Positions 1 through 64,000 of a stretch of 64,000 bases of DNA are shown here, one piece after another. Source of the DNA: Opitutales bacterium (GTDB lineage Bacteria > Verrucomicrobiota > Verrucomicrobiia > Opitutales > UBA953); contig JAFXKI010000006.1 of the NCBI GenBank assembly GCA_017531845.1, positions 1-64,000 of the forward strand, written 5' to 3'. A model generated the notes under the pieces. That model saw nothing but the letters and a program-made list of their open reading frames with translations, did not search any database and was not told where the DNA came from. Made by a program: the position numbers and the translations under genes. Position 1 is the first letter of the stretch; each line of letters starts with the position of its first letter.

Positions 1-80
1 ATCCCGAACACGCTCGTTAAGCCCTCAACCGCCGATGGTAGTGCAGCCACGCTGCTGTGTGAGAGTAGGTCGTCGCCAGT
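1..80 (+). rRNA. rrf: 5S ribosomal RNA, 3' part (5' end outside the window)
   Basis: The first ~80 bases match the 3' half of bacterial 5S rRNA: an accurate CCGATGGTAGTG segment followed by GAGAGTAGGTCGTCGCCAG, the conserved helix that closes the molecule. The 5' part lies before base 1. It is followed at once by a strong terminator, so this is the distal end of an rRNA operon transcribed into the window. The exact 3' end is uncertain by a few bases. Confidence 0.93.
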
Positions 81-86
81 CTATAC

Positions 87-126
87 GGAGCCCGTTCTTC
101 TAAAATGAGGAACGGGCTCCTTTCGT
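87..126 (+). terminator. Intrinsic terminator of the rRNA operon
   Basis: GGAGCCCGTT (87-96) pairs with AACGGGCTCC (111-120), extended by four further pairs around a six-base loop, and is followed by TTTCGTTTT. It lies just after the 5S rRNA 3' end. Unlike most terminators in this window its stem is not built from the GCGGGAACG motif. Confidence 0.9.
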
Positions 127-172
127 TTTCGGAAAAAAAAGCAAGGACTCAGTCCGTGTATTTTTCACGAAT

Positions 173-599
173 CTATTCACACATGTTTCCATACATATCG
201 AACAAGCCGAATTTGTTAGGTTGTTTCTTCCCAACAGGATGTCTTTCGTGATTAGAATTTTCGTTGTACCAACCAGCTTTTTCTAAGTAGTCTGCTGTAT
301 TCCCGCCAGTGTTAAATTTTGTCTTAAGAGGTTAGCTTTCTGCAAAACTCGACAGCTTCATTCCACGAGACATTCTCAACGGGGAGGTTGTCTCCTTTAA
401 AATGCGAAGGGTTGTTGCCCATTACTAATTGATATTGCTTTTGTGTGATTTCGTAGATGCTTACATCAACTCCGTATGGACCCTCTCGTAAAGTTGGCGT
501 ATCCTGAGGTGGAGGACCGGGAGGAGGAGGTGTGCCTCTCAAAAAGAATACGCAGAGAAGTGTTGCGTGTGCGATAACACTAAGAATTAGTTTTTTCAT
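173..599 (-). pseudogene. Degraded formylglycine-generating-enzyme (SUMF1/FGE-sulfatase) family gene
   Basis: Reading from ATG at 597-599, a hydrophobic N-terminus and a Pro-rich linker lead into the classic start of an FGE domain ([20 protein letters not shown], then [16 protein letters not shown]). That frame stops at 324-326. In a different frame, 322 to 173 encodes the later part of the same domain (KFNTGGNTADYLEKAGWYNE, HPVGKKQPNKFGLFDMYGNM) and ends in TAG where the family normally has Trp. The middle of the domain, around the usual RLPTEAEWEYA motif, is missing, and the C-terminal catalytic part is absent. So the gene carries an internal deletion with frameshift plus a nonsense change. 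The family oxidises Cys to formylglycine in sulfatases, or serves as a general extracytoplasmic FGE-like domain. The surrounding DNA is AT-rich and lacks the GGGAACG motif. Confidence 0.82.
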
Positions 600-610
600 A
601 GGAGAGAAGA

Positions 611-991
611 TTAAAGTAGATCTGTTAAGGTTGCGATAATTCCGGCTCGATAGTGGTTGGTACTGACAGAGATGGAAGGGGGAAGTGGTGATGATGCGCT
701 TGATGTTCGATAGGGTCGTTTTGCTTCCAGTGCGAAGGATGTTAATTTGGAATAAATGGCGAGATTTTCGCTTTGAGCCGCGCAGATAATTACGTCGCAT
801 CTCGCTTTTTCAATAATCAAATCACGAACCGGATTGATGAGATTTACTCCGCCTCCGCATGAAAAAATGCCCAGGCGAAATTTGGGAAAATCACTTAACT
901 TTTCGATGTTCATAACGGCAATCATGTCGTCGCAGTATTTCCCGATACTTGCTCCACCCAAAAATGTGTAGTTTATTTTTCCGAAAGGCAT
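611..991 (-). CDS. Hypothetical protein (doubtful, possibly a fragment)
   Basis: A 126-residue reading frame with ATG at 989-991 and no visible ribosome-binding site. I recognise no family. The middle ([20 protein letters not shown], then [18 protein letters not shown]) has the alternating hydrophobic look of a real alpha/beta protein, while the last ~35 residues (Ser/Pro/Arg-rich) look like random translation. It lies upstream of the broken FGE gene in the same AT-rich, motif-free patch, so it may be another decayed remnant. No transmembrane segment or signal peptide is seen. Confidence 0.3.
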
Positions 992-1229
992 GTTTTTAAA
1001 AATTAAATTTTCGAAAACATTGATGATTGCGCGGACAAAACTCTCAAAAAAACAACTTTCCGTGCTTCCCGCGTTTTCCGTGGCTCAAAAATATCACCGC
1101 AGGACTGCCACAGCGCGAAAAACACGTTCCCACCTGACACCGGCACTTTACAAATCATTCTTTAGCCAAATCAAAAAAAATTAGAAAAAATGCGGGAACG
1201 TGTGCGCTTTTCTTCCAAAAGGAGTTACT

Positions 1230-1985
1230 ATGAAGAAACGATATATTGGATGCATAGCTTTTTTCGTCGCCGGATGCTCTTTGGCTTGCGCGGGAACGGT
1301 TACGGTCGAAACAGCGGAGAAAGATAATCAGGGAACGTATTACGGATTTACGTTGGCTCTTGGAAGCGGCTCGGCGGCACTTACGGATCCGGGAAATATT
1401 TTGGCGGAACATGCCGGAACGTTGGTCTCCCTTGATAGCGTGGATGTGTTGGCGCGCTCAAGCGGCTCCTATGAGGACTCTCGCCTCGCGGTCTATTCCT
1501 TCGTCGAAGACGGGAATGTGGGCGATTTTGTCGGGCTGTCCGAAAGTGTATCTTTTTCTCCCAATACAAATTTAAATTTTCAATTTGAAGGCATCGAATT
1601 GGAACTCGGGAAACGCTATCAGTTTTTGTTTGTAGATAAAAACGCGACGGCTACGTTGCTGACAAATGCCGATGAAAGCACGATCCCGCTTCTGACCTTG
1701 TATCAGCAACATGCCATGCCGTTGGGAATTGCCGTGACGGCGGACCAATACAGCGGTTCTATGCTTCCGAGCGGATGGGGAATCTATAAGAACTCCGGGC
1801 TAAACTCGTGGGAAGGTCATCGCATGCCGGTCGCGTCGGTTACGGTTTCTTCGGCTGAAATTCCGGAACCGGGAACGTTCGGCGTTCTCGCCGGCGTCGG
1901 AGTGCTTCTGCTTGCGGCTTCCCGTCGGCGACGGAGGAAAAATACTACAGCGGATTCTCGGGAACACGAGATTTCGCCGTCTTGA
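1230..1985 (+). CDS. PEP-CTERM sorting domain protein, secreted
   Basis: 251 residues. ATG at 1230 is preceded by an AAGGAG Shine-Dalgarno six bases away, which decides the start over an earlier in-frame Met-like codon. The N-terminus (MKKRYIGCIAFFVAGCSLACAG) is a signal peptide. The body is a beta-rich, acidic region without a recognised catalytic motif. The last ~30 residues are a PEP-CTERM signal: IPEPGTFGVLAGVGVLLLA followed by ASRRRRRK, plus an extra ~14-residue polar tail after the Arg cluster, which is unusual because the Arg cluster normally ends the protein. Such proteins are processed by an exosortase at the inner membrane and linked to exopolysaccharide or the surface. No exosortase gene is in the window. 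The 3' end overlaps the convergent gene by 41 bases. Confidence 0.85.
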   Translation: MKKRYIGCIAFFVAGCSLACAGTVTVETAEKDNQGTYYGFTLALGSGSAALTDPGNILAEHAGTLVSLDSVDVLARSSGSYEDSRLAVYSFVEDGNVGDFVGLSESVSFSPNTNLNFQFEGIELELGKRYQFLFVDKNATATLLTNADESTIPLLTLYQQHAMPLGIAVTADQYSGSMLPSGWGIYKNSGLNSWEGHRMPVASVTVSSAEIPEPGTFGVLAGVGVLLLAASRRRRRKNTTADSREHEISPS

Positions 1986-4155
1986 AGCTCTGATATTTCC
2001 CGGAGTGATTGCGAGCAGAGAAAGCGGCATAAATCGCATTTTCCGTGTCACTCGCTTCTTCGTAAAGATCGGAAAGCATGCCAAAATATGCCGCCTGATA
2101 CGGCGTTCCCGCCGCAAGAATATTTCGGCAGGCGAGGATGAGCAGCGGGAGATTTTGCGCTCTAAGATTGGGCGATGAGCAGAGCGTCTTCATCTGGTAT
2201 TCGGCAACGTATATATTATCCGGATACTTTTTTAGAAGACGTTCACAAATTTTTCCGACTGCGTCGAATTCGCCTTTAGAAAAAGGTTCGCCGATGAGCA
2301 AGTCTGCCGCAGCGATTTCAAGAGCCGGGTGCTTTTCGATTTCCTCCTGTATTTCAGCGATGCGTTCCCGCACTTCGTTAAATTTTGATTGGCGCACGAG
2401 ATTACGTATTTTTGAAATTTCTCCCGAAGTGCGGATGAAATTTTTATGTTCTTTCGCCCGGCGGGCGGATGCGCTTTGGTGGTCGTAATCGGCGCGAGTC
2501 GCTTCCTCGAAAATCCATTCCGGCAAATCCTGCTCGGCGCCGGCCCAAATCACCTTCCCGTCGCGAAGTGCGGCAACGGCGGGAACGGCGGAAACGTTAA
2601 AAAGTTTTTCCAATGTTTGTTTGTCGGCGTCCGCGGGAAGAACCGCAACGGCATACGGGGTTTCGTTGCGCGGGAACGTGAGTTCTTTTTGAGCTCTTCC
2701 CGGCGTTTTTTCGACGGCAAGCACGACGATTTGCGCGCCGGGAACGCGTGCCGATTTTTCGTCAAACCACCGTGCCGGACCCCGGCGGAAGAACGAGTTT
2801 TGTGAGGTTTCGGAAAGCGGACCCCAAAAATCTACAAAGAGTATTCCGTTTTGCGGGAGCGTTTCCGGGCATTGTCCGCGAAGCCATTTAAGGGAACTGA
2901 AAAACTTGATGACGTTCCCGGTCTCCGGAGTGGTTGAAGCAACGCGCGGCGGATTTTTCGCTGACGGTGCACACGTTTTCTCGGGCTTGAACATCGCTGT
3001 GAAATCTTCGGGAACGGCTTGCGCTTCTGTGTCCAATTTGTCGAAAAGGCAGAGCAGTTGCGGATTCTGCGAGAGTTTTTCGCGAAGTTTCCGGAGGCGG
3101 GCATGTTCTGCGGAAAGCTCCCACGCGTTTTTCCGCGCGGAGAGCGCGTCGGAATCATCTCCGCGCGCGTCGTAAACATCGGCGATACGCGTGAACAGGA
3201 AACTGCGTTGCTCCGGCATGTCGCCGCAAAGCGCGAGTGCTCGTTCTAAGCATTCGAGCGCGAGGGCGAGATTTCTCTCTTCGGCGGGAACGTCGTCGGT
3301 GCTTTGAATAAAATTGGCGACGCGCAACTGGCACTGAAAGCTTTCCGGAAATGCGTCTGCGAGGCGACGGAGACAGGCGTTAAGCTTTCGAAAATCTTCA
3401 TTTTTGAGTGCCTGATAAACGGGAATTTCAAGGGCTTCTATTTTTTGCCGCTCGGGAACGCTGAGATCGCCAAGGAGTTTTTGAAGCTCCGTCTCTGCAG
3501 TTTCTGTTTTCCCTTCGGAAAAGAGCGTTGCAATTTCCTGCACTCTTTTTTGTGCTTCCGAGGCGCGTTCCCGCGGAGATTTCACAAAATCTGCGGAGAA
3601 ATCCGGACGCGTCATCGCGTTTACAATTTCGGAAGAGAGGCGCATCGGATGCCCTTTCCAGAGCACGTTCCCGTTTTTGACAGCGAATGCAAAAGGAATC
3701 CCGACGACTTTTAGCGGCTTCAGCCACTCGGCTTCCGTGTTCTTTTTGGTGTCGACTGCGATGGTATAGGTCGGCGGGGTGCTACGCTTGGCGAGAAAAT
3801 TTTTCAGCGTTTTCGGATCTGCTCGGTCCCGGATATTCACGCCGATGATTTGAACGGGAAGTTTTTTTCGAAGCGTGTCCTGATGAATGGCTTCGATGTG
3901 CGGAATCGCCGCTAAGCACGGACCGCACCATGTTGCCCAAAATTCAAAGATGTAGACCTTGTCTTTTTCCCATCGCACAACGGGTTCGCCTTGAAGCCAT
4001 TCTGCAGGAAGCCCGCTTTCCGGCAACGAGAGCGTTTGTTGATGAGAGGTCGCGGACGCGCTTGGCGCAGAAGGCTCTGTTTGCGTTCCCGCACCGACGG
4101 AAAAAGCCGTGGAGGCAAAAAGAGAGAATGCAACGAGAAATGTTTTTTTCAACAT
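1945..4155 (-). CDS. Secreted two-domain thioredoxin/TlpA-like protein
   Basis: 736 residues with an N-terminal signal peptide (residues 1-~22) and a low-complexity Ser/Ala linker. Residues ~45-190 are a TlpA/ResA-type thioredoxin fold with the redox motif WCGPC at 76-80 and the cis-Pro loop VGIPFAFA. A helical, TPR-like region (~200-400) follows. A second thioredoxin-like domain comes next (starts near FVDFWGPLSETSQ, with cis-Pro loop VSAVPAVAALRDG); it lacks the CXXC pair, so it probably binds rather than reduces. A second helical repeat region ends the protein. Expected role: periplasmic thiol-disulfide exchange or assembly of envelope proteins. The substrate is unknown. It is monocistronic, with the ilvB terminator upstream. 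Confidence 0.85.
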   Translation of the reverse strand: MLKKTFLVAFSLFASTAFSVGAGTQTEPSAPSASATSHQQTLSLPESGLPAEWLQGEPVVRWEKDKVYIFEFWATWCGPCLAAIPHIEAIHQDTLRKKLPVQIIGVNIRDRADPKTLKNFLAKRSTPPTYTIAVDTKKNTEAEWLKPLKVVGIPFAFAVKNGNVLWKGHPMRLSSEIVNAMTRPDFSADFVKSPRERASEAQKRVQEIATLFSEGKTETAETELQKLLGDLSVPERQKIEALEIPVYQALKNEDFRKLNACLRRLADAFPESFQCQLRVANFIQSTDDVPAEERNLALALECLERALALCGDMPEQRSFLFTRIADVYDARGDDSDALSARKNAWELSAEHARLRKLREKLSQNPQLLCLFDKLDTEAQAVPEDFTAMFKPEKTCAPSAKNPPRVASTTPETGNVIKFFSSLKWLRGQCPETLPQNGILFVDFWGPLSETSQNSFFRRGPARWFDEKSARVPGAQIVVLAVEKTPGRAQKELTFPRNETPYAVAVLPADADKQTLEKLFNVSAVPAVAALRDGKVIWAGAEQDLPEWIFEEATRADYDHQSASARRAKEHKNFIRTSGEISKIRNLVRQSKFNEVRERIAEIQEEIEKHPALEIAAADLLIGEPFSKGEFDAVGKICERLLKKYPDNIYVAEYQMKTLCSSPNLRAQNLPLLILACRNILAAGTPYQAAYFGMLSDLYEEASDTENAIYAAFSARNHSGKYQSFKTAKSRVPENPL

Positions 4156-4192
4156 GGGGTAGAAAACAGAAGGAGGGTAATGATTTTTTATA

Positions 4193-4246
4193 TACGAAAA
4201 AAAACGTTCCCGCGCGGGCTGTTTTTTTGCGGGAACGTTTTTCGTA
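4193..4246 (-). terminator. Intrinsic terminator after ilvB, built from the GGGAACG motif
   Basis: On the minus strand TACGAAAAACGTTCCCGC is matched by GCGGGAACGTTTTTTTTCG, an 18-bp class stem with a U-rich tail, 12 bases after the ilvB stop. The stem core is an inverted pair of the dispersed motif. Confidence 0.88.
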
Positions 4247-4257
4247 TTAAGCGGAGT

Positions 4258-6117
4258 TTATTCTTTTTTGCCCCAAAGCCGTTCAAGGCGGGCAATAGTG
4301 CAATCTCTGCAGGACTCGTTTGTCATGATTTCGAGCGCGGAGCGTCCTGCCGGAAGGAAGGGCAAAACGTGTTCGCCGTAGGGAACGACGACATCGAGCA
4401 CGAAGGGGCCCGGAGTATCGAGCATTTCGCGCATGGCATCGTGTAATTCTTCGCGCTTGATGACGCGGCGACCGTTGACGCCGAAGCCCTTCGCGATGGT
4501 TACAAAATCCGGATAAAGCCCGGGAACGTTATCCGGAGAGCCGATGTTGTTGACGTCGCCGAGCAGGGTTTGCCCGCGGTTGGAACCGTAGAAGCAGTCT
4601 TCCCATTGAGCGACCATTCCGAGGAACTGATTGTTCAGGATAACAATTTTGACCGGAAGTTTTTCAACCGACATCGTCGCAAGTTCCTGAATGTTCATGA
4701 GAACGGAGCCGTCGCCGTCCACGTTGACGACGATTTTATCCGGGTGGGCGGCGGCGACACCGCAGGCGGCGGGAACGCCGAAGCCCATTGTGCCGGAGCC
4801 GAGCGAGCTGATGAACGTGCGCGGATTTTTAAAGTGATAATATTGCGGCGTCCACATTTGGTGTTGTCCGACACCCGTGCAGACAATGGCTTCGCCTTTC
4901 GTTTCTTGGTAAAGGGCTTCGATAGCTTCCTGCGGCATGATATGCGGAGAGCCGTGGCGGTCGTAGCTGAACGGGAACGGATGTTGTTTTTTCCAACCGT
5001 CAATGATTTTGAACCATTCTGTCAGATCGGGCTTTTTAAAGTTTGTGCGTTCGGCGAGATCGATGAGACGTTCGAGGGCGTCGTGAATTTCGCCTTCAAT
5101 CGGAAATTGAACGCGCTTGTTTTTGTTGTGCTCGGCGCGGTCGATGTCGAAATGAACGATAGTTGCGTTCGGCGCAAAGGTTTTGACCGGACCGGTGATG
5201 CGGTCGTCAAAGCGCGCGCCCATCGCGATCAGCAGGTCGGAATGATAAACCGCCCAGTTACCGGCAACGGTACCGTGCATACCGAACCAATAGAGCGATT
5301 GCGGATCGTCCGGCGGGAACACGCCGAGCCCCATTAACGTGGATGCGACGGGAACGCCGGTGAGTTTTGCAAATTTGCGGAAAAGCTCCGTAGATTCCGA
5401 CGAAATAATCCCGCCTCCGATGTAGAGCACCGGTTTTTTTGCGGAAGAAATGAGATCCAGGACAAGCTTGAGCTCGTCGTCCATCGCGTGCTTTTTGCCG
5501 GGAATTTTTGTCGGAAATTCGTCGATGGATTTCGGGAATTTCGGCGTAAAAAGGGCTTGTTGGACGTCCTTCGGAATATCGATAACGACGGGACCGGGAC
5601 GTCCGCTCGTTGCGATTTTAAAGGCTTTGAACATAATTTCCGGCAGTTCTTCCGCCTTGAGAGCGAGGAAGCTGTGCTTGACGATGGGAAGCGTCATGCC
5701 GAAAAAGTCCGTTTCCTGAAATGCCTGTTTCCCGATGAATTGAGAGAAAACCTGTCCGGTGATGAAGATGACGGGAATGCTGTCCATGAACGCATCGGCA
5801 ATCGCTGTAACGAGATTAGTTGCGCCGGGGCCGCTGGTTGCAAAGCACACGCCCGGTTTGCCGGTAGAACGCGCATAGCCGCTTGCCATGAAGCCGCCTC
5901 CCTGTTCGTGACGGGGGAGGATGATGCGCATTTTTTTTGTTTTGGAAAGAGCTTGGTTCAGTTCGATGGCGGAACCGCCCGGATAGGCAAAAACCGTGTC
6001 TACGCCGAGAAGCTCAAGGCAACGAACGACGACGTCTGCGCCGCGCATTTTCGGGCTGCTCTCCGCAGCTCCTGCTTTCAAAAGGGTCGGTTTTCCGGAG
6101 TCTTCAGTTTGGCTCAT
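4258..6117 (-). CDS. ilvB: Acetolactate synthase, large (catalytic) subunit
   Basis: 619 residues, normal length for the family. It condenses two pyruvates (or pyruvate with 2-oxobutyrate) into acetolactate/acetohydroxybutyrate, the first common step of valine, leucine and isoleucine synthesis. Visible hallmarks are the ThDP-activating glutamate in PRHEQGGG (Glu71), the FAD/ThDP region [19 protein letters not shown], and the ThDP/Mg motif from GDG (468-470) to NN (495-496). A ~20-residue polar N-terminal extension precedes the conserved start. The regulatory subunit IlvN is not adjacent, which is unusual since ilvB and ilvN are often paired. A ~250-bp gap with a repeat element lies between its start and metX. 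Confidence 0.95.
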
Positions 6118-6169
6118 AGCGATTTAGTTCAGTAAAAAACCGAAATTTTAAAGCAAAGCTTGCGTTCCC

Positions 6170-6374
6170 GCAAATTGAAATTTGCCGAAGTTTGCTTCCG
6201 CAAAAGTTGAAGAGTTGAACGGCTTAAAAGTTTAACCGGCTTTGTCGAGAGATTTACCTGTTTTTAGTTTAAAAAAAAGATTACACCTTCGTTTTGTTTG
6301 CAAAACGAATAAACTCTCTAGCACTTGAGCATTTAAACTAAATTGAAATTTAGCTACGGCAAATTTCAATTTTC
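6170..6374. repeat. MITE-like intergenic element, copy 1 (terminal inverted repeats)
   Basis: GCAAATTGAAATTTGCCG (6170-6187) is matched by its inverse CGGCAAATTTCAATTTTC (6357-6374), enclosing ~170 bp. Inside are word-like arms (AAAGTTGAAGAGTTGAACGG near 6204, inverse near 6320-6340) and a small hairpin around 6292-6308. Copy 2 at 12054-12261 has the same ends, almost the same length (208 vs 205 bp) and related arms. There is no coding capacity. The right end supplies the stop codon of metX. Mobility is inference; a structured-RNA role is equally possible. Confidence 0.65.
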
Positions 6375-7535
6375 TGCAAGGAATTGCGCGGTAAGGTCGT
6401 AGAGCCGCTTGGAATCAAGGAGGAACGAGTCATGCCCGCTGACGGCTTCGATTTCGGCGTAGCGTGCGTCCTTTCCGGCGCGTTGGAGCGCGAGAACGAT
6501 TTCGCGGTTTTGCCAAGGCGGATAAAGCCAGTCCGTTGAAAATCCGATGACGAGCGCGCGAGCCTTGATATCGGCGAAAACCTGATCGAGGGACCGTTTT
6601 TCCGAAAGGTTGAAGCGATCCGTTGCCTGTGTAATGTAGAGGTAGGAATTGGCGTCAAAGCGATCGAGGAACTTGTCTCCCTGGTGGTGCAAATAGCTTT
6701 CGATCGGGAACGTGATTTTTCTTAAAAATTCGCTGGTGGCAATGCGTCCGCCCGGCAGTTCTATACGCGGATCTTTGCGCGTTTTCATCGTTAAACTGAA
6801 GTCCGAGAGATACGTGATGTGCGCCATCATGCGCGCAACGGCGAGCCCGGTGCGGGGACCCGTGCCTTCGAGTTCGCCGTAGTATCCGCCAAGCCAGTTC
6901 GGGTCTTGGACGATAGCGGCGCGGGCGACGGCATTGAAGGCGATCGCTTGCGTGTTTTGGCGCGCCGTGCATGCCATCGCTACAATGTTTTTCACGGCAT
7001 CGGGATATTCAATTGCCCAAAGAAGCGTTTGCATTCCGCCCATGGAGCCGCCGATAACGGCGTGAAGTTTTTTGATTCCGAGGAAATCGACAAGTGCCTT
7101 TTGCGCGCGCACCATATCGCGTAGCGTGAGCACGGGAAAGTCAATGCCGTAGGGATCGCCGGTGGCGGGATTAACGGATTTCGGTCCCGTGGAGCCGCTA
7201 CAACCGCCAAGACAATTGGAGCAAATGACAAAATATTTGCGTGTGTCGACGGCTTTGCCTTCTCCGATAAAATGATCCCACCAGCCGGGGCGCTTGTCTT
7301 CCGGACGGTGCTTCCCGGCGACGTGATGGTCGCCCGTGAGAGCGTGGCAAATCAAAACGGCGTTCGACTTGTCGGCATTGAGCTTCCCGTAAGTTTCGTA
7401 ACGGATGGTAAATTCGGGAATTTCTCCGCCGAGTTCGAATGCGAATTTTTTTTTGCAAACGAAATCCTGCGGGGAAACCAAAAGCGTTTCCGCGCCGTCG
7501 TTTTTACCGGGATTCGAATCTTCGTCGTCGGTCAT
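6366..7535 (-). CDS. metX: Homoserine O-acetyltransferase (MetX family)
   Basis: 389 residues, alpha/beta-hydrolase fold. It acylates L-homoserine with acetyl-CoA (some relatives use succinyl-CoA) to activate it for methionine synthesis. The nucleophile elbow GGSMGG carries the catalytic Ser164; Asp ~335 (FSTDWLYPP) and His368 (SGHDSF) complete the triad. The oxyanion/entry region LTGDHHVAGKH and WWDHFIGEGKAVDT are typical. The stop codon TGA falls inside the terminal repeat of the MITE-like element, so the last residues (LAEN) may have been set by that insertion. It is preceded by the phosphatase gene with an 11-base gap, suggesting co-transcription. No SAM riboswitch is visible. Confidence 0.95.
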   Translation of the reverse strand: MTDDEDSNPGKNDGAETLLVSPQDFVCKKKFAFELGGEIPEFTIRYETYGKLNADKSNAVLICHALTGDHHVAGKHRPEDKRPGWWDHFIGEGKAVDTRKYFVICSNCLGGCSGSTGPKSVNPATGDPYGIDFPVLTLRDMVRAQKALVDFLGIKKLHAVIGGSMGGMQTLLWAIEYPDAVKNIVAMACTARQNTQAIAFNAVARAAIVQDPNWLGGYYGELEGTGPRTGLAVARMMAHITYLSDFSLTMKTRKDPRIELPGGRIATSEFLRKITFPIESYLHHQGDKFLDRFDANSYLYITQATDRFNLSEKRSLDQVFADIKARALVIGFSTDWLYPPWQNREIVLALQRAGKDARYAEIEAVSGHDSFLLDSKRLYDLTAQFLAEN

Positions 7536-7546
7536 GAGGAGAAAAT

Positions 7547-8011
7547 TTAGCCGAGGGTTTTCAGAAAGGCTGTCAGTCGCGGGAACGCGGAAAGAATGGC
7601 GTCACGCGCGGTGCGATAGTCATCGGCGTTTCCGCCGAACGGGTCGGGAACTTCGCGCGGGAACGTATTTTTCGGGAAAAATTCTCCGATACAAAAAACC
7701 TGCGCCGGAAGCGTTTTTAGCGCGTGAACGTGTCCGGGAGTCATTCCGATAAAAATATCGTTTGCGTTCAGCGCAACGTCCGAAGCCCGGCGGGAACGGT
7801 GTGCAGACAAATCGCCGCCGTTTTCTTTTACTGCCATGCGGGCGTTTTCGGTGGCGGGTTCTCCGTATGCTGCCCCTAATCCGAAAGATTCTGCGTGAAA
7901 TTTTTCCGACAATCCGACCCGATCTAATTCTGCACGAAAAAGTGCCGCCGCCATCGGGCTCCGGCAAGTATTGCCGGTGCAAACAAAATAAATGGTGCGG
8001 GAACGAGGCAT
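7547..8011 (-). CDS. Low-molecular-weight phosphotyrosine/phosphoarginine phosphatase
   Basis: 154 residues, the usual size. The P-loop CTGNTCRSP starts at Cys11, the nucleophile, and the general-acid loop is DPFG (VPDPFGGN) near residue 122. Thr rather than Leu/Ile in the P-loop (CTGNTCRS) resembles YwlE-type protein-arginine phosphatases more than classical tyrosine phosphatases, but the substrate cannot be settled from sequence. Cytoplasmic. It lies directly upstream of metX (11 bases) and ~50 bases after smpB on the same strand. Confidence 0.88.
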   Translation of the reverse strand: MPRSRTIYFVCTGNTCRSPMAAALFRAELDRVGLSEKFHAESFGLGAAYGEPATENARMAVKENGGDLSAHRSRRASDVALNANDIFIGMTPGHVHALKTLPAQVFCIGEFFPKNTFPREVPDPFGGNADDYRTARDAILSAFPRLTAFLKTLG

Positions 8012-8062
8012 GGAGAAAGTTTTTTAAAGGTAGCGCGGAGGCGGGAACGCCGCAATGTGATT

Positions 8063-8533
8063 TTAATGGCGGCGGAGCGCGCGGCGCACATAACGTTCGT
8101 CGTCGCGCTTTTTCATGTCGTTGCGCTTGTCGAAAAGTTTTTTCCCCTGGGCGAGCGCGATTTCGACTTTGACCAGACCGTGGCGAAAATAAAGTTTGGT
8201 CGGCACGATGGTTTTCCCGCCGGAGCGGATTTCGGCGACAAGTTTGCGGATTTCGCGCGCGTGCAAGAGAAGCTTTCTCGGGCGGTAGGGCTGGTGATTA
8301 TTGGTGTTCCCGAAGTCGTATTCGGAAATGTGAGCGTGGTAAAGAATCGGGATGGAGCCGTTGTCGATACGGACAAACGCATCGGCGATATTTGCGCGTC
8401 CGAGGCGCACGGCTTTGACTTCCGTTCCCGTAAGCGCAATGCCCGCTTCAAAGCGGCTCTCGAGAAAATAATCCCGTGAGGCTTTGGGGTTACGGACTTC
8501 CGAAAGTCGCTTGTTATCTTTTTTTTTGCTCAC
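8063..8533 (-). CDS. smpB: SsrA-binding protein SmpB
   Basis: 156 residues from a GTG start at 8531-8533. A longer frame runs upstream through the rpoZ terminator but lacks family similarity there. SmpB binds tmRNA and brings it to stalled ribosomes for trans-translation. Family marks: NPKASRDYFLESRFEAGIAL, TGTEVKAVRLGRANI and the basic, disordered tail (KLFDKRNDMKKRDDERY) that enters the mRNA channel. The tmRNA gene is not in the window. Confidence 0.94.
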   Translation of the reverse strand: MSKKKDNKRLSEVRNPKASRDYFLESRFEAGIALTGTEVKAVRLGRANIADAFVRIDNGSIPILYHAHISEYDFGNTNNHQPYRPRKLLLHAREIRKLVAEIRSGGKTIVPTKLYFRHGLVKVEIALAQGKKLFDKRNDMKKRDDERYVRRALRRH

Positions 8534-8540
8534 GAATTTT

Positions 8541-8596
8541 AGAAAAAGAAAAAGGGCAGACGACTCGCTCCGGTATTTGGAACGCCGCGTCCGCCC
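8541..8596 (-). terminator. Intrinsic terminator downstream of rpoZ
   Basis: On the minus strand GGGCGGACG (8596-8588) pairs with CGTCTGCCC (8562-8554) and is followed by TTTTTCTTTTTC. It lies between the rpoZ stop and the smpB start, so smpB probably has its own promoter or depends on read-through. Confidence 0.75.
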
Positions 8597-8624
8597 GTTT
8601 CCCGCTTTTTGTTTGAAGCGCGTT

Positions 8625-8834
8625 TTAGCGCGAGGTTTCCGGCAATTCGTAGGAGAGCTTGCCTTCGATGATTTCGCGGAGGGCGATATCTTCGGGTTCG
8701 AGTTTCTCAAGGGATTCGATCAGCGGAGTCATGCCTTCGTGCTGAAGCTGATGAACACGGTGAGAAACGACATTGATAAGAATGTTCGGATCCTTAATGA
8801 CTTTGTTCGCTTGTTTCAGATAATCTTCTCTCAC
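8625..8834 (-). CDS. rpoZ: DNA-directed RNA polymerase omega subunit
   Basis: 69 residues from a GTG start at 8832-8834. The opening REDYLKQANKVIKDPNILIN and the helix SHRVHQLQHEG followed by EDIALREIIEGKL are the RpoZ/RPB6 signature. Omega helps beta' fold and stabilises RNA polymerase. The protein is short but complete for the family. A terminator follows. Confidence 0.9.
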   Translation of the reverse strand: MREDYLKQANKVIKDPNILINVVSHRVHQLQHEGMTPLIESLEKLEPEDIALREIIEGKLSYELPETSR

Positions 8835-8975
8835 GGCTGTAAAATGTTTAGTGAACGAAAAAAGATGTCGAATTCCGCTTCTTCTTGCAAGAAATTTTAA
8901 ATTGTATTTCCGGATTATTTTGAAAAATGCCGGTCGGTTTTCGTCGCGTCTCCGTGCAATACGGGAACGCGCAAG

Positions 8976-9788
8976 TCAAAGGCGGGGAACGGCAGCAAGC
9001 AACGTTTTCGTGTAATCGGATTGTGGCGATCCGTAAACTTCTTCCGGCGTGCCGCGTTCAATAATCTCTCCGCTACGCATTACCAGGACGTAGTCGCTCA
9101 AATCTTCGACAACCGCCAAGTCGTGCGCGACAAACAGATAGGCGACACCGGTTTGCGCCTGAATTTTTTTCAAAAGGTCTATGATTTGAGCCTGAACGGA
9201 AACGTCCAACGCGGAAACGGGCTCGTCGCAAACGATGAGTTCCGGCTTTACGGCGAGCGCGCGTGCGATGGCGATGCGCTGACGTTGCCCGCCGGAAAAT
9301 TCGTGCGGATAGCGCAGGCGATGAGCCGCGTTGAGCCCGACTTGCTCCAACAACGCAACGATTTCGTCTTCGCGTTCCCGCGCTGTCATTTCGGGAAAAT
9401 GGATTTCGAGCGGCTCGGAGAGAACGTTGGAAACCGTTTGGCGCGGATTGAGCGAGGCGTAGGGATTTTGAAAAATCATTTGAATTTTCCGTCGAAGCGG
9501 GAGCGGCATCCGTGCTGTCGGGAAACGTGAAATCTCATCGTTCCCGCAAAATATTTTCCCGGAATCAATGCTTTGAAGCCGAAGGATTGCGCGACCGAGA
9601 GTGGATTTCCCGCACCCGGATTCTCCGACTAAACCGACGGTTTTCCCGGCGGGAATTTCAAAGGAAACACGGTTCACTGCCGTGAAAATTTCCTTGCCGC
9701 CGAACCCGAAAAATTTCCGCGTTCCCGTGCGTCTCAAAAATTTTACGGAAACGTTTTCTACACGAAGAATAGGAGACGGGGCGCGCAT
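8976..9788 (-). CDS. ABC transporter ATP-binding protein, oligopeptide/dipeptide (OppF/DppF) type
   Basis: 270 residues. Walker A GESGCGKST, Q-loop MIFQNPYASLNPR, signature SGGQRQR, Walker B LIVCDEPVSALDVS and H-loop VAHDLAVVEDL are all intact, so it should hydrolyse ATP. The ASLNPR and SALDVSVQAQI motifs are specific to the OppD/OppF/NikE group. It is shorter than typical OppF (~330), lacking the C-terminal Cys-rich oligopeptide domain. No permease, binding protein or partner ATPase lies nearby, so it may be the end of a dispersed system. Confidence 0.88.
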   Translation of the reverse strand: MRAPSPILRVENVSVKFLRRTGTRKFFGFGGKEIFTAVNRVSFEIPAGKTVGLVGESGCGKSTLGRAILRLQSIDSGKIFCGNDEISRFPTARMPLPLRRKIQMIFQNPYASLNPRQTVSNVLSEPLEIHFPEMTAREREDEIVALLEQVGLNAAHRLRYPHEFSGGQRQRIAIARALAVKPELIVCDEPVSALDVSVQAQIIDLLKKIQAQTGVAYLFVAHDLAVVEDLSDYVLVMRSGEIIERGTPEEVYGSPQSDYTKTLLAAVPRL

Positions 9789-9837
9789 CGAAATTCTTTC
9801 TTTTTACGGATTTTGGCGGTTTTTGCGGAAAACCCGG

Positions 9838-10713
9838 TTACACCTCGCTTAAAATTTCGTTCAATTTTATCCACGCCGGAGCGGGAACGCATTCCGGTCG
9901 GGAAAGCGCATCGATCCCGAATTGAGGAAGAATTTCCAGCCAAGCGTTGATTTTTTCCGACGGGAAAAATGCGTCTGTTGCCGCTCTTTTCAGTGCGGAA
10001 CCAAGTTGCTTGCGTCGGTAAATGAAAAGCTCCCGAATAATTTTGCGTGCTGTCCGGCAAAAAATGACCGGATTTTCCCGGCACCGCAGATGCAACAAAT
10101 ACGAATCGACTTTCGGTGGCGGAAAAAAACATTGCGCGGGGACTTTGTGCCCGGGAAGGCGCTCGTAAGCCGCTTCGAGAATGACGGAAAGTGCGCCGTA
10201 GTTTTTTGTTCCCGCGGTTGCGGTAAATCGGTCAGCCGCTTCTTTTTGAAGCATCAGAACAAGCGTTGTCGGCAAATTTCCGCTTTCCAAAACCGCATCC
10301 ATCCACGGCGTGGAAATCGCGTAGGGCAGATTGGCAACGATTTTGAAGGGCGTTCCCGCCGGTTTTTTTTGCGGGAACGCGGCAAGCGGGAAATCCATCG
10401 CGTCGCCTTCCGTTAAATCAAAATTTTCCGGATAATGCGGCGCAACGCGTTCCCGCAGATGCGCGGCGAGGGTGGCATCGCGTTCTACCGCGAAAACCTG
10501 CGCGCCCGCCTGCAGAAGCGTTGTCGTTAAAGTGCCCAAGCCGGGACCGACTTCTACGACAACGTCTCCGGCGCGAATTTCGGCAAGCTCAAGCGACTTG
10601 CGGACGATGTTGCCGTCCACGAGAAAATTTTGTCCGAGCCATTTTTTCGGAGAATGCGAAAGGAGCGCGAGCAGTTCTCGTGTCGTGTTCAGATTGTAAG
10701 GTCCCGTCAGCAT
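9838..10713 (-). CDS. rsmA: 16S rRNA dimethyladenosine transferase (RsmA/KsgA)
   Basis: 291 residues. It dimethylates two adjacent adenines near the 3' end of 16S rRNA during small-subunit maturation. Seen: KKWLGQNFLVD at the N-terminus, SAM motif VVVEVGPGLGTLT, and catalytic NLPY (129-132 region) followed by the helical C-terminal domain. An inverted pair of the dispersed motif (CGTTCCCGC at 10351-10359 and GCGGGAACG at 10371-10379) sits inside the coding sequence, forming a potential hairpin that encodes QKKPAGT. The gene starts 18 bases after the stop of the MFS gene, on the same strand. Confidence 0.94.
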   Translation of the reverse strand: MLTGPYNLNTTRELLALLSHSPKKWLGQNFLVDGNIVRKSLELAEIRAGDVVVEVGPGLGTLTTTLLQAGAQVFAVERDATLAAHLRERVAPHYPENFDLTEGDAMDFPLAAFPQKKPAGTPFKIVANLPYAISTPWMDAVLESGNLPTTLVLMLQKEAADRFTATAGTKNYGALSVILEAAYERLPGHKVPAQCFFPPPKVDSYLLHLRCRENPVIFCRTARKIIRELFIYRRKQLGSALKRAATDAFFPSEKINAWLEILPQFGIDALSRPECVPAPAWIKLNEILSEV

Positions 10714-10731
10714 TTTTTACGTAAAAGAAAC

Positions 10732-12021
10732 TTAGCCTTTTTTCCCGACTTTTGCGAGCAAGACCATGCCGGCGACGAAAAGTAAGGTGATGGATGCAAT
10801 ACCCGCACGCGTGGAAAGCAGACCGTCGCTCCCACTTGGGAAGACCGCAGCGATGACTGCGAGAAGAATCGGTCCGAGAACGGTTGAGCAACGTCCGATC
10901 ATGCTGTAAAAGCCGAAGAAGGAAATTTCCCGCCCGGAGGGAATGAGCGTGGCGAAAAAAGAACGCGACAGTGCCTGGACGCCGCCTTGCACCATGCCGA
11001 TAAGCGCAGCAAGAATGAACATCGGCGAGGTTTCAAAACCGAGGAGCGTCAGCGTTCCCGTCGGCATCATTGAGCCGTAGAGCGCGACGCCGATATAAAT
11101 CGAAAGCGCGGAGAAAAGCACAGGCTTTGCGCCGAAAATTTTTCCGAGTTGTCCGAAAATCATTGCGCAGGGAACGCCGAAAATCTGGACGATGAAGAGC
11201 GCGAGAAATAAATCGTTTTGAGAAAATCCGAGAGCGTTCCCGTAACGCACGGCGCTTGTGATGATGGTATGCACGCCGTCGATGTAGCAAAAATAGGCGA
11301 GCATGAACCAGCGGAGGCGGCGTTCCCGCCAAAACGCGATGCAGGTTTCGCGCAGGTTAAAAAAGTGTCGTCTCAGGCTCGTGTCTCCGGCACTTTCCGC
11401 CTGCTGCGGTGCTTCCCGGCGTAGCAGCAACGGGAACGCAAAAACTAACCACCAGAGCGCACCAAGCACAAACAGCCGTCCCGCGCCGAATGCTTCGCTA
11501 TAAAATTGCATCCACAAAAAAATCCCTCCGAGCAAAAGCACGCCGCCGAGATAGCCGAGTGAAAACGAAACACCGCTGATAAAGTGCCGCCTCCCGGGTG
11601 CGGCGACATCGATCAACAACGAGTCGTAAAATAAATTTGCTCCGAAAAAACCGATGGCGGCGAGAACGTAAATCAGTGATGCCGCCTGCCACTCTCCCTC
11701 GCCGATAAACGCAAGCCCCGTCATCCCGGCAATGCCCGTTCCCGCGAGAACACGGAAAAATTTCATGCGCAAGCCGCCGGATTGCGCAATGACGGCAAGT
11801 AGCGGAGACAGCAAGGCAACGAAAATGCTCGCGCCCGCAAGTGTGACGGAATACCAAAACGTTTTTGCTTCGGGCTCCGGCAGCGACGTGCTCCAGTATT
11901 CGTTGAATAAAATCGGGAACAGCACGGCGAGCACGATCATCGAAAACGCCGTGTGCCCGAGGTCGTAAATCGCCCAGCGCGTTGCTCCGAAATAATTTTT
12001 TGAAGAAGAGGAATCTTCCAT
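10732..12021 (-). CDS. MFS transporter, UMF1/Atg22-like family
   Basis: 429 residues from ATG at 12019-12021 (MEDSSSSKN); a TTG 36 bases upstream is less likely. About 12 hydrophobic segments are visible. The opening ATRWAIYDLGHTAFSMIV, the QSGGLRMKFFR loop between segments 2 and 3, and GMVQGGVQALSRSFFATLIP match the UMF1 group, related to yeast vacuolar Atg22. Substrate unknown, perhaps amino acids. Its start lies next to the inverted repeat of the MITE-like element, and rsmA follows closely, so the two may be co-transcribed. Confidence 0.85.
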   Translation of the reverse strand: MEDSSSSKNYFGATRWAIYDLGHTAFSMIVLAVLFPILFNEYWSTSLPEPEAKTFWYSVTLAGASIFVALLSPLLAVIAQSGGLRMKFFRVLAGTGIAGMTGLAFIGEGEWQAASLIYVLAAIGFFGANLFYDSLLIDVAAPGRRHFISGVSFSLGYLGGVLLLGGIFLWMQFYSEAFGAGRLFVLGALWWLVFAFPLLLRREAPQQAESAGDTSLRRHFFNLRETCIAFWRERRLRWFMLAYFCYIDGVHTIITSAVRYGNALGFSQNDLFLALFIVQIFGVPCAMIFGQLGKIFGAKPVLFSALSIYIGVALYGSMMPTGTLTLLGFETSPMFILAALIGMVQGGVQALSRSFFATLIPSGREISFFGFYSMIGRCSTVLGPILLAVIAAVFPSGSDGLLSTRAGIASITLLFVAGMVLLAKVGKKG

Positions 12022-12053
12022 GTGAGGGATTTTCCGCGTTCCCGCATTTTTCC

Positions 12054-12261
12054 GCAAATTGAAATTTGTTGCTCGAAACGAGCAACAAATGCTGAAAAGT
12101 TTAAGAGCTTAGAAGTTTAGTTGTTTCGTAAGCGAAACAAGGAAAAGAATCCTTTTTTTATTTTATAAAAGTAAAATTCTCGGCATAGCCGATTAAACCT
12201 TTCAGCTTCTCAGCTTTTAAACATTTAGCGAACGCCTTGCGTTTGCTAAATTTCAATTTGC
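12054..12261. repeat. MITE-like intergenic element, copy 2
   Basis: The ends are GCAAATTGAAATTTG (12054-12068) and its inverse AAATTTCAATTTGC (12248-12261). The inner left arm (12091-12128: GCTGAAAAGTTTAAGAGCTT then AGAAGTTTAGTTGTTTCG) is roughly inverted at 12191-12229. Small hairpins include GTTTCGTAAGCGAAAC and TGTTGCTCGAAACGAGCAAC. It lies between two divergent genes and occupies almost the whole gap. Copy 1 is at 6170 and a related partial copy at 27370. Confidence 0.65.
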
Positions 12262-12296
12262 GGGATGTGCGGGAACGTGATTTTATCGCCGGAACG

Positions 12297-12776
12297 ATGA
12301 ACAAAGTCCTCAAACTGATTCTTGAAGGCGAGCAGCTTTCGACTGAGCAAATGGCTCGCATCCTCGAACTCACGCCCGCCGAAGTCGAAGCCCAAATCGC
12401 CCATCTTAAGGACGAAAAAATTTTGCTCGGATGGCGTCCGGTGCTCAATCCCGCATTTGACGAAGAAACGCGCGTTCGCGCCGTTATCGAACTGAAGGTT
12501 TCTCCGGATGTGAGCGGCGGGTTCGACCGCGTCGCCGAGCGCATCAGCCAGTTTGACCAGGTGGAAAGTTGCTACCTGATGTCGGGCGCCTACGACCTGC
12601 TCGTCATCGTAAATGCGGATAATCTTTACAAGGTCGCCAACTTCGTCCACAACCGGCTCGCGCGCATCGCCGGTGTTTTGTCGACGGGAACGCACTTCAT
12701 GCTCCGCGCGTATAAAGAATCCGGATACACAATTGCCGCACCGGAAAAACCGGAGCGCCTTGCCGTTTCACAATAG
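12297..12776 (+). CDS. Lrp/AsnC family transcriptional regulator
   Basis: 159 residues from ATG at 12297. The first ~60 residues form a winged helix-turn-helix (LSTEQMARILELTPAEVEAQ); the rest is the RAM/AsnC ligand-binding domain (FDQVESCYLMSGAYDLLVIV). It lies ~110 bases upstream of a class I aminotransferase on the same strand. This matches the order of the Bacillus alaR-alaT pair, in which an Lrp-type protein activates an alanine aminotransferase, so it probably controls the next gene in response to an amino acid. Ligand not determinable. Confidence 0.9.
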   Translation: MNKVLKLILEGEQLSTEQMARILELTPAEVEAQIAHLKDEKILLGWRPVLNPAFDEETRVRAVIELKVSPDVSGGFDRVAERISQFDQVESCYLMSGAYDLLVIVNADNLYKVANFVHNRLARIAGVLSTGTHFMLRAYKESGYTIAAPEKPERLAVSQ

Positions 12777-12882
12777 TGAACAATAAACAGTGAATAAGGC
12801 AATGCGATGGATTTTGCCCAAGCAAAATCTTTGAAGAGAGAATTATTCACTAAAAAACTTTCCCCCATTCGTTTTATACTTT
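12777..12882 (+). repeat. Nested-hairpin intergenic element, family C copy 1
   Basis: Arms built from words such as CAGTGAATAA (~12790) and ATTATTCACT (~12841-12850) enclose an inner hairpin in which GATTTTGC pairs with GCAAAATC (~12816-12833). The inner part and right arm closely resemble the element at 30276-30392 (GCAAAATCTT, GAATTATT...CACT). It sits between the regulator and the aminotransferase, within a probable operon. Confidence 0.55.
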
Positions 12883-12889
12883 TTCAAAA

Positions 12890-14053
12890 ATGAGAGATTT
12901 TCTTGCTTCTCACGTGCGCACGATGCCGAAATCCGGCATTCGAGATTTTTTCGCGATCGTTTCACAAATGAAAGACGCGGTTTCGCTCGGGATCGGCGAA
13001 CCGGATTTCGTTACGCCGTTTCATATTCGCGATGCCGCTATTTCCGCGCTTGAACGCGGGCACACCAGCTACACGGACAACCGCGGCTTGATTGCGTTGC
13101 GCAAAGAAATTTCCAAATACGTCGCCGCCAATTACGGTCCGGAATACAATCCGGAAACGGAAATTATCACGACGGTCGGCGTTTCCGAAGCACTCGATGC
13201 CGTGTTGCGCGCAATTCTTAATCCGGGCGACAAAGTCATCTACCACGAGCCGTGCTACGTTTCGTATTGCCCGTCGATTAAACTTTGCCACGCGGAAGCC
13301 ATCGCCGTGGAAACAAAGGCGGAAGACAAATTCGCCATCACAATCGAAGCTCTTCGCAAAGCCTGGCAACCCGGAGTAAAGGCTCTTTTGATTAATTTTC
13401 CGACGAATCCGACCGGCGGCACCGCGTCGCGGGAACTGCTCGAACAAATCGCCGAGTTCGCCATCGAAAAAGACATGCTCGTCATTTCCGACGAAATTTA
13501 TTCCGAGCTGACTTTCGACGGCAACCACACGTCCATCGCCTCGATTCCGGGAATGCGGGAACGCACCGTTTTCCTGCACGGTTTTTCCAAAGCTTACGCG
13601 ATGACGGGCTTCCGCGTCGGTTACGCTTGCGGTCCCGCCGACATTATCGACGGTATTTTGAAAATCCATCAATACGGCATTCTCTGCGCGCCGATTGTTT
13701 CGCAAGAAGCGGCAATTGAAGCTCTGCGCAACGGGAAAAAATCCATGCTCGAAATGCGCGAAAAATATCGGGAACGTCGCGACTTTATCGTGCGCCGCTT
13801 CAACGAACTCGGGCTCAAATGCCACTCGCCGCGCGGCTCGTTTTACGCGTTCCCGGACATTTCTTCGACAGGGCTGAGCTCGATGGAATTTGCCAAAGGC
13901 TTGCTCAACGCCGAGCGCGTCGCCATGGTGCCGGGAACGGCTTTCGGCGCATGCGGCGAAGGTTTTTGCCGAGCGAGTTTCTCGACATCCTACGCGAACA
14001 TCGACGAAGCCTGTATGCGCATCGATCGCTATTTAAAAAGCTTAAAAGCGTAG
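12890..14053 (+). CDS. Class I pyridoxal-phosphate aminotransferase (alanine/aspartate type)
   Basis: 387 residues, fold-type I. It transfers an amino group between an amino acid and a 2-oxo acid using PLP. The PLP-binding lysine lies in HGFSKAYAMTGFRVGY; NFPTNPTGG and DEIYSELTFDG give the cofactor Asn and Asp/Tyr; the C-terminal RASFSTSY motif supplies the carboxylate-binding Arg. Closest by eye to AlaT/PatA-type enzymes. The Lrp-type gene upstream supports an alanine or branched amino-acid role. A strong motif-built terminator follows. Confidence 0.9.
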   Translation: MRDFLASHVRTMPKSGIRDFFAIVSQMKDAVSLGIGEPDFVTPFHIRDAAISALERGHTSYTDNRGLIALRKEISKYVAANYGPEYNPETEIITTVGVSEALDAVLRAILNPGDKVIYHEPCYVSYCPSIKLCHAEAIAVETKAEDKFAITIEALRKAWQPGVKALLINFPTNPTGGTASRELLEQIAEFAIEKDMLVISDEIYSELTFDGNHTSIASIPGMRERTVFLHGFSKAYAMTGFRVGYACGPADIIDGILKIHQYGILCAPIVSQEAAIEALRNGKKSMLEMREKYRERRDFIVRRFNELGLKCHSPRGSFYAFPDISSTGLSSMEFAKGLLNAERVAMVPGTAFGACGEGFCRASFSTSYANIDEACMRIDRYLKSLKA

Positions 14054-14070
14054 CGTTTTTCAGATTTTAA

Positions 14071-14121
14071 AAAAAAGGCGTTCCCGTCTGTCGGTTTTTG
14101 CCGCGCGGGAACGCTTTTTTC
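14071..14121 (+). terminator. Intrinsic terminator built from a motif pair (bidirectional)
   Basis: GCGTTCCCG (14078-14086) pairs with CGGGAACGC (14106-14114), flanked by A-run and T-run. The inner CGGTTTTTGCCG forms a second hairpin. It lies between convergent genes (aminotransferase on +, CoA-transferase on -) and can serve both. Confidence 0.88.
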
Positions 14122-14185
14122 TTAATAAAAAGGTGCTCCCGCTAATTGCGAAAACACCTTTTGAGATTCCGTTTTTCCGGCTGTT

Positions 14186-15670
14186 TTACGCCATGTTAGC
14201 CTTGCGCATATCGCCTTCGGCGAGAAATGCGCGGTGGAATTCGAGAGCTTTCGTAACATCACAGGGCGTATGGTAGCCCGGCGTGCGTGCAATGTAATCG
14301 CGAAGCAACTGTTTGTATTCCGGATGAACGCACTTTTCGATGAGCTCTTCGGCGCGTTCCCGCGGAGATTTGCCGCGCAGGTCGGCAACACCTTGTTCCG
14401 TGACGATAATGTCGACATCGTGTTCCGTGTGGTCGATGTGCGAACACATCGGGACGATGGAGGAAATCGCACCTTTTTTGGCGACGGACGGGCAGGTGAA
14501 GATCGTGAGATACGCATTGCGAGCGAAGTCTCCGGAGCCGCCGATTCCGTTCATCATTTGGCGACCGTAGAAATGCGTGGAGTTGACGTGACCGAAAAGG
14601 TCCACTTCAATCGCCGTGTTCATGCAAATCAACCCGAGACGGCGTACGATACCCGGATTGTTGGAAATTTCCTGCGGGCGCAAAACGATTTTGTTTTTAT
14701 AAAAATCGAAGTTTTCGTAGATGTGCTTAAGGCAATCGTCCGAGACGGTCAGCGAACAACCTCCGACGAAGGTGCAACGACCGGCGTCCATGAGCTTGAT
14801 GACGGAATCCTGAATGACTTCCGTGTGCATGCGGAACGGCGGAATTTCAGTGTTGCGACCGAGGGCGGCGAGAACGGCATTGGCGATATTGCCGACTCCG
14901 GACTGAATCGGGAGAAATTCTTTCGGCAAGCGTCCCGCGCGAAGCTCGTCCGCCAGGAAGTTGCAAACGTTTTCGCCGATTTTATCGGTAATGGGATCGC
15001 TGTCCTTGAACGGTGCGATGTGGTCGTTTTCATTGGTGTTGACGATGCCGACGATTTTGGCGGGATCGACTTGGAGCCACGTCGTCCCGATACGGTCCTG
15101 AACATGGGTTAGAGGAATCGGCGCACGATGCGGCGGATTCGCCGGCGTGTAAACGTCGTGCAAATCTTTCAGTCCGGGGTGGTGATACGCGTTGAGCTCG
15201 ACGATGATACGATCGGCAAGTGCGCAGTAGGTTGCCGTATTTCCGCCGGCGGTCGTGAGTGCGATTTTTCCGTCGTCGGTAACTTCCGTCGCCTCGACGA
15301 TTGCGGTCTGAACGCGCGGGATAAAGCCATAGCGCATGTACATTGCGGTATGCGAAAGATGCATATCGTTGTAGCGCGTTTTTTGCGAATTAATGTTTTT
15401 GCGCAAGTCCGCATTGGATTGATACGGCGTGCGATAGCCGATGGCGTCTGCCTGGGCGAGCACTCCGTCTGTCGAAGCCGAAGTCGACGCTCCGGAGAAA
15501 AGATTTACTTTAAACGGGCGTCCGGCGGCGTGTTCCGCATTTGCCTTTTCGGCAAGCGCGCGCGGAACGGCTTTGGGCGCTCCGGCTGCGGTGAAGCCGC
15601 TGAGACCGATATTTTCGCCGTCTCCGATAAGAGCGGCTGCTTCTTCAGGAGTGAGAGTATTGAATTTCAT
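14186..15670 (-). CDS. Acetyl-CoA hydrolase/transferase family protein (succinyl-CoA:acetate CoA-transferase type)
   Basis: 494 residues from ATG at 15668-15670 (MKFNTLTPEEAA). An in-frame extension to 15769 is Arg/Lys-rich and unlikely. Class I CoA-transferase: IGLSGFTAAGAPKAVPRALA near the N-terminus, putative catalytic Glu284 in MHTEVIQDS, and the CoA-binding GIGGSGDFARNAYL region. It moves CoA between acyl-CoA and acetate or succinate, typical of acetate overflow or fermentative succinate/acetate metabolism. Length and HTEVIQDS favour the AarC/Cat1 branch over true hydrolases. The gene holds only one copy of the dispersed motif in 1.5 kb. Confidence 0.9.
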   Translation of the reverse strand: MKFNTLTPEEAAALIGDGENIGLSGFTAAGAPKAVPRALAEKANAEHAAGRPFKVNLFSGASTSASTDGVLAQADAIGYRTPYQSNADLRKNINSQKTRYNDMHLSHTAMYMRYGFIPRVQTAIVEATEVTDDGKIALTTAGGNTATYCALADRIIVELNAYHHPGLKDLHDVYTPANPPHRAPIPLTHVQDRIGTTWLQVDPAKIVGIVNTNENDHIAPFKDSDPITDKIGENVCNFLADELRAGRLPKEFLPIQSGVGNIANAVLAALGRNTEIPPFRMHTEVIQDSVIKLMDAGRCTFVGGCSLTVSDDCLKHIYENFDFYKNKIVLRPQEISNNPGIVRRLGLICMNTAIEVDLFGHVNSTHFYGRQMMNGIGGSGDFARNAYLTIFTCPSVAKKGAISSIVPMCSHIDHTEHDVDIIVTEQGVADLRGKSPRERAEELIEKCVHPEYKQLLRDYIARTPGYHTPCDVTKALEFHRAFLAEGDMRKANMA

Positions 15671-15828
15671 TGGAATTTTCAAAAAAAGGAATTTTGCTGT
15701 TTCTTTTTTGCCGCGTTCCGCAAAGGGAAACGTTTCCCCAAGCCTACTCCGGTAAATGCGTTCCCGCAAGGGAAAACGATTTACGGAAGCCGGGAATTTA
15801 CGAAGGAAAGGGGAACGGTGGGGCGATT

Positions 15829-16638
15829 TTAACCGAGCTCGGCAATTTTCAGGCGGGAACGTATCTCGTCTTCCGTCAGTTCATAAAGCGCGTCGAGCAA
15901 TTTTGCGGCAAACGTTCCGGGTGCTCCCGAATTTTCAAACGCTATTTCGCCGGCGATTCCCAGAATCCCTGCGGAGGCGGCGGCTCCGGCGAAAGGGGAT
16001 TCCGCGACGGCGGTGCAGGCTGCCGTCAGCGCACCCATGGCGCACCCGACACCGGTTACGCGCGTCATCATTTCGTGCCCGTTGGAAAATGCTGTCAGCA
16101 GGCGTCCGTTTGTAACGTAATCGGTTTCTCCGGTAACCAACACGATGGCTCCGGTTTTTGATGAGAGTTCCTCTGCTGCGTTGACGGCGGCGTCGCTTTC
16201 GCAGGTGCTTTCCGGTCCGCGCGGCTTGGCATCGTAGCCGGCAAGAGCGAGAATTTCGGCGGCGTTACCGCGAATCACAGAAGGTTGCAACGCCAGTAAT
16301 TCTTGGGCAAACCGGGAACGGAAGCCCAAAAGCCCGACTGCGACGGGATCGAGCACCCAGGGAATTTTTTGCGTGTTTGCGGCGTTGACGGCGGAGCGCA
16401 TGACTGCGGCCTGTTCTTTCGAGAGTGTGCCGAGGTTGACGAGTAGCGCGCTTGCGCAACTGTGAATGAGCTCTTCACATTCCGAGGCATCGGTAAGCAT
16501 TACGGGCGCCGCGCCGACGGCGAGCAAAAGATTTGCCGTAAGCGGCTGGACGACGGAATTGGTCAACGCAAGCACGAGCGGCGATTTTTCGCGTAAACGC
16601 GTGAGCGTTTCGGAAACGATGGTTTCTGTGTTTTTCAT
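15829..16638 (-). CDS. thiM: Hydroxyethylthiazole kinase
   Basis: 269 residues. It phosphorylates 4-methyl-5-(2-hydroxyethyl)thiazole in thiamine salvage. Marks: PLVLALTNSVVQPLTANLLLAVGAAPVM, the substrate loop GNAAEI, and the ribokinase-like anion hole VTGVGCAMGALTAA with its Gly/Cys catalytic site. No other thiamine gene is adjacent. Only ~70 bases separate it from the upstream gene and these hold that gene's terminator, so no TPP riboswitch is present. Confidence 0.93.
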   Translation of the reverse strand: MKNTETIVSETLTRLREKSPLVLALTNSVVQPLTANLLLAVGAAPVMLTDASECEELIHSCASALLVNLGTLSKEQAAVMRSAVNAANTQKIPWVLDPVAVGLLGFRSRFAQELLALQPSVIRGNAAEILALAGYDAKPRGPESTCESDAAVNAAEELSSKTGAIVLVTGETDYVTNGRLLTAFSNGHEMMTRVTGVGCAMGALTAACTAVAESPFAGAAASAGILGIAGEIAFENSGAPGTFAAKLLDALYELTEDEIRSRLKIAELG

Positions 16639-16663
16639 GAATGTTTTTTTAATTTTCGGGAAT

Positions 16664-16698
16664 AAAAAAACCGCCCTGTTTTGCAGGACGGCTTTTTG
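16664..16698 (-). terminator. Intrinsic terminator after the lipoprotein gene
   Basis: On the minus strand CCGTCCTG (16691-16684) pairs with CAGGGCGG (16678-16671) with one mismatch around a short loop, followed by TTTTTTT. It lies between the lipoprotein stop (16708) and thiM. Confidence 0.8.
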
Positions 16699-16707
16699 CA
16701 GGAAAAA

Positions 16708-17148
16708 TTACTTTTCGCTCGGAAGATTCGAAGAAATCTTCGAGATGATTTGGAGCGAGGCTGCCAAATCACCCCAAGCTCCGTAAGAGACGCTGACTTC
16801 CGTGTAGGGAATCGGCGCGCGATCCGTGCCGCGTGTCGAGACTTGGCGGCTGACAATGTCGACCGTTACTTTATAATCTCCGACAGCTCGCCCGTAGAGT
16901 GTGTAGCCGCTTTTAAACTGCGTGTAGCCGGTAACAAAAATTCCGAGGTCGCGAAGGGATTTTTCGGCGGCTTTATAAACGGCGTCGACGTCGCTGTTGT
17001 AGTAACGAACGTCCGTGAGCGTTCCCGTAACGCTGTTCCATGTGCCTTCCGGACGGCGGGAGCCGGGCTGGTCAACGGGTTGAGACGTGCAACCGGAAAG
17101 AACGATTGCGGCGACAAATGCAGAAACGGCGAGGAATACTTTTTTCAT
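16708..17148 (-). CDS. Small lipoprotein of unknown function (DUF3568-like)
   Basis: 146 residues from ATG at 17146-17148. A type II signal peptide with lipobox LSGC puts the mature Cys near residue 19. The remaining ~125 residues are a compact alpha/beta domain with LTDVRYYNSDVDAVYKAAEK and YTQFKSGYTLYGRAVGDYKVTVDI, which by eye resembles the DUF3568 lipoproteins. Anchored to the inner or outer membrane. Monocistronic with its own terminator. Confidence 0.72.
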   Translation of the reverse strand: MKKVFLAVSAFVAAIVLSGCTSQPVDQPGSRRPEGTWNSVTGTLTDVRYYNSDVDAVYKAAEKSLRDLGIFVTGYTQFKSGYTLYGRAVGDYKVTVDIVSRQVSTRGTDRAPIPYTEVSVSYGAWGDLAASLQIISKISSNLPSEK

Positions 17149-17240
17149 AAAAGAATACAAGAATGATTTAAAATGTATCGGCGATTTTGTGTGTTTCCCG
17201 TGAACTTGGCAAACGGAAAGTTAGAAAACGGGAACGTTGG

Positions 17241-18047
17241 TTAATTTTTGGATTGCGGCTGTGCCGGAACGACGGAGTAGAACCCGTTTTTTTCGGAAAC
17301 GGCGAGCGGAAAATCGAAAAGCTCGGAAAGGCGGGCAGAGGTAAGGGCACGTTCCCGCGTGTCATCGGCGAGGACGTTCCCGTTTTTGAGCAAAATGACG
17401 CGGGAAAACTCCGGTGTGATTTCTGCGAGGTTGTGCGTGACCAGAATAACGGTAGTGCCGACGGACATCAGTTCCCGAAGTTTTTGTAGATAACGGAACG
17501 CCGATTTCAGATCCAGCCCGCTTGTCGGCTCGTCCAATACGAGGGCTTCAGGGGAATTTACCAGTGCACGCGCGAGCAGAAAGCGGCGTTGTTCGCCGGT
17601 GGAAAACGTCCCGAATTCCCGCTGCGCCAAGGTTTCGATTTCGAGCATGCGCATCACGTTGCGCGCCAGCTGCCGTTGTCCGCGCGAAACGGAGAGGTCT
17701 CTCCATACTCCGTAGGAGGAGAAAAATCCGGAGAGGACGACATCGCGTCCGAGCGCGTCTTCCGGGAAATGATGCTGAAGGTCGTTGGAAACGATCCCGA
17801 GTCGGGAACGCAATTCCCGCACATTCCAAAGTTTTTCCCCGAAAATTGTCAGCTCCGAGTCCTCGGCGGCGACCGGATAAATTTCCCGCGTGAGAAGCTT
17901 CAGGAAAGTGGACTTCCCTGCGCCGTTCGGTCCCAGAATTGCTGTGTTGCACCCGACGGGAACGGAGAGCGACAATTTGGAGAAAACGGTTTGCCTGCCG
18001 CGAACAACCGAGAGATTACGAAGCGTTAAAATATTTTTCTCGCTCAT
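17241..18047 (-). CDS. ABC transporter ATP-binding protein (YlmA/ModF-like)
   Basis: 268 residues. Walker A LGPNGAGKST, Walker B ALVLDEPTSGLD and the H-loop VTHNLAEI are intact. The signature is FSTGEQRR instead of LSGGQ, as in YlmA/ModF-type ATPases. No permease gene is adjacent. ATG overlaps the lemA stop by one base (TAATG), so the two are translationally coupled. Whether it moves a substrate or acts as a soluble ABC protein is open. Confidence 0.85.
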   Translation of the reverse strand: MSEKNILTLRNLSVVRGRQTVFSKLSLSVPVGCNTAILGPNGAGKSTFLKLLTREIYPVAAEDSELTIFGEKLWNVRELRSRLGIVSNDLQHHFPEDALGRDVVLSGFFSSYGVWRDLSVSRGQRQLARNVMRMLEIETLAQREFGTFSTGEQRRFLLARALVNSPEALVLDEPTSGLDLKSAFRYLQKLRELMSVGTTVILVTHNLAEITPEFSRVILLKNGNVLADDTRERALTSARLSELFDFPLAVSEKNGFYSVVPAQPQSKN

Positions 18048-18634
18048 TAAAATTGAACTTTTACGGCTTGGCGCGCTTCCTCGTTTTCAAGCCGGAGCAA
18101 TTCCGCCGGCAGAAATCCGCAAACGTTGGCAATAACGGATGCCGGGAACATTTCGCGCCCGTTATTGTAAGCCATTACGGAGTCATTGTAAGCTTGGCGT
18201 GCAAACGAAATTTTATTTTCAGTGGAGGAAAGCTCTTCCATGAGCTGAGCCATGTGCCGGTCGGATTTTAAATCCGGATAGGATTCGCATACCATCATCA
18301 GGCGCGAAAGAGCGGAGCCGAGAACACCTTCCGCCCGAGAAAGTTTGCTGATCGCCGCTGCGTCGGAGGGATCTCCGCTCGCGGTCTTCGCGGCAGATTG
18401 TGCAATATTGCGCGCTTCCGTTACGGCTTGAAGCGTTTCTTTTTCATGTGACAAAAAACCTTTTGCGGTTTCCACGAGATTTGGAATCAAATCATAACGC
18501 CGTTGCAACTGAACATCAATTTGAGCAAAGGCATTTTTGAATCGGTTGCGCAGGGAGATCAACCCGTTATAAACGGAAACTCCCCAAAACAAAACCAAAA
18601 GGAGAAAAGCAATGACAATCAATACGGGAATCAT
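18047..18634 (-). CDS. lemA: LemA family membrane protein
   Basis: 195 residues. One N-terminal transmembrane helix (VLIVIAFLLLVLFWGVSV), then the LemA four-helix region with YNGLISLRNRFKNAFAQIDVQ and LQRRYDLIPNLVETAKGF, the family signature. Role poorly known; often encoded with TPM-domain or peptidase genes, here with an ABC ATPase instead. First gene of a two-gene unit. Confidence 0.92.
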   Translation of the reverse strand: MIPVLIVIAFLLLVLFWGVSVYNGLISLRNRFKNAFAQIDVQLQRRYDLIPNLVETAKGFLSHEKETLQAVTEARNIAQSAAKTASGDPSDAAAISKLSRAEGVLGSALSRLMMVCESYPDLKSDRHMAQLMEELSSTENKISFARQAYNDSVMAYNNGREMFPASVIANVCGFLPAELLRLENEEARQAVKVQF

Positions 18635-18733
18635 ACGGAACTAAGCGTAGGCGGGAACGGCGAGGTCGTAAACAGAATTTTAGCAATCCGGAAAAGCGCT
18701 CGCTTTTGAGAAATCCCGGCGGGGCGGGAACGT

Positions 18734-18765
18734 AAAAAAAGACTCGCCCTTGCGGACGAGTCTTC
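18734..18765 (-). terminator. Intrinsic terminator of the HU gene
   Basis: On the minus strand AAGACTCGTCC pairs with GGGCGAGTCTT around a short loop, followed by TTTTTT. It lies 18 bases after the HU stop. Confidence 0.88.
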
Positions 18766-18782
18766 GTAAAGCGAAACAAAAC

Positions 18783-19070
18783 TTATTTCGCCTTGGCAGC
18801 GATAGCCTTGAGAGCAGAGCCGGCTTTGAACTTAACGTTCTTGGAAGCCTTGATGCTGATCTTTTCACCGGTCTTCGGGTTGATGCCCTTGCGAGCGGCA
18901 CGCTTGGCAACGGAGAAGGTGCCGAATCCGATCAGTTGAACGGAGGAGGTCTTCTTAATGCCTTCCTTAATGCCTTCAAGAACGGCTTCAACAGCGCGTT
19001 CGGCTTGGGCTTTGGAGGCGTCGGCGCCGAGTTTAGCTTTTACTGCTTCGATGAGTTCACCTTTATTCAT
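18783..19070 (-). CDS. hup: HU family DNA-binding protein
   Basis: 95 residues. Histone-like protein that bends and compacts DNA as a dimer. [14 protein letters not shown] and the stretch ending [22 protein letters not shown] form the signature at the base of the DNA-binding arms. The C-terminus has a short Lys/Ala tail (LKAIAAKAK). Upstream (19108-19124) is a repeated GTTAAC palindrome that could be a regulatory site. Monocistronic. Confidence 0.95.
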
Positions 19071-19276
19071 AGGAGTTTTTGGGATATTTGTTGTAGTCTA
19101 TAAAATGTTAACCGTGTGTTAACGCAGATAAATACAGGCTTAGAACGGCGTTCCGTCAATATCTTTTCTAAAAAATATTTTTTAAGAAAAAACGGAAAGC
19201 GTTGAGAAAAGTCTTGTCGTCCCCGATAAGAAATGATTGCAGAATCCGCTTTGGAGCGAATCTTTCACGGAAGAAA

Positions 19277-19343
19277 TAAAAAGCGCCGGGAACACAAGCC
19301 GTATACAAAAATAATATACTTGTTGGTGTCGGCGCTTTTTTTT
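19277..19343 (-). terminator. Intrinsic terminator after the 154-residue hypothetical protein
   Basis: AAAAGCGCCG (19280-19289) pairs with CGGCGCTTTT (19330-19339), with an AT-rich interior that forms a second imperfect hairpin (TATAC.. GTATA). T-run on the minus strand. Confidence 0.75.
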
Positions 19344-19349
19344 CGAAGA

Positions 19350-19814
19350 TTAATCCGCTTGCGGTCTCATTTCTGCCGCACCGGGGAGGATGTTTGACGT
19401 CGGTAGCAGATAGGCGGCTTCTTTGTTTTTTACCCAAATTTTTTGTTCGCGAAATAATTTCGCGGGAACGCGTTCGCAGGCTTCTCCCACGGTTTTTGCG
19501 GGGTCGCGGCGTCCTTTCTTCGAGCGATTGTATTCATAGGTAGCTGCGAAAATGCGTTCTTCGACGGAAAATTCGCTTTGATCTTCCGGGATTTGGACAA
19601 CCCAGCCGACGAGTTCTTTTCCGTCCAGAACGCCTTCGGGATCGCTGGCAACAAAGACATATTTTTTCTTTGTCGGCGGTTCTCTTTCTTCCGCTTCCAT
19701 TTTTTCGATTTTCATCTGCTCCTGAATATCGGAAAGAATTTGGGCGGTCAGGCGTGCGTCGATGGAGTTGCGTTCCAATACAAATTGTAAAAGGTCTAGA
19801 TCTACTTTTGCCAT
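19350..19814 (-). CDS. Conserved-looking hypothetical protein
   Basis: 154 residues, charged and soluble, with no signal peptide or membrane segment. The N-terminus (MAKVDLDLLQFVLERNSIDA) is helical; the middle (FVASDPEGVLDGKELVGWVVQIPED) looks like a small beta domain; then EERIFAATYEYNRSKKGRRD. I recognise no family. ATG at 19812-19814 follows an AAAGGAG-type site ~8 bases upstream. The 16-base palindrome GCAAATTGAAATTTG lies 35 bases upstream of the start. Confidence 0.72.
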   Translation of the reverse strand: MAKVDLDLLQFVLERNSIDARLTAQILSDIQEQMKIEKMEAEEREPPTKKKYVFVASDPEGVLDGKELVGWVVQIPEDQSEFSVEERIFAATYEYNRSKKGRRDPAKTVGEACERVPAKLFREQKIWVKNKEAAYLLPTSNILPGAAEMRPQAD

Positions 19815-19870
19815 AAGTGTTAAAGGAGAATTTTTTTAATCGAAAAATGCAAATTGAAATTTGTGAAAAG

Positions 19871-19907
19871 AAAAATCCCGCATCAACTTGCGTTGCGCGG
19901 GATTTAT
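19871..19907 (-). terminator. Terminator of tRNA-Asn
   Basis: On the minus strand AAATCCCGC pairs with GCGGGATTT around a GC-containing loop, five bases after the tRNA 3' end, followed by TTTC. Confidence 0.78.
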
Positions 19908-19911
19908 AAAG

Positions 19912-19986
19912 TGGCTGCCCAGGTTGGGGTCGAACCAACGACCAATTGATTAACAGTCAACTGCTCTGCCACTGAGCTACTGGGCA
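19912..19986 (-). tRNA. tRNA-Asn (anticodon GTT)
   Basis: 75 bases including an encoded CCA. The acceptor stem TGCCCAG pairs with CTGGGCA. The anticodon loop CTGTTAA gives GTT. The T-arm GGTTCGACCCC is intact. Transcribed alone from its own promoter. Confidence 0.97.
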
Positions 19987-20002
19987 ATCAAAAGTGGGCT
20001 TA

Positions 20003-20031
20003 ATTAAGACGGTTTCTTTGTCTGTTGTCAA
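20003..20031 (-). promoter_or_regulatory. Sigma-70-type promoter for tRNA-Asn
   Basis: On the minus strand a perfect -35 TTGACA (20031-20026), 17 bases, then CTTAAT (20008-20003). The predicted start is ~10 bases before the tRNA. The -10 could also be read as TTAATT with an 18-base spacer. Confidence 0.65.
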
Positions 20032-20057
20032 ATAGTTTTTTTGTGGCGGGATAAAAA

Positions 20058-20095
20058 TAAAGGCACCGAGGCCAACGAGATTTCGGTGCCTTTGT
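20058..20095 (-). terminator. Intrinsic terminator after nanA
   Basis: AAAGGCACCGA pairs with TCGGTGCCTTT around a short loop, with T-rich sequence following on the minus strand. It lies between the nanA stop and the tRNA-Asn promoter. Confidence 0.82.
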
Positions 20096-20118
20096 TTTGC
20101 TGCGAAATGAACTTGCGT

Positions 20119-21012
20119 TTAGTCGGCAAGAATCTTGGTGAGCCGTGCGACGCAATCCGCTTTTGCCTCTGCGGAGAGGTTGCCGAGCGGCGGGCGAACT
20201 CCTCCCATGTCGAGTCCGTGATAAGCCATCATGGCTTTGCCGCCGGAAACGCCGCCGTATTGCACGAGGATGTCGACGATTTCACAAACTTTCGCCATGC
20301 CTTTCGCGATTTCCGCTTGGTCGCCTTTTTTATAGGCGTCCCAAATTTTGTAGTAAAGCGGTGCGGAGTAATTGTAAGTCGATCCGATGGCGGATTCGGC
20401 TCCGCAGGCGAGTGCTCCCGCGAACCATTCATCGATGCCCCAGGTGATGTCGTATTTTCCGCCGCAGGCGCGTTGGCAACGTTGGAACATGTAAAGATCC
20501 GGATAATTAAACTTGATGCCGGCGAGTTGCGGGATTTTTCCGTCCGCCTTGATCAGGAATTGCTCCATGTCGAAGTTAACGCCGGACATGCTCGTGTGGT
20601 AATAGTAGAAGGGCAGGTTCGGAGCGGCGACGAGAACAGAGTTGATGTAGTCAATCAATCCGTCGATGGAGCCCGGTTTAAAGAAATTCGGCGGAACGAT
20701 GGAGGTGGCGTCCAAGCCGAGTTCTTGAGCGTAAGCGGCAAGTTCCCGAGCATCCGCAATGGAAAGTGCGCCGACGTGAACGATGATGAAAAGTTTTCCT
20801 TTGCCGTAATCCGCCCAGGCCTTCATGACGGATTTGCGTTCGGCAACGGAGCAGCAAATGCCTTCGCCGGTTGTTCCGCAAATATAAGCGCCAACAACGC
20901 CTTGTTTGACGAGCAAATCAATTTGCTTCGGAATTTCAGAGAGGTTGACGCTCCCGTCGGCGTTGAACGGCGTATGCGGTGCGGCAACAAGTCCTTGGAG
21001 TTTCTTAGCCAT
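20119..21012 (-). CDS. nanA: N-acetylneuraminate lyase
   Basis: 297 residues, (beta/alpha)8 DapA superfamily. It splits sialic acid into N-acetylmannosamine and pyruvate. The Schiff-base lysine is Lys167 in LAGIKFNYPDLY; the catalytic Tyr is in FYYYHTSMSG (Tyr138); the pyruvate carboxylate loop is GTTGEG (46-51). ATG at 21010-21012. The adjacent nanQ gene upstream on the same strand supports sialic-acid use. The gene has no copy of the GGGAACG motif and lies within a 1.6-kb motif-free stretch, hinting at later acquisition. Confidence 0.93.
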   Translation of the reverse strand: MAKKLQGLVAAPHTPFNADGSVNLSEIPKQIDLLVKQGVVGAYICGTTGEGICCSVAERKSVMKAWADYGKGKLFIIVHVGALSIADARELAAYAQELGLDATSIVPPNFFKPGSIDGLIDYINSVLVAAPNLPFYYYHTSMSGVNFDMEQFLIKADGKIPQLAGIKFNYPDLYMFQRCQRACGGKYDITWGIDEWFAGALACGAESAIGSTYNYSAPLYYKIWDAYKKGDQAEIAKGMAKVCEIVDILVQYGGVSGGKAMMAYHGLDMGGVRPPLGNLSAEAKADCVARLTKILAD

Positions 21013-21085
21013 AATTTTGAATATTGGTTTTGGTTAATTTACAGAAATAATAAAATACACCCGTTATTTGTTTTTGCGGGAACGC

Positions 21086-21529
21086 TCAGTCGCAACGCGC
21101 CTTCATAATCAGTTTGCGGAAGGGGCGATCGGAAATGGCGGGAGCGTGAATGTCTTCCGGCCAATAGACGATAAATTCTCCGGGCTGAACGGTAGTGTAA
21201 ACTTTGGCGGCTCCTTCGTAGAGTTGGCAGTCCCCGGCTTCGTCGTAGGGTGTTTCGGGAATGTCTCCGCGCGGTGTCCAGCCGAGTGTTTCCGGCGCGT
21301 CAATCGGGACGTGGACATCGAGGTATTTTTGGTGGCTTTCGAGCTTTGCCGTTTCCTTGGTCTTCCCCGGATGGTCAACGACATTGATAAATGCGTTGTC
21401 TCCGTCGATGACGATTTTTCCGGCGGGAACGCTCTTTAAATCGTGAGTCTTGACGTAGTCAAAGAGTTTTTTGAAATAGGGGTTCAGCGCTTCATAGCGC
21501 GCGGAGTCTTTAAGTGGGGCAAGTATCAT
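21086..21529 (-). CDS. nanQ: YhcH/YjgK/YiaL family protein (NanQ-like sialic acid anomerase)
   Basis: 147 residues, cupin fold of the DUF386 family. DGDNAFINVVDHPGKTKE, ESHQKYLDVHVPIDAPETLG and GEFIVYWPEDIHAPAI match the family; the His/Glu residues (SHQKYLDVH, PEDIHAP) are the probable metal ligands. In E. coli the homologue NanQ speeds interconversion of sialic-acid anomers before lyase cleavage. Co-directional with and 73 bases upstream of nanA, so they form an operon. No kinase, epimerase or transporter for sialic acid is in the window. Confidence 0.88.
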   Translation of the reverse strand: MILAPLKDSARYEALNPYFKKLFDYVKTHDLKSVPAGKIVIDGDNAFINVVDHPGKTKETAKLESHQKYLDVHVPIDAPETLGWTPRGDIPETPYDEAGDCQLYEGAAKVYTTVQPGEFIVYWPEDIHAPAISDRPFRKLIMKARCD

Positions 21530-21592
21530 AGCTCCTCAATTCTCTGTCTGTTTTACATAGAACGCAAATTGAAATTTGCCGAGTAAGTGTAA

Positions 21593-22156
21593 ATGCGTAT
21601 GATGAATCCCTATATGACTTTGTATCAGGCTTATTTGGTTGCGGGCGGTTCGCTTACGGCATTGGGTGCGTTACTCTTGTTTGTTGGAGAAAAAATTTCC
21701 CCGGCGCTTCTCGCCATCCCGCGTTCCCGCGCGGCGGCATGGGTGCTTTGGGGCGCGGCGTTTGTGTGGTTCATTTATCATTTGATGACAATCCCGAATG
21801 TGGATCTCGCCGGATTTCCGCGTTCGTGGCTGATAGTGCTGTTCGGCGGAGCCGGGCTTCTCGCATTCAAATATTTGCCGGATTTGCTCTCACTTCGAGG
21901 GCTCGCAGTATTGATTCTTTTTGCCAGCAACGAATTTCTCGGCGCCGGCTTCGGGCAGCTTCCGTATTCGCGTGTTCTCGCGGGAACGTCTTATTTGCTC
22001 ATTATCGGCGCACTTTGGGCGGGAGCGTCTCCGTACGTGTTGAGAAATGCGATAGAGTGGACAACCCGCTCTCTTCGTAATTTGCGACTTGTCGGTACCG
22101 GTGCCGTCCTTTTAGGGTGTGCAAATCTTTTTGCCGGTCTTTTTTGGCTCCCGTGA
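21593..22156 (+). CDS. Integral membrane protein of unknown function
   Basis: 187 residues from ATG at 21593 (a second ATG at 21602 is possible). Six hydrophobic segments: around YLVAGGSLTALGALLLFVG, AWVLWGAAFVWFIYHLM, WLIVLFGGAGLLAFKYL, LAVLILFASNEFLGAGF, SYLLIIGALWAGA and GTGAVLLGCANLFAGLFWL. No family recognised. It is divergent from nanQ, with a GCAAATTGAAATTTGCC palindrome (21564-21580) between them. gmk follows 33 bases later. Confidence 0.75.
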   Translation: MRMMNPYMTLYQAYLVAGGSLTALGALLLFVGEKISPALLAIPRSRAAAWVLWGAAFVWFIYHLMTIPNVDLAGFPRSWLIVLFGGAGLLAFKYLPDLLSLRGLAVLILFASNEFLGAGFGQLPYSRVLAGTSYLLIIGALWAGASPYVLRNAIEWTTRSLRNLRLVGTGAVLLGCANLFAGLFWLP

Positions 22157-22189
22157 GCCTCAAGTTTTAATGTTTTAATTTTTTTATCT

Positions 22190-22801
22190 ATGATTTCCGA
22201 AAATTTTATTCCTTCGCCCGTCTTGCTACTCGTCTCCGGTCCCGCCGGGAGCGGGAAAACTACGCTCTGTGACCGCATGACGGAGGCGTTCCCGCAAAAC
22301 ATCCGCCGCGTCGTTACCTGCACAACGCGCTCTCCGAGAGGAACGGAAAAAAACGGAGTCGATTACTTTTTTCTTTCCCGGGACGAATTCGAGCAGGGAG
22401 TTTCCGCCGGGGATTTTCTCGAATACGCCCAAGTGCATTCTAACCGCTATGGCACCCGGCACGCTCAAGTGCGCGAAATTCTCGATGCCGGGAGCGATGT
22501 TTTGTTGAATCTCGATGTGCAGGGCGCGGAAACCGTTCGTCGTGTCGCACAAACAGATGAAAATCTGGCACGTGCGCTCGTTTCCGTGTTCATAATGCCG
22601 CCGAGCGTGAATGAATTGCGTTCCCGTCTGACCGGGCGCGGGACGGATGCCCCGGACGAAGTGGAGCGCCGCATGCGTGTAGCTCTCGATGAAATGGCAC
22701 GCTGGCGAGAATACGATTATTGTCTCGTTTCGGGTTCGCGAGAAGAAGATTTTGAGCGCATTAAAGCAATTTATTTCGCCGCTAAAATGCGAACGCGGTA
22801 G
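22190..22801 (+). CDS. gmk: Guanylate kinase
   Basis: 203 residues. Phosphorylates GMP to GDP with ATP. The P-loop GPAGSGKTT (17-25), the GMP-binding CTTRSPRGTEKNGVDYFFLS and LNLDVQGAETV are diagnostic; the lid region RLTGRGTDAPDEVERRM contains the Arg pairs. Complete. Likely co-transcribed with the membrane protein upstream. Confidence 0.95.
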   Translation: MISENFIPSPVLLLVSGPAGSGKTTLCDRMTEAFPQNIRRVVTCTTRSPRGTEKNGVDYFFLSRDEFEQGVSAGDFLEYAQVHSNRYGTRHAQVREILDAGSDVLLNLDVQGAETVRRVAQTDENLARALVSVFIMPPSVNELRSRLTGRGTDAPDEVERRMRVALDEMARWREYDYCLVSGSREEDFERIKAIYFAAKMRTR

Positions 22802-22841
22802 TCGCGCTTTCAGAGAGATTTTTGCAAATTAATTTTCGAGA

Positions 22842-22870
22842 TTGACGAAAATAATAATTCCCCGTTTAAT
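22842..22870 (+). promoter_or_regulatory. Sigma-70-type promoter for tRNA-Ser
   Basis: TTGACG (22842-22847), a 17-base spacer, and TTTAAT (22865-22870). The predicted start is ~17 bases before the tRNA. Confidence 0.62.
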
Positions 22871-22893
22871 CTCACCTCAATTTTCGGCTTAAC

Positions 22894-22981
<88 letters not shown>

Positions 22982-22985
22982 CTTT

Positions 22986-23030
22986 AAAAAGCCCGCAAAC
23001 CTGCATAAATACAGGATTGCGGGCTTTTTG
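22986..23030 (+). terminator. Bidirectional terminator between tRNA-Ser and rsmE
   Basis: AAAAAGCCCGCAA (22986-22998) pairs with TTGCGGGCTTTTT (23018-23030), with an inner CCTG...CAGG pairing. It serves tRNA-Ser on + and rsmE on -, whose stop lies at its edge. Confidence 0.9.
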
Positions 23031-23031
23031 T

Positions 23032-23787
23032 TTAATAAAAGTTGGCGCGCATCTGATCTGCAACGGAAAGGCAATAATGTGCCGCTGTCGGAACGCGCAA
23101 TACAAACGGACCGAGGCGCGCGGGGAGAAAGCCCGCGTTCCGGGCTGCGGAGTATTCGTCCGGTGTTAAATCGCCTTCCGGACCGACGAGCCAGAGAATT
23201 TTTTCCGGCGGATTTTCTCGAAAATCATTTTCGATCTCGCGGCATGAGCGCGTTCCCGCTTCAAGGCTTGCCGTGAGTTTTAGCGTTCCCGTGCTTTCGT
23301 TTTTCATTTTGGCGAAAAATTCTTTTGAAGATGTGACGGGGAAAATTTCGGGAACAAAGGGATTGCCGCTTTGCTTGCAGGCCTCGACGGCGATGGCGTT
23401 CCAGCGTTCCAGTTTGTGTGCGGCTCGTGCGGAGTCGAGTTTCATTTCCGAGCGGGAGCCGAGAATCGGATAAAACTCGGAAAGCCCGATCTCGACGGTG
23501 GCGCGGATAATGTCGTCGGTTAACGAGCCTTTCGGCAACATTTGGGCGAGGGCGAGGCGGCATTTCGGCGGAGAAAAATGCTCGTGCGAATCGATGGAGA
23601 GCTCCAGTGCCCCGGCATCGGAATTAAGCATTTTCCCGATCCATACGTTCCCGCGTCCGTCGAAAGCGGAGATTTTTTCGGAAGTTTTTGCCCTCAGAAC
23701 TTTTACGATGTGAAAACTTTCTTCGCGGGAAAGCGTGATCGTTTGCGAATAGGCGGGAACGTCAAAAGGATGGTAGGCGCGAAGCAT
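23032..23787 (-). CDS. rsmE: 16S rRNA (uracil(1498)-N3)-methyltransferase
   Basis: 251 residues. N-terminal PUA-like domain (SREESFHIVKVLRAKTSEKI), C-terminal SPOUT methyltransferase knot with LWLVGPEGDLTPDEYSAA and the knot-closing LGPFVLRVPTAAHYCL. SAM-dependent methylation of the 30S subunit. The C-terminal motif LRVPTAA carries Pro-Thr in place of the usual Glu-Thr (LRxETA), a mild deviation at the cofactor loop. Confidence 0.92.
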   Translation of the reverse strand: MLRAYHPFDVPAYSQTITLSREESFHIVKVLRAKTSEKISAFDGRGNVWIGKMLNSDAGALELSIDSHEHFSPPKCRLALAQMLPKGSLTDDIIRATVEIGLSEFYPILGSRSEMKLDSARAAHKLERWNAIAVEACKQSGNPFVPEIFPVTSSKEFFAKMKNESTGTLKLTASLEAGTRSCREIENDFRENPPEKILWLVGPEGDLTPDEYSAARNAGFLPARLGPFVLRVPTAAHYCLSVADQMRANFY

Positions 23788-23796
23788 CGGAAATCG

Positions 23797-23849
23797 TGGA
23801 GGAGTGGAAAAGTGGAGGAGTGGAAGAGTGGAGGAGTTGTGGAGTGGAA
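23797..23849. repeat. Short GTGGAGGA/GTGGAAGA tandem-like repeat
   Basis: About six imperfect 8-base units (GTGGAGGA, GTGGAAAA, GTGGAGGA, GTGGAAGA, GTGGAGGA, GTTGTGGAGTGGAAG) fill the gap between rsmE and rnhC. Purine-rich on +, pyrimidine-rich on the transcribed strand. Same word-repeat style as other gaps in this window. Confidence 0.75.
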
Positions 23850-23850
23850 G

Positions 23851-24828
23851 TTACGGGAGTGCCGCTTCGGAAGCGGTTTTGAAGTGAAGTTTGACAAATT
23901 CGCCGAAGCGAGCGGCTCCGAATTTGCGGAAAATTTCCGTCGCCACTTTTTTTGCCTCTGCTCCGGAGCCTTTAGGTAAGCGCGTTCCCGCAAGCTCGGA
24001 AATTTTTTCGAGTTCGCGGACATAAACGGCGCGTGCGACAATGGAGGCGGCGGCGACAACGGGATCGCTTTCCGCTTTTGTGCGCATCCTCAAATCGAAT
24101 TCAATTCCGTTGCGGGCAAGGGTGCGTTGCACAATCGGGGTTTTTGAAAATTGGTCGAGAAGCCCCCATGCCGGAAGCGCGTTCCCGTTTTCTTCCGCTT
24201 GCGCGAGCGCTTCTTTGAGCGCGAGAAAATGTAAATGACCGAGGAGCGTATTCAGGTTCCCGAATTTCGTATAAAGTGTATTGTATTTTCCGATACGGGC
24301 AAATGCCGTTTTGACAATCACTCCGGGCGTTGCTCGAATTATTTTTTCGAGTTCTAAAATTTTTTTATCGGAGGAAATCTGTTTAGAATCTTTAACTCCT
24401 GCGGCGAGCCATTTTTCGACGGCGGATTTTTCTGCGATAACACAGGCGGAAACGACGGGTCCGAAGAGGTCGCCTTTTCCCGATTCGTCCAATCCGGCGT
24501 GGTGTTCAAACCATTCCGGATTGTGAACTTCTTCGTAGCCGATCCGAGCGATGCCCGTTACCTGCGGTTCCAGAGTGTTTACGACAAATTCTTCCGTTCC
24601 TTTTCCGGAAATGACGACTTTTCCGGATGTGTATGCGGCAATCGTTACGCCTTTGGATTTTGATTTGTATGAAAAATGTGTATACGCGGTTTGTGTTTGC
24701 TCAAACGCCGGATCGTTCGCGCAAATTTCTCCGAGCTTGGCAATTTGCACGGCATTGAGTGCAAGCGTGTAAAGCGCAAGCTTTTTCGGTGCGGGAACGC
24801 CGTCGGAAGGTTTCGTTTTTTTCGTCAT
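23851..24828 (-). CDS. rnhC: Ribonuclease HIII
   Basis: 325 residues. Removes RNA from RNA-DNA hybrids. N-terminal TBP-like substrate-binding domain (~20-100: YTHFSYKSKSKGVTIAAYTSGK), then the catalytic domain with AGLDESGKGDLFGPVV, where the DEsGkGd metal-binding pair identifies type HIII, VKDSKQIS, and the late catalytic Asp in KAESDPVVAAASIVAR. Ends in LHFKTA, as usual. Confidence 0.93.
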   Translation of the reverse strand: MTKKTKPSDGVPAPKKLALYTLALNAVQIAKLGEICANDPAFEQTQTAYTHFSYKSKSKGVTIAAYTSGKVVISGKGTEEFVVNTLEPQVTGIARIGYEEVHNPEWFEHHAGLDESGKGDLFGPVVSACVIAEKSAVEKWLAAGVKDSKQISSDKKILELEKIIRATPGVIVKTAFARIGKYNTLYTKFGNLNTLLGHLHFLALKEALAQAEENGNALPAWGLLDQFSKTPIVQRTLARNGIEFDLRMRTKAESDPVVAAASIVARAVYVRELEKISELAGTRLPKGSGAEAKKVATEIFRKFGAARFGEFVKLHFKTASEAALP

Positions 24829-24877
24829 AAAAATTCTAAGGAATCCATTCTACGCGTTCCCGCGGAAAATGCGATGC

Positions 24878-26137
24878 TCATTCCTGCGGCGTTTCCGGCG
24901 GGAAAACCGCTGCTGTTTCCAAAAACTTTGCCAACGCGTTTTCGATGCGCGAAGGAGAAAAACGTTCCTGCACACGTGCGGCGCCGTCCGCCGCCGTCAG
25001 CGCCCATTCTTCCAGAGACATTTTTATGATGAGATCGCTCATCAGTCGCACGGTTTCCGGCGCGCAGGCGTTGAAAAGAAGCGGGCTGTCCGGGGAGGAC
25101 AAATCCTGCATTTCTTTTGTCATGGAGGCAAAAACAAGACAACCGCACGCCATCGCTTCGGCTGCCGGCAGCGGGAACGCTGTTTCGTCCTGCGGAATGT
25201 AAATGTAAAGCCCGATGCGGTGCAGGAAATCCCGGACCCGGTTTTCCCGGCTCACGGTCCCGATAAAATCCACGCGCTCTGCCAAGCCGGGAACGCCGCG
25301 AATGCGGGAGCGCAACTTTTCCGCCTCCGGCGAATTTTCATCTCCCGCGAGCAAAATCCGCATATACGGATGCGTTGCCGCGTGGCGGGCAAAAGCGTCC
25401 AGCACAACGAGAACTCCGGATTTTTCGGAAAAACCGCCGTCCCAGCCCCATACGCAGGAGCGCTCCGGAGACGTTTCCGCAAATGTGAAAAAGGTATTAT
25501 CCACGGGCGGAGGAATGATTGCTGAGCGTTCCAAATTCGGGAAAACGCCGGCGTTGCGTTCCCGTAAGTTTTCCGTCGCGAAAATTGCCGCGTGCACGCC
25601 GCAAAAATTTTCCGGTGCGGGGCGAATTTCTCCGTAAAGCGAGCGAATCAACGCAGAGGCGATTAACGTTGCCGGAGAGAGCGAGTGGCGGTGCTTCAGC
25701 GCGAGTGTCCAAAAAGGATCGCAGGCGGGATAATTTCTCGGCCAATCGGAATCGACCCACGGGATCGCGGTTTGTGCCTGAGCGAGGGCAAGCATCCATT
25801 CCTGAGTGGAAAGCCCGGTAGGGTTCAAGATTAAAAAGGCGTTCCCGCGGCGTGCCATTTGAGCTATTTTTTCCGCCGTTGTCACCGAGTTTGCCGAAAG
25901 CATCCTGTAGCCGCGCCAAAGCTTTGTATCAGCGGAATTTCCGTCCATTCGGGATAGGATCGGCAAAAAATCTTCCGTTTCTTCCCCTGTTTCAAACTTT
26001 CCGCAGAATTTTCTCAAAAGCCAGTTGCGGGATTCTGCGATTTTTCCGATTGCGGAAAACGCCGCCGCCGCAAATTCCCCGCATTGAGAATCGGGCGGGA
26101 ACGCATTTGAAAGGCAAACTGTCCGCAACTTCGGCAT
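24878..26137 (-). CDS. Glycosyltransferase family 4-like protein
   Basis: 419 residues from ATG at 26135-26137; a TTG 36 bases earlier is less likely. GT-B fold. The C-terminal half has the donor-site pattern ILLAGDENSPEAEKL, VDFIGTVSRENRV, then PQDETAFPLPAAEAMACGCLVFAS, the E-x7-E-like motif of GT4 enzymes. The N-terminal acceptor domain is divergent, with several Cys. Probably cytoplasmic or membrane-peripheral, in surface-polysaccharide or glycoprotein assembly. Divergent from the HAD gene. Donor and acceptor unknown. Confidence 0.78.
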   Translation of the reverse strand: MPKLRTVCLSNAFPPDSQCGEFAAAAFSAIGKIAESRNWLLRKFCGKFETGEETEDFLPILSRMDGNSADTKLWRGYRMLSANSVTTAEKIAQMARRGNAFLILNPTGLSTQEWMLALAQAQTAIPWVDSDWPRNYPACDPFWTLALKHRHSLSPATLIASALIRSLYGEIRPAPENFCGVHAAIFATENLRERNAGVFPNLERSAIIPPPVDNTFFTFAETSPERSCVWGWDGGFSEKSGVLVVLDAFARHAATHPYMRILLAGDENSPEAEKLRSRIRGVPGLAERVDFIGTVSRENRVRDFLHRIGLYIYIPQDETAFPLPAAEAMACGCLVFASMTKEMQDLSSPDSPLLFNACAPETVRLMSDLIIKMSLEEWALTAADGAARVQERFSPSRIENALAKFLETAAVFPPETPQE

Positions 26138-26318
26138 TTCCGAAAAGCTTTCCGTTTTGCCCGGAAAAGGCAACGTTTAAAATAGAACGCCGCGAGTCCC
26201 GGAAATCTTCAGGAGCATTGAGTAAAAATTTGTTTTTTGTCGCTTCTTTCCGCGTGCAAGGGTTTCGGCGGAAAATTTTATTCGCGGGGAGGGGCGGGAA
26301 CGCGTTAGATTGCGCCGT

Positions 26319-26909
26319 ATGAGTTCCGAATTTAAAGAACCTTTTTCTGCGTACATTTTTGATTGCGACGGCACGCTTGCCGCATCGATGAAGTTGCACC
26401 ACGCTGCGTGGGAATATTCCGTGCGCCGCCAAGTCGGCGAGAACTGGGCGTTCCCGTGGGATTTTTTCTGCACGCTTGGCGGCATGAACACGGCGGACAC
26501 GATTGCGATTTTGGAAAATCGTTACGGTTTTAAAATCAGCATTGAAAAACTGCTTCCGGATTATCACGCGTATCTTGCCGAGCATATTTGCGAAGTGGAG
26601 CCGATTCCGGATGTTTGTGCCTACGCGAGAAAACTTGCCGCGCGCGGCGCAAAGCTCGCTGTCGCCTCGGGAGGTTTTCGTAAGGAGGTTCACGAGATTT
26701 TAAAAACTATCGGCGTGGCGGAGCTTTTCCCGGTGGTCATCACGTCGGAAGACGTTGCCAACTGCAAACCGGCGCCGGATTTGTTTTTGCTTGCGGCGGA
26801 AAAGCTCGGCGTTCCCGCGCGGGAATGCCTTGTCGTCGAAGACAGCCCGAAAGGTTTTGATGCTGCCGAAGCCGCCGGTATGGCGTGCATGATGGTTTAT
26901 CCGCAGTAG
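26319..26909 (+). CDS. HAD-superfamily hydrolase, beta-phosphoglucomutase-like
   Basis: 196 residues from ATG at 26319. FDCDGTLAASM gives the nucleophile and acid/base Asp pair (motif I DxDGT), VASGG is motif II, CKPAPDLFLLAAEKLGV motif III, and VVEDSPKGFDAAEAAGM motif IV with the Mg ligands. The helical cap after motif I (MKLHHAAWEYSV) fits beta-phosphoglucomutase or small sugar-phosphate phosphatases. Substrate unknown. Confidence 0.9.
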   Translation: MSSEFKEPFSAYIFDCDGTLAASMKLHHAAWEYSVRRQVGENWAFPWDFFCTLGGMNTADTIAILENRYGFKISIEKLLPDYHAYLAEHICEVEPIPDVCAYARKLAARGAKLAVASGGFRKEVHEILKTIGVAELFPVVITSEDVANCKPAPDLFLLAAEKLGVPARECLVVEDSPKGFDAAEAAGMACMMVYPQ

Positions 26910-26913
26910 AGAG

Positions 26914-26954
26914 AGGCTGAAGAGCTTAAGAGCTGAGAAGTTTAGTTGCTTCGC
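26914..26954. repeat. Left arm of the MITE-like element family, upstream partial copy
   Basis: GCTGAAGAGCTTAAGAGCTG plus AGAAGTTTAGTTGCTTCG nearly repeats the left arm at 27370-27402 and that of copy 2 at 12091-12128. No right arm follows before the four-helix-bundle gene. Confidence 0.65.
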
Positions 26955-26967
26955 CGGGAATTTTACT

Positions 26968-27339
26968 ATGGAAGAATTCAAGTTTAATTTTGAAAAACTA
27001 ATTGTTTGGCAAAAAGCAAGAACGTTGGCGAAAGAGGTATATACGGCTACGGAAAATTTTCCGGCGGAAGAACGTTTCCGTCTTGCGGACCAGATTCGGC
27101 GCGCCGGAATTTCCGTAGCGTCGAATATCGCAGAAGGCTCAAGCAGAAAATCGTTTAAAGACCAGGAGCGTTTTCTTGAAATCGCTTACGGTTCGCTCAT
27201 GGAAGTTTGCTGTCAGATGCAATTATCCGTGGATCTTGGTTTCATTTCCGAGTCTGATTTTGCTCGTTTTCGGGAACGTTTTCGGGAGATTTCCCGCTTG
27301 CTTGTCGCACTGAAAACAAGTTTGGCGAATCGGCAATAG
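26968..27339 (+). CDS. Four-helix-bundle protein (23S rRNA intervening-sequence/S23 family)
   Basis: 123 residues, complete. EKLIVWQKARTLAKEVYTAT, RLADQIRRAGISVASNIAEG and KDQERFLEIAYGSLMEV are the family signature. Homologues are encoded within intervening sequences of 23S rRNA genes in Leptospira and Coxiella and as free-standing genes in many genomes; biochemical role unknown. Here it stands outside rRNA, flanked on both sides by the same ~38-base repeat arm, as if the gene had entered the repeat element or travelled with it. Confidence 0.9.
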   Translation: MEEFKFNFEKLIVWQKARTLAKEVYTATENFPAEERFRLADQIRRAGISVASNIAEGSSRKSFKDQERFLEIAYGSLMEVCCQMQLSVDLGFISESDFARFRERFREISRLLVALKTSLANRQ

Positions 27340-27369
27340 ATGTGCACGTTCGGTGAATCCGACTTTGTC

Positions 27370-27492
27370 AAAAGCTGAAGAGCTTATAAGTTTAGTTGCT
27401 TTGCTTGTAGAAAAAGAATCTTGTTTTAACCATATAAAGGAAAACATCTCGGCTCGCCGACTAAGCTTTTCAGCTCCTCAGCTTTTAAACTT
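27370..27492. repeat. MITE-like element family, copy 3 (arms without the GCAAATT ends)
   Basis: Left arm AAAAGCTGAAGAGCTTATAA (27370-27389) plus GTTTAGTTGC. Right arm CTAAGCTTTTCAGCTCCTCA plus GCTTTTAAACTT (27461-27492), its rough inverse. The centre (GAAAAAGAATCTTG...ATATAAAGG...CATCTCGGC) aligns with that of copy 2. It lies just before trmL. Confidence 0.65.
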
Positions 27493-27501
27493 ACTTTCAA
27501 A

Positions 27502-27966
27502 ATGCTCCACCTCATTCTTTTTAATCCGGAAATTCCTCAAAATACGGGCAACATCGGGCGCATGTGTGCGATTACGCGTTCCCGCCTACACCTGATTCAT
27601 CCGCTCGGATTTACAATTACCGACGCGCATTTGCGCCGCTCCGGCATGGATTATTGGAAGTCGCTCGATGTCGTGCACCACGAAAACTGGGACGCATTTT
27701 TGGCGTTCCCGCAACGCCCGACGCGGCTTTGGCTGTTGACAACCAAGGCGGAAAAAGGGCTTTGGGACGCAGATTTTCGCGACGGCGACGGACTCGTTTT
27801 CGGCAATGAAGGTCATGGCGCTCCCGCGTGGCTCCACGATTTTATCGGGAAAGATTTTGAAATCAAAATCCCGCAACCTGCGGAAACTTTGCGTTCGCTG
27901 AATCTTTCCACTGCCGCCGGAATCGCCGCCTACGAAGCGCTCCGCCAAATCACACGCGGGAAATGA
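27502..27966 (+). CDS. trmL: tRNA (cytidine/uridine(34)-2'-O)-methyltransferase TrmL
   Basis: 154 residues, minimal SPOUT methyltransferase. LHLILFNPEIPQNTGNIGRMC is the N-terminal signature with the ribose-binding Asn; LVFGNEGHGAP and KIPQPAETLRSLNLSTAAGI form the knotted SAM site. It methylates the wobble nucleotide of some leucine tRNAs. Complete. Confidence 0.94.
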   Translation: MLHLILFNPEIPQNTGNIGRMCAITRSRLHLIHPLGFTITDAHLRRSGMDYWKSLDVVHHENWDAFLAFPQRPTRLWLLTTKAEKGLWDADFRDGDGLVFGNEGHGAPAWLHDFIGKDFEIKIPQPAETLRSLNLSTAAGIAAYEALRQITRGK

Positions 27967-28038
27967 CGCAGAGAAGCTTTTTGCGAAAAAAAATTCAATT
28001 TGCGTTTTTCGGGTAATGGGAATTTCTTTTGAAACTCA

Positions 28039-28881
28039 ATGAAATCGGGCGAAAAAAAGCCGATGCTACGCATCGAAAAAGACTTTATCAGCGCGTTGCC
28101 TCTCATGCAATACGAGGGGAAAATTGTCCTTGTTGAAGACGAAAAAACGGCAAAAAAAGCGGTGCGTGCGCTTTCCCGCGAAAAAATTCTCGGGTTTGAC
28201 ACGGAAACGCGTCCGTGTTTTCGCAGAGGCGTCGGCTACATGGTTTCGTTGGTTCAACTTTGCGGAAAAAAATGCGTATATCTGTTTCGCTTGGATTTTT
28301 GCGGCGGCGTTCCCGTTTTGTTCCCCCTGTTTGAAAATCCGAATATTCTCAAGGTCGGTGTTGCCGTTAAAGACGATGTGCTTCACCTTAAAGTGCGGGC
28401 TCCGTTTGACGATGCGGGTTTTGTGGACGCGAGCAAATTTACTCGCGCCGCCCGCATCGAAAATACCGGTCTGCGTGCGCTGACTGCGTATTTTCTTGGC
28501 GGGCGCATTTCCAAGGCGGCGCAGGTTTCGAATTGGGCAGCGAAAGAACTTTCTCCCCAGCAAATTGTTTATGCGGCAACAGATGCTTGGATTTCCCGGG
28601 AGCTTTTCCTGAAACTGCAATCACTGGGAATTGCTCCGGAAATATCCGCCGTCGGCTCCATTTGCATACGCGATGCCGATGAGACCTGTTCCGGAGAAAA
28701 ATCGGCGGACGCAAAACTTTCCAAGGAGAAAAAATCACTTTCTCCGGAAAAAAATCGGCGTTCCCGTGTGCGTGGCGTTTTGCCGAAAAAACCGGATACG
28801 GCGAAAAGCAAGGGCGCGGAGAAATCTGAAGAAAAACGACCGAGTCGGCGGCGTTCCCGTTCGACTGAAAAACGCTCTTAA
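28039..28881 (+). CDS. DEDDy 3'-5' exonuclease (RNase D/WRN-like) with basic Ser/Arg/Lys tail
   Basis: 280 residues. The catalytic domain (~25-205) shows the four acidic residues: Asp/Glu in ILGFDTET, Asp in VGVAVKDD, and Asp with Tyr in YAATDAW. No HRDC domain follows, so it is shorter than RNase D. Instead the last ~70 residues are low-complexity Lys/Ser/Glu/Arg and end in RPSRRRSRSTEKRS, probably disordered and nucleic-acid binding. Two of the Arg-Ser-Arg words are encoded by CGTTCCCG, the dispersed motif. RNA or DNA substrate cannot be decided. Confidence 0.87.
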   Translation: MKSGEKKPMLRIEKDFISALPLMQYEGKIVLVEDEKTAKKAVRALSREKILGFDTETRPCFRRGVGYMVSLVQLCGKKCVYLFRLDFCGGVPVLFPLFENPNILKVGVAVKDDVLHLKVRAPFDDAGFVDASKFTRAARIENTGLRALTAYFLGGRISKAAQVSNWAAKELSPQQIVYAATDAWISRELFLKLQSLGIAPEISAVGSICIRDADETCSGEKSADAKLSKEKKSLSPEKNRRSRVRGVLPKKPDTAKSKGAEKSEEKRPSRRRSRSTEKRS

Positions 28882-29180
28882 AAGCCCGGAGTTCAGGACG
28901 GGACGCGGACGCGTCTTCTACTCTATTGTTCCGTGAGAACTTTCGTGTACGAAACAGCGTTCCCGTGCCGTCGCGCCGACGGTAGTTTTTTCCGAGGAAA
29001 CTCGCGAAACGAACCTTGAAAAAACACTGTGCTCTCTGAGGTTTCATGAGGGCTTTTATCTTTCTTGCGAAGGACGGCTCTATTTTGCACGGGAACGCGA
29101 CTGATAAACAAACAACAAAATATTTTGAAACTTTCGTTTGATATTGCGGGGCGTTTCTATAGGATAGTTTCCTTAAATTT
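28882..29180. other. 299-bp gap upstream of the first efflux operon
   Basis: No convincing gene on either strand. It holds two copies of the dispersed motif (near 28958 and 29092). A weak promoter-like pair TTGATA/TATAGG (~29138-29165) lies just before the adaptor gene. No operator palindrome stood out. Confidence 0.4.
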
Positions 29181-30275
29181 ATGAAGATGAAAGCAGCATT
29201 GTTTTTGGGAATTTTTTTAGCCTCGCTGACGGGAACGCAACTTGCCGCCGAAGAAGTCGCGGCGGAAAAGCTGGAGCTTGTGGCGGCGGGAACGGTGCAG
29301 GAAGCGGAAAGCATTATTACGCGCCGTTATCCCGGGCGAGTGGTTTCTCCGGCGAGTATTGCGGTTACGTCCCGCGTTTCCGGGGATTTGCTCGAAGTGG
29401 CGTTCAAGGAAGGTGATTTCGTGAAAAAAGGGCAATTGCTTTACCGTTTGGACGACATTCGCTACATCGCCGCGCGGAAGAGCGCCGAAGCTAAAATCGC
29501 CGAGTATCGCGCACGTGTGGCTTATTCCAAGGCGAATTTTGAGCGCACACAGCAACTTTTTGACAAGGAGGTTTCGACGCAGGACGAACTTGAAAGCGCC
29601 CGCAGTGAATACGAGGCGAACAAGGCGTTGTTTTCTGCGGCGGAGGCGGATTTGATCGTCGCTTTGGATGATTTGAAAAATACGCGAATTTACGCGCCTG
29701 CGGACGGAAGAATCGGGATTAACGCAACCCCGGCGGGAAGCTATATTACACCGGCTTCGGGAACGCTCGCAACGGTCGTTCAGCTCGATCCCGTACGCGT
29801 GCGCTTTTCGCTGAGTAATCGTGATTTTCTTTCGATTTTCGGGAACGAAAAAACATTGAGAGAACAAAGCCGTATTGCGCTTTTGCTGGCGGACGGAAAA
29901 AATTATGAAACGGTCGGAGAGGTCGATTTCATTGATAACACCGCCAATGAGCAAACCGACACGGTGCAAATTTACGCAAAGTTTTCCAATCCCGATGCGA
30001 AACTTCTTCCCGGGAGCACGGTTTCCGTGGTCTTGGAATGCCGCTCGGGAACGCAGATGCCGGCAGTGGTTCCGTCCGCCGTGATGTATGATACGCAAAG
30101 TCCGTATGTCTACGTGCTTGACGAGGATAATCGTGTGTCTCGCCGCAATGTCGTGCTTGCACAGACGACGGACGAACTCCAATTCGTCGAAGACGGGCTG
30201 AAGCCGGGCGAACGTATCATTACGGACGGGACGCACAAGGCGATTCCGGGGCGAAAAGTCAAGGTAAGCGAATAA
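29181..30275 (+). CDS. RND efflux periplasmic adaptor (membrane fusion protein), system 1
   Basis: 364 residues with a signal peptide (1-~22). HlyD/AcrA family: lipoyl-like half-motifs (SRVSGDLLEVAFKEGDFVKKGQLLYRLDD and YAPADGRIGINATPAGSYI), an alpha-hairpin (~95-160), beta-barrel (VRVRFSLSNRDFLSI) and membrane-proximal domain. No lipobox, unlike the system 2 adaptor. It links the inner-membrane pump to the outer-membrane channel. First gene of adaptor-pump-channel. The gap before the pump carries a nested hairpin. Confidence 0.93.
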   Translation: MKMKAALFLGIFLASLTGTQLAAEEVAAEKLELVAAGTVQEAESIITRRYPGRVVSPASIAVTSRVSGDLLEVAFKEGDFVKKGQLLYRLDDIRYIAARKSAEAKIAEYRARVAYSKANFERTQQLFDKEVSTQDELESARSEYEANKALFSAAEADLIVALDDLKNTRIYAPADGRIGINATPAGSYITPASGTLATVVQLDPVRVRFSLSNRDFLSIFGNEKTLREQSRIALLLADGKNYETVGEVDFIDNTANEQTDTVQIYAKFSNPDAKLLPGSTVSVVLECRSGTQMPAVVPSAVMYDTQSPYVYVLDEDNRVSRRNVVLAQTTDELQFVEDGLKPGERIITDGTHKAIPGRKVKVSE

Positions 30276-30392
30276 TGGATAGTTAATAACGAATAACGCG
30301 GCGCTAAGATTTTTGGCGGAGGCAAAAATCTTGAACAAGAAATTATTATCCACTGTCTGCTATTCGTTATTCATTTAATTTTTTTTCTGAAA
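30276..30392 (+). repeat. Nested-hairpin intergenic element, family C copy 2
   Basis: The outer arms contain AATAACGAATAACG (~30286-30299) and its inverse CTATTCGTTATTC (~30360-30372). The inner hairpin AAGATTTTTG...CAAAAATCTT (30307-30332) and the following GAAATTATTATCCACT resemble the element at 12777. It sits between adaptor and pump genes in one operon, so it is probably transcribed. Confidence 0.62.
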
Positions 30393-30398
30393 AATTCG

Positions 30399-33300
30399 AT
30401 GTTTTCCAAAATATTTATTGAACGTCCGCGCTTTGCGGCAGTTGTCAGTTTGGTGATTTTCCTCGCCGGGATGATTTGCCTGTTGCGCTTGCCCGTCGAA
30501 GAGTATCCGGAAATTGCACCGCCGAGCGTTCGCGTTTCCGCCAGTTACACGGGTGCGAGCGCGGAGACCGTGCGCGATGTTATAGCAACGCCGCTCGATG
30601 CCGTTATCAACGGTGTCGAAGATATGCTTTATTTTTCGTCTACCTGTAGCAATGACGGTCAGTATTCGTGTTCGATTTCGTTCAAAACCGGCGTGAACGA
30701 CGATATTGCGATGGTCAATGTTCAAAACGCCATCAAACAGGCGGAGCGGAAATTGCCGTCGGAAGTCCAGCGCACGGGCGTGCAGGTGCGCAAGCGCAGC
30801 AACGATATTCTCGCGATGTTCTCGTTCACGACGGACGGCACGTCGATGAATACGATGCAATTGAGTAATTACATTTCAAGCACGGTTGCCGATGCGATTT
30901 CTCGTGTGGACGGCGTTTCTTCCGCCGACGCGATGGGCGGGGACGTTTATTCCATGCGTATTTGGCTCGATCCGGTCCGCCTTTCCGGGCTCGGACTCTC
31001 TACGGAAGATATTTCCAAGGCGGTTGAATCTCAAAATATCCAGGCGGCGGCGGGAACGCTCGGGTCCGAGCAGGGCAACGAATATCTTCAATTTAAAATT
31101 AATGTTCAGGGGCGCCTGAAAAATGCCGAGGAATTCGGCGATATTATCGTGCGCACGGCGGAAGACGGAAGCATTCTTCGTCTCAAAGACGTGGCGCGCG
31201 TGGAGCTCGGCGCGCGAACTTATGCCGGACATGCGAATTTTAACGGAAAAGAATCCGTCGGTATGGCGATTTTCCGCAACAGCGATTCGAATGCGCTTGC
31301 GACGGTGAAAAAAGTGCGTGCGGTGCTTGATGATATGGCGACGCGTTTCCCGCCGGGCGTGAGCTATGATGTGTCGTATGACCCGACGCAGTTTATCGTT
31401 GTTTCGCTGGAAGAAATTGTCGAAACCATCATTGTAGCACTTTTGCTTGTCGTGCTCGTAACGTATCTGTTTTTGCAGGATTGGCGGGCGACACTCGTTC
31501 CCGCGATTGCGATTCCGGTTGCGCTTGTCGGAACTTTTACGTTCATGTATTTACTCGATTACAGCGTGAACGTGCTGACGATGTTCGGGCTGATTCTGGT
31601 TATCGGTTCTTTGGTGGACGATGCGATTGTTGTTGTTGAAAACTGCCAGTCTCTGATGTCGCGGGAACGCCTCTCGGCGAAGGATGCGGCGATAAAAAGT
31701 ATGTCGCAAATCACGGGCGCGATTATTGCGACGACACTTGTTACGATCGCGTGTTATGTTCCGTTGGCATTTTACGGAGGAATGGTCGGGCGCATTTACA
31801 TGCAGTTTTCGGTAACGATGTGTATCGCTCTCGTGCTCTCCACCGTAGTGGCACTGACGCTCAGCCCGGCGCTTTGTGCGCTGATTATGCGTCCGCCGCG
31901 GGAACGTGTTTCTCCGATTTTTAAGCCGTTTAATGCGCTTTTGGACGGCACGAAAAAAATCTATCTCGGTTTCGTGCTCCGCCTTGTGCGCCGGGCCTCT
32001 TTGACCGTCGGGTTTATGGTGCTGTTTTTTGCCGGAATTTGGTATTTTTCGGAAAAAATTCCGGGTTCGTTTTTGCCGGAGGAAGACAAAGGTTCCATCA
32101 CGATGAATATCGAACTCGCTCCGGGGGCGACCATTACACGCACGGAGGCGACACTTGAAAAAGTGCGGGAACGCATTTCGAAAATTCCCGGAATTAAAGC
32201 CGTGATGACGATTCCGGGACGAAGCCGTATCGGAAGCGACGGTGAACACGTCGCCATGGGCTATGTCCGCCTCAAAGACTGGTCCGAGCGCACGACTCCG
32301 GAAACGCAACTCGATGCCATCATCAATAAATTACAGGCGGCAACGGCGGATATTCCCGAAGCCCGCATCATGTTTTTTACACCGCCGGCAATCATGGGAC
32401 TTGGTGCTGTCGGCGGCGTTTCCGCCGTGCTTTGCGCGGAAGGCGACGCTTCCCCCGAGGAACTTTCGAATGTCGTAAAAACGTTGGTCGCGGACTTAAA
32501 CGAGCTCCCGCAGGTGCGCCGGGCAAGTTCGTCCTACAACGCGGATACGGCGCAACTATTCCTTGATATCGATCGCGTGAAGGCGGAGTCTCTCGGCGTT
32601 CCCGTGGATCGTATTTTCTCCACACTGCAAAGCCAGTTGGCATCGTTTTACATCAATGACTTTAACTACGCGGGCGATGCGTTCTACGTTAAAATGCAGG
32701 CGGACAAGGCTTACCGCGTAACACAGGATGATATTCGCGGGTTACTCGTTGCGAGCAATTCCGGAGAAATGGTGCCGCTCAACGTATTTTCAAAATTGCG
32801 ATTCACGGTCGGCCCGACGGAAATTCAGCGTTTCAACAAGCTGACTTCCGCCGATATTTCCGTGCAGGTCGCCGACGGCTACACGAGCGGGGAAGTGATG
32901 GCGATTTTGGAAAAAATGAAATTGCCGCAAGGTTACCACATCGAGTGGAAAGGGCAGAGCTATCAGGAACGGCAAAATCAGGGGCAAATCGTGCTGATTA
33001 TGGTGCTCGCGATGCTTTTCGCGTATTTGTTCCTCGTCGCTCAGTATGAAAGCTGGACGATTCCCGTTCCCGTGATGCTGACGGTGTCGATTCCGACGCT
33101 CGGCGCACTTGTCGGTTTGTTGGTTTGGGGGCTTTCGCTCGGTATTTACGCACAACTCGGTTTGGTGATGCTTATCGGGCTCTCCGCGAAAAACGCTATT
33201 TTGATGATTGAGTTTTCCAAGCAATCCCGGGAGGCGGGTTATTCTATTAAGTCCGCCGCGCTTCTCGGTGCCTCGTTGCGTTACCGCGCGGTGCTCATGA

Positions 33301-33530
33301 CGGCGTGGTCCTTCCTCTTCGGCGTGTTCCCGCTGGTTATCGCGACGGGTGCCGGTGCCGGTTCTCGTCGCGCCATCGGCGTAACGACATTTACCGGAAT
33401 GCTTGCCGCAACGCTCATCGGGATTATTTTTGCGCCGGCTCTTTATGCGCTTTTCCAACGTATGCGGGAACGCTGCCGCCGCACCGTAAACCTTCCCGAC
33501 GGAACTCCGGAAAACGAGCAAGCCGAATGA
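30399..33530 (+). CDS. RND multidrug efflux pump, inner-membrane permease (AcrB/MexB family), system 1
   Basis: 1043 residues, full length for the HAE1 family. The N-terminus MFSKIFIERPRFAAVVSLVI is typical. Proton relay Asp pair in GSLVDDAIVVVEN (TM4), the periplasmic porter domains after TM1 and TM7, and a C-terminal membrane half with LIGLSAKNAILMIEF. A trimer driven by proton import. Drug range cannot be predicted. The gene contains eight copies of the dispersed motif. Confidence 0.95.
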   Translation: MFSKIFIERPRFAAVVSLVIFLAGMICLLRLPVEEYPEIAPPSVRVSASYTGASAETVRDVIATPLDAVINGVEDMLYFSSTCSNDGQYSCSISFKTGVNDDIAMVNVQNAIKQAERKLPSEVQRTGVQVRKRSNDILAMFSFTTDGTSMNTMQLSNYISSTVADAISRVDGVSSADAMGGDVYSMRIWLDPVRLSGLGLSTEDISKAVESQNIQAAAGTLGSEQGNEYLQFKINVQGRLKNAEEFGDIIVRTAEDGSILRLKDVARVELGARTYAGHANFNGKESVGMAIFRNSDSNALATVKKVRAVLDDMATRFPPGVSYDVSYDPTQFIVVSLEEIVETIIVALLLVVLVTYLFLQDWRATLVPAIAIPVALVGTFTFMYLLDYSVNVLTMFGLILVIGSLVDDAIVVVENCQSLMSRERLSAKDAAIKSMSQITGAIIATTLVTIACYVPLAFYGGMVGRIYMQFSVTMCIALVLSTVVALTLSPALCALIMRPPRERVSPIFKPFNALLDGTKKIYLGFVLRLVRRASLTVGFMVLFFAGIWYFSEKIPGSFLPEEDKGSITMNIELAPGATITRTEATLEKVRERISKIPGIKAVMTIPGRSRIGSDGEHVAMGYVRLKDWSERTTPETQLDAIINKLQAATADIPEARIMFFTPPAIMGLGAVGGVSAVLCAEGDASPEELSNVVKTLVADLNELPQVRRASSSYNADTAQLFLDIDRVKAESLGVPVDRIFSTLQSQLASFYINDFNYAGDAFYVKMQADKAYRVTQDDIRGLLVASNSGEMVPLNVFSKLRFTVGPTEIQRFNKLTSADISVQVADGYTSGEVMAILEKMKLPQGYHIEWKGQSYQERQNQGQIVLIMVLAMLFAYLFLVAQYESWTIPVPVMLTVSIPTLGALVGLLVWGLSLGIYAQLGLVMLIGLSAKNAILMIEFSKQSREAGYSIKSAALLGASLRYRAVLMTAWSFLFGVFPLVIATGAGAGSRRAIGVTTFTGMLAATLIGIIFAPALYALFQRMRERCRRTVNLPDGTPENEQAE

Positions 33531-33626
33531 GCCCGATTCAAAAAATAAACTTCGGGAAAAGCCTCTCCCGCAAAACGCGAAATGAGGGGCGCTTCTCCCG
33601 TTAAAAAAATGAAAATTTTGTCTGAT

Positions 33627-35006
33627 ATGAAAAAAAATCTTTGGTCGATACTGGCGGTTGGCGCATTACTTACGGGAACGGCGTGCTCGACAGTGGAGGA
33701 AGCGCGCGATGCGCAAAATCCTGAAAACCGCCTGCGCGGAGAACGTACGGTGGAGTATTCGGAATACGGATACGCGCCGGGAATGGTGCTTTCGCTTGCA
33801 GACTTGGAAACAATTGCGCTCGATGCGAATCCGAAAATTTTCCAGTCCCGCCAAGCCGTGATTTCCGCTCAGCTTGCCGTCAAAAATATTTGCGCGGATT
33901 ATATGCCGACATTAGATGCTTCCGCGACTTACGCGCGCTCGACGCATAATGATTCGAAGCGAGGGCAGAGTTTTCACAATAGCGGCGGGAACGAACTCGG
34001 GCTTTCTCTGAATCTCCTGCTGTGGGACTTCGGGAAAACCGATGCAAAATTCGAGCAGGCGGTGGCAAAGCTGATTTCGGCGGAAAAAGATTTGCTCTCA
34101 GCGGAAAATCTTGTGCGCTACAATGTGCGCAAAGCCTATTTCGAATTGCGCAGAAACATTGAGTTGAACGTTGTCGCCGAACAATCGGTTGAACAATACA
34201 AAGAACACCTGGCACAAATGCTCGCTTATCGCGACGCGGGAAAAGGCACCAAATACGCATGCACGAAAGCGGAAGTGGACTACAACAACGCCGTGCTTGA
34301 AAGCATTCGCATCGCGAACAATGTCAAAACGGCGCGCGCTGATTTAAACCTCGCACTCGGGTTCGCGGAGTCGCCCGATTATGAGTTGGGCGGGAACGTG
34401 ATGGGCACTTTTGAACCGAACGTCGATGCGCTGATGAAAATCGCACGGGAACGCGAACCCGGTTTGGCATCCCTCATCGCACTTGAAAAAGCAGCTTCCG
34501 CGCACGTGGATAAAACAATCGCTGATCTGTATCCGTCGCTCGGCTTGAATTTTTCCGCAACGCTTGAGGGAAGCGAATTGGACATGCCCAAAATCTGGAA
34601 TTTGATAGGCGCGGGAACGCTCACTCAAAACGTTTTTAACGGCGGGCGAAACGAGCGAGCAATCGAAGATGCCGTTGCTCAATTGCGCACGGCGCGCAGT
34701 AAAGTTGCCGCCTACGAGCAAAATCTTTACGCCAAGCTTTGCACTGCTGTGCTTACGCAAACGCGCGCGCAGAAACAACGCGATGTCGCGCTCCTTTCCG
34801 AGCGCGCGGCGCGCGAAAATTTTGACATTGTTACCGCTCAGTTTGATGTCGGAAAAGCATCTTCGCTCGACCGCACGGACGCGCAGGTTTCGCTCACGGA
34901 AGCGCGCGCCGCCTCCGTTTCCGCCGAATACGATTATCGAGAATCCGTTTCCGCAATTGCCTATCTCATCGCGACCGATCCTATTGAGGAGCAAGTCGGC
35001 GACTAA
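33627..35006 (+). CDS. Outer-membrane efflux protein (TolC/OEP family), system 1
   Basis: 459 residues from ATG at 33627 (MKKNLWSILAVGALLTGTAC); upstream ATGs at 33582 and 33609 would lengthen the signal's n-region. The Cys at the end of the hydrophobic core could be lipidated, but the lipobox (GTAC) is not canonical. Two OEP repeats rich in long helices (KDLLSAENLVRYNVRKAYFE; KVAAYEQNLYAKLCTAVLTQ) form the trans-periplasmic barrel. Completes system 1. Confidence 0.88.
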   Translation: MKKNLWSILAVGALLTGTACSTVEEARDAQNPENRLRGERTVEYSEYGYAPGMVLSLADLETIALDANPKIFQSRQAVISAQLAVKNICADYMPTLDASATYARSTHNDSKRGQSFHNSGGNELGLSLNLLLWDFGKTDAKFEQAVAKLISAEKDLLSAENLVRYNVRKAYFELRRNIELNVVAEQSVEQYKEHLAQMLAYRDAGKGTKYACTKAEVDYNNAVLESIRIANNVKTARADLNLALGFAESPDYELGGNVMGTFEPNVDALMKIAREREPGLASLIALEKAASAHVDKTIADLYPSLGLNFSATLEGSELDMPKIWNLIGAGTLTQNVFNGGRNERAIEDAVAQLRTARSKVAAYEQNLYAKLCTAVLTQTRAQKQRDVALLSERAARENFDIVTAQFDVGKASSLDRTDAQVSLTEARAASVSAEYDYRESVSAIAYLIATDPIEEQVGD

Positions 35007-35038
35007 CTAATTTATTTTTTTGAAAAAAAGAAAAATCA

Positions 35039-35800
35039 ATGCTTTCGGTTCGAATTATTCCTTGTCTTGATGTTAAAGACGGACGCGTCGTTAAAGGCGT
35101 GCAGTTTGAGTCTCTGCGGGATGCCGGCGATCCCGTCGATTGCGCGCGTGCTTACGAAAAACAGGGCGCGGACGAGCTCGTTTTTCTCGATATTACGGCA
35201 TCTTCCGACGGGAGAAACATCATGCGGGACGTTGTCGAACGCACTGCCGATCAGGTTTTTATGCCGCTGACCGTCGGCGGCGGTTTGCGCACGGTTGAAG
35301 ATATTCGCGCCATGCTCAATGCCGGTGCCGACAAAGTTTCTCTGAACTCGGCGGCGATTTCTAATCCGAATCTTGTTTTGGAATCGGCAAAACGCTTCGG
35401 TAACCAATGCATCGTCGTCGCGATTGATGCACGGCGAAATGCGGGAACGGATACGTGGCAGGTTCATTCCCACGGAGGGCGCACACCTTGCGGAATCGAC
35501 GTTGTCGACTGGGCGAAAAAAGTCGTTTCACTCGGCGCGGGAGAGATTTTACTCACCAGTATGGACTGCGACGGAGTGAAAACCGGCTACGATTTGGAGC
35601 TGACGCGTCGCGTGAGCGAAGCTGTCGGCGTTCCCGTGATCGCTTCCGGCGGAGCTGGAAATTTGCAACACATGGTAGATGCCGTGAAAATCGGGAAAGC
35701 GAGCGCGGTGCTTGCTGCGTCGATTTTCCATTTCGGAACCTATTCGATCCGGGAAGCGAAGGAAGCGTTGCGTGATGCCGGTTTGCCGGCGCGTATTTAG
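35039..35800 (+). CDS. hisF: Imidazole glycerol phosphate synthase, cyclase subunit
   Basis: 253 residues, (beta/alpha)8 barrel. With HisH it makes imidazole glycerol phosphate and AICAR in histidine synthesis. Catalytic Asp11 ([16 protein letters not shown]) and Asp130 (VVAIDAR) are present; phosphate loops [10 protein letters not shown] and [10 protein letters not shown] are intact. Isolated from other his genes and 32 bases after an efflux channel gene, so it may be co-transcribed with the efflux operon by chance. A motif-built terminator follows. Confidence 0.96.
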
Positions 35801-35820
35801 CTTTTCATTTTTTCAAAAAC

Positions 35821-35877
35821 AAAAAAAAACGTTCCCGCACGGCAAAAGCCGTTTTTCTGCGAGAACGCTTTTTTTTA
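35821..35877 (+). terminator. Intrinsic terminator with degenerate motif pair, after hisF
   Basis: An A-run plus CGTTCCCGC (35830-35838) pairs with GCGAGAACG (35859-35867; one changed base) followed by CTTTTTTTT. The inner hairpin ACGGCAAAAGCCGT is shared in style with the terminator at 53544. Confidence 0.88.
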
Positions 35878-35924
35878 CGAAGCCCGGAGAGGGCTCCAAT
35901 CTTTAACCTTTAATCTATCTTCCC

Positions 35925-36908
35925 CTACTCCCACTCGATCGTGCCGATGGGTTTCGGTGTGAGATCGAGAAGAACACGGTTGATGCCTTCAACTTCATGC
36001 GTGATGCGATCCGTGATACGGTGCAAGACAGCGTAGGGAATTTCTTCAATCGTCGCGGTCATCGCGTCTACGGTATTGACGGCGCGAACAATCGCGGGCC
36101 AACCTTCGTAGCGTTTGCTGTTGCGCACGCCGACGCTTTTGAAATCAGGAACGGCGATGAAGTATTGCCAAACCTTTCCTGCAAGCCCGCACTTGTCAAA
36201 TTCTTCCCGCAAAATCGCATCAGCTTCGCGGAGCGCGTGCAGGCGGTCGCGCGTGATGGCACCGAGGCAACGCACGCCGAGACCCGGCCCCGGGAACGGC
36301 TGGCGGAAAACCATCTCGTCGGGAAGCCCGAGTGCTTTGCCGACGACACGGACTTCGTCCTTATAAAGCAGCTTAAGAGGCTCGACGAGTTCCATTTCCA
36401 TATCTTCGGGAAGTCCGCCCACGTTGTGGTGAGCTTTTACACCGTCGCTTTCGAGAATGTCCGGGTAAATTGTTCCCTGAGCAAGGAACGAAATTCCGGA
36501 GAGTTTTCCGGCTTCTTCATCGAAAACCTTAATAAATTCGTTTCCGATGATTTTGCGTTTTTTTTCAGGTTCGGCGACGCCGGCGAGCAAATCGAGGAAG
36601 CGATCCGTGGCGTCAACATAAATGAGGTTCGCATCCAATCCGTTGCGGAAAACCTCAATCACCTGTTCGCTTTCGCCCTTGCGCATCAACCCGTGGTTGA
36701 CGTGAACGCAAACGAGTTGTTTGCCGATGGCTTTGATTAGCAGTGCAGCGACCACAGAGGAATCGACCCCGCCGGAAAGTGCCAAAAGCACTTGTTTGTC
36801 GCCGACTTGGGCACGAACTTCTCGGATTTGCTCCTCGATAAACGCGTTCGCCAATTCCGGCGTGTTAATACGTGCCATGGATTCCGGACGTATGTTGCTT
36901 TGACTCAT
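35925..36908 (-). CDS. guaA: GMP synthetase ATP-pyrophosphatase subunit, without glutaminase domain
   Basis: 327 residues. ATG at 36906-36908 follows an AAGGAG site nine bases upstream, which fixes the start. PP-loop LLALSGGVDSSVVAALL binds ATP to adenylate XMP; FRQPFPGPGLGVRCLGA and the C-terminal dimerisation part ending LTPKPIGTIEWE are classic GuaA. Bacterial GuaA is normally ~515 residues with an N-terminal glutamine amidotransferase domain, which is absent here; two-subunit enzymes are the archaeal pattern. It must use free ammonia or a separate GATase subunit encoded elsewhere. Confidence 0.94.
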   Translation of the reverse strand: MSQSNIRPESMARINTPELANAFIEEQIREVRAQVGDKQVLLALSGGVDSSVVAALLIKAIGKQLVCVHVNHGLMRKGESEQVIEVFRNGLDANLIYVDATDRFLDLLAGVAEPEKKRKIIGNEFIKVFDEEAGKLSGISFLAQGTIYPDILESDGVKAHHNVGGLPEDMEMELVEPLKLLYKDEVRVVGKALGLPDEMVFRQPFPGPGLGVRCLGAITRDRLHALREADAILREEFDKCGLAGKVWQYFIAVPDFKSVGVRNSKRYEGWPAIVRAVNTVDAMTATIEEIPYAVLHRITDRITHEVEGINRVLLDLTPKPIGTIEWE

Positions 36909-36959
36909 GGTGTTTGTCTCCTTGTCTTAATAACTAAGAATGAAATGCGCTTGGAAACA

Positions 36960-37044
36960 TGGTGCCGAAGACGGGACTCGAACCCGTACGCCCGAAGACA
37001 ACGGATTTTAAGTCCGCAGCGTCTACCATTCCGCCACTCCGGCA
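36960..37044 (-). tRNA. tRNA-Leu (anticodon TAA)
   Basis: 85 bases with encoded CCA. The acceptor TGCCGGA pairs with TTCGGCA (one G-T). The anticodon loop CTTAAAA gives TAA. Long variable arm TGTCTTCGGGCGT and T-arm GGGTTCGAGTCCC as in class II tRNAs. It lies ~50 bases upstream of guaA on the same strand. Confidence 0.96.
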
Positions 37045-37223
37045 CGATGGAGCCGCCAATTTTGACTTTCGGCATGCTCCCGTGCGAGTTTTTTTTTCAA
37101 AAAAATTAAAAACGCAGCCGACGCGTCCGGAAGCCTACGCTTTCTTTACAAAAAAACTTTATAAAGAACGAGAAATCCCGTTGACCTTTGCGAGCGGTAA
37201 CAATAAAACGTTCATTCTAATTT

Positions 37224-37883
37224 ATGATGAGAAAAAGCACAGTTGTTCGCGAAAAAAGCCTGCGAACTCAGGAACGTATTTTGGAAGCTGCGGAACGCCT
37301 TTTTGCCGACAAAGGATTTTCGGGCGCGTCGATGCGTGATATTACGTCTTTGGCGAAGGTTAATCTTTCCGTTGCCTACTATTATTTTAAAGATAAGGAA
37401 GCTCTGCTCTTTGCAGTGTTTGACCGCTATGTGAAGCCGCTGATGGACAAACAGCTTGAGATGCTGGAGCGTGCGCGAAAAGAGGCGGGAACGTCTCCGA
37501 TTACTCCGCGCCGCCTGCTGGAAGCAATGATTCTTCCTCGTACGGAAAGCGTCTCGGAAGTCGTTCATCACCTTTTCACGATGTTGCTTGCCAGACGCGG
37601 TGTTTTTGAACAGCGCGTGTTCGAATCGATTGAAAATGCGACGAAGGAAATCCGCGAAAGGTTTTTTACGGAATTTTCAAAGACGTTTCCGGCACTTTCT
37701 TCGGTGGAAGTGCGTTTCCGTATTGAAAGCGTTCACGCGATGCTTGCGGGGTGGACGGCGATCGCTCCGTTTAAAAAAGGCGCTTACCCGAAAGATATTA
37801 AGCGGGAAGACTTCTTTGAAATGTTTATGGCAATGGTGCTGGAAATGTTTAGCGCTCCGCCGACGCTTTCTCAGAAAGCATAA
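37224..37883 (+). CDS. TetR family transcriptional regulator
   Basis: 219 residues. N-terminal helix-turn-helix domain: RTQERILEAAERLFADKGFSGASMRDI then AKVNLSVAYYYFKDKEALL. The C-terminal ligand-binding domain (~70-215) is helical, resembling AcrR-like proteins with a CecR-type C-terminal domain. It lies 34 bases upstream of the second RND adaptor on the same strand and probably represses that operon and itself, responding to a pump substrate. Confidence 0.92.
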   Translation: MMRKSTVVREKSLRTQERILEAAERLFADKGFSGASMRDITSLAKVNLSVAYYYFKDKEALLFAVFDRYVKPLMDKQLEMLERARKEAGTSPITPRRLLEAMILPRTESVSEVVHHLFTMLLARRGVFEQRVFESIENATKEIRERFFTEFSKTFPALSSVEVRFRIESVHAMLAGWTAIAPFKKGAYPKDIKREDFFEMFMAMVLEMFSAPPTLSQKA

Positions 37884-37917
37884 ATCTTTTAACGAAAAAC
37901 AGGACAAACTTAAATTT

Positions 37918-39141
37918 ATGAAGCAAAATAAAATGAAGAAAACCTTCTTTCTGACCGCGTTTGCGGCTTTCGCGGGAACGCTCGCGTTCACGGGCTGCGA
38001 TGAAAAGAAAGCTGCAGAGCAAGCGCCGAAAGGCCCGGCGGAAATCGCCGCTGCCGTCGAAACGGTGAAATACGAAGAGCTTAAAATCGTGCGCGAGCTT
38101 CCGGGACGCGTCGATGCCGTGCGCCTTGCGGACGTTTCCGCGCGCGTGACGGGAATTTTGCTCGAACGTAAATTTGAAGAAGGCGCGAAAGTCGAAAAAG
38201 ATCAGGTGCTTTTCCAAATCGATCCCGCACCGTTGCAGGCAGCACGCGATGCCGCCGCCGCGCAGGTCGAAGTCGCCAAAGCCAATTTAAACGGCGCGCA
38301 AATCACGTTTAACCGCTTTTCCGAGCTCATCAAAACCGGCGGTGTGAGCCGTCAGAACTACGACGATGCGATGATTGCCGTCGACACGGCAAAAGCCGCT
38401 CTTTTGGCGGCGGAAGCTCAGTTGAAGTCTGCGGAAATCAATCTCGGCTACGCGACGGTTACGGCGCCGATTTCCGGCATTATCGGCGCGGCTCTCGTAA
38501 CGGAAGGCGGCATGGTTTCCGGAAATGCGCTTACGAAAATGGCGGTTATCCAACAAATGGATCCGATTAATTTTGACTTTACGCAGTCGGCGACCGCGCT
38601 TCTCGAACTCCGCAAGGCAATCGCCGCGGGAACGGTGCAAAAAATCGACGAGGAAACCGTTCCCGTGAAACTCGTTTTTGACGACGGTTCGGTTTACGAA
38701 CACGCCGGAAAGCTCAAATTCTCCGAAGTTTCCGTCGATAAATCCACAGGCATGTATACGCTCCGTGCGGAGTTCCCGAATCCGGACAATCTTTTGCTTC
38801 CGGGAATGTTCGCCCGCGCCGTGCTCGAAGAAGGCGTGGACAAACAGGCGATTCTCGTTCCGCAAAAAGCCGTTTCGCTCGGCACCGCCGGCAAGGCAAC
38901 GATTTTCACCATCGACGAAAACGACATGGTGCGCCCGCGCCCGATTCAAATCGGGAAAATGGAAGGTAATTTCTGGACGATCAAGGACGGCTTGAAACCC
39001 GGAGACCGCATCGCCACGGAAGGCTTGATTTCCATCGGCATGGCGCTTGCGCAAAGCGGTAAAGCCGGCGTGAAAATCGTTCCGCCGAAAGCAAATGCCG
39101 AAGCCCCCGCAGCCGCAGAACCGGCGGAACCGCAACAATAA
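37918..39141 (+). CDS. RND efflux periplasmic adaptor lipoprotein (AcrA/MexA family), system 2
   Basis: 407 residues from ATG at 37918 (MKQNKMKKT; a second ATG at 37933 is possible). Type II signal peptide with lipobox FTGC. AcrA order: lipoyl halves (SARVTGILLERKFEEGAKVEKDQVLFQID; TVTAPISGIIGAALVTEGGMV), hairpin, beta-barrel (INFDFTQSATALLELRKAI), membrane-proximal domain with the LLPGMFARAVLEEGV motif, and an Ala/Pro/Glu-rich tail. Follows the TetR gene. Confidence 0.94.
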   Translation: MKQNKMKKTFFLTAFAAFAGTLAFTGCDEKKAAEQAPKGPAEIAAAVETVKYEELKIVRELPGRVDAVRLADVSARVTGILLERKFEEGAKVEKDQVLFQIDPAPLQAARDAAAAQVEVAKANLNGAQITFNRFSELIKTGGVSRQNYDDAMIAVDTAKAALLAAEAQLKSAEINLGYATVTAPISGIIGAALVTEGGMVSGNALTKMAVIQQMDPINFDFTQSATALLELRKAIAAGTVQKIDEETVPVKLVFDDGSVYEHAGKLKFSEVSVDKSTGMYTLRAEFPNPDNLLLPGMFARAVLEEGVDKQAILVPQKAVSLGTAGKATIFTIDENDMVRPRPIQIGKMEGNFWTIKDGLKPGDRIATEGLISIGMALAQSGKAGVKIVPPKANAEAPAAAEPAEPQQ

Positions 39142-39150
39142 AGAGTGCTC

Positions 39151-39185
39151 GCGGGAACGTATCTGAAAAAACATTACGTTCCCGC
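39151..39185 (+). other. Hairpin of an inverted motif pair between adaptor and pump genes
   Basis: GCGGGAACGT (39151-39160) pairs perfectly with ACGTTCCCGC (39176-39185), but a purine-rich AGAAAATTTTCC follows instead of a U-run. It may attenuate or protect the operon mRNA rather than stop transcription. Confidence 0.7.
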
Positions 39186-39230
39186 AGAAAATTTTCCTCC
39201 ACAAAAATTTAAAAGAAACAAGGAATTTAC

Positions 39231-42200
39231 ATGGCAAAATTCTTCATCGACCGCCCGGTTTTTGCGTGGGTGCTTTCGCTGATGATCATCCTGTTCGGTA
39301 TCATCGCGATTAAGTTCCTGCCGATTGCGCAATACCCGACCATTGCGCCGCCGTCCATCTCCGTGCAGGCTTCCTACGCGGGAGCGTCTGCGGAAACAAC
39401 GCAGAAAACCGTTACCGCCGTTATCGAGCAACAGCTTAACGGGATCGACAATTTGCTCTACATGACGTCTTCGTCGGACTCGACCGGGAATTGCGAAATT
39501 ACGGTTTACTTCAATCCGGGAACGGACGACGATACGGCGCAGGTTCAAGTTCAGAACAAAGTTTCGCTCGCCACGCCGCAGCTTCCGTCCGAAGTTCAAC
39601 GCACGGGCGTTACCGTCAAAAAGGCGGCGCGCAACATGTTCCTCGTCGCCGCGTTTTATTCCGAAGACGGCACGATTCCGAAAGCGGAAATCGGGAACTA
39701 CATCGCCTCCAACATTCTCGACCAGGTGCAACGCATCAACGGGATCGGGCAGGTTGACTTTTTCGGCGCGGAAAACGCGATGCGTATTTGGCTCGACGCC
39801 AACAAACTCAATTCCTACGGGCTGACTTCGACGGATGTCGTCGCCGCGCTCCAAGCGCAAAACATTCAGGTTCCCGTCGGTGAAGTCAACGGTTCGCCTG
39901 CCGTTCCCGGCGCGCAACTCGGCATTACGATTCAGGGCCCGGGAACGCTCGAAACGCCGGATGAATTCGGCGCAATCTTCCTGCGCACGCTTGAAGACGG
40001 TTCCCGCGTTTATCTGCGCGACGTCGCCCGAATCGAACTCGGAGAGCAAAGTTACATGTTCGAATCCCACTACAACGGGAAAATGTGTATGGGCTTGGGT
40101 TGCAAGCTCGCGACCGGCGCGAACGCGCTCGAAGTCGCCAACGCCGTTAAAGCAAAAATCGAAGAACTTTCGAAATACTTTCCGGAAGGCATGAACTATG
40201 CGTTCCCGTATGACACGACGCTCTTTGTTCGCATTTCGATTCACGAAGTCATTAAAACACTCGTGGAAGCGATCGTGCTCGTCTTCATCGTCATGCTCGT
40301 CTTCCTGCAAAACTTCCGAGCGACGTTTATTCCGACCATCGTCGTGCCGATTGCGTTGCTCGGAACCTGCGCGGCGCTTTTCGCGATGGGCTATTCCATC
40401 AACATTTTGACGATGTTTGCGATGGTGCTCGCCATCGGTATTCTCGTTGACGACGCGATTGTCGTCATCGAAAACGTCGAGCGTATCATGACCGAAGAAG
40501 GTTTGCCGCCGCGCGAAGCGACGCGCAAGGCGATGGATCAGATTTCCGGAGCACTCGTCGGGATTACGCTCGTTTTGACGGCGGTGTTTATTCCGATGGC
40601 GTTCTTCTCGGGTTCTGTCGGCGTTATTTACCGCCAGTTCTCGCTCACGCTCATTTCCTCGATGGTGTTTTCGCTCTTCCTCGCGCTGACGCTGACTCCG
40701 GCACTTTGCGCGACAATGCTCAAGCACAACGAATCGGGCAAGCATCGCGGGATCGCCGGTTGGTTCAACCGCAATTTTGACCGCATGACGAAAGGCTACA
40801 AAGGCATCGTAGCCCGCATGATTAAGCACAGCATCATCGGGATTGTTTCTTTCGTCGCCATCGGAGTAGGCTTCGGTTGGCTCTATCTGCGCCTGCCGAC
40901 CGCGTTCTTGCCGGACGAAGACCAAGGAAACATTATGGCGCTTATCCAGCTCCCGCAGACGGCCTCGCAGGAACGCACGCTCAAGGTTATTGAAGAATTT
41001 GAAAACTACGCGCTTGCGCAACCGGAAGTCGATGCGATGTTCGCCGTCCAAGGTTTTTCGTTCAACGGCCGCGGGCAAAACGTCGGACTTGCGTTTCTTA
41101 AGCTCAAGGATTGGAGCGAGCGCAAAGGCGAAGAACATTCAGCCGAAGCGATTGCGGCGCGTATTTCCGGGCATTTTGCCGGACATCCGGAAGGCATGGT
41201 GCTTTCGTTCAACTTGCCGGCGATTTCCGAACTCGGGAACGCCACCGGCTTTGAATATCAAATGCAGGACCGCGGCGGGATCGGGCACGAAGCACTCGTG
41301 AACGCGATGAACGAAGTCTTCAAAAAAGCCAACGCGCCGGACACGGCAATGACGGGGGTGCGCCTCCAAGGCTTGAACGACGGTCCGATGCTCAAAATGA
41401 ACGTGGACCTCGAAAAGGCGCAGGCGCACGGCATTAACATCAGCTCGCTTTACAGCACGATTCAGGTCGCTTTCGGTTCCTCTTACGTGAACAACTTTGT
41501 GCAGGGTTCCCGCGTCCAGCGCGTAATGGTTCAGCTCGACGCTCAAGACCGATCGTCGCCGGAACAACTTGCCAAAATGTTTGTCCGCACAAATTCCGGA
41601 GAAATGATGCCGCTTTCGGAAATCGTTTCCTTTGAATGGATCGTGGGCGCTCCCGCGCTGAAACGCTACAACGGCTTCCCGTCGCTCAACATCGTCGGGC
41701 AGCCGAAGCCGGGACGTTCTTCCGGGGAAGCGATGAACGAATTCGACGAAATTGTTCTGAAGCACCTGCCAAGCGTCGGGATCAACGGCGTCGGCGGCGA
41801 GTGGACGGGGCAATCGCTCGAAGAACGCACTTCCGGCAGCCAGGCTCCCGCGCTTTATGCGCTTTCGCTCATCATCGTCTTCCTCTGCTTAGCGGCGTTG
41901 TATGAAAGCTGGTCGATTCCGTTCGCGGTGTTGCTCATCGTTCCCGTCGGCGTTTTCGGATCTGTTTGCGCAACGATGCTCGGCGGGCTTTACAACGACG
42001 TTTACTTCAAGGTCGGCTTCCTCGTCATCATCGGGCTTTCCGCGAAAAACGCGATTCTCATCATCGAATTTGCGAAAGACTTGCAGGAACAGGGTCGTAA
42101 TCTTTATGACGCGACCTTGGAAGCGGTTCAGCTCCGCCTGCGCCCGATTTTGATGACTTCGTTCGCGTTCATTCTCGGCGTGTTGCCGCTGGCTCGCGCT

Positions 42201-42365
42201 TCGGGCGCATCGTCCGCCGCACAGAACTCAATCGGCGTCGGCGTTATCGGCGGGATGTTGGCTTCGACGATTCTCGGCGTCTTCCTGATTCCGTGCTTCT
42301 ACGTCATCATCCGTAAAGTATTCCGCGCCGCCGAACGCAAACCGAACGCAATCGTTAAGCACTAA
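39231..42365 (+). CDS. RND multidrug efflux pump, inner-membrane permease (AcrB/MexB family), system 2
   Basis: 1044 residues, start after AAGGAA. MAKFFIDRPVFAWVLSLMII and YPTIAPPSISVQASYAGASAE are very close to AcrB/MexB by eye. Proton relay GILVDDAIVVIENVER, then FFSGSVGVIYRQFSLTLISSM, VGFLVIIGLSAKNAILIIEFAKD and GVLPLARASGASSAAQNSIG. More AcrB-like than the system 1 pump. Middle gene of the adaptor-pump-channel operon. Confidence 0.96.
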   Translation: MAKFFIDRPVFAWVLSLMIILFGIIAIKFLPIAQYPTIAPPSISVQASYAGASAETTQKTVTAVIEQQLNGIDNLLYMTSSSDSTGNCEITVYFNPGTDDDTAQVQVQNKVSLATPQLPSEVQRTGVTVKKAARNMFLVAAFYSEDGTIPKAEIGNYIASNILDQVQRINGIGQVDFFGAENAMRIWLDANKLNSYGLTSTDVVAALQAQNIQVPVGEVNGSPAVPGAQLGITIQGPGTLETPDEFGAIFLRTLEDGSRVYLRDVARIELGEQSYMFESHYNGKMCMGLGCKLATGANALEVANAVKAKIEELSKYFPEGMNYAFPYDTTLFVRISIHEVIKTLVEAIVLVFIVMLVFLQNFRATFIPTIVVPIALLGTCAALFAMGYSINILTMFAMVLAIGILVDDAIVVIENVERIMTEEGLPPREATRKAMDQISGALVGITLVLTAVFIPMAFFSGSVGVIYRQFSLTLISSMVFSLFLALTLTPALCATMLKHNESGKHRGIAGWFNRNFDRMTKGYKGIVARMIKHSIIGIVSFVAIGVGFGWLYLRLPTAFLPDEDQGNIMALIQLPQTASQERTLKVIEEFENYALAQPEVDAMFAVQGFSFNGRGQNVGLAFLKLKDWSERKGEEHSAEAIAARISGHFAGHPEGMVLSFNLPAISELGNATGFEYQMQDRGGIGHEALVNAMNEVFKKANAPDTAMTGVRLQGLNDGPMLKMNVDLEKAQAHGINISSLYSTIQVAFGSSYVNNFVQGSRVQRVMVQLDAQDRSSPEQLAKMFVRTNSGEMMPLSEIVSFEWIVGAPALKRYNGFPSLNIVGQPKPGRSSGEAMNEFDEIVLKHLPSVGINGVGGEWTGQSLEERTSGSQAPALYALSLIIVFLCLAALYESWSIPFAVLLIVPVGVFGSVCATMLGGLYNDVYFKVGFLVIIGLSAKNAILIIEFAKDLQEQGRNLYDATLEAVQLRLRPILMTSFAFILGVLPLARASGASSAAQNSIGVGVIGGMLASTILGVFLIPCFYVIIRKVFRAAERKPNAIVKH

Positions 42366-42484
42366 TGAAAGATGAGAGATGAGGGCTTAGAGATGAGAGG
42401 TCATTGCGTTCCCGCAAGTGGGAAAAGTTTTTTGAAAATCTTTTTCCGGTAATACCTCTAAGCTCTAAGCTTTAAGCTCTCAAC
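42366..42484 (+). repeat. Nested-hairpin intergenic element with GAGATGAG/CTCTAAGC words
   Basis: Left arm words (GATGAGAGATGAGGGCTTAG, then AGATGAGAGG) face roughly inverse right-arm words (ACCTCTAAGCTCTAAGCTTT, then AAGCTCTC). The interior has a motif copy (GCGTTCCCGC) and a GGAAAAG...CTTTTTCC hairpin. It lies between pump and channel genes. Same architecture as family C but different words. Confidence 0.55.
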
Positions 42485-42507
42485 CATCCTTTAAAAAAGA
42501 AAAAATC

Positions 42508-43968
42508 ATGTTCAAATATCTTTCCGTTCTTCCGTTTCTTGCCGTGGCAACGGCGTGCACGACAATGGCGCCCGATTACGAGCGCCCCGACGTGAACAAT
42601 ATCATCGCCGAAACCTACGCGGGAATCGCCGCGACGACGCCGGACGAAACCGCCGTCACGCGTCTCGGCTGGTCGGAATTCTTCGCCGACGAACGCCTCA
42701 AAGCCCTCATTAAAACCGGGCTCGAAAACAATCGCGATTTGCGCGTCGCCATTCTGAATGTCGAACAGGTGCGCGCACGCTACGATATTCAGTGGGCGGA
42801 ACTGCTTCCGAATGTCGGCGGGAACGGCTCGTTCACGCGTTCCCGCACGAATGAATATCTTTCGCCCTACGGGAAGGCGGTAACGTCCAACACCTGGCAA
42901 CTCGGCGTCGCCGCTTCCTACGAAGTCGATCTTTGGGGACGCGTGCGCTCGATGACGGATCAGGTTTTTGAAACCTGGCTCGCCACCGCCGAAAACGAAC
43001 GCGCCGTGCGCCTCTCGCTCGTCGCCGGAATCGCGCTTCAATACTACACGCTCCAGCTCGCGAACGAACGCCTTTCGCTTTCGCAAAAATCCCTCGTTAC
43101 GACGCAGGTTTGGTATAACATTATGAAAGACCGCTTCGAAAAAGGCGCGATTACCGAAATCGATCTCGCCTCCGCCGAAGCTCAATACCAAGCGATGGTT
43201 TCTGCAACGGAACAACTCCGCGAAACGCAGAAACAGGCGAAAAACGCGCTCGCGCTCCTCGTCGGCGGAACCGCACTCCCGAAACTCGACGGCGTTCCCG
43301 CGCTTCCGATTGCTTCCGCGAATCTGCTCAAGCCGCTCGACGCAGGCATCCCGTCGTTCGCGCTCGTTTTGCGCCCGGACGTTCTCGCCGCCGAACGCAT
43401 GCTCCGTGCCGCCAACGCCAATATCGGTGCCGCACGCGCTGCGTTCTTCCCGAGCATTTCGCTCACGGCAACGGGCGGCGTCGCCTCCGTCGAGCTCGAC
43501 GACCTGTTCACGGGTGACGCGCGCACGTGGAGCTTTGTGCCGAGCGTGAACGTGCCGATTTTCGATTACTTTAACGGTCGCCTCGAAGCGCAACTCGATG
43601 TTGCCGAACTTCAAAAAGAAATTGAAATCGCCAACTACGAAAAAGCGATCCAGACGGCGTTCCGCGAAGTGGCGGACGAACTCGTCGTGCAGGAATCCAT
43701 CGACAAGCGCATCGCCGCAAGCGAAGCCGCGCTCAAAGCACAACTGCGCCGCTACAAGCTGACTTCCGCAAATTATCGCGGCGGCGACGGCGTGCTCAGC
43801 TACACGGACGTTCTGCTCGCGCAAAACGATTTGTTCGCCGCCGAGCAAACACTCGTGCAAACGCGCTTTGCGAAGATCGCTTCGATGATTTCGCTCTACA
43901 AGGCGCTCGGCGGCGGCTGGACCGAACAATCCGTTCCCGAAGGCGAACAGGTCGCCGCTACAGAGTAG
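42508..43968 (+). CDS. Outer-membrane efflux lipoprotein (NodT/OprM family), system 2
   Basis: 486 residues. Signal peptide ending in ATAC followed by TTMAPDYERPDV, the NodT/OprM start (Cys then xxxGPDYxRP). Two OEP repeats (YDIQWAELLPNVGGNGSFTRSRT; ANIGAARAAFFPSISLTATGG) and long helices. Acylated trans-periplasmic channel of the operon. A motif-built terminator follows. Confidence 0.94.
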   Translation: MFKYLSVLPFLAVATACTTMAPDYERPDVNNIIAETYAGIAATTPDETAVTRLGWSEFFADERLKALIKTGLENNRDLRVAILNVEQVRARYDIQWAELLPNVGGNGSFTRSRTNEYLSPYGKAVTSNTWQLGVAASYEVDLWGRVRSMTDQVFETWLATAENERAVRLSLVAGIALQYYTLQLANERLSLSQKSLVTTQVWYNIMKDRFEKGAITEIDLASAEAQYQAMVSATEQLRETQKQAKNALALLVGGTALPKLDGVPALPIASANLLKPLDAGIPSFALVLRPDVLAAERMLRAANANIGAARAAFFPSISLTATGGVASVELDDLFTGDARTWSFVPSVNVPIFDYFNGRLEAQLDVAELQKEIEIANYEKAIQTAFREVADELVVQESIDKRIAASEAALKAQLRRYKLTSANYRGGDGVLSYTDVLLAQNDLFAAEQTLVQTRFAKIASMISLYKALGGGWTEQSVPEGEQVAATE

Positions 43969-43992
43969 CACAACGAATAGCCTATAGAAAAT

Positions 43993-44044
43993 AAAACGTT
44001 CCCGCGCGACGAAAGTCGGTTTTACGCGGGAACGTTTTGTTTTT
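43993..44044 (+). terminator. Intrinsic terminator of efflux operon 2, built from a motif pair
   Basis: AAAACGTTCCCGCG (43993-44006) pairs with CGCGGGAACGTTTT (44025-44038), then GTTTTTT. The inner CGACGAAAGTCG forms a second stem. Confidence 0.92.
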
Positions 44045-44160
44045 TCGCGCGAAGCCGCCAAGCCGCAAAGTTCTAAATATCCCTCACGGATTTGCGGCCC
44101 CCCAGTTTTTTTTCGCGCGCTTTGCGTCCTCGCGCCTTTGCGCGAGATTTTTTTTTAAAA
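44045..44160. repeat. Word-repeat region (CGCAAAG/CTTTGCG family), copy 1
   Basis: GCCGCCAAGCCGCAAAG faces CGCGCTTTGCGTCCTCGCGC and CTTTGCGCGAGA, giving a loose inverted arrangement. Related text at 45164-45240 and 54813-54930. No coding potential. Confidence 0.55.
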
Positions 44161-44165
44161 CGTGC

Positions 44166-44196
44166 TTGACGGGAACGTTTTTTTTTTTGCGACAAT
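44166..44196 (+). promoter_or_regulatory. Candidate promoter of the LamG PEP-CTERM gene with a T11 spacer tract
   Basis: TTGACG (44166-44171), 19-base spacer containing GGGAACG and eleven T (44178-44188), then GACAAT (44191-44196). The start codon is 100 bases downstream. The spacer is two bases longer than the optimum, and the homopolymer could vary it. Confidence 0.4.
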
Positions 44197-44295
44197 CCGC
44201 GCTGAGAATTGGGACAAAACGGCGGAAACGCCGCATGTGTCCCGGTTTTTACCCGCAAAATACTTTTAACACTCACAATTAAACTTAATCATTAT

Positions 44296-45093
44296 ATGAA
44301 AAAATATATCACACTCGCGGCTCTCCTCGCTGTAGGAAGTGCTTTCGCAAATGCCGCTTCTCTCGGCTACAACAGCATGACGGACGCGCAGAGAGAAGGT
44401 GTTGTCTTCGCATGGGATTTTTCCGGAACCGGAACCGAGGATCCGGGGATTCCCGTCGTGGGGGCAGGGAATGATGATTGCTTTACTGTAGAGGATGGTA
44501 AAGCTGTTGTGGACAGAAGCGGAACTCCCTGGACGGATAGCCTCACGAATAACTTTTCCGACGGGAACTTTACGTTCAGCCTTGATGTCAACAGCTTCAC
44601 GGCAAGCGATTCGCAGACGCTTGTCGCGTTGTATTCTGTCGGCGGGACAGCTGTCGGCGAGACAGGCGACTCAAAATCACTCCAAATCGGGGTAACAGAC
44701 GGTGGGGAATTGTCGGTTTTCAACAAAGGCTATGCAAGCATTGGAACAAGCGGGAATATTAGTACCGGCTTGATGAGCGGATATTCCGGAGATGCGACCG
44801 TAACCGTTGTTTCCGATATGACAAATACGGAAACGTTGTCTGTCTATGTTGACGGGGAACTTAAAGGAAGCCATTCGAATTGGACGGCATCGACTGACCA
44901 AGCTCTTATGTGGTTCCAGATTGGCGCGGCTTTCGGAGGCGGTGAGGCGACAATCAGTAATATCACGCTTTGGAATAAGGCGTTAAGTGCAAGCGAAGTA
45001 TCTGCAATCGTCATTCCCGAGCCGTCGGCGTTCGGAATGCTTGCTGGGCTTGGAGCGTTGGTACTTGTAGCATCTCGTCGCCGCCGCAAATAA
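44296..45093 (+). CDS. PEP-CTERM protein with LamG-like (concanavalin-type) domain
   Basis: 265 residues from ATG at 44296 (MKKYITLAALLAVGSAFANA signal peptide); the longer in-frame extension lacks signal character. Residues ~40-235 look like a LamG/jellyroll lectin domain (FTFSLDVNSFTASDSQTLVA; SVYVDGELKGSHSNW; ATISNITLWNKALSASEV). The C-terminus is VIPEPSAFGMLAGLGALVLV then ASRRRRK, a canonical PEP-CTERM signal. Exported, probably surface or matrix-bound, possibly glycan-binding. No dispersed-motif copy in the gene. Confidence 0.88.
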   Translation: MKKYITLAALLAVGSAFANAASLGYNSMTDAQREGVVFAWDFSGTGTEDPGIPVVGAGNDDCFTVEDGKAVVDRSGTPWTDSLTNNFSDGNFTFSLDVNSFTASDSQTLVALYSVGGTAVGETGDSKSLQIGVTDGGELSVFNKGYASIGTSGNISTGLMSGYSGDATVTVVSDMTNTETLSVYVDGELKGSHSNWTASTDQALMWFQIGAAFGGGEATISNITLWNKALSASEVSAIVIPEPSAFGMLAGLGALVLVASRRRRK

Positions 45094-45126
45094 TTTCTGT
45101 AATATATTAATTCATAGATTATGGTT

Positions 45127-45163
45127 AGCGTTCCCGTGGTTTTGGTCGCGGGAACGTTTTTTT
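45127..45163 (+). terminator. Intrinsic terminator of the PEP-CTERM gene, built from a motif pair
   Basis: CGTTCCCG (45129-45136) pairs with CGGGAACG (45149-45156), followed by TTTTTTT. Confidence 0.85.
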
Positions 45164-45370
45164 CGCGCTAAGCCGCTAAGCCGCAAAGTTTTTTTTTATT
45201 TTTCAAATACTTTGCGGCTTCGCGTCTTTGCGCGAGAATTTTAAGCTTTGTGTGAAGTCCCACTTTACTTCGCACGCAAAATGTTTTTGTTGCGGAAATT
45301 CCTTTGCGTTCTTTGCGTTAAAAACATTCGTGAGTATTTGTGTTTATTCGTGGTTTCTTTTGCACGGGAA
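45164..45370. repeat. Word-repeat region (CGCAAAG and TTCGTGGTTTC families), copy 2
   Basis: CTAAGCCGCTAAGCCGCAAAG faces CTTTGCGGCTTCGCGTCTTT and GCGCGAGA (an imperfect long hairpin). Then come TTTGCGTTCTTTGCGTTAAA and TTTGTGTTTATTCGTGGTTT. The last phrases resemble low-complexity text scattered through many unrelated bacterial genomes. No gene seen. Confidence 0.55.
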
Positions 45371-45409
45371 CGTTCCGAAATACGTTTTTCCCGGATTTGA
45401 GTTTGGAAG

Positions 45410-45530
45410 TCGAAAAATCGGTTTTTCGGTGAAAAATTAAAAAATTTGCTTCATTTGGAAGTGAAAATTTGGAGTTTTTGCCGAAAAATGCCAAATTTCG
45501 CTTCGTTTTGAAGTAAAAATCGGAAAACCC
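45410..45530. repeat. Tandem imperfect repeat upstream of glnN
   Basis: Two related ~60-base units, each with a GCTTC-N4-GAAGT hairpin (TTGCTTCATTTGGAAGTGAA near 45449 and TTCGCTTCGTTTTGAAGTAA near 45497) and CGAAAAATC/CCGAAAAATG words. Directly before the glnN promoter, so a possible operator region. Confidence 0.5.
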
Positions 45531-45532
45531 GC

Positions 45533-45562
45533 TTGACGCGCGGGAACGCGCGGGCGTATCTT
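45533..45562 (+). promoter_or_regulatory. Candidate promoter of glnN
   Basis: TTGACG (45533-45538), 18-base spacer containing CGGGAACG, TATCTT (45557-45562). The predicted start falls only ~5 bases before the ATG at 45574, implying a leaderless or nearly leaderless mRNA; no Shine-Dalgarno is seen. Confidence 0.45.
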
Positions 45563-45573
45563 TTTGCCAGCTT

Positions 45574-47763
45574 ATGTCTTACATTCGATTTCATGCCGTA
45601 GAACGTGCTTCCAACCGGAAAGTCGTCGTTGTTCCCCCGCCGCAGGCGAAAATTTCCGAATTTTTCGGGTGCAAGGTTTTCAACCGCAAAGCGATGGCGA
45701 AATATCTCTCGAAAGAAACGTTTCGGGCGATTACGCATGCGATTGATTTCGGCGAGCCGGTTTCTTTGGAGCTTGCCGCGCATATCGCTCCCGCGATGCG
45801 AATGTGGGCGATGGAAAACGGCGCGACGCATTACACGCACTGGTTTCACCCGCTGACGGACGGTACGGCGGAAAAGCACGACGCGTTTGTCGAGCGCGAC
45901 GGGAACGGCGGCATGATTGAGGAATTCAGCGGGAAGATTCTCGCTCAGCAGGAGCCGGACGCGTCGTCGTTCCCGAACGGCGGCTTGCGCTCGACGTTTG
46001 AGGCGCGCGGCTATTCGGCGTGGGATCCGTCGTCGCCCGCGTTCATTGTAGGCGATACGCTTTTTATCCCGACGATTTTTATTTCCTACGCGGGCGAGGC
46101 GCTCGACTATAAAGCGCCGCTTTTGAAGTCGCTGGAAGCGGTGAACAAGGCGGCGGTCGGCGTTTGCAAATATTTTAATTCCGACGTAACGCACGTGCAG
46201 TCTTCGCTCGGTTGCGAGCAGGAATTTTTCCTGATTGACGAGGAATTGTTCAACGCGCGTCCGGATATTGTTTTGACGGGGCGCACGCTGATGGGGCACG
46301 AATCGGCGAAAAATCAGCAGTTGGAAGACCATTATTTCGGGGCGATCCCGCGCCGCGTTCTCGCGTGTATGCAGGAGCTGGAATACGAAGCGTGGAAGCT
46401 CGGCATTCCCGTGAAAACGCGCCACAACGAAGTTGCGCCGAATCAGTTTGAGCTCGCGCCGATTTTCGAGGAATGCAACCTTGCGGTGGACCACAATTTG
46501 CTTTTGATGTCGCTCATGCGAGATGTTGCCCGCCGGCACAATTTCCGCGTGCTTTTGCACGAAAAACCTTTTAAGGGCGTGAACGGTTCGGGCAAGCACA
46601 ACAATTGGTCGCTCAGCACGAACACGGGCGTTAATCTTTTTTCTCCTGGGAAAAACTCGATGGAGAACCTGCGTTTCGTGACTTTCGTCGTGAATACGCT
46701 GATGGCACTTTACAAAAATAATGCGCTTTTTAAGGCTTCGACGGCATCGGCGACGAATGCGCACCGCCTCGGCGCGAACGAGGCTCCGCCGGCGATTATT
46801 TCTTCCTTCCTCGGAAAACAGGTCAGCGACATTCTCGATGCGTTTGAAAAAAGCTCGGTTGACGACGCGATCAAGGTGGACAGCAAAAAGCAGATTAAGC
46901 TCGGTGTCGGGCAAATTCCGGAATTGCTTGTCGATAACACGGACCGCAACCGCACGTCGCCGTTTGCGTTCACGGGAAATCGCTTTGAGTTTCGCGCAAT
47001 CGGCTCGATTGCGAATTGTGCGTCGGCGATGACGGCGGTCAATGCGGCGGTTGCTTATCAGCTCAAGGAATTTAAAACGGAGGTCGATGCGCTCATTGCG
47101 GGCGGAATGTCCAAGAAAGAGGCGCTTTACACCGTTATTAAAAAATACATTAAGGAGTCGAAGCCGATCCGTTTTGACGGGAACGGCTATTCCGAAGAAT
47201 GGCGGGAAGAGGCGGCGCGGCGCGGCTTGGACTGCGAGACGAGCGTTCCGTTGATTTACGATGCGTACACTTCACCGCAGTCGGTAAAGGTTTTTGCGAA
47301 CGGGAACATTCATTCCAAGAAAGAACTGGAAACCCGCAACGAGGTGAAGTGGGAAATTTACACGAAAAAGCTTCAGATTGAGGCGCGTGTTCTCGGCGAT
47401 TTGTCGCACAATCATATTATTCCCGTGGCGATTCGTTACCAGTCCGTTTTGCTGGACAATGTTGCGAAGCTCAAGGCGGTGTTCCCGCCGGAAAAATTCA
47501 GCGTCCTGGCGTCGGAGCAAATCCGCCTGATTGAAGCGATTAACGAGCATGTCAGCGCCGTTACGAAAAATGCCGAGGAAATGATTGAATGCCGCAAAAA
47601 AGCAAACCGGATTGAGGATGCCCGCGAAAAAGCGATTGCATATCACGACACGGTTTTGCCGTATTTCGACGCGATTCGCTACCATATCGACAAGCTCGAA
47701 TTGCTCGTCGACAACGAAATGTGGCCGCTCCCGAAATACCGCGAATTGCTTTTCGTGCGGTAA
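45574..47763 (+). CDS. glnN: Glutamine synthetase type III
   Basis: 729 residues, normal length for GSIII, much longer than GSI (~470). Makes glutamine from glutamate, ammonia and ATP. Marks: VVVVPPPQAKISEFFGCKVF at the N-terminus, AMRMWAMENGATHYTHWFHPLTG-type region, SSLGCEQEFFLID (metal-ligand Glu), KTRHNEVAPNQFELAP, HEKPFKGVNGSGKHNNWS (ATP/metal His and Glu) and NRTSPFAFTGNRFEFRA (phosphate Arg). Common in Bacteroidota, Verrucomicrobiota and cyanobacteria. Monocistronic, with repeats upstream that may regulate it. Confidence 0.95.
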   Translation: MSYIRFHAVERASNRKVVVVPPPQAKISEFFGCKVFNRKAMAKYLSKETFRAITHAIDFGEPVSLELAAHIAPAMRMWAMENGATHYTHWFHPLTDGTAEKHDAFVERDGNGGMIEEFSGKILAQQEPDASSFPNGGLRSTFEARGYSAWDPSSPAFIVGDTLFIPTIFISYAGEALDYKAPLLKSLEAVNKAAVGVCKYFNSDVTHVQSSLGCEQEFFLIDEELFNARPDIVLTGRTLMGHESAKNQQLEDHYFGAIPRRVLACMQELEYEAWKLGIPVKTRHNEVAPNQFELAPIFEECNLAVDHNLLLMSLMRDVARRHNFRVLLHEKPFKGVNGSGKHNNWSLSTNTGVNLFSPGKNSMENLRFVTFVVNTLMALYKNNALFKASTASATNAHRLGANEAPPAIISSFLGKQVSDILDAFEKSSVDDAIKVDSKKQIKLGVGQIPELLVDNTDRNRTSPFAFTGNRFEFRAIGSIANCASAMTAVNAAVAYQLKEFKTEVDALIAGGMSKKEALYTVIKKYIKESKPIRFDGNGYSEEWREEAARRGLDCETSVPLIYDAYTSPQSVKVFANGNIHSKKELETRNEVKWEIYTKKLQIEARVLGDLSHNHIIPVAIRYQSVLLDNVAKLKAVFPPEKFSVLASEQIRLIEAINEHVSAVTKNAEEMIECRKKANRIEDAREKAIAYHDTVLPYFDAIRYHIDKLELLVDNEMWPLPKYRELLFVR

Positions 47764-47784
47764 GGCGAGGTTGTTTCCGCAGAA

Positions 47785-47832
47785 ACAAAAACGCGTTCCC
47801 GTGAGATTGGCGGGAACGCGTTTTTGTTGTTT
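47785..47832 (+). terminator. Bidirectional terminator built from a motif pair
   Basis: ACAAAAACGCGTTCCCG (47785-47801) pairs with CGGGAACGCGTTTTTGT (47811-47827), loop TGAGATTGG. It lies between convergent glnN (+) and the TonB/PA14 gene (-). Confidence 0.92.
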
Positions 47833-47848
47833 TTAGTAAACCGGCGGC

Positions 47849-49210
47849 TTAGCGGCGTTTGGTTTGTTTTGACATAAAGTTGGGACCGTCAACTTTGTAT
47901 TTTCCTTCGATATAAAGGATTTCCTGGAGCTCCGGCTCGATAGCCGCGAGTTTGAACACCGAGTAGGGCGCGTTCGGATCGGCACGCTCACCTTTCTTTT
48001 CGATGCCGAGAATTGCGCCGGCGTAACCGCCTGCACCTTCACCAAAAGCGATACAAATTTTATATTTTTTGCCTTTTTGGAGCTTCATCCAGCTTCCCTT
48101 GAAAAGGTGGTTTTGGATCGTGCCGCCGTTTCCGGAACCTTTACCGTCGTTTTTACAGTGGTCTTTCGGTTCCCAGTTTGCGCCGGCGGGTTCGCGAACA
48201 GCGCGTCCGTGACCTTCTCCCGGCCAGTAGGCGTAGAAAACGGTTTTACGGTCGAGCCCGACGATGATGACGTCGTCACCCATTCCGACGAAGCGATATT
48301 CTCCGGTTTCCGGCGGTGTGATTTCACCGTCGTAAACGACCATCCAGCCCGGAGCTTCGAAAGGCGGTTTCCCGTCTTCTCCGGCGAAAGCCGCAGTGGC
48401 AGCCGTTGCCTGAATGATATTTTTCGTTTTTACGTCTTTATAAATGTAAACCTGATTGGCATTGAGTTTTGTCGGCGCTTCGAAATAACGTTGCCCCAGT
48501 TTTCGGACATCAAACCCGTTGTTGTCGAGCATGCCGATTGCTTTGTGGAGTTCTTCTTTGCGTTTTCCCTTGTCGTTGTTGTCAGTCGTGCAGTAGGTGA
48601 TTTTTCCGTCGCGGGAACGCTTGAGGTCGAACAACGTGCCTTTAAGTGTCGGTGTTTTGGAGAAGCTGGTTCCGAATGCGGAGAGGAACGAGCGACCGTT
48701 GCCGATTCCGGGACCGATGCCTTTCCCGATTCCGCCGCCTGCGCCGCCGCCGATACCGGAGGAGCCGCCTGCCTTCATCCCGCCCATGGAACCCATGGAG
48801 CTACTCATCTTCGGCATTTCCGGAAGCGTGAGAGTGGCGCGCGTGCTTTTGGAGGTGATTTTGTTCTGCGTGTTCATGTCCCGCGGTTTCGGGCGCATGC
48901 GGTGCTTTTGGCGATTGGCGTTTTCCCCGTTACTTCCGCCGCCTGCGCCGGAAACGAATTCGGCGGGTTCGGGCGGCTCGGGGCGCACGGTTGCCACGAC
49001 GTAGAAGAGCGCGAAAACGATGAGCGCCGCGTGAAGGATAACGGAAACGATGAAGCCGTCTCCCCCGAATGATTTCCACGAAAACTTTGTGTGCCGCTTT
49101 AGCGGGTCTTCACCGTTTTCATCAACGGCGGGCATATCGTTGTAATAATCCTCTTCCGCGTTGTTTTGCGGCGGGAGCGGATATTCTTCGTTGGGATTTT
49201 GGGGTTCCAT
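47849..49210 (-). CDS. TonB-like inner-membrane protein with Gly-rich linker and PA14-like domain
   Basis: 453 residues. Cytoplasmic acidic N-terminus (1-~50), one transmembrane helix (GFIVSVILHAALIVFALFYV, ~52-71), then a Pro/Glu segment (RPEPPEPAEF) as in TonB/TolA-type energy transducers. A Met/Gly-rich linker (~135-175) follows. The periplasmic part has PPETGEYRFVGMGDDVIIVGLDRKTVFYAYW, which resembles the PA14 fold where a DD pair and aromatic residues line the site, and ends KICIAFGEGAGGYAGAILGI. Function not known; may belong to a TonB/ExbBD-type or envelope-sensing system not encoded here. Confidence 0.68.
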   Translation of the reverse strand: MEPQNPNEEYPLPPQNNAEEDYYNDMPAVDENGEDPLKRHTKFSWKSFGGDGFIVSVILHAALIVFALFYVVATVRPEPPEPAEFVSGAGGGSNGENANRQKHRMRPKPRDMNTQNKITSKSTRATLTLPEMPKMSSSMGSMGGMKAGGSSGIGGGAGGGIGKGIGPGIGNGRSFLSAFGTSFSKTPTLKGTLFDLKRSRDGKITYCTTDNNDKGKRKEELHKAIGMLDNNGFDVRKLGQRYFEAPTKLNANQVYIYKDVKTKNIIQATAATAAFAGEDGKPPFEAPGWMVVYDGEITPPETGEYRFVGMGDDVIIVGLDRKTVFYAYWPGEGHGRAVREPAGANWEPKDHCKNDGKGSGNGGTIQNHLFKGSWMKLQKGKKYKICIAFGEGAGGYAGAILGIEKKGERADPNAPYSVFKLAAIEPELQEILYIEGKYKVDGPNFMSKQTKRR

Positions 49211-49326
49211 AGTTATTTTAAAGGTGAAAGAAAAACGGGGAAAATGTCCGAGCGAACGAAAATATTATTATTTAGCTTACGCCTTGAAACTCAACTCTTT
49301 TTTCAGACGGAGAAAAGAAATACGGG

Positions 49327-50331
49327 TTAATTTTTCCGTTTGGCGTAACGATTTGCGAGAATCGTGCACACGAGAAGCTGAAGTTGGTGGTAAAACATAA
49401 CGGGAAGGACGATGAGCCCGATTTGCGGAGAACTCCCGAAAATCAGTTTTGCCATGGGGACACCGCCTGCGAGCGTTTTTTTGGAGCCGCAAAAAACGGC
49501 GGTGATTTCGTCGGTTTTTTTGAAACGCAGAAGCCTTGCAACGAAGGTCGTTCCCGCGAGTGCGACCGTCAGCAGAATCGCCGCACCGACGAAAGTTTCG
49601 AGTAAAAGCCGAATTCCGTATTTCGTCCAAAGCCCGTTGTAAACCGAATCTGCAAATGATGAAAAAACGAGCATTAAAATGACGATTTTGTCGAAAATAT
49701 TAATGTGATTTTTGTAGGGGAGAATGATTTTGTAGAAAAACGGATTGAGGATTTGACCGAGCAGAAACGGCAGAAAAAGTAAGATGAAAAGGTTGGTGAC
49801 GGTTTCGCCGAGGGGAAGCGCGTTCCCGCCCGTTGAGGCAAAAATGCTCACAATCAGCGGGGTAAGGAAAATCCCCAAAATGCTCGAAAGAGAGGCGTTA
49901 AAAATTGCGGCGGGAACGTTTCCGCGCGCGACCGCCGTCATGGCGACCGACGAAGAAATGGTCGAGGGAATCGCTCCGAGGAAATAAAATCCGAGAGCCA
50001 AATCGTTGTGAATGACCGGCTTTGCGACCGCGCAAAAAAGAAATGCGAGAATCGGAAAAACGACAAAAGTCATTACCTGAACGCAAAGGTGGATTTTCCA
50101 CGACAAAATACCGTCTCGGAGATTTTTTCGCGAAATTCCCAGTCCGTGGAAAAAGAAAACGAGCGCGATCCCGAGGTCGGAAAGCTTTTCTGCGTGAATG
50201 GTGCCGCCGCTACGCCCGATGTCGGGGAAAAGCGTGGCGAGCACGACACAGGAGACCATGCCGATGAGAAACCAGTCTTTGAAAATATTCGGAATCGGAA
50301 TTTTTTTTGTCCGGGCAGCGGGAACGTTCAT
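49327..50331 (-). CDS. Bile acid:sodium symporter superfamily transporter (YfeH/Rch1-like)
   Basis: 334 residues, about ten membrane segments. The SBF-like subfamily is indicated by LGIALVFFFHGLGISRKNLRDG, FYFLGAIPSTISSSVAMTAVARGN (crossover motif) and FCGSKKTLAGGVPMAKLIF. Sodium-coupled or facilitative transport of an organic anion; the E. coli homologue YfeH lacks an assigned substrate. Transcribed alone. Confidence 0.88.
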   Translation of the reverse strand: MNVPAARTKKIPIPNIFKDWFLIGMVSCVVLATLFPDIGRSGGTIHAEKLSDLGIALVFFFHGLGISRKNLRDGILSWKIHLCVQVMTFVVFPILAFLFCAVAKPVIHNDLALGFYFLGAIPSTISSSVAMTAVARGNVPAAIFNASLSSILGIFLTPLIVSIFASTGGNALPLGETVTNLFILLFLPFLLGQILNPFFYKIILPYKNHINIFDKIVILMLVFSSFADSVYNGLWTKYGIRLLLETFVGAAILLTVALAGTTFVARLLRFKKTDEITAVFCGSKKTLAGGVPMAKLIFGSSPQIGLIVLPVMFYHQLQLLVCTILANRYAKRKN

Positions 50332-50437
50332 TTTTGGAGAGAAATTACGGCTAAAAGTATCAAATCGTTAATTTTTGTATCTTTTGCGCAGAAAAAAAAG
50401 CGGCTTACAAAAACGGCGCGGCGAGCCGGGAATGCCG

Positions 50438-51820
50438 TTATTTTGCCTTCCCGCGCAGTTGTTTTCGCAAATCATTCCAATGCGCGAGACGCTCGGCGAT
50501 AGCGGCTTCGGCGCCGTTGGTTTTCGGGTTGTAGAGTTTCAGCGGCGTTTCCAAATATGTTTGCCCGGAAATGCCTTCGGGAAACTCGTGGGAATACAAA
50601 TACGTTTTCCCGTGTCCGAGTGATTTGTTTAATTTCGTGTGTGCGTCGCGCAAATGTAAGGGTACTTTTTGTCGCGGCAAATCGCGAACCGCCGCTTTAG
50701 CGGCAAAAAGCGCTTCCGTTGCCGAATTGCTTTTCGGGCAAGTCGCAAGAAAAATAACCGTGTGCGCGAGGTTGAGCGCGCATTCGGGAAGCCCCACGAA
50801 ATCGCAGGCTTGCTGGCAGGCGACGGCGACGCCGATTGCGCGGGAATCCGCCAAGCCGATGTCTTCGCTTGCCAGAATTACGAGCCGCCGTGCGATAAAG
50901 CGCGGGTCTTCGCCGCCTTCGAGCATGACGGCAAGCCAGTAAAGCGCGGCGTCGGGATCGCAACCGCGCACGGATTTGATAAATGCGGAAATCGTGTCGT
51001 AGTGTTCGTCTTCGCCGCGGTCGTAGCGGATTTGGCGTTCCCGCGCGAAGGCTTCGAGGTCTTTTTCTTCGATGGAGGTTTTCGGCGGGCGCGAGAGAGC
51101 CAGCGTTTCCAGCGTGTTTAGCGCGCGGCGCATGTCGCCTTCGCACATTTGCGCAACAGAGAGGAGGATTTTTTCGTCGGCGGAAATTTCGAGCAAGCCG
51201 AGCCCGCGCTCCTTGTCCGAAAGCGCGCGGGCGAGCGCGGAGACGACGTGTTTTTCCTCAACCGGCTCCAAGCGAAAAAGGTGAGAACGCGACAGCAGCG
51301 GCGGAATGACGTAAAAACCCGGATTGTGCGTCGTGCAACCGATGAGGCGGACGTTCCCGGCTTCAACATCGGGCAAGAGTAAATCCTGTTGCGCCTTGTT
51401 GAAACGGTGAATTTCGTCGATGAGTAGAAGCGTGCGGCGTTGCGGGAACGCACGTGCGATTCGCAAAATTTCGCGCAATTCCCCGGTGTTTGAAAGCACG
51501 GCGTTGACGTGTTCGCAGCGGCAATGCGTGACGGCGGCAATGGCTTCCGCAAGCGTGGTTTTTCCGCACCCGGGCGGACCGTAAAAAAGCAGGCTTCCGA
51601 AGTTGTCCGTTTCAATGAGGCGGGGCAAAAGTGCACCTTTGCCGAGGATTTTTTCATGACCGAGAATTTCGCTCAAGTCACGCGGACGCATGCGCGCGGC
51701 GAGCGGACGGCGAAAGCCCGTCTGCGTTTCCGTGTCTCGGGAGCTTGCCGTAGCGTCCCTGTTTTCGGAGAAATCGCCGGCGTTCCCGCCGAAAAGTGAA
51801 TCTTCAAAATCTTCTGCCAT
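50438..51820 (-). CDS. rarA: Replication-associated recombination protein A (RarA/MgsA)
   Basis: 460 residues. Clamp-loader-like AAA+ ATPase acting at stalled forks. An extra ~35-residue polar N-terminus precedes PLAARMRPRDLSEILGHEKI. Walker A GPPGCGKT (81-88), Walker B LLIDEIHRFNKAQQD, sensor 1 IGCTTHNPGF, sensor 2 GDMRRALN; the tetramerisation domain has LYWLAVMLEGGEDPRFIARRL and ends YLYSHEFPEGISGQTYLE. Divergent from serA. Confidence 0.95.
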   Translation of the reverse strand: MAEDFEDSLFGGNAGDFSENRDATASSRDTETQTGFRRPLAARMRPRDLSEILGHEKILGKGALLPRLIETDNFGSLLFYGPPGCGKTTLAEAIAAVTHCRCEHVNAVLSNTGELREILRIARAFPQRRTLLLIDEIHRFNKAQQDLLLPDVEAGNVRLIGCTTHNPGFYVIPPLLSRSHLFRLEPVEEKHVVSALARALSDKERGLGLLEISADEKILLSVAQMCEGDMRRALNTLETLALSRPPKTSIEEKDLEAFARERQIRYDRGEDEHYDTISAFIKSVRGCDPDAALYWLAVMLEGGEDPRFIARRLVILASEDIGLADSRAIGVAVACQQACDFVGLPECALNLAHTVIFLATCPKSNSATEALFAAKAAVRDLPRQKVPLHLRDAHTKLNKSLGHGKTYLYSHEFPEGISGQTYLETPLKLYNPKTNGAEAAIAERLAHWNDLRKQLRGKAK

Positions 51821-51855
51821 GAATCGCCCAAAACGCTACGACTTCCCGCGTTCCC

Positions 51856-51895
51856 GCGCAAATTGAAAGTTTCCCGCGTAAATTGAAATTTGCCC
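51856..51895. repeat. Two GCAAATTGAAATTTGC-type palindromes between rarA and serA
   Basis: GCAAATTGAAAGTTT (from 51858) and TAAATTGAAATTTGCC (51879-51894), each next to a motif fragment CCCGCG. They lie in the divergent promoter region of rarA and serA. Same sequence as the ends of the MITE-like elements and the sites at 19849 and 21564. Confidence 0.6.
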
Positions 51896-51952
51896 GGTGG
51901 CGCAAACTGTGTTTTTCTAAAAAAACTCGCATTCAGATTTTTGTTTTTTTTT

Positions 51953-53524
51953 ATGAAAAAAGTTCTTATTCCGACCAAACTCGACAGTGTCGCTTCCAAA
52001 ATGCTTGCGGCGCAGGGTTATGAAGTGGTTCAAAACTCGGAAACTCCGCTTCCGGAGCTTGTCGCGACGCATCCGGATACGCAGATCCTCATTGTTCGCA
52101 GCGAAAAGGTTACGCCGGAAATTATCGATGCGTTGCCGAAGTTGCGTATCGTCGTGCGTGCCGGTGCCGGTTTTGACAACATCGACATCGTTTATGCGCG
52201 CAAAAAAAGTATCGACGTCATGAATACTCCGGGTGCAAACGCCAACGGCGTTGCCGAAGAAGTGGTGGCGATGATTTTGGCGACATTTCGCCACGTCGTT
52301 CCCGCAGATGTTTCCACGCGCGCGGGACGTTGGGAAAAAAAGAAATACATGGGGCTCGAACTCACGAAGAAGACCGTCGGAATCGTCGGGCTCGGCAATA
52401 TCGGGCGCCTTCTCGCGAAGCGGCTTCAGGGATTTGAGCCGACGCTTCTTGGCTACGACCACTTTCTCGCAAAGCAACGCGCGATCAATATCGGCGTTCG
52501 CCCGGTTTCGCTGGAGCAGATTTTTGAAGAGGCCGATGTGATTTCTCTTCACGTTCCCGGCGGCGCGTCTACACAAAAAATGATTTCGACGGATTTGCTT
52601 TCCCGCATGAAAGACGGCGCGCTTTTGGTTAATTGCTCGCGCTACGGCGTTGTGGACGAGGAAGCGTTGGCGGAGCTGAAGGCTTCCGGCAAAAAAATTC
52701 TCTACGCCACGGACGTCCATCCGAAAGACGCTGAAGGCGAAAAGCCCTCGGCGGGCGTTGCCGATTTGATGCTCCCGCATTTGGGCGCAAATACGAAAGA
52801 AGCGAATTTTAACGCGGCAAAGCGTGCCGCGGAAGAAACAATCGCGTATTTTGAAAACGGAGACACCTCTTGTGTCGTCAACGCGGAAACGCCGCAGGGC
52901 TTGCATCCGATGCAGTTGCGACTGGCGCGCATGCTGGCGACGCTCGCGCGCCTCGTTAGCGGCAACCGTCCGGTTCGCAAGGCAAATTGCACGTTTTCGG
53001 GAAGCCTTCGCGAGTTTCGCAAGTGGTTTACGCCGAAAATCCAGGAAGGCTTACTTCCGGAATCCGAGAAAAACCTGCCGCCGCCGGCAGCGGAGCTTTC
53101 CTTGCGCGAACACGGAATCGATTATAAGGCATGTGAACCGCTCAGCGGGAACGTCGATGAAGATTCCATTACGCTTGAAATTTTCACCGAAAGCAGCGGT
53201 CGCTATCACACCGTTTCCGTGCGCGGGATCGTGGCGGAGGACGTGCCGATAATTTCCCGCGTGGACGGATTCCGGAGCCTTTATTTTGACCTGCGCGGAC
53301 ACCTGCTTTTCGTGCGTTATACGGACCGCCCGGGCGTGCTCGCCCGCATCGCCAGCGTGCTCGGGGACGCGGAAATTAATATCGAAAACATTTCTGCGCC
53401 GATTGACCACGAAGTCGGGGAAACGCTCGCCGTTATTAAAACCAATAAGCCGGTAACTTCGGCTCAGGTTTCCGCGATAACGACGCTTATCAAGGCGCTC
53501 GATGTTTTCGCGGTTACGTTTTAA
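51953..53524 (+). CDS. serA: D-3-phosphoglycerate dehydrogenase
   Basis: 523 residues from ATG at 51953. First step of serine synthesis: oxidation of 3-phosphoglycerate. NAD-binding VGIVGLGNIGRLLAKRL (GLGNIG 146-151), catalytic Arg in VNCSRYGVVDEEAL, Glu and His in DLMLPHLGANTKEA. Then an intervening (ASB) domain and a C-terminal ACT domain (LFVRYTDRPGVLARIASVLG), as in the long SerA form that serine inhibits. Monocistronic with a motif-built terminator. Confidence 0.95.
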   Translation: MKKVLIPTKLDSVASKMLAAQGYEVVQNSETPLPELVATHPDTQILIVRSEKVTPEIIDALPKLRIVVRAGAGFDNIDIVYARKKSIDVMNTPGANANGVAEEVVAMILATFRHVVPADVSTRAGRWEKKKYMGLELTKKTVGIVGLGNIGRLLAKRLQGFEPTLLGYDHFLAKQRAINIGVRPVSLEQIFEEADVISLHVPGGASTQKMISTDLLSRMKDGALLVNCSRYGVVDEEALAELKASGKKILYATDVHPKDAEGEKPSAGVADLMLPHLGANTKEANFNAAKRAAEETIAYFENGDTSCVVNAETPQGLHPMQLRLARMLATLARLVSGNRPVRKANCTFSGSLREFRKWFTPKIQEGLLPESEKNLPPPAAELSLREHGIDYKACEPLSGNVDEDSITLEIFTESSGRYHTVSVRGIVAEDVPIISRVDGFRSLYFDLRGHLLFVRYTDRPGVLARIASVLGDAEINIENISAPIDHEVGETLAVIKTNKPVTSAQVSAITTLIKALDVFAVTF

Positions 53525-53543
53525 CCCTGCGCTCCCGTAACCG

Positions 53544-53593
53544 AAACGCGTTCCCGCGCGGCAAAAGCCGATCTTGCGGGAACGCGTTTTTTT
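53544..53593 (+). terminator. Intrinsic terminator of serA, built from a motif pair
   Basis: AAACGCGTTCCCGC (53544-53557) pairs with GCGGGAACGCGTTT (53576-53589), followed by TTTTT. The inner CGGCAAAAGCCG forms a second hairpin. The ~270 bp between this and the next gene are AT-rich and show nothing I can name. Confidence 0.93.
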
Positions 53594-53869
53594 GTATGTC
53601 GTCGCGGCTTTTCGCGAAACTTTTTTTTAATTTAAACTGAAATAGTATTGCTTAGTTTTCAATCCAAAGCGGAAGATCGGATTCGTATTGTTGATTTTCT
53701 TCTCTCTTTCCTGCAAACGAAAACGATTTTTTTTGAAAAAGTCTACTTTTTAGGTATTGCTTGTTGGCGGTTGGTCATAAACATTTTAATACAAATATTT
53801 CGAGTCTTGTGGCTCTTCTAAATACTCCACCAAGAATTGATTCCGGATTTTGGACAGGAGATTTGTGTA

Positions 53870-54670
53870 ATGAAACTCAAAACAAGTAATCGATATTTTT
53901 TAGGTGCGGCGGCAATTTTCGGACTAGGACTGCTCGCGGGAACGTTCCTGTCGCCTGTAAAACGAAACACCGCAAGGGAACATTACGACGAAAGGACGCT
54001 TCGGGATCTGTATTATCACGTTTGGGAATCCGGCACCGGAGAACTTCGCTTTTATGCGAATGTTCTGTGGGGCGATCTCGGACGCCGGGCAACCATTAGG
54101 CAACTCGAGTTTTTTATCGCTATGTGGATATACTACGGCTCGAGAGCCTCGGACGAGCGATTTCAGAAAATTCTCGAAAAGAATGCCGACATCGTTTTCC
54201 GCTATATGGAGAATCGGGAACGTCGCGATTGGTTTTTTTCGACCTTTGATTTAAGCGAAAAACAAAAAACGCTCATCAACGACGCTTGCGTTCTCGGCGA
54301 ATCCAGAGAAAAATCACCATTTGAAGAGAACGAAAATTTCCGCGTCCAAACACGTTCCTCCTACAAAGAAGACGGACTTTCACGATTTAGTTTCAAAAAA
54401 AATGTCGTCGAAGAAAACAACAAATTTCGTTCATACGGTGATGATGTTTCCGAAACGGAAATTGAGTACTCCACATATTACCAATACGAAGCCAAGGGGA
54501 AAACGAAATGCCGGGAGGACGGAACTTACGAGCTTCTTTACCTGATCCCGGAAAATCGCCTTATTGTTTGCCCAATGGACAAGTGCGGATTTTTGCGCGA
54601 CGAAATTTATATTGTCCCGTTTGCCTGCTTATCCATCGACGGAGACGGAACTTGGTCATTTGAAAAATAA
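53870..54670 (+). CDS. Hypothetical membrane-anchored protein
   Basis: 266 residues from ATG at 53870, after an AGGAG site nine bases upstream. One N-terminal hydrophobic segment (YFLGAAAIFGLGLLAGTFL) acts as anchor or signal. The remainder is charged and aromatic (ERTLRDLYYHVWESGTGELR; IRQLEFFIAMWIYYGSRASDE; EYSTYYQYEAKGKTKCREDG) with four Cys in the second half. No family recognised. Codon use is slightly more AT-rich than neighbours. A terminator follows. Confidence 0.72.
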   Translation: MKLKTSNRYFLGAAAIFGLGLLAGTFLSPVKRNTAREHYDERTLRDLYYHVWESGTGELRFYANVLWGDLGRRATIRQLEFFIAMWIYYGSRASDERFQKILEKNADIVFRYMENRERRDWFFSTFDLSEKQKTLINDACVLGESREKSPFEENENFRVQTRSSYKEDGLSRFSFKKNVVEENNKFRSYGDDVSETEIEYSTYYQYEAKGKTKCREDGTYELLYLIPENRLIVCPMDKCGFLRDEIYIVPFACLSIDGDGTWSFEK

Positions 54671-54766
54671 TTACTCCGCCGAAAAGCTGATGCGTGGGCA
54701 GGTTCCATTTTGATCGGGAACGCCTCGTGACGAAAATTTATTTTCTCACGCATGCTTTGTGCGTTG

Positions 54767-54812
54767 AACGCGACACGTAAACGAGGAGTGGAGACATGTC
54801 GCGTTTTTTTTC
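54767..54812 (+). terminator. Intrinsic terminator after the hypothetical protein
   Basis: AACGCGACAC (54767-54776) pairs with ATGTCGCGTT (54795-54804), followed by TTTTTTTC. The stem is not the dispersed motif. Confidence 0.72.
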
Positions 54813-54930
54813 GCGTTAAGACGCAAAGTTTTATCTGTGTTTTTGTGTCTCCGTGAGAGTTGCTTAAAAGCTTTGCGCTTTAGCGGCTTTGTGCGATTCG
54901 TGTTCGTTCGCGGTTCCTTTGTTGGCGCAT
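54813..54930. repeat. Word-repeat region (CGCAAAG/TTTGTG/TTCGTG families), copy 3
   Basis: GCGTTAAGACGCAAAG, TGTGTTTTTGTGTCTCCGTG, CTTTGCGCTTTAGCGGCTTT and TTCGTGTTCGTTCGCGGTTC echo the two regions around the LamG PEP-CTERM gene. It occupies most of the 350-bp gap before the peptide transporter; no gene seen. Confidence 0.55.
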
Positions 54931-55024
54931 TGCGCTAAAGTTCCGTTCGGTTCTTCGTTTTCTTAAAAAAGTTTTGCGGGAACGCGCGGGAAATTTTCTA
55001 ATGAAGGTTCACGATTTTTAATCC

Positions 55025-56695
55025 ATGACCTTGACTGAAAATTCTCCCGCGCCCAAAAAATCCCGCTTTCCGCGTTCCGTTTTCTTCATCGTCGGAACCG
55101 AGGCGGGCGAACGCTTCAGCTTTTACGGAATGCGGAGCATCCTCACGCTTTACATCATTTACGAATTGATGAAAGACCTTTCCGCAAGCGGTGCCGAAGG
55201 TTTGCGCGCAGCGGAAGATTACGCGACGACAATCGGGCACCTTTTTACGATGGGCGTGTATTTTATGCCGCTTTTGGGTGCGTGGATTGCGGACAAGTTT
55301 TGGGGTCGCTATTGGACAATCGTCGCCATGTCGCTTTTTTACGTGGTCGGGAACGCGACGCTGGCGCTGACGGTCGGTTCGCAACTCGGGCTGGTGGTCG
55401 GGCTTTCCTTGATTGCGTTCGGTTCGGGCGGGATTAAGCCCTGTGTTTCGTCGTTTATGGGCGAACAGTTTTCGAAGGATCAAAGCAACTTTATCGCTCG
55501 CGCGTTCGGAATGTTTTATTGGGCGATAAATTTCGGTTCGTTCTTTGCGTTTTTGCTGATTCCGGTAATCAAAGATTCCGTCGGCTACGCGTGGGCGTTC
55601 GGGATTCCCGGAATCACGATGGGCTTGGCGACGCTGATTTTTGTCGTGGGAACGGCTAGTTACAAGCGCAACTCCGGCGAATGGATCAACGAGCCGGCGG
55701 CGACGATTGCAAAGCGTGTGGCGAGCTCTTCCGTGCTTTACGGCGCGCTTCCGGCGTGGTTTTTCTGCGCGTTAATTATGCTTGTGAAGCCTCAGATGCT
55801 CGGTCCGGTCGGGCAATGGGTGGGCGGAATGAACGCCCTCGGGAAAACTTTGTTCGTTGCGGGAACGGGAGCGGCGGCATTTTTCGCGGTGCTTGTGATT
55901 TTTGCGATTGCGGCGTTTTTGCCGAAGTTCTTAGGAAATTTGGCGAAAGAAGCGCATCCGGAGAGCACACTCCCGAAAATGCCGTCGTCGGATAGCGTTC
56001 TCGTTGAGAAGGACGTTCCCGCGCCTTCGATGACGCTCGGCGAACGCTTCCGCGCCATTCGCGGAATCCTGTTGCTCTTTGCCGTGATTCCGGTTTTCTG
56101 GGCGTTATTTGACCAAATGGCGACAACCTGGGTGATTCTCGGCGGACAAATGACGGCGACAAGCCTTTTCGGCTACCCGATTAACACGGAGACGATGCAG
56201 AACATCAACCCGATTTTCGTGATGACGCTCATCCCGATTTTGTCGTTTTTCATTTATCCTGCGCTCAACCGCACGCGCTTTTTTAAAACTACTCCGCTTC
56301 GCCGCATGACGGTCGGTATGGTGCTCGCCGCGTTCTCGTTCGTGATTTGCGGTTGGTTGCAAACGTCCGTCGATGCGTCGATTGCGGCGGGAACGCCGCC
56401 GATGTCCGTGTGGTGGATGGCGTTGCCGTATTTTGTGCTGACAATCGGCGAAGTGCTTTTCTCCGCGACGGGCTTGGAATTTGCGTTCTCGCAGGCTCCG
56501 GCGGCGATGCGCAGCACGATTACGAGTTTGTGGAATCTGACGACGACGGTCGGGAATTTCCTCGTTGTGCTCGTCGTTGCGCTAACCGTGAATTACACGG
56601 CTTCGGATCGCTTTTATTTCTTTGCCGCACTGATGCTGGCGGTTGCTGTTGTCTTCGGGCTTTTTTCCGCCTGCTACAAATATAAAAGCGAATGA
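55025..56695 (+). CDS. Proton-dependent oligopeptide transporter (POT/PTR family)
   Basis: 556 residues, ~14 hydrophobic segments. EAGERFSFYGMRSILTLYI contains the ExxERFxYY-like proton-coupling motif (here ERFSFYG); GHLFTMGVYFMPLLGAWIADKFWGRY and FYWAINFGSFFAFL are PTR signatures. Longer than typical bacterial members because of two extra central helices. Imports di/tripeptides with protons. Its GGGAACG copies are frequent (five). Confidence 0.92.
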   Translation: MTLTENSPAPKKSRFPRSVFFIVGTEAGERFSFYGMRSILTLYIIYELMKDLSASGAEGLRAAEDYATTIGHLFTMGVYFMPLLGAWIADKFWGRYWTIVAMSLFYVVGNATLALTVGSQLGLVVGLSLIAFGSGGIKPCVSSFMGEQFSKDQSNFIARAFGMFYWAINFGSFFAFLLIPVIKDSVGYAWAFGIPGITMGLATLIFVVGTASYKRNSGEWINEPAATIAKRVASSSVLYGALPAWFFCALIMLVKPQMLGPVGQWVGGMNALGKTLFVAGTGAAAFFAVLVIFAIAAFLPKFLGNLAKEAHPESTLPKMPSSDSVLVEKDVPAPSMTLGERFRAIRGILLLFAVIPVFWALFDQMATTWVILGGQMTATSLFGYPINTETMQNINPIFVMTLIPILSFFIYPALNRTRFFKTTPLRRMTVGMVLAAFSFVICGWLQTSVDASIAAGTPPMSVWWMALPYFVLTIGEVLFSATGLEFAFSQAPAAMRSTITSLWNLTTTVGNFLVVLVVALTVNYTASDRFYFFAALMLAVAVVFGLFSACYKYKSE

Positions 56696-56778
56696 GGACT
56701 TAGAAATGAGAAAAAACGGCCCCCCCCCCATTTCTCATCTTTAATTCTTAATTCCTTATTTCTAATTTTTTCAAAAAA
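56696..56778. repeat. Inverted word-repeat with poly-C10 tract
   Basis: TTAGAAATGAGAAA (56700-56714) faces ATTTCTCAT and later TTATTTCTAAT. The loop is ten consecutive C (56720-56729). Upstream gap of aroA. Homopolymers of this length are slippage-prone. Confidence 0.6.
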
Positions 56779-58155
56779 ATGCTTTCGATAAAACCGTTCC
56801 GCCATTTTCGTCGGGCAAGCGTAACTCCGCCCGGCTCGAAAAGTATTACGAATCGTGCACTGATTCTCGCGGCTTTACGCATGGGAACGACGCATCTTAC
56901 GGGAACGCTTTTCTCCGAAGACACGTACACGATGATAGCCTGCTTGCGAAAACTCGGATTTCGCGTCGAAGCGAACGAAGCGGAAAAAACGGTTGAAATC
57001 GACGGGCTCGGAGGAGAAATTCCCGCTTCCCGCGCCGAACTTTTCGTTGCCAACGCGGGAACGGCGGCGCGCTTTCTTACGGCGATGCTCGCACTGAAAA
57101 AAGACGGCGAATTTTTCCTCGACGGAAGCGACGCGATGCGCAAACGCCCGATGTCGGGCTTGCTCGATGCACTCGCTCGGCTCGGTTGCGAATTTGAGTT
57201 TCACGGCGAGCGCGGATTTTTCCCGTTTACGATGAAAACACACGGTGTCTCCGCCGGCGAAATCACGGTCGACGCGCGCGCTTCGAGCCAAATTCTTTCC
57301 GCTCTGATGCAAATTGCGCCCGTCGCGGGAACGCAAAACGGCACAGGAATTTTTGAGGTTTTTCTGAAAGGGGAAACAGTTTCGCGACCTTTCGTTGAAA
57401 TGACGGCGCGCATGATTGCACAGTTCGGCGGTGCCGTCGAAGCGCGCGGGAACGCATTTACCTGCGGCGGCGGTTACGCCCGCGGAGATTTTGATTATGC
57501 AGTCGAACCGGATGCGACCGCCGCATCTTATTTCGCGATTTTGCCTTTCGTTCATCGAAACAGCGAGGTTTGTATTAAGGGATTAGATACAAACGGATTG
57601 CAGGGTGACGCTGCTTTCTCCGTTGAACTCGCCGTGCCGCCGCACGACTTGCTCTCCGTCACCCTCGAAACGCAGGGCGGCGCTGCTTTTTGCCGCGTTT
57701 CCGCCGGGACTTCAACGCGCGGATTCGACATCGATTTCAATGCGATTTCCGATACGTTTCTGACGCTTGCCGCCGTCGCGCCCTTGCTCGAGGCGGGAAC
57801 GCCGCTCACGATTCGCGGCATCGCTCACACGCGCAAGCAGGAAACCGATCGCGTGGCGGCAATGGCGTGCGAGCTTGCCAAAATCGTCGGGGCGGAAAAT
57901 GTTTCGCAAACGGAAGATTCTCTCACGGTTTCTCCGGTTCCCCGCAGCGAATTGCGTTCCCGCGCGGATGCGGCTCCCGGCGGAAAGATTCGAATCGCCA
58001 CTTACCGCGATCATCGCGTGGCAATGAGTTTCGGGATTCTCGGCACATTCGATTTGCGCGGCGACGGTTCTCCGTGGATTGAAATCGAAAATCCCGAATG
58101 TTGCGGAAAAACATTTCCGGATTTCTTTGAGGTGCTTGAAAAAATCCGGGAGTAA
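56779..58155 (+). CDS. aroA: 3-phosphoshikimate 1-carboxyvinyltransferase (EPSP synthase)
   Basis: 458 residues. Joins shikimate-3-phosphate and PEP in aromatic amino-acid synthesis. VTPPGSKSITNRALILAAL (substrate Lys/Ser), LFVANAGTAARFLTAML (NAGTAxR PEP loop), DGSDAMRKRPMSGLLDAL and the C-terminal ETDRVAAMACEL and TYRDHRVAMSFGIL regions are intact. In NAGTAAR, Ala follows Gly-Thr as in class I enzymes (…NAGTAMR). Followed after 18 bases by recD2. Confidence 0.95.
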   Translation: MLSIKPFRHFRRASVTPPGSKSITNRALILAALRMGTTHLTGTLFSEDTYTMIACLRKLGFRVEANEAEKTVEIDGLGGEIPASRAELFVANAGTAARFLTAMLALKKDGEFFLDGSDAMRKRPMSGLLDALARLGCEFEFHGERGFFPFTMKTHGVSAGEITVDARASSQILSALMQIAPVAGTQNGTGIFEVFLKGETVSRPFVEMTARMIAQFGGAVEARGNAFTCGGGYARGDFDYAVEPDATAASYFAILPFVHRNSEVCIKGLDTNGLQGDAAFSVELAVPPHDLLSVTLETQGGAAFCRVSAGTSTRGFDIDFNAISDTFLTLAAVAPLLEAGTPLTIRGIAHTRKQETDRVAAMACELAKIVGAENVSQTEDSLTVSPVPRSELRSRADAAPGGKIRIATYRDHRVAMSFGILGTFDLRGDGSPWIEIENPECCGKTFPDFFEVLEKIRE

Positions 58156-58173
58156 TCATTTTTTAACGACAAA

Positions 58174-60414
58174 ATGGCGATTCCGCAGAAAAAAATGAAC
58201 ATTCCGGAAGATACGCTTGTCGGCGTATTGGAACGTATCATTTTTTTTAACGACGAAAATTTTTACACCATCGGCGAAGTTTGCGAGGAGGCTACGCGCG
58301 AAACTTTTACGGTCGCGGGAACGCTTCCGTCCGTTCAATGCGGGGAGACGCTCGAATTGCGCGGTGTGTGGACGAGCCATCCGACGCACGGGCGACAGTT
58401 CAAAATATCCTCGTTTTCATCGAAGCTTCCGTCGAGCGTCCATGGTATTCGCAAATATCTCGGAAGCGGGCTGGTGCGCGGAATCGGAAAAACTTACGCC
58501 GCGCGCATTGTAGAGCACTTCGGTGCGGACACGCTTCGGATTATTTCGGAAGAATCCGCGCGCCTGCGCGAAATTCCCGGCATCGGCGCGCAACGCGTTC
58601 GCGCTATCAAGGAATCCTGGGACGAACAGTTCGCCTTGCGGGAGGTGATGATTTTTCTCCAAACCTACGGCGTAACCACGGCTCAATGCCTGCGCATAGT
58701 TAAAGCCTACGGCGCGGACGCTAAAAAAACTTTGCAGGAAAATCCCTATCGCCTTGCGCAGGATATCGACGGTATCGCGTTCCCTACGGCGGACAAAATC
58801 GCCTCTAATCTCGGGCTTCCCACCGAAGGGAAACAGCGCATCGAAGCCGGCGTTTTTTACGCGATGCAGCTTGCGGAGGCAGACGGAAATACGGCGTTCC
58901 CGAAAGACGAATTGATCGCAAAAGCAACGGAGCTTTTGGGAACGGATCCGGGGTTGCCGGAAAAAACGGTCGCCGAAATGCTCGAAACCGGGCGCTTTGT
59001 TTATGCCGACGTGCCCCGCTATGTGCGTAATCCGGACGGCTCGCGTTCCCGCGAGATTGTCCGGCTTTTGCAAAAACGCGATTACGCTCACGCCGAGCGC
59101 GATATCGGAGCCTGTGTTTCCGCGCTTTTAGAAACGCCGAACCGCTTGCCGCCGATTCACATCGATCGCGCTTTGGTTTGGGCGCAAAACCGCGCGGGCT
59201 TTACGTTCGCACCCGAGCAGGCGGATGCCGTTAAAACGGCACTTCGCGAAAAAATCTCCGTCATTACCGGCGGTCCGGGAACGGGAAAAACAACGATTCT
59301 CCAGGCGATTTGTTCGATTCTTCGTGCAAAAAACGTGCGGGTTACGCTCGCCGCGCCGACGGGGCGCGCCGCTCAGCGCATGAGCGAAACCGCCGGAATG
59401 CCGGCTGGAACGATTCATCGCATTCTCAAGCCGGAACCCTTGCTCGGCGGTTTTTCTTTTAACGAAAAAAATCCTCTCGTGACGGATTTTGTCATTGTGG
59501 ATGAAGCGTCGATGCTGGACACGAAACTTGCCGCCGCGCTTTTTCGCGCCGTTCCCGCAGCAGCGCATCTCGTGCTTGTCGGCGACGTAAATCAGCTTCC
59601 GAGCGTCGGCGCGGGTAATGTATTGAATGATTTGATACAAAGCAGGCGAGTGGCTGTTACGAAGCTTAGCGCGGTTTTCCGTCAGGGCAAGCGTAGCGGG
59701 ATCGTTACGGCTGCGCATGCGATTTTGCAGGGGGATGCGCATACGCCACAACCGGTTCAGGAAAGCGTTTTTGAGTTTGATCCGGAGGGCGACATTCATT
59801 TTATCCGGGCAAGCGGTGCGGAAGACTGCGTAAAAAAAACGCTCGTGCTGGCAACGCAGGCAATTCCGCGCCTTCTCGGCATTCGTTCTGCGGAGGAAAT
59901 ACAGGTGCTTGTGCCCGTTCATCGCGGGAACGCGGGTGTGCAGAATTTTAACGCCGTTTTGCAGAAAGCTTTTAAAAAAAGCGGAGTGGTCGGCGTTCCC
60001 GCCGCCGGAGGCACGCGCCTTGAGCTCGGGGACAAAGTTTTACAAAATCGCAACAATTACGATAAAAACGTTTTTAACGGCGATCTCGGGCGTATAGACG
60101 ATGTTTCACCGGAGGCGGGAACGCTTTCCGTAAAATTTTCTGATGTGCGTGCGGATTACGAGCGCGGCGAGCTCGGTGAACTTCAGCTCGCTTACGCCAT
60201 AACGATTCACAAATCGCAGGGATCCGAATTCCCGGTGGTGATAATTCCGCTTTTGAAAGCGCATTTTATGATGCTTAAGCGGAATTTGATTTATACGGCA
60301 ATTACGCGCGGGCGAAAAAAAGTATTTATTGTCGGCGAGCCGGCGGCGTATTCCATGGCGGTGCGCAATGCGGATTCCGCCAAGCGTTGGACAGGGCTTC
60401 CGGCACGACTGTAA
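58174..60414 (+). CDS. recD2: RecD2-type ATP-dependent 5'-3' DNA helicase
   Basis: 746 residues. The N-terminal OB-like and helix-hairpin-helix region (RKYLGSGLVRGIGKTYAARI; LREIPGIGAQRVRAI), absent from RecD of RecBCD, defines RecD2. SF1B motifs: VITGGPGTGKTT (Walker A, ~366-375), LAAPTGRAAQRM (Ia), FVIVDEASMLD (II), LVGDVNQLPSVGAGNVL (III), then LAYAITIHKSQGSEFPVV (V) and LIYTAITRGRKKVFIVG (VI). Likely DNA repair or recombination without RecBC. No recB/recC nearby. Confidence 0.94.
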   Translation: MAIPQKKMNIPEDTLVGVLERIIFFNDENFYTIGEVCEEATRETFTVAGTLPSVQCGETLELRGVWTSHPTHGRQFKISSFSSKLPSSVHGIRKYLGSGLVRGIGKTYAARIVEHFGADTLRIISEESARLREIPGIGAQRVRAIKESWDEQFALREVMIFLQTYGVTTAQCLRIVKAYGADAKKTLQENPYRLAQDIDGIAFPTADKIASNLGLPTEGKQRIEAGVFYAMQLAEADGNTAFPKDELIAKATELLGTDPGLPEKTVAEMLETGRFVYADVPRYVRNPDGSRSREIVRLLQKRDYAHAERDIGACVSALLETPNRLPPIHIDRALVWAQNRAGFTFAPEQADAVKTALREKISVITGGPGTGKTTILQAICSILRAKNVRVTLAAPTGRAAQRMSETAGMPAGTIHRILKPEPLLGGFSFNEKNPLVTDFVIVDEASMLDTKLAAALFRAVPAAAHLVLVGDVNQLPSVGAGNVLNDLIQSRRVAVTKLSAVFRQGKRSGIVTAAHAILQGDAHTPQPVQESVFEFDPEGDIHFIRASGAEDCVKKTLVLATQAIPRLLGIRSAEEIQVLVPVHRGNAGVQNFNAVLQKAFKKSGVVGVPAAGGTRLELGDKVLQNRNNYDKNVFNGDLGRIDDVSPEAGTLSVKFSDVRADYERGELGELQLAYAITIHKSQGSEFPVVIIPLLKAHFMMLKRNLIYTAITRGRKKVFIVGEPAAYSMAVRNADSAKRWTGLPARL

Positions 60415-60466
60415 AAAAATTAGGAATGAGGAATTAGAAATAAATCTTCCTCATTCCTAATTTTTT
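60415..60466. terminator. Bidirectional terminator between recD2 and rubrerythrin
   Basis: AAAAAATTAGGAATGAGGAA (60415-60434) pairs with TTCCTCATTCCTAATTTTTT (60447-60466) around an AT-rich loop. It serves two convergent genes. It uses the word-repeat style rather than the GGGAACG motif. Confidence 0.87.
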
Positions 60467-60470
60467 CCGA

Positions 60471-61046
60471 TTACCAATTTTCGGCGAGAAGCTCGAAATG
60501 CGCCTGTGCGTGCGCGCAAGCCGGGCACTCAATCGGGGCTTTTTCCGCTTCGCAAATATAACCGCAATTGCGGCAACGCCACCAGACTTTGCCGTCTTTT
60601 TCAAAAACGGTGCCGTTTTCGATATTGGCGAGAAGCCCGCGATAGCGTTTTTCGTGCTGCTTTTCGGCGATGGCAACATTGCGGAAAACTTCGGCGATTT
60701 CCGGGAAGCCTTCTTTGTCGGCGGTTTCCGCGAACGCTGGATAATCGGTGGACCATTCGCCGTACTCTCCGTCGGCGGCGGCTTTCAGGTTTTCTGCCGT
60801 GGAGCCGATAACGCCTGCCGGGAACGATGCGGTGATTTCAACGCAACCGCCTTCGAGGAATTTGAAAAAGCGCTTGGCGTGTTCTTTTTCCTGATTCGCG
60901 GTCTCTTCGAAAATGTCGGCAATCTGAACGAAGCCGTCTTTTTTCGCCTTGCTCGCGAAATAGTTATAGCGCATACGCGCCTGAGATTCTCCTGCAAATG
61001 AATGGAGCAGGTTCTTTTCGGTTTGGGTGCCTTTTAGGGATTTCAT
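60471..61046 (-). CDS. rbr: Rubrerythrin
   Basis: 191 residues from ATG at 61044-61046 ([20 protein letters not shown]); the upstream extension is basic and not conserved. Non-haem di-iron peroxidase that reduces hydrogen peroxide in anaerobes. The ferritin-like domain has both ExxH ligand sets ([24 protein letters not shown]). The C-terminal rubredoxin domain has CRNCGYICE and CPACAHAQ as Fe(Cys)4 ligands. Indicates an anaerobic or microaerobic life. Confidence 0.96.
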
Positions 61047-61165
61047 GTTAATCAGATGGGTTAAAAACAAACGCAATCGTAAGCTTTTTTTGCTTGGGAG
61101 GGAAGCCGGGAAATACGAATTTGCCCGCAAATTTTTGCGGAGCACCGCGGCTTGGCGAGAGAATT

Positions 61166-62659
61166 TCAGTTCCCGTGTTTGAGTTTTTGTTCCGCGTCGC
61201 GGAGATGTTCCGGAGTGTCTGCCTGAAGTTGTAAAATGTCTTCGGCCTGCAAGATGACGTTCCCGCGCGGTGTGAGAAAGTTTTCTCCGCGCTTCATCAT
61301 AACGACGAGGGTGCCGTGCGGGAACGCGAGTTCGGCAAGCGTTTTTCCCGTTCCCGCGTCGTTGTCCGAGAGCGTGATTTCAGCGTTCACGGTATTGATG
61401 TCTTCCGTCGAGCGGTCAAAGGCGGAGGGCGGCGTGTTTTCATCCGCAGTCAGGCGGAGCCATTTTGCCATTTTAAAAAGCGTGGTACCCTGCAATACGA
61501 GCGAGGAAACGGAAATAAAGAAAACGATGTTGAAAATGAGCGTTGCCGTTTTTTCATTAAAACCCGGCGTGGAAAGCGGAATGAGCGCGAAAACGATAGG
61601 GACGGCTCCGCGTAATCCGACCCACGAAACGAATGTGAGCGCACGCGTTCCCGTCCGAAACGGCGCAAGGCAAAGCGTAACCGCAAGAGGACGAACTGCG
61701 AAAATAAGAATCAGCGAAATGATAATGCCGACAACTGCGACGGCTTTTATCGCCGCGAAATTTGCGAAAAGTCCCAGCGAGATAAAGAGCAAGAGTTGCA
61801 TCAGCCAAGCGAAGCCTTCGTGGAAGTTCAGCATGGCTCGTTTGTGAATGAAATTTGCATTCCCGAGAATGAGACCGGCGAGATAAACGGCAAGAAATCC
61901 GTTCCCGTTAAGCATTTTTGTGGCGGCGAAAGCAAATGCCGTCATCGCCAAAATCAAAACCGGATAGAGCCCTTCCACATAAAGCCGGGCTTTGTTGATG
62001 ACGAGGACCATAAGCTTCCCGAATGCGAATCCGAGCGCGGCACCGAGCCCCAGACTCACCGTAAGCTGAAAAACCGCCGTGCGGATTTGCGGAATTTCCG
62101 TTCCCGTGTTTTGTGCAACGAGGTAAGTTACCAGCGAAACGGTTAAAACATACGCCATCGGATCGTTTGAGCCGCTTTCCAGCTCAAGCATCGGTCGAAG
62201 ATTGTTTTTCAGCGTGGTGCGCTGTGAGCGAAAAATCGAGAATACGGATGCCGCGTCGGTCGAAGAAACGATAGCTCCCAGCAGAAGGGATTCGGGAAGC
62301 GTAAAATGGACGGCGACGAAAGGTAAGTTTGACAGTCCGAAAATTGCGAATCCGAGCAACCCCGCTGTCAGCAACACGCCGAGCGTGGATAAAATAATGC
62401 CCTGCGGCAAAACCGGGCGCACATCGCGGAATTTCGTGTCCAATCCGCCGGCGAACAAAATGAAAACGAGAGCGAGTTCCCCGATGAGGCTTGTTGTCAG
62501 TGTGTTTTCAAACACGATTTCCTGCCCGGCAAGAATCCCGATTCCGAGAAAAAGTAAAAGCATCGGCACGCCGATTTTGTAGGATGCCTTGCTCGCCAAG
62601 ATACTGGTGAAGAGCAAAACGGAGAAGATGAGCAGGTAATTGTCCGGGGTGAAATTCAT
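61166..62659 (-). CDS. K+/H+ antiporter, CPA1 family (NhaP2/CvrA type) with RCK-C domain
   Basis: 497 residues. About 12-13 membrane segments: [35 protein letters not shown], and [17 protein letters not shown] with the ion-binding ND pair, then [15 protein letters not shown]. The cytoplasmic C-terminus (~400-490) ends in a TrkA-C/RCK-C domain ([32 protein letters not shown]), the mark of CvrA/NhaP2-type antiporters controlling cytoplasmic potassium and pH. Divergent from uppP. Confidence 0.92.
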
Positions 62660-62846
62660 GTGTTTTTAATCTTTACCAAAACTGTTTCCGCCTGTCGATA
62701 GAGAGTGAGTTTAAAAGGGAAATCGCGCGTTCCCGTCATGAGAGACGGGGACGGCGCGGGACGGAGAACACCTGCTTTCGTGCGAAAGTTTTTTTTGTGT
62801 CGGCAGAAATTGTGATTTTTTGCAAAATGCATTCCCTTTTTTTTTT

Positions 62847-63845
62847 ATGAAAAAATTTATTTCCGCCATTTTGGTTTTTGTCGCTTGTCTGAGCGTTCCC
62901 GCGTTTGCGGCGGGGTCCGTTCCCGCCGAGGAGGTTTTTGATGCGAAAAGCGCGGCGATTCTCGGCGTGGTCGAAGGTTTGACGGAATATTTGCCCGTTT
63001 CTTCAACGGGGCATTTGATTTTGGCGAATGCCGCACTGGAATTGGATTCGGATTCGGCGATTGTTGCGCGCGGCGGCGAAGGAATTGTGCGCGATGGCGA
63101 CGGCTCGGATTTCACGGTGAAAGAGGCGGCGGACGCGTATTCGATTATCATCCAGTTCGGCGCGATCATCGCCGTGCTTTTTGCGTATTGGAAACGCTGC
63201 ACGGGAACGCTTGTCGGCGTGTTTCGGCGCGATCCCGCGAGTTGGCGGCTCTCACGCAACCTGATTGTCGCGTTTGTGCCGGCTGCCGGGCTCGGGTTTA
63301 TTTTTTCGGATAAAATCGAGGAATATTTGTTCAATCCGGTAACGGTGGCGGTGGCACTCATCGTCGGGGGCGTTCTGATGCTTGTCGTCGATAAGCGCCA
63401 GAAAAAACGTGCGGCACTCGGCGAAGATGCGGGAACGGAAAAGCTTGATTTGCAGGATTTGTCGGTGAAGCAATCGCTGACAATCGGGCTGATGCAATGT
63501 ATCGCGCTTTGGCCGGGAATGAGCCGCTCGATGGCAACGATTGTCGGCGGCTATGTTGCGGGGCTTTCGCCGCGACGAGCGACGGAATTTTCATTTTTGC
63601 TGGGCTTGATTACGCTTTCCGCGGCATCGGTTTATAAAACGCTGAAGTGCGCGCCGCAGATGTTGGAATCCTTCGGCGCGGAAGTTTCGGCGGTCGGCTT
63701 GGCGGTGGCTTTTGTTTCGGCGTTTGCCTCGGTGAAATGGATGGTGAACTGGATTTCCAAGCACGGGCTTTCGGCGTTTGCGTGGTATCGTTTTGGTTTG
63801 GCGGCGCTCGTCCTTGTTTGCTGCTTGTGTTTCGATACATTGTAA
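62847..63845 (+). CDS. uppP: Undecaprenyl-diphosphatase (UppP/BacA)
   Basis: 332 residues from ATG at 62847. Dephosphorylates undecaprenyl diphosphate at the inner membrane to recycle the cell-wall lipid carrier. Catalytic motifs VVEGLTEYLPVSSTGHLIL and LWPGMSRSMATIVGGYVAGL are intact. Two oddities: an extra signal-like N-terminus (MKKFISAILVFVACLSVPAF, ~25 residues before the usual start) and an insertion of about 25 acidic residues (ALELDSDSAIVARGGEGIV and on) between the first motif and DAYSIIIQFGAI. About 330 residues against a usual ~270. Confidence 0.93.
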   Translation: MKKFISAILVFVACLSVPAFAAGSVPAEEVFDAKSAAILGVVEGLTEYLPVSSTGHLILANAALELDSDSAIVARGGEGIVRDGDGSDFTVKEAADAYSIIIQFGAIIAVLFAYWKRCTGTLVGVFRRDPASWRLSRNLIVAFVPAAGLGFIFSDKIEEYLFNPVTVAVALIVGGVLMLVVDKRQKKRAALGEDAGTEKLDLQDLSVKQSLTIGLMQCIALWPGMSRSMATIVGGYVAGLSPRRATEFSFLLGLITLSAASVYKTLKCAPQMLESFGAEVSAVGLAVAFVSAFASVKWMVNWISKHGLSAFAWYRFGLAALVLVCCLCFDTL

Positions 63846-63914
63846 AGCGGATTTTTCTTAGAAAATTTTTACTTCGGACGGGGCGTTTTCTCGCTTGCAT
63901 AAGTTGGGGGAATC

Positions 63915-64000
63915 GGGAATGCTTGAGGCGGTCGGGTCCCATACGATAAGTGCCGGCGAACCCCGTCAGATCCGGAAGGAAGCAGCGGCTGTCAGGTTCC
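63915..64000 (+). ncRNA. ffs: Signal recognition particle RNA (4.5S), 5' part
   Basis: The SRP domain IV core is unmistakable: GTCAGATCCGGAAGGAAGCA then GC (63965-63986), with the GGAA tetraloop and the symmetric/asymmetric internal loops. Upstream GGGTCCC...GTGCC and GGCGAACCCC fit the small bacterial 4.5S form. The molecule runs past the window edge. The 5' end is my estimate from the usual distance of ~55 bases to the core. No protein gene is present here. Confidence 0.9.

Follow-up and report, generated by a model that had tools for sequence, protein, structure and literature searches.

Inverted arrays of 7-8-nt units around 23S-intervening-sequence-type protein genes, in an operon junction of an Opitutales genome and across bacteria

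The 64,000-nt stretch of Opitutales DNA analysed here (hereafter the window; assembly GCA_017531845.1, contig JAFXKI010000006.1, positions 1 to 64,000) carries, between a HAD hydrolase gene and trmL, a gene for a 23S rRNA-intervening-sequence protein (IVP) that stands between copies of a repeat. Is this gene the passenger of one intergenic repeat, as the first-pass annotation had proposed, or do gene and repeats form an element of another kind? Several descriptions of 7-nt repeats between genes exist, none of which names an agent, and rRNA intervening sequences (IVSs) are likewise unexplained; one architecture would join both, together with the S23 proteins, into a testable system. To our knowledge, the function of the S23 four-helix proteins is not known, and we know of no transposase or nuclease motif in the family.

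The gene (26968..27339, 123 aa) lies on the forward strand, as do the neighbouring genes, the arms and the gene-less relatives described below. Profile searches assigned it to PF05635 (130 bits, cut-off 33.8) and TIGR02436 (119 bits), which bears out its initial reading as a 23S-IVS-type four-helix-bundle gene (S23/IVP). It is preceded by the HAD hydrolase gene (26310..26909; PF13419) and followed by a gene for a TrmL-like SpoU methylase (27502..27966; TIGR00185 / PF00588), with exonuclease and efflux genes also among the surrounding ORFs. All Rfam matches of the window were tRNAs, and the insertion site, at the HAD/trmL junction, is outside any rRNA gene.

The complete arm-gene-arm insert spans 26916..27490, and its right end is separated by 11 nt from the ATG of trmL. 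Its left outer arm (26916..26953) consists of 8-nt-type units, GCTGAAGA, GCTTAAGA, GCTGAGAA and GTTTAGTT, whereas most other IVP arms are built of 7-nt units. After the gene, a second left-type arm (27370..27403) opens an internal gene-less hairpin unit, and the right arm (27457..27490), reverse complement of the arm units, forms the outer right end of the insert. Within the window, AGTTTAGTTGCTT has exact copies at 26939 and 27389 and a copy with one mismatch at 12114 (0.05 expected), and GCTGAAGAGCTTA has exact copies at 26916 and 27374. The arm had been taken as simply duplicated around the gene: the repeats at 26916-26953 and 27374-27403 are there, with a right arm at 27457, but the left copy is no plain duplicate. 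It is chimaeric, its inner edge CTTCGCCGGGAATTTTACT matching, in reverse complement, what the gene-less relatives have on their right side (GGCTTCGCCGAGAATTTTACT), so that the two outer arms are mutually inverted. The complete element seen after the second copy was confirmed as a hairpin unit with 27-nt arms (27370-27396 / 27460-27486) that are 85% complementary. As for the insert as a whole, it has inverted terminal repeats, complementary ends able to close a stem, and a predicted RNA fold in which the left copy pairs with the right arm (z=-3.67).

With at most one mismatch, the core 13-mer AGAAGTTTAGTTG matches the 1.69-Mb genome 12 times and its reversed control once; the bracketing of a 0.4-kb gene by such a pair is therefore not due to chance, which answers the concern that a very frequent arm might flank genes fortuitously. 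Elements lacking the gene, which the first-pass annotation had suggested looking for, occur in the window itself, at 6206-6338 and 12091-12222. One belongs to a relative at 12054..12261, with the same arms at 12091-12128 and 12188-12222 and framed by GCAAATTGAAATTT / AAATTTCAATTTGC, and the other to a second relative at 6170..6374, with arms at 6206-6243 and 6304-6338. About ten gene-less copies of this arm type were found in the genome, many of them framed by GCAAATTGAAATTT. Considered by itself, GCAAATTGAAATTT is a frequent 14-mer (61 genome sites with at most one mismatch, reversed control 1; in the window at 6170, 12054, 12248, 19849 and 21564), which both ends the gene-less hairpin family and stands alone before genes.

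The genome holds three other IVP genes, at atpA-atpG, at atpD-atpC and on contig C9, and each has its own inverted arms, made of GCTTAAA, ACTGATA and GCTGAGA units, respectively. Had the gene travelled with one repeat, all of them should be bounded by the same arm; the specific passenger claim thus fails by its own test, and a broader rule takes its place, namely that each IVP gene of the genome has its own inverted 7-8-nt array. Two of these other arm types, searched genome-wide as GCTTAAAGCTTAAAG and ACTGATAACTGATA, gave 27 and 9 matches (reversed controls, 0); they also recur without an IVP gene, in some cases as gene-less inverted pairs (L309, L314, L318).

Within the genus, the HAD-trmL junction is filled in G000, G002, G015 and G019 and empty in G007, G023 and G027, where 25-55 nt remain, with neither arms nor gene. 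Since both are missing together, the arms mark the limits of the insert. The gene does belong to an arm-bounded insert, as the passenger reading implied, but it is not tied to one repeat: three filled types with unrelated arms were distinguished (GCTGAAGA-type, GTTTAGT-type and AGTGGAA/AGTGGAGG-type, the gene of the last being frameshifted), and the orthologous IVPs of G015 and G019 at this junction have arms unrelated to those of the window. The short G007 spacer retains a CCACTTTCC stretch resembling the G015 right arm, a possible remnant that would fit loss by deletion. No target duplication was visible between filled and empty HAD-trmL sites, which have diverged, and no transposase was found in the element.

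A similar exchange of blocks was seen at other junctions. Concerning atpD-atpC, ACTGATA arms accompany one IVP clade in G000, G002 and G019, and GAATAGT arms another clade in G007 and G015; despite these different blocks, G000 and G007 share 96-97% identity in the flanking DNA. Before a queE-like gene, TTCCGAA arms are present in G007 and AAGCATC arms in G015 and G019, with no IVP in G000, and in G023 the atpD-atpC and atpA-atpG junctions are both empty. At trmL and atpD-atpC alike, an arm matches the other arm of its own block and not the arms of the other block type, and IVP trees, which have few columns and leave many forks open, group by site. Arm and gene thus move as one allelic block, exchanged between species at fixed operon sites; block change by re-insertion and by recombination in the flanks are both compatible with these comparisons. 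Three two-sided arm changes at atpA-atpG weakly support both arms changing in concert in place. Among the IVPs compared, no near-identical pair with both flanks different, as expected of a recent transposition, was found, and at identities above 80% two IVPs almost always have the same flanks, which indicates that moves to new sites are infrequent or date far back. The initial suggestion that the locus hints at how these genes spread stays tentative: exchange of blocks is seen at fixed operon sites, but no recent jump to new ones was found.

The arms are not a peculiarity of this genus. S23 proteins, frequent in certain bacterial groups, are encoded in 42 of the 61 genomes of the organism's family, and the flanks of IVP genes from this and wider sets, mostly from draft assemblies, were scored for inverted repeats (cut at a score of at least 20), with other genes of the same loci, called by a simple gene finder, as control. 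A null built from mismatched IVP flanks had been dropped in favour of these control genes, because orthologs share arms. The cut was reached by 71% of 143 IVP genes vs. 7.5% of 241 other genes (Mann-Whitney p=6e-42, indicative only, as orthologs within sets are not independent), and direct-repeat scores remained at background. The median score was 26 for the 54 IVP genes of the family set vs. 13 in control windows, and 21 vs. 12 for the 76 usable loci out of 80 drawn GTDB-wide, whose arm self-identity at lags 7/14/21 was 0.47/0.43/0.40 vs. about 0.25-0.28. In Gammaproteobacteria, 17 of 29 IVP genes scored at least 20, vs. 2% of control windows, with self-identities of 0.61/0.56/0.49 vs. 0.25 at the same lags. 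Readable arms were present in 13 of 13 plasmid IVPs (11 of them cyanobacterial), with units including GGAGTCA, GGGAACA, AAAGCTA, GGTGACA and GGGTGTA; the signal was weaker when all IVPs of six unrelated genomes were taken (14 of 28 at the cut). Approximately 29% of IVP genes fell under the cut, and some have no arm (e.g. L092, L154, L159, L258 and L272). Across phyla, then, IVP genes are typically bounded by inverted 7-8-nt tandem arrays.

Among 160 IVP arms, the period was 7 in 90, 8 in 27 and unclear in 43. Expectation maximisation over rotations of the units returned an "AG" core with an information content of 3.00; shuffled units scored nearly as high (mean 2.76, maximum 3.01), and no shared 7-nt motif is therefore claimed. 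An in-register unit order between the two arms (p<0.1 in 63 of 84 testable loci) was also set aside, being biased by the choice of arms through best alignment. Across the arms compared, the unit sequence varies freely between loci, with period and inversion kept.

IVP genes are mostly co-directional with both neighbours (64/72 and 21/25, vs. 20/41 control genes), and in the approximately 50 nt on either side there is little beyond the arms. A block between co-directional genes would be co-transcribed with them. The junctions concerned include those of atp, cas, tra, trmL and queE genes, conjugation operons being also among the locations, and cassettes inside such core operons (ATP synthase, CRISPR-Cas, conjugation) may affect operon expression. 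In the CRISPR-Cas operons of cyanobacterial plasmids, IVP cassettes (L218 1495-1854, L219 1477-1845, L223 1489-1845) were observed at cas6-cas4 of type I-D and cas10-cmr3 of type III-B. The protein itself is under strong purifying selection, with a dN/dS of 0.02-0.13 in 14 pairs (0.02 for the window gene vs. its G002 copy). An S23 protein has been reported as a homopentamer (PMC4990558), and the solved relatives 2gsc and 2rld, with five chains per entry, are consistent with this.

We lean, with moderate confidence, towards the window insert being a cassette akin to the IVS of 23S rRNA but placed in operon junctions, with the inverted 7-/8-nt arrays as its ends at the DNA level. The two arrays would act as paired, iteron-like cassette ends; a ring-shaped, probably pentameric IVP would bind them with roughly one subunit per unit; and arrays and gene would be swapped together and, now and then, also inserted together, the gene-less inverted arrays being derivatives of such cassettes. 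The binding of the arrays by an IVP ring is a guess from their regular spacing and from the kinship of IVPs with Avd, and it raises a concrete question, whether an IVP recognises the array beside its own gene. As RNA, the insert is able to form a hairpin like that of an IVS, the gene being in the loop; in 23S rRNA this structure is excised by RNase III, and in operons it may be a side effect through which the insert is tolerated. More speculatively, and on the unlikely side, IVPs as a whole could be a class of mobile cassettes whose ends are recognised by the 7-8-nt spacing of the units in their inverted arrays, one subunit per unit, and not by any set sequence, and which, with their gene-less derivatives, gave rise to the heptamer families of many bacteria, rRNA IVSs being those that merely landed in rRNA.

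An alternative that we regard as possible, if doubtful, places the function of the arms in the RNA: they would be selected to pair in the transcript, RNase III would cut the hairpin, release the IVP RNA and separate the host messages, and the IVP would bind the stem. The gene family and the heptamers are indeed those of the RNase-III-excised Coxiella 23S IVS, the cassettes are, from their orientation, presumably co-transcribed with the operons, and other elements fold as the window element does, with its outer arms paired. Selection for pairing, however, predicts an excess of G·U among arm mismatches in the sense orientation, and in 122 dereplicated arm pairs the counts were 191 for sense and 192 for antisense; moreover, an Rfam scan of 34 intergenic IVP loci found no rRNA match. 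In view of the missing G·U bias, DNA-level arms are favoured, either as paired cassette ends or as inverted copies arising from DNA processes, and the RNA hairpin is possible but secondary.

It is also conceivable, but improbable, that heptamer arrays are a product of local DNA mutation (slippage and template switching) that accumulates in operon junctions, where IVP genes merely happen to be. The genome contains many arrays without a gene, both inverted and single, as the counts for GCTTAAAGCTTAAAG and ACTGATAACTGATA illustrate, one of these lies next to a pair of non-IVP genes in the atp operon, and heptamer repeats were described without reference to an IVP gene in Xanthomonas, Nostoc and Beggiatoaceae. 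Such an origin does not sit well with the rarity of two-sided matching arms at other genes (the 7.5% and, in gammaproteobacterial control windows, 2% given above), nor with empty junctions that lack arms and gene together. Finally, the capture of one IVP gene by a single intergenic repeat family, which the gene-less copies of the window arm had suggested, is refuted as a sufficient account and hardly credible, given the unrelated arms of the G015 and G019 orthologues at the same junction, the other arms of the three remaining IVPs and a rule that spans phyla.

The DNA-level cassette has several known counterparts. The 23S rRNA IVS with an S23p ORF shares the S23/IVP gene, the complementary ends, the heptamers by the start codon and the position inside a host RNA: in Coxiella burnetii, three to four tandem GACAGAT heptamers directly precede the S23 start codon, in copy numbers that differ between strains (PMC4990558). 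The cassettes described here differ by lying between protein genes of operons and by encoding a strongly conserved, not a decaying, protein. Heptamer repeats are represented by the cyanobacterial STRR, TAACTGA of Beggiatoaceae (PMC4679880) and GGGAATC of Xanthomonas, with many convergent inverted pairs (PMC4692102); like the IVP arms, they have 7-nt units, are intergenic, lie near start or stop codons and are often inverted, and the ACTGATA arms correspond to the TAACTGA heptamer itself. A text search of PMC4679880 and PMC4692102 found no mention of a four-helix or S23 gene, and no statement of a general IVP-array association was found in the open-access literature. MITEs and IS elements are comparable in that inverted repeats bound the block and gene-less copies exist; they differ from the present elements, in which no transposase and no target duplication were seen and the arms are short tandem arrays differing by locus.

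Avd, the accessory protein of diversity-generating retroelements, belongs to the same fold family, and the window gene has weak matches to Avd models, but neither a reverse transcriptase nor a template/variable repeat accompanies it. Eleven weak PF05635 matches in G321 were set aside, since the locus inspected is an Avd gene of a diversity-generating retroelement, and it has no heptamer arms. This 1.5-Mb gammaproteobacterial genome contains approximately ten near-identical Avd-like loci; in L286 (G321:C1:4200-8800), Avd is followed by a reverse-transcriptase-like ORF, in what looks like a diversity-generating retroelement.

A few further repeats were observed. In L066 (9502-11171), the atpG-atpD junction of G000 and G002 has an insertion of two genes, one DinD/Bro-N-like and one hypothetical, which G007 lacks; one GCTTAAAG array stands before the DinD-like gene, and no counterpart follows behind. 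In L318 (approximately 1380-1700), a gene-less GCTTAAAG inverted pair is located directly at the end of an apparent CRISPR array (repeat GTTTCAATCCGCGCTCCCGTGAGGGAGCGAC). As for the window, GCGTTCCCGC / GCGGGAACGC are very abundant in both coding and intergenic DNA (e.g. 26293, 26809, 35821-35876, 43988-44043 and 53540-53595), and their copies are sometimes paired as terminator-like hairpins.
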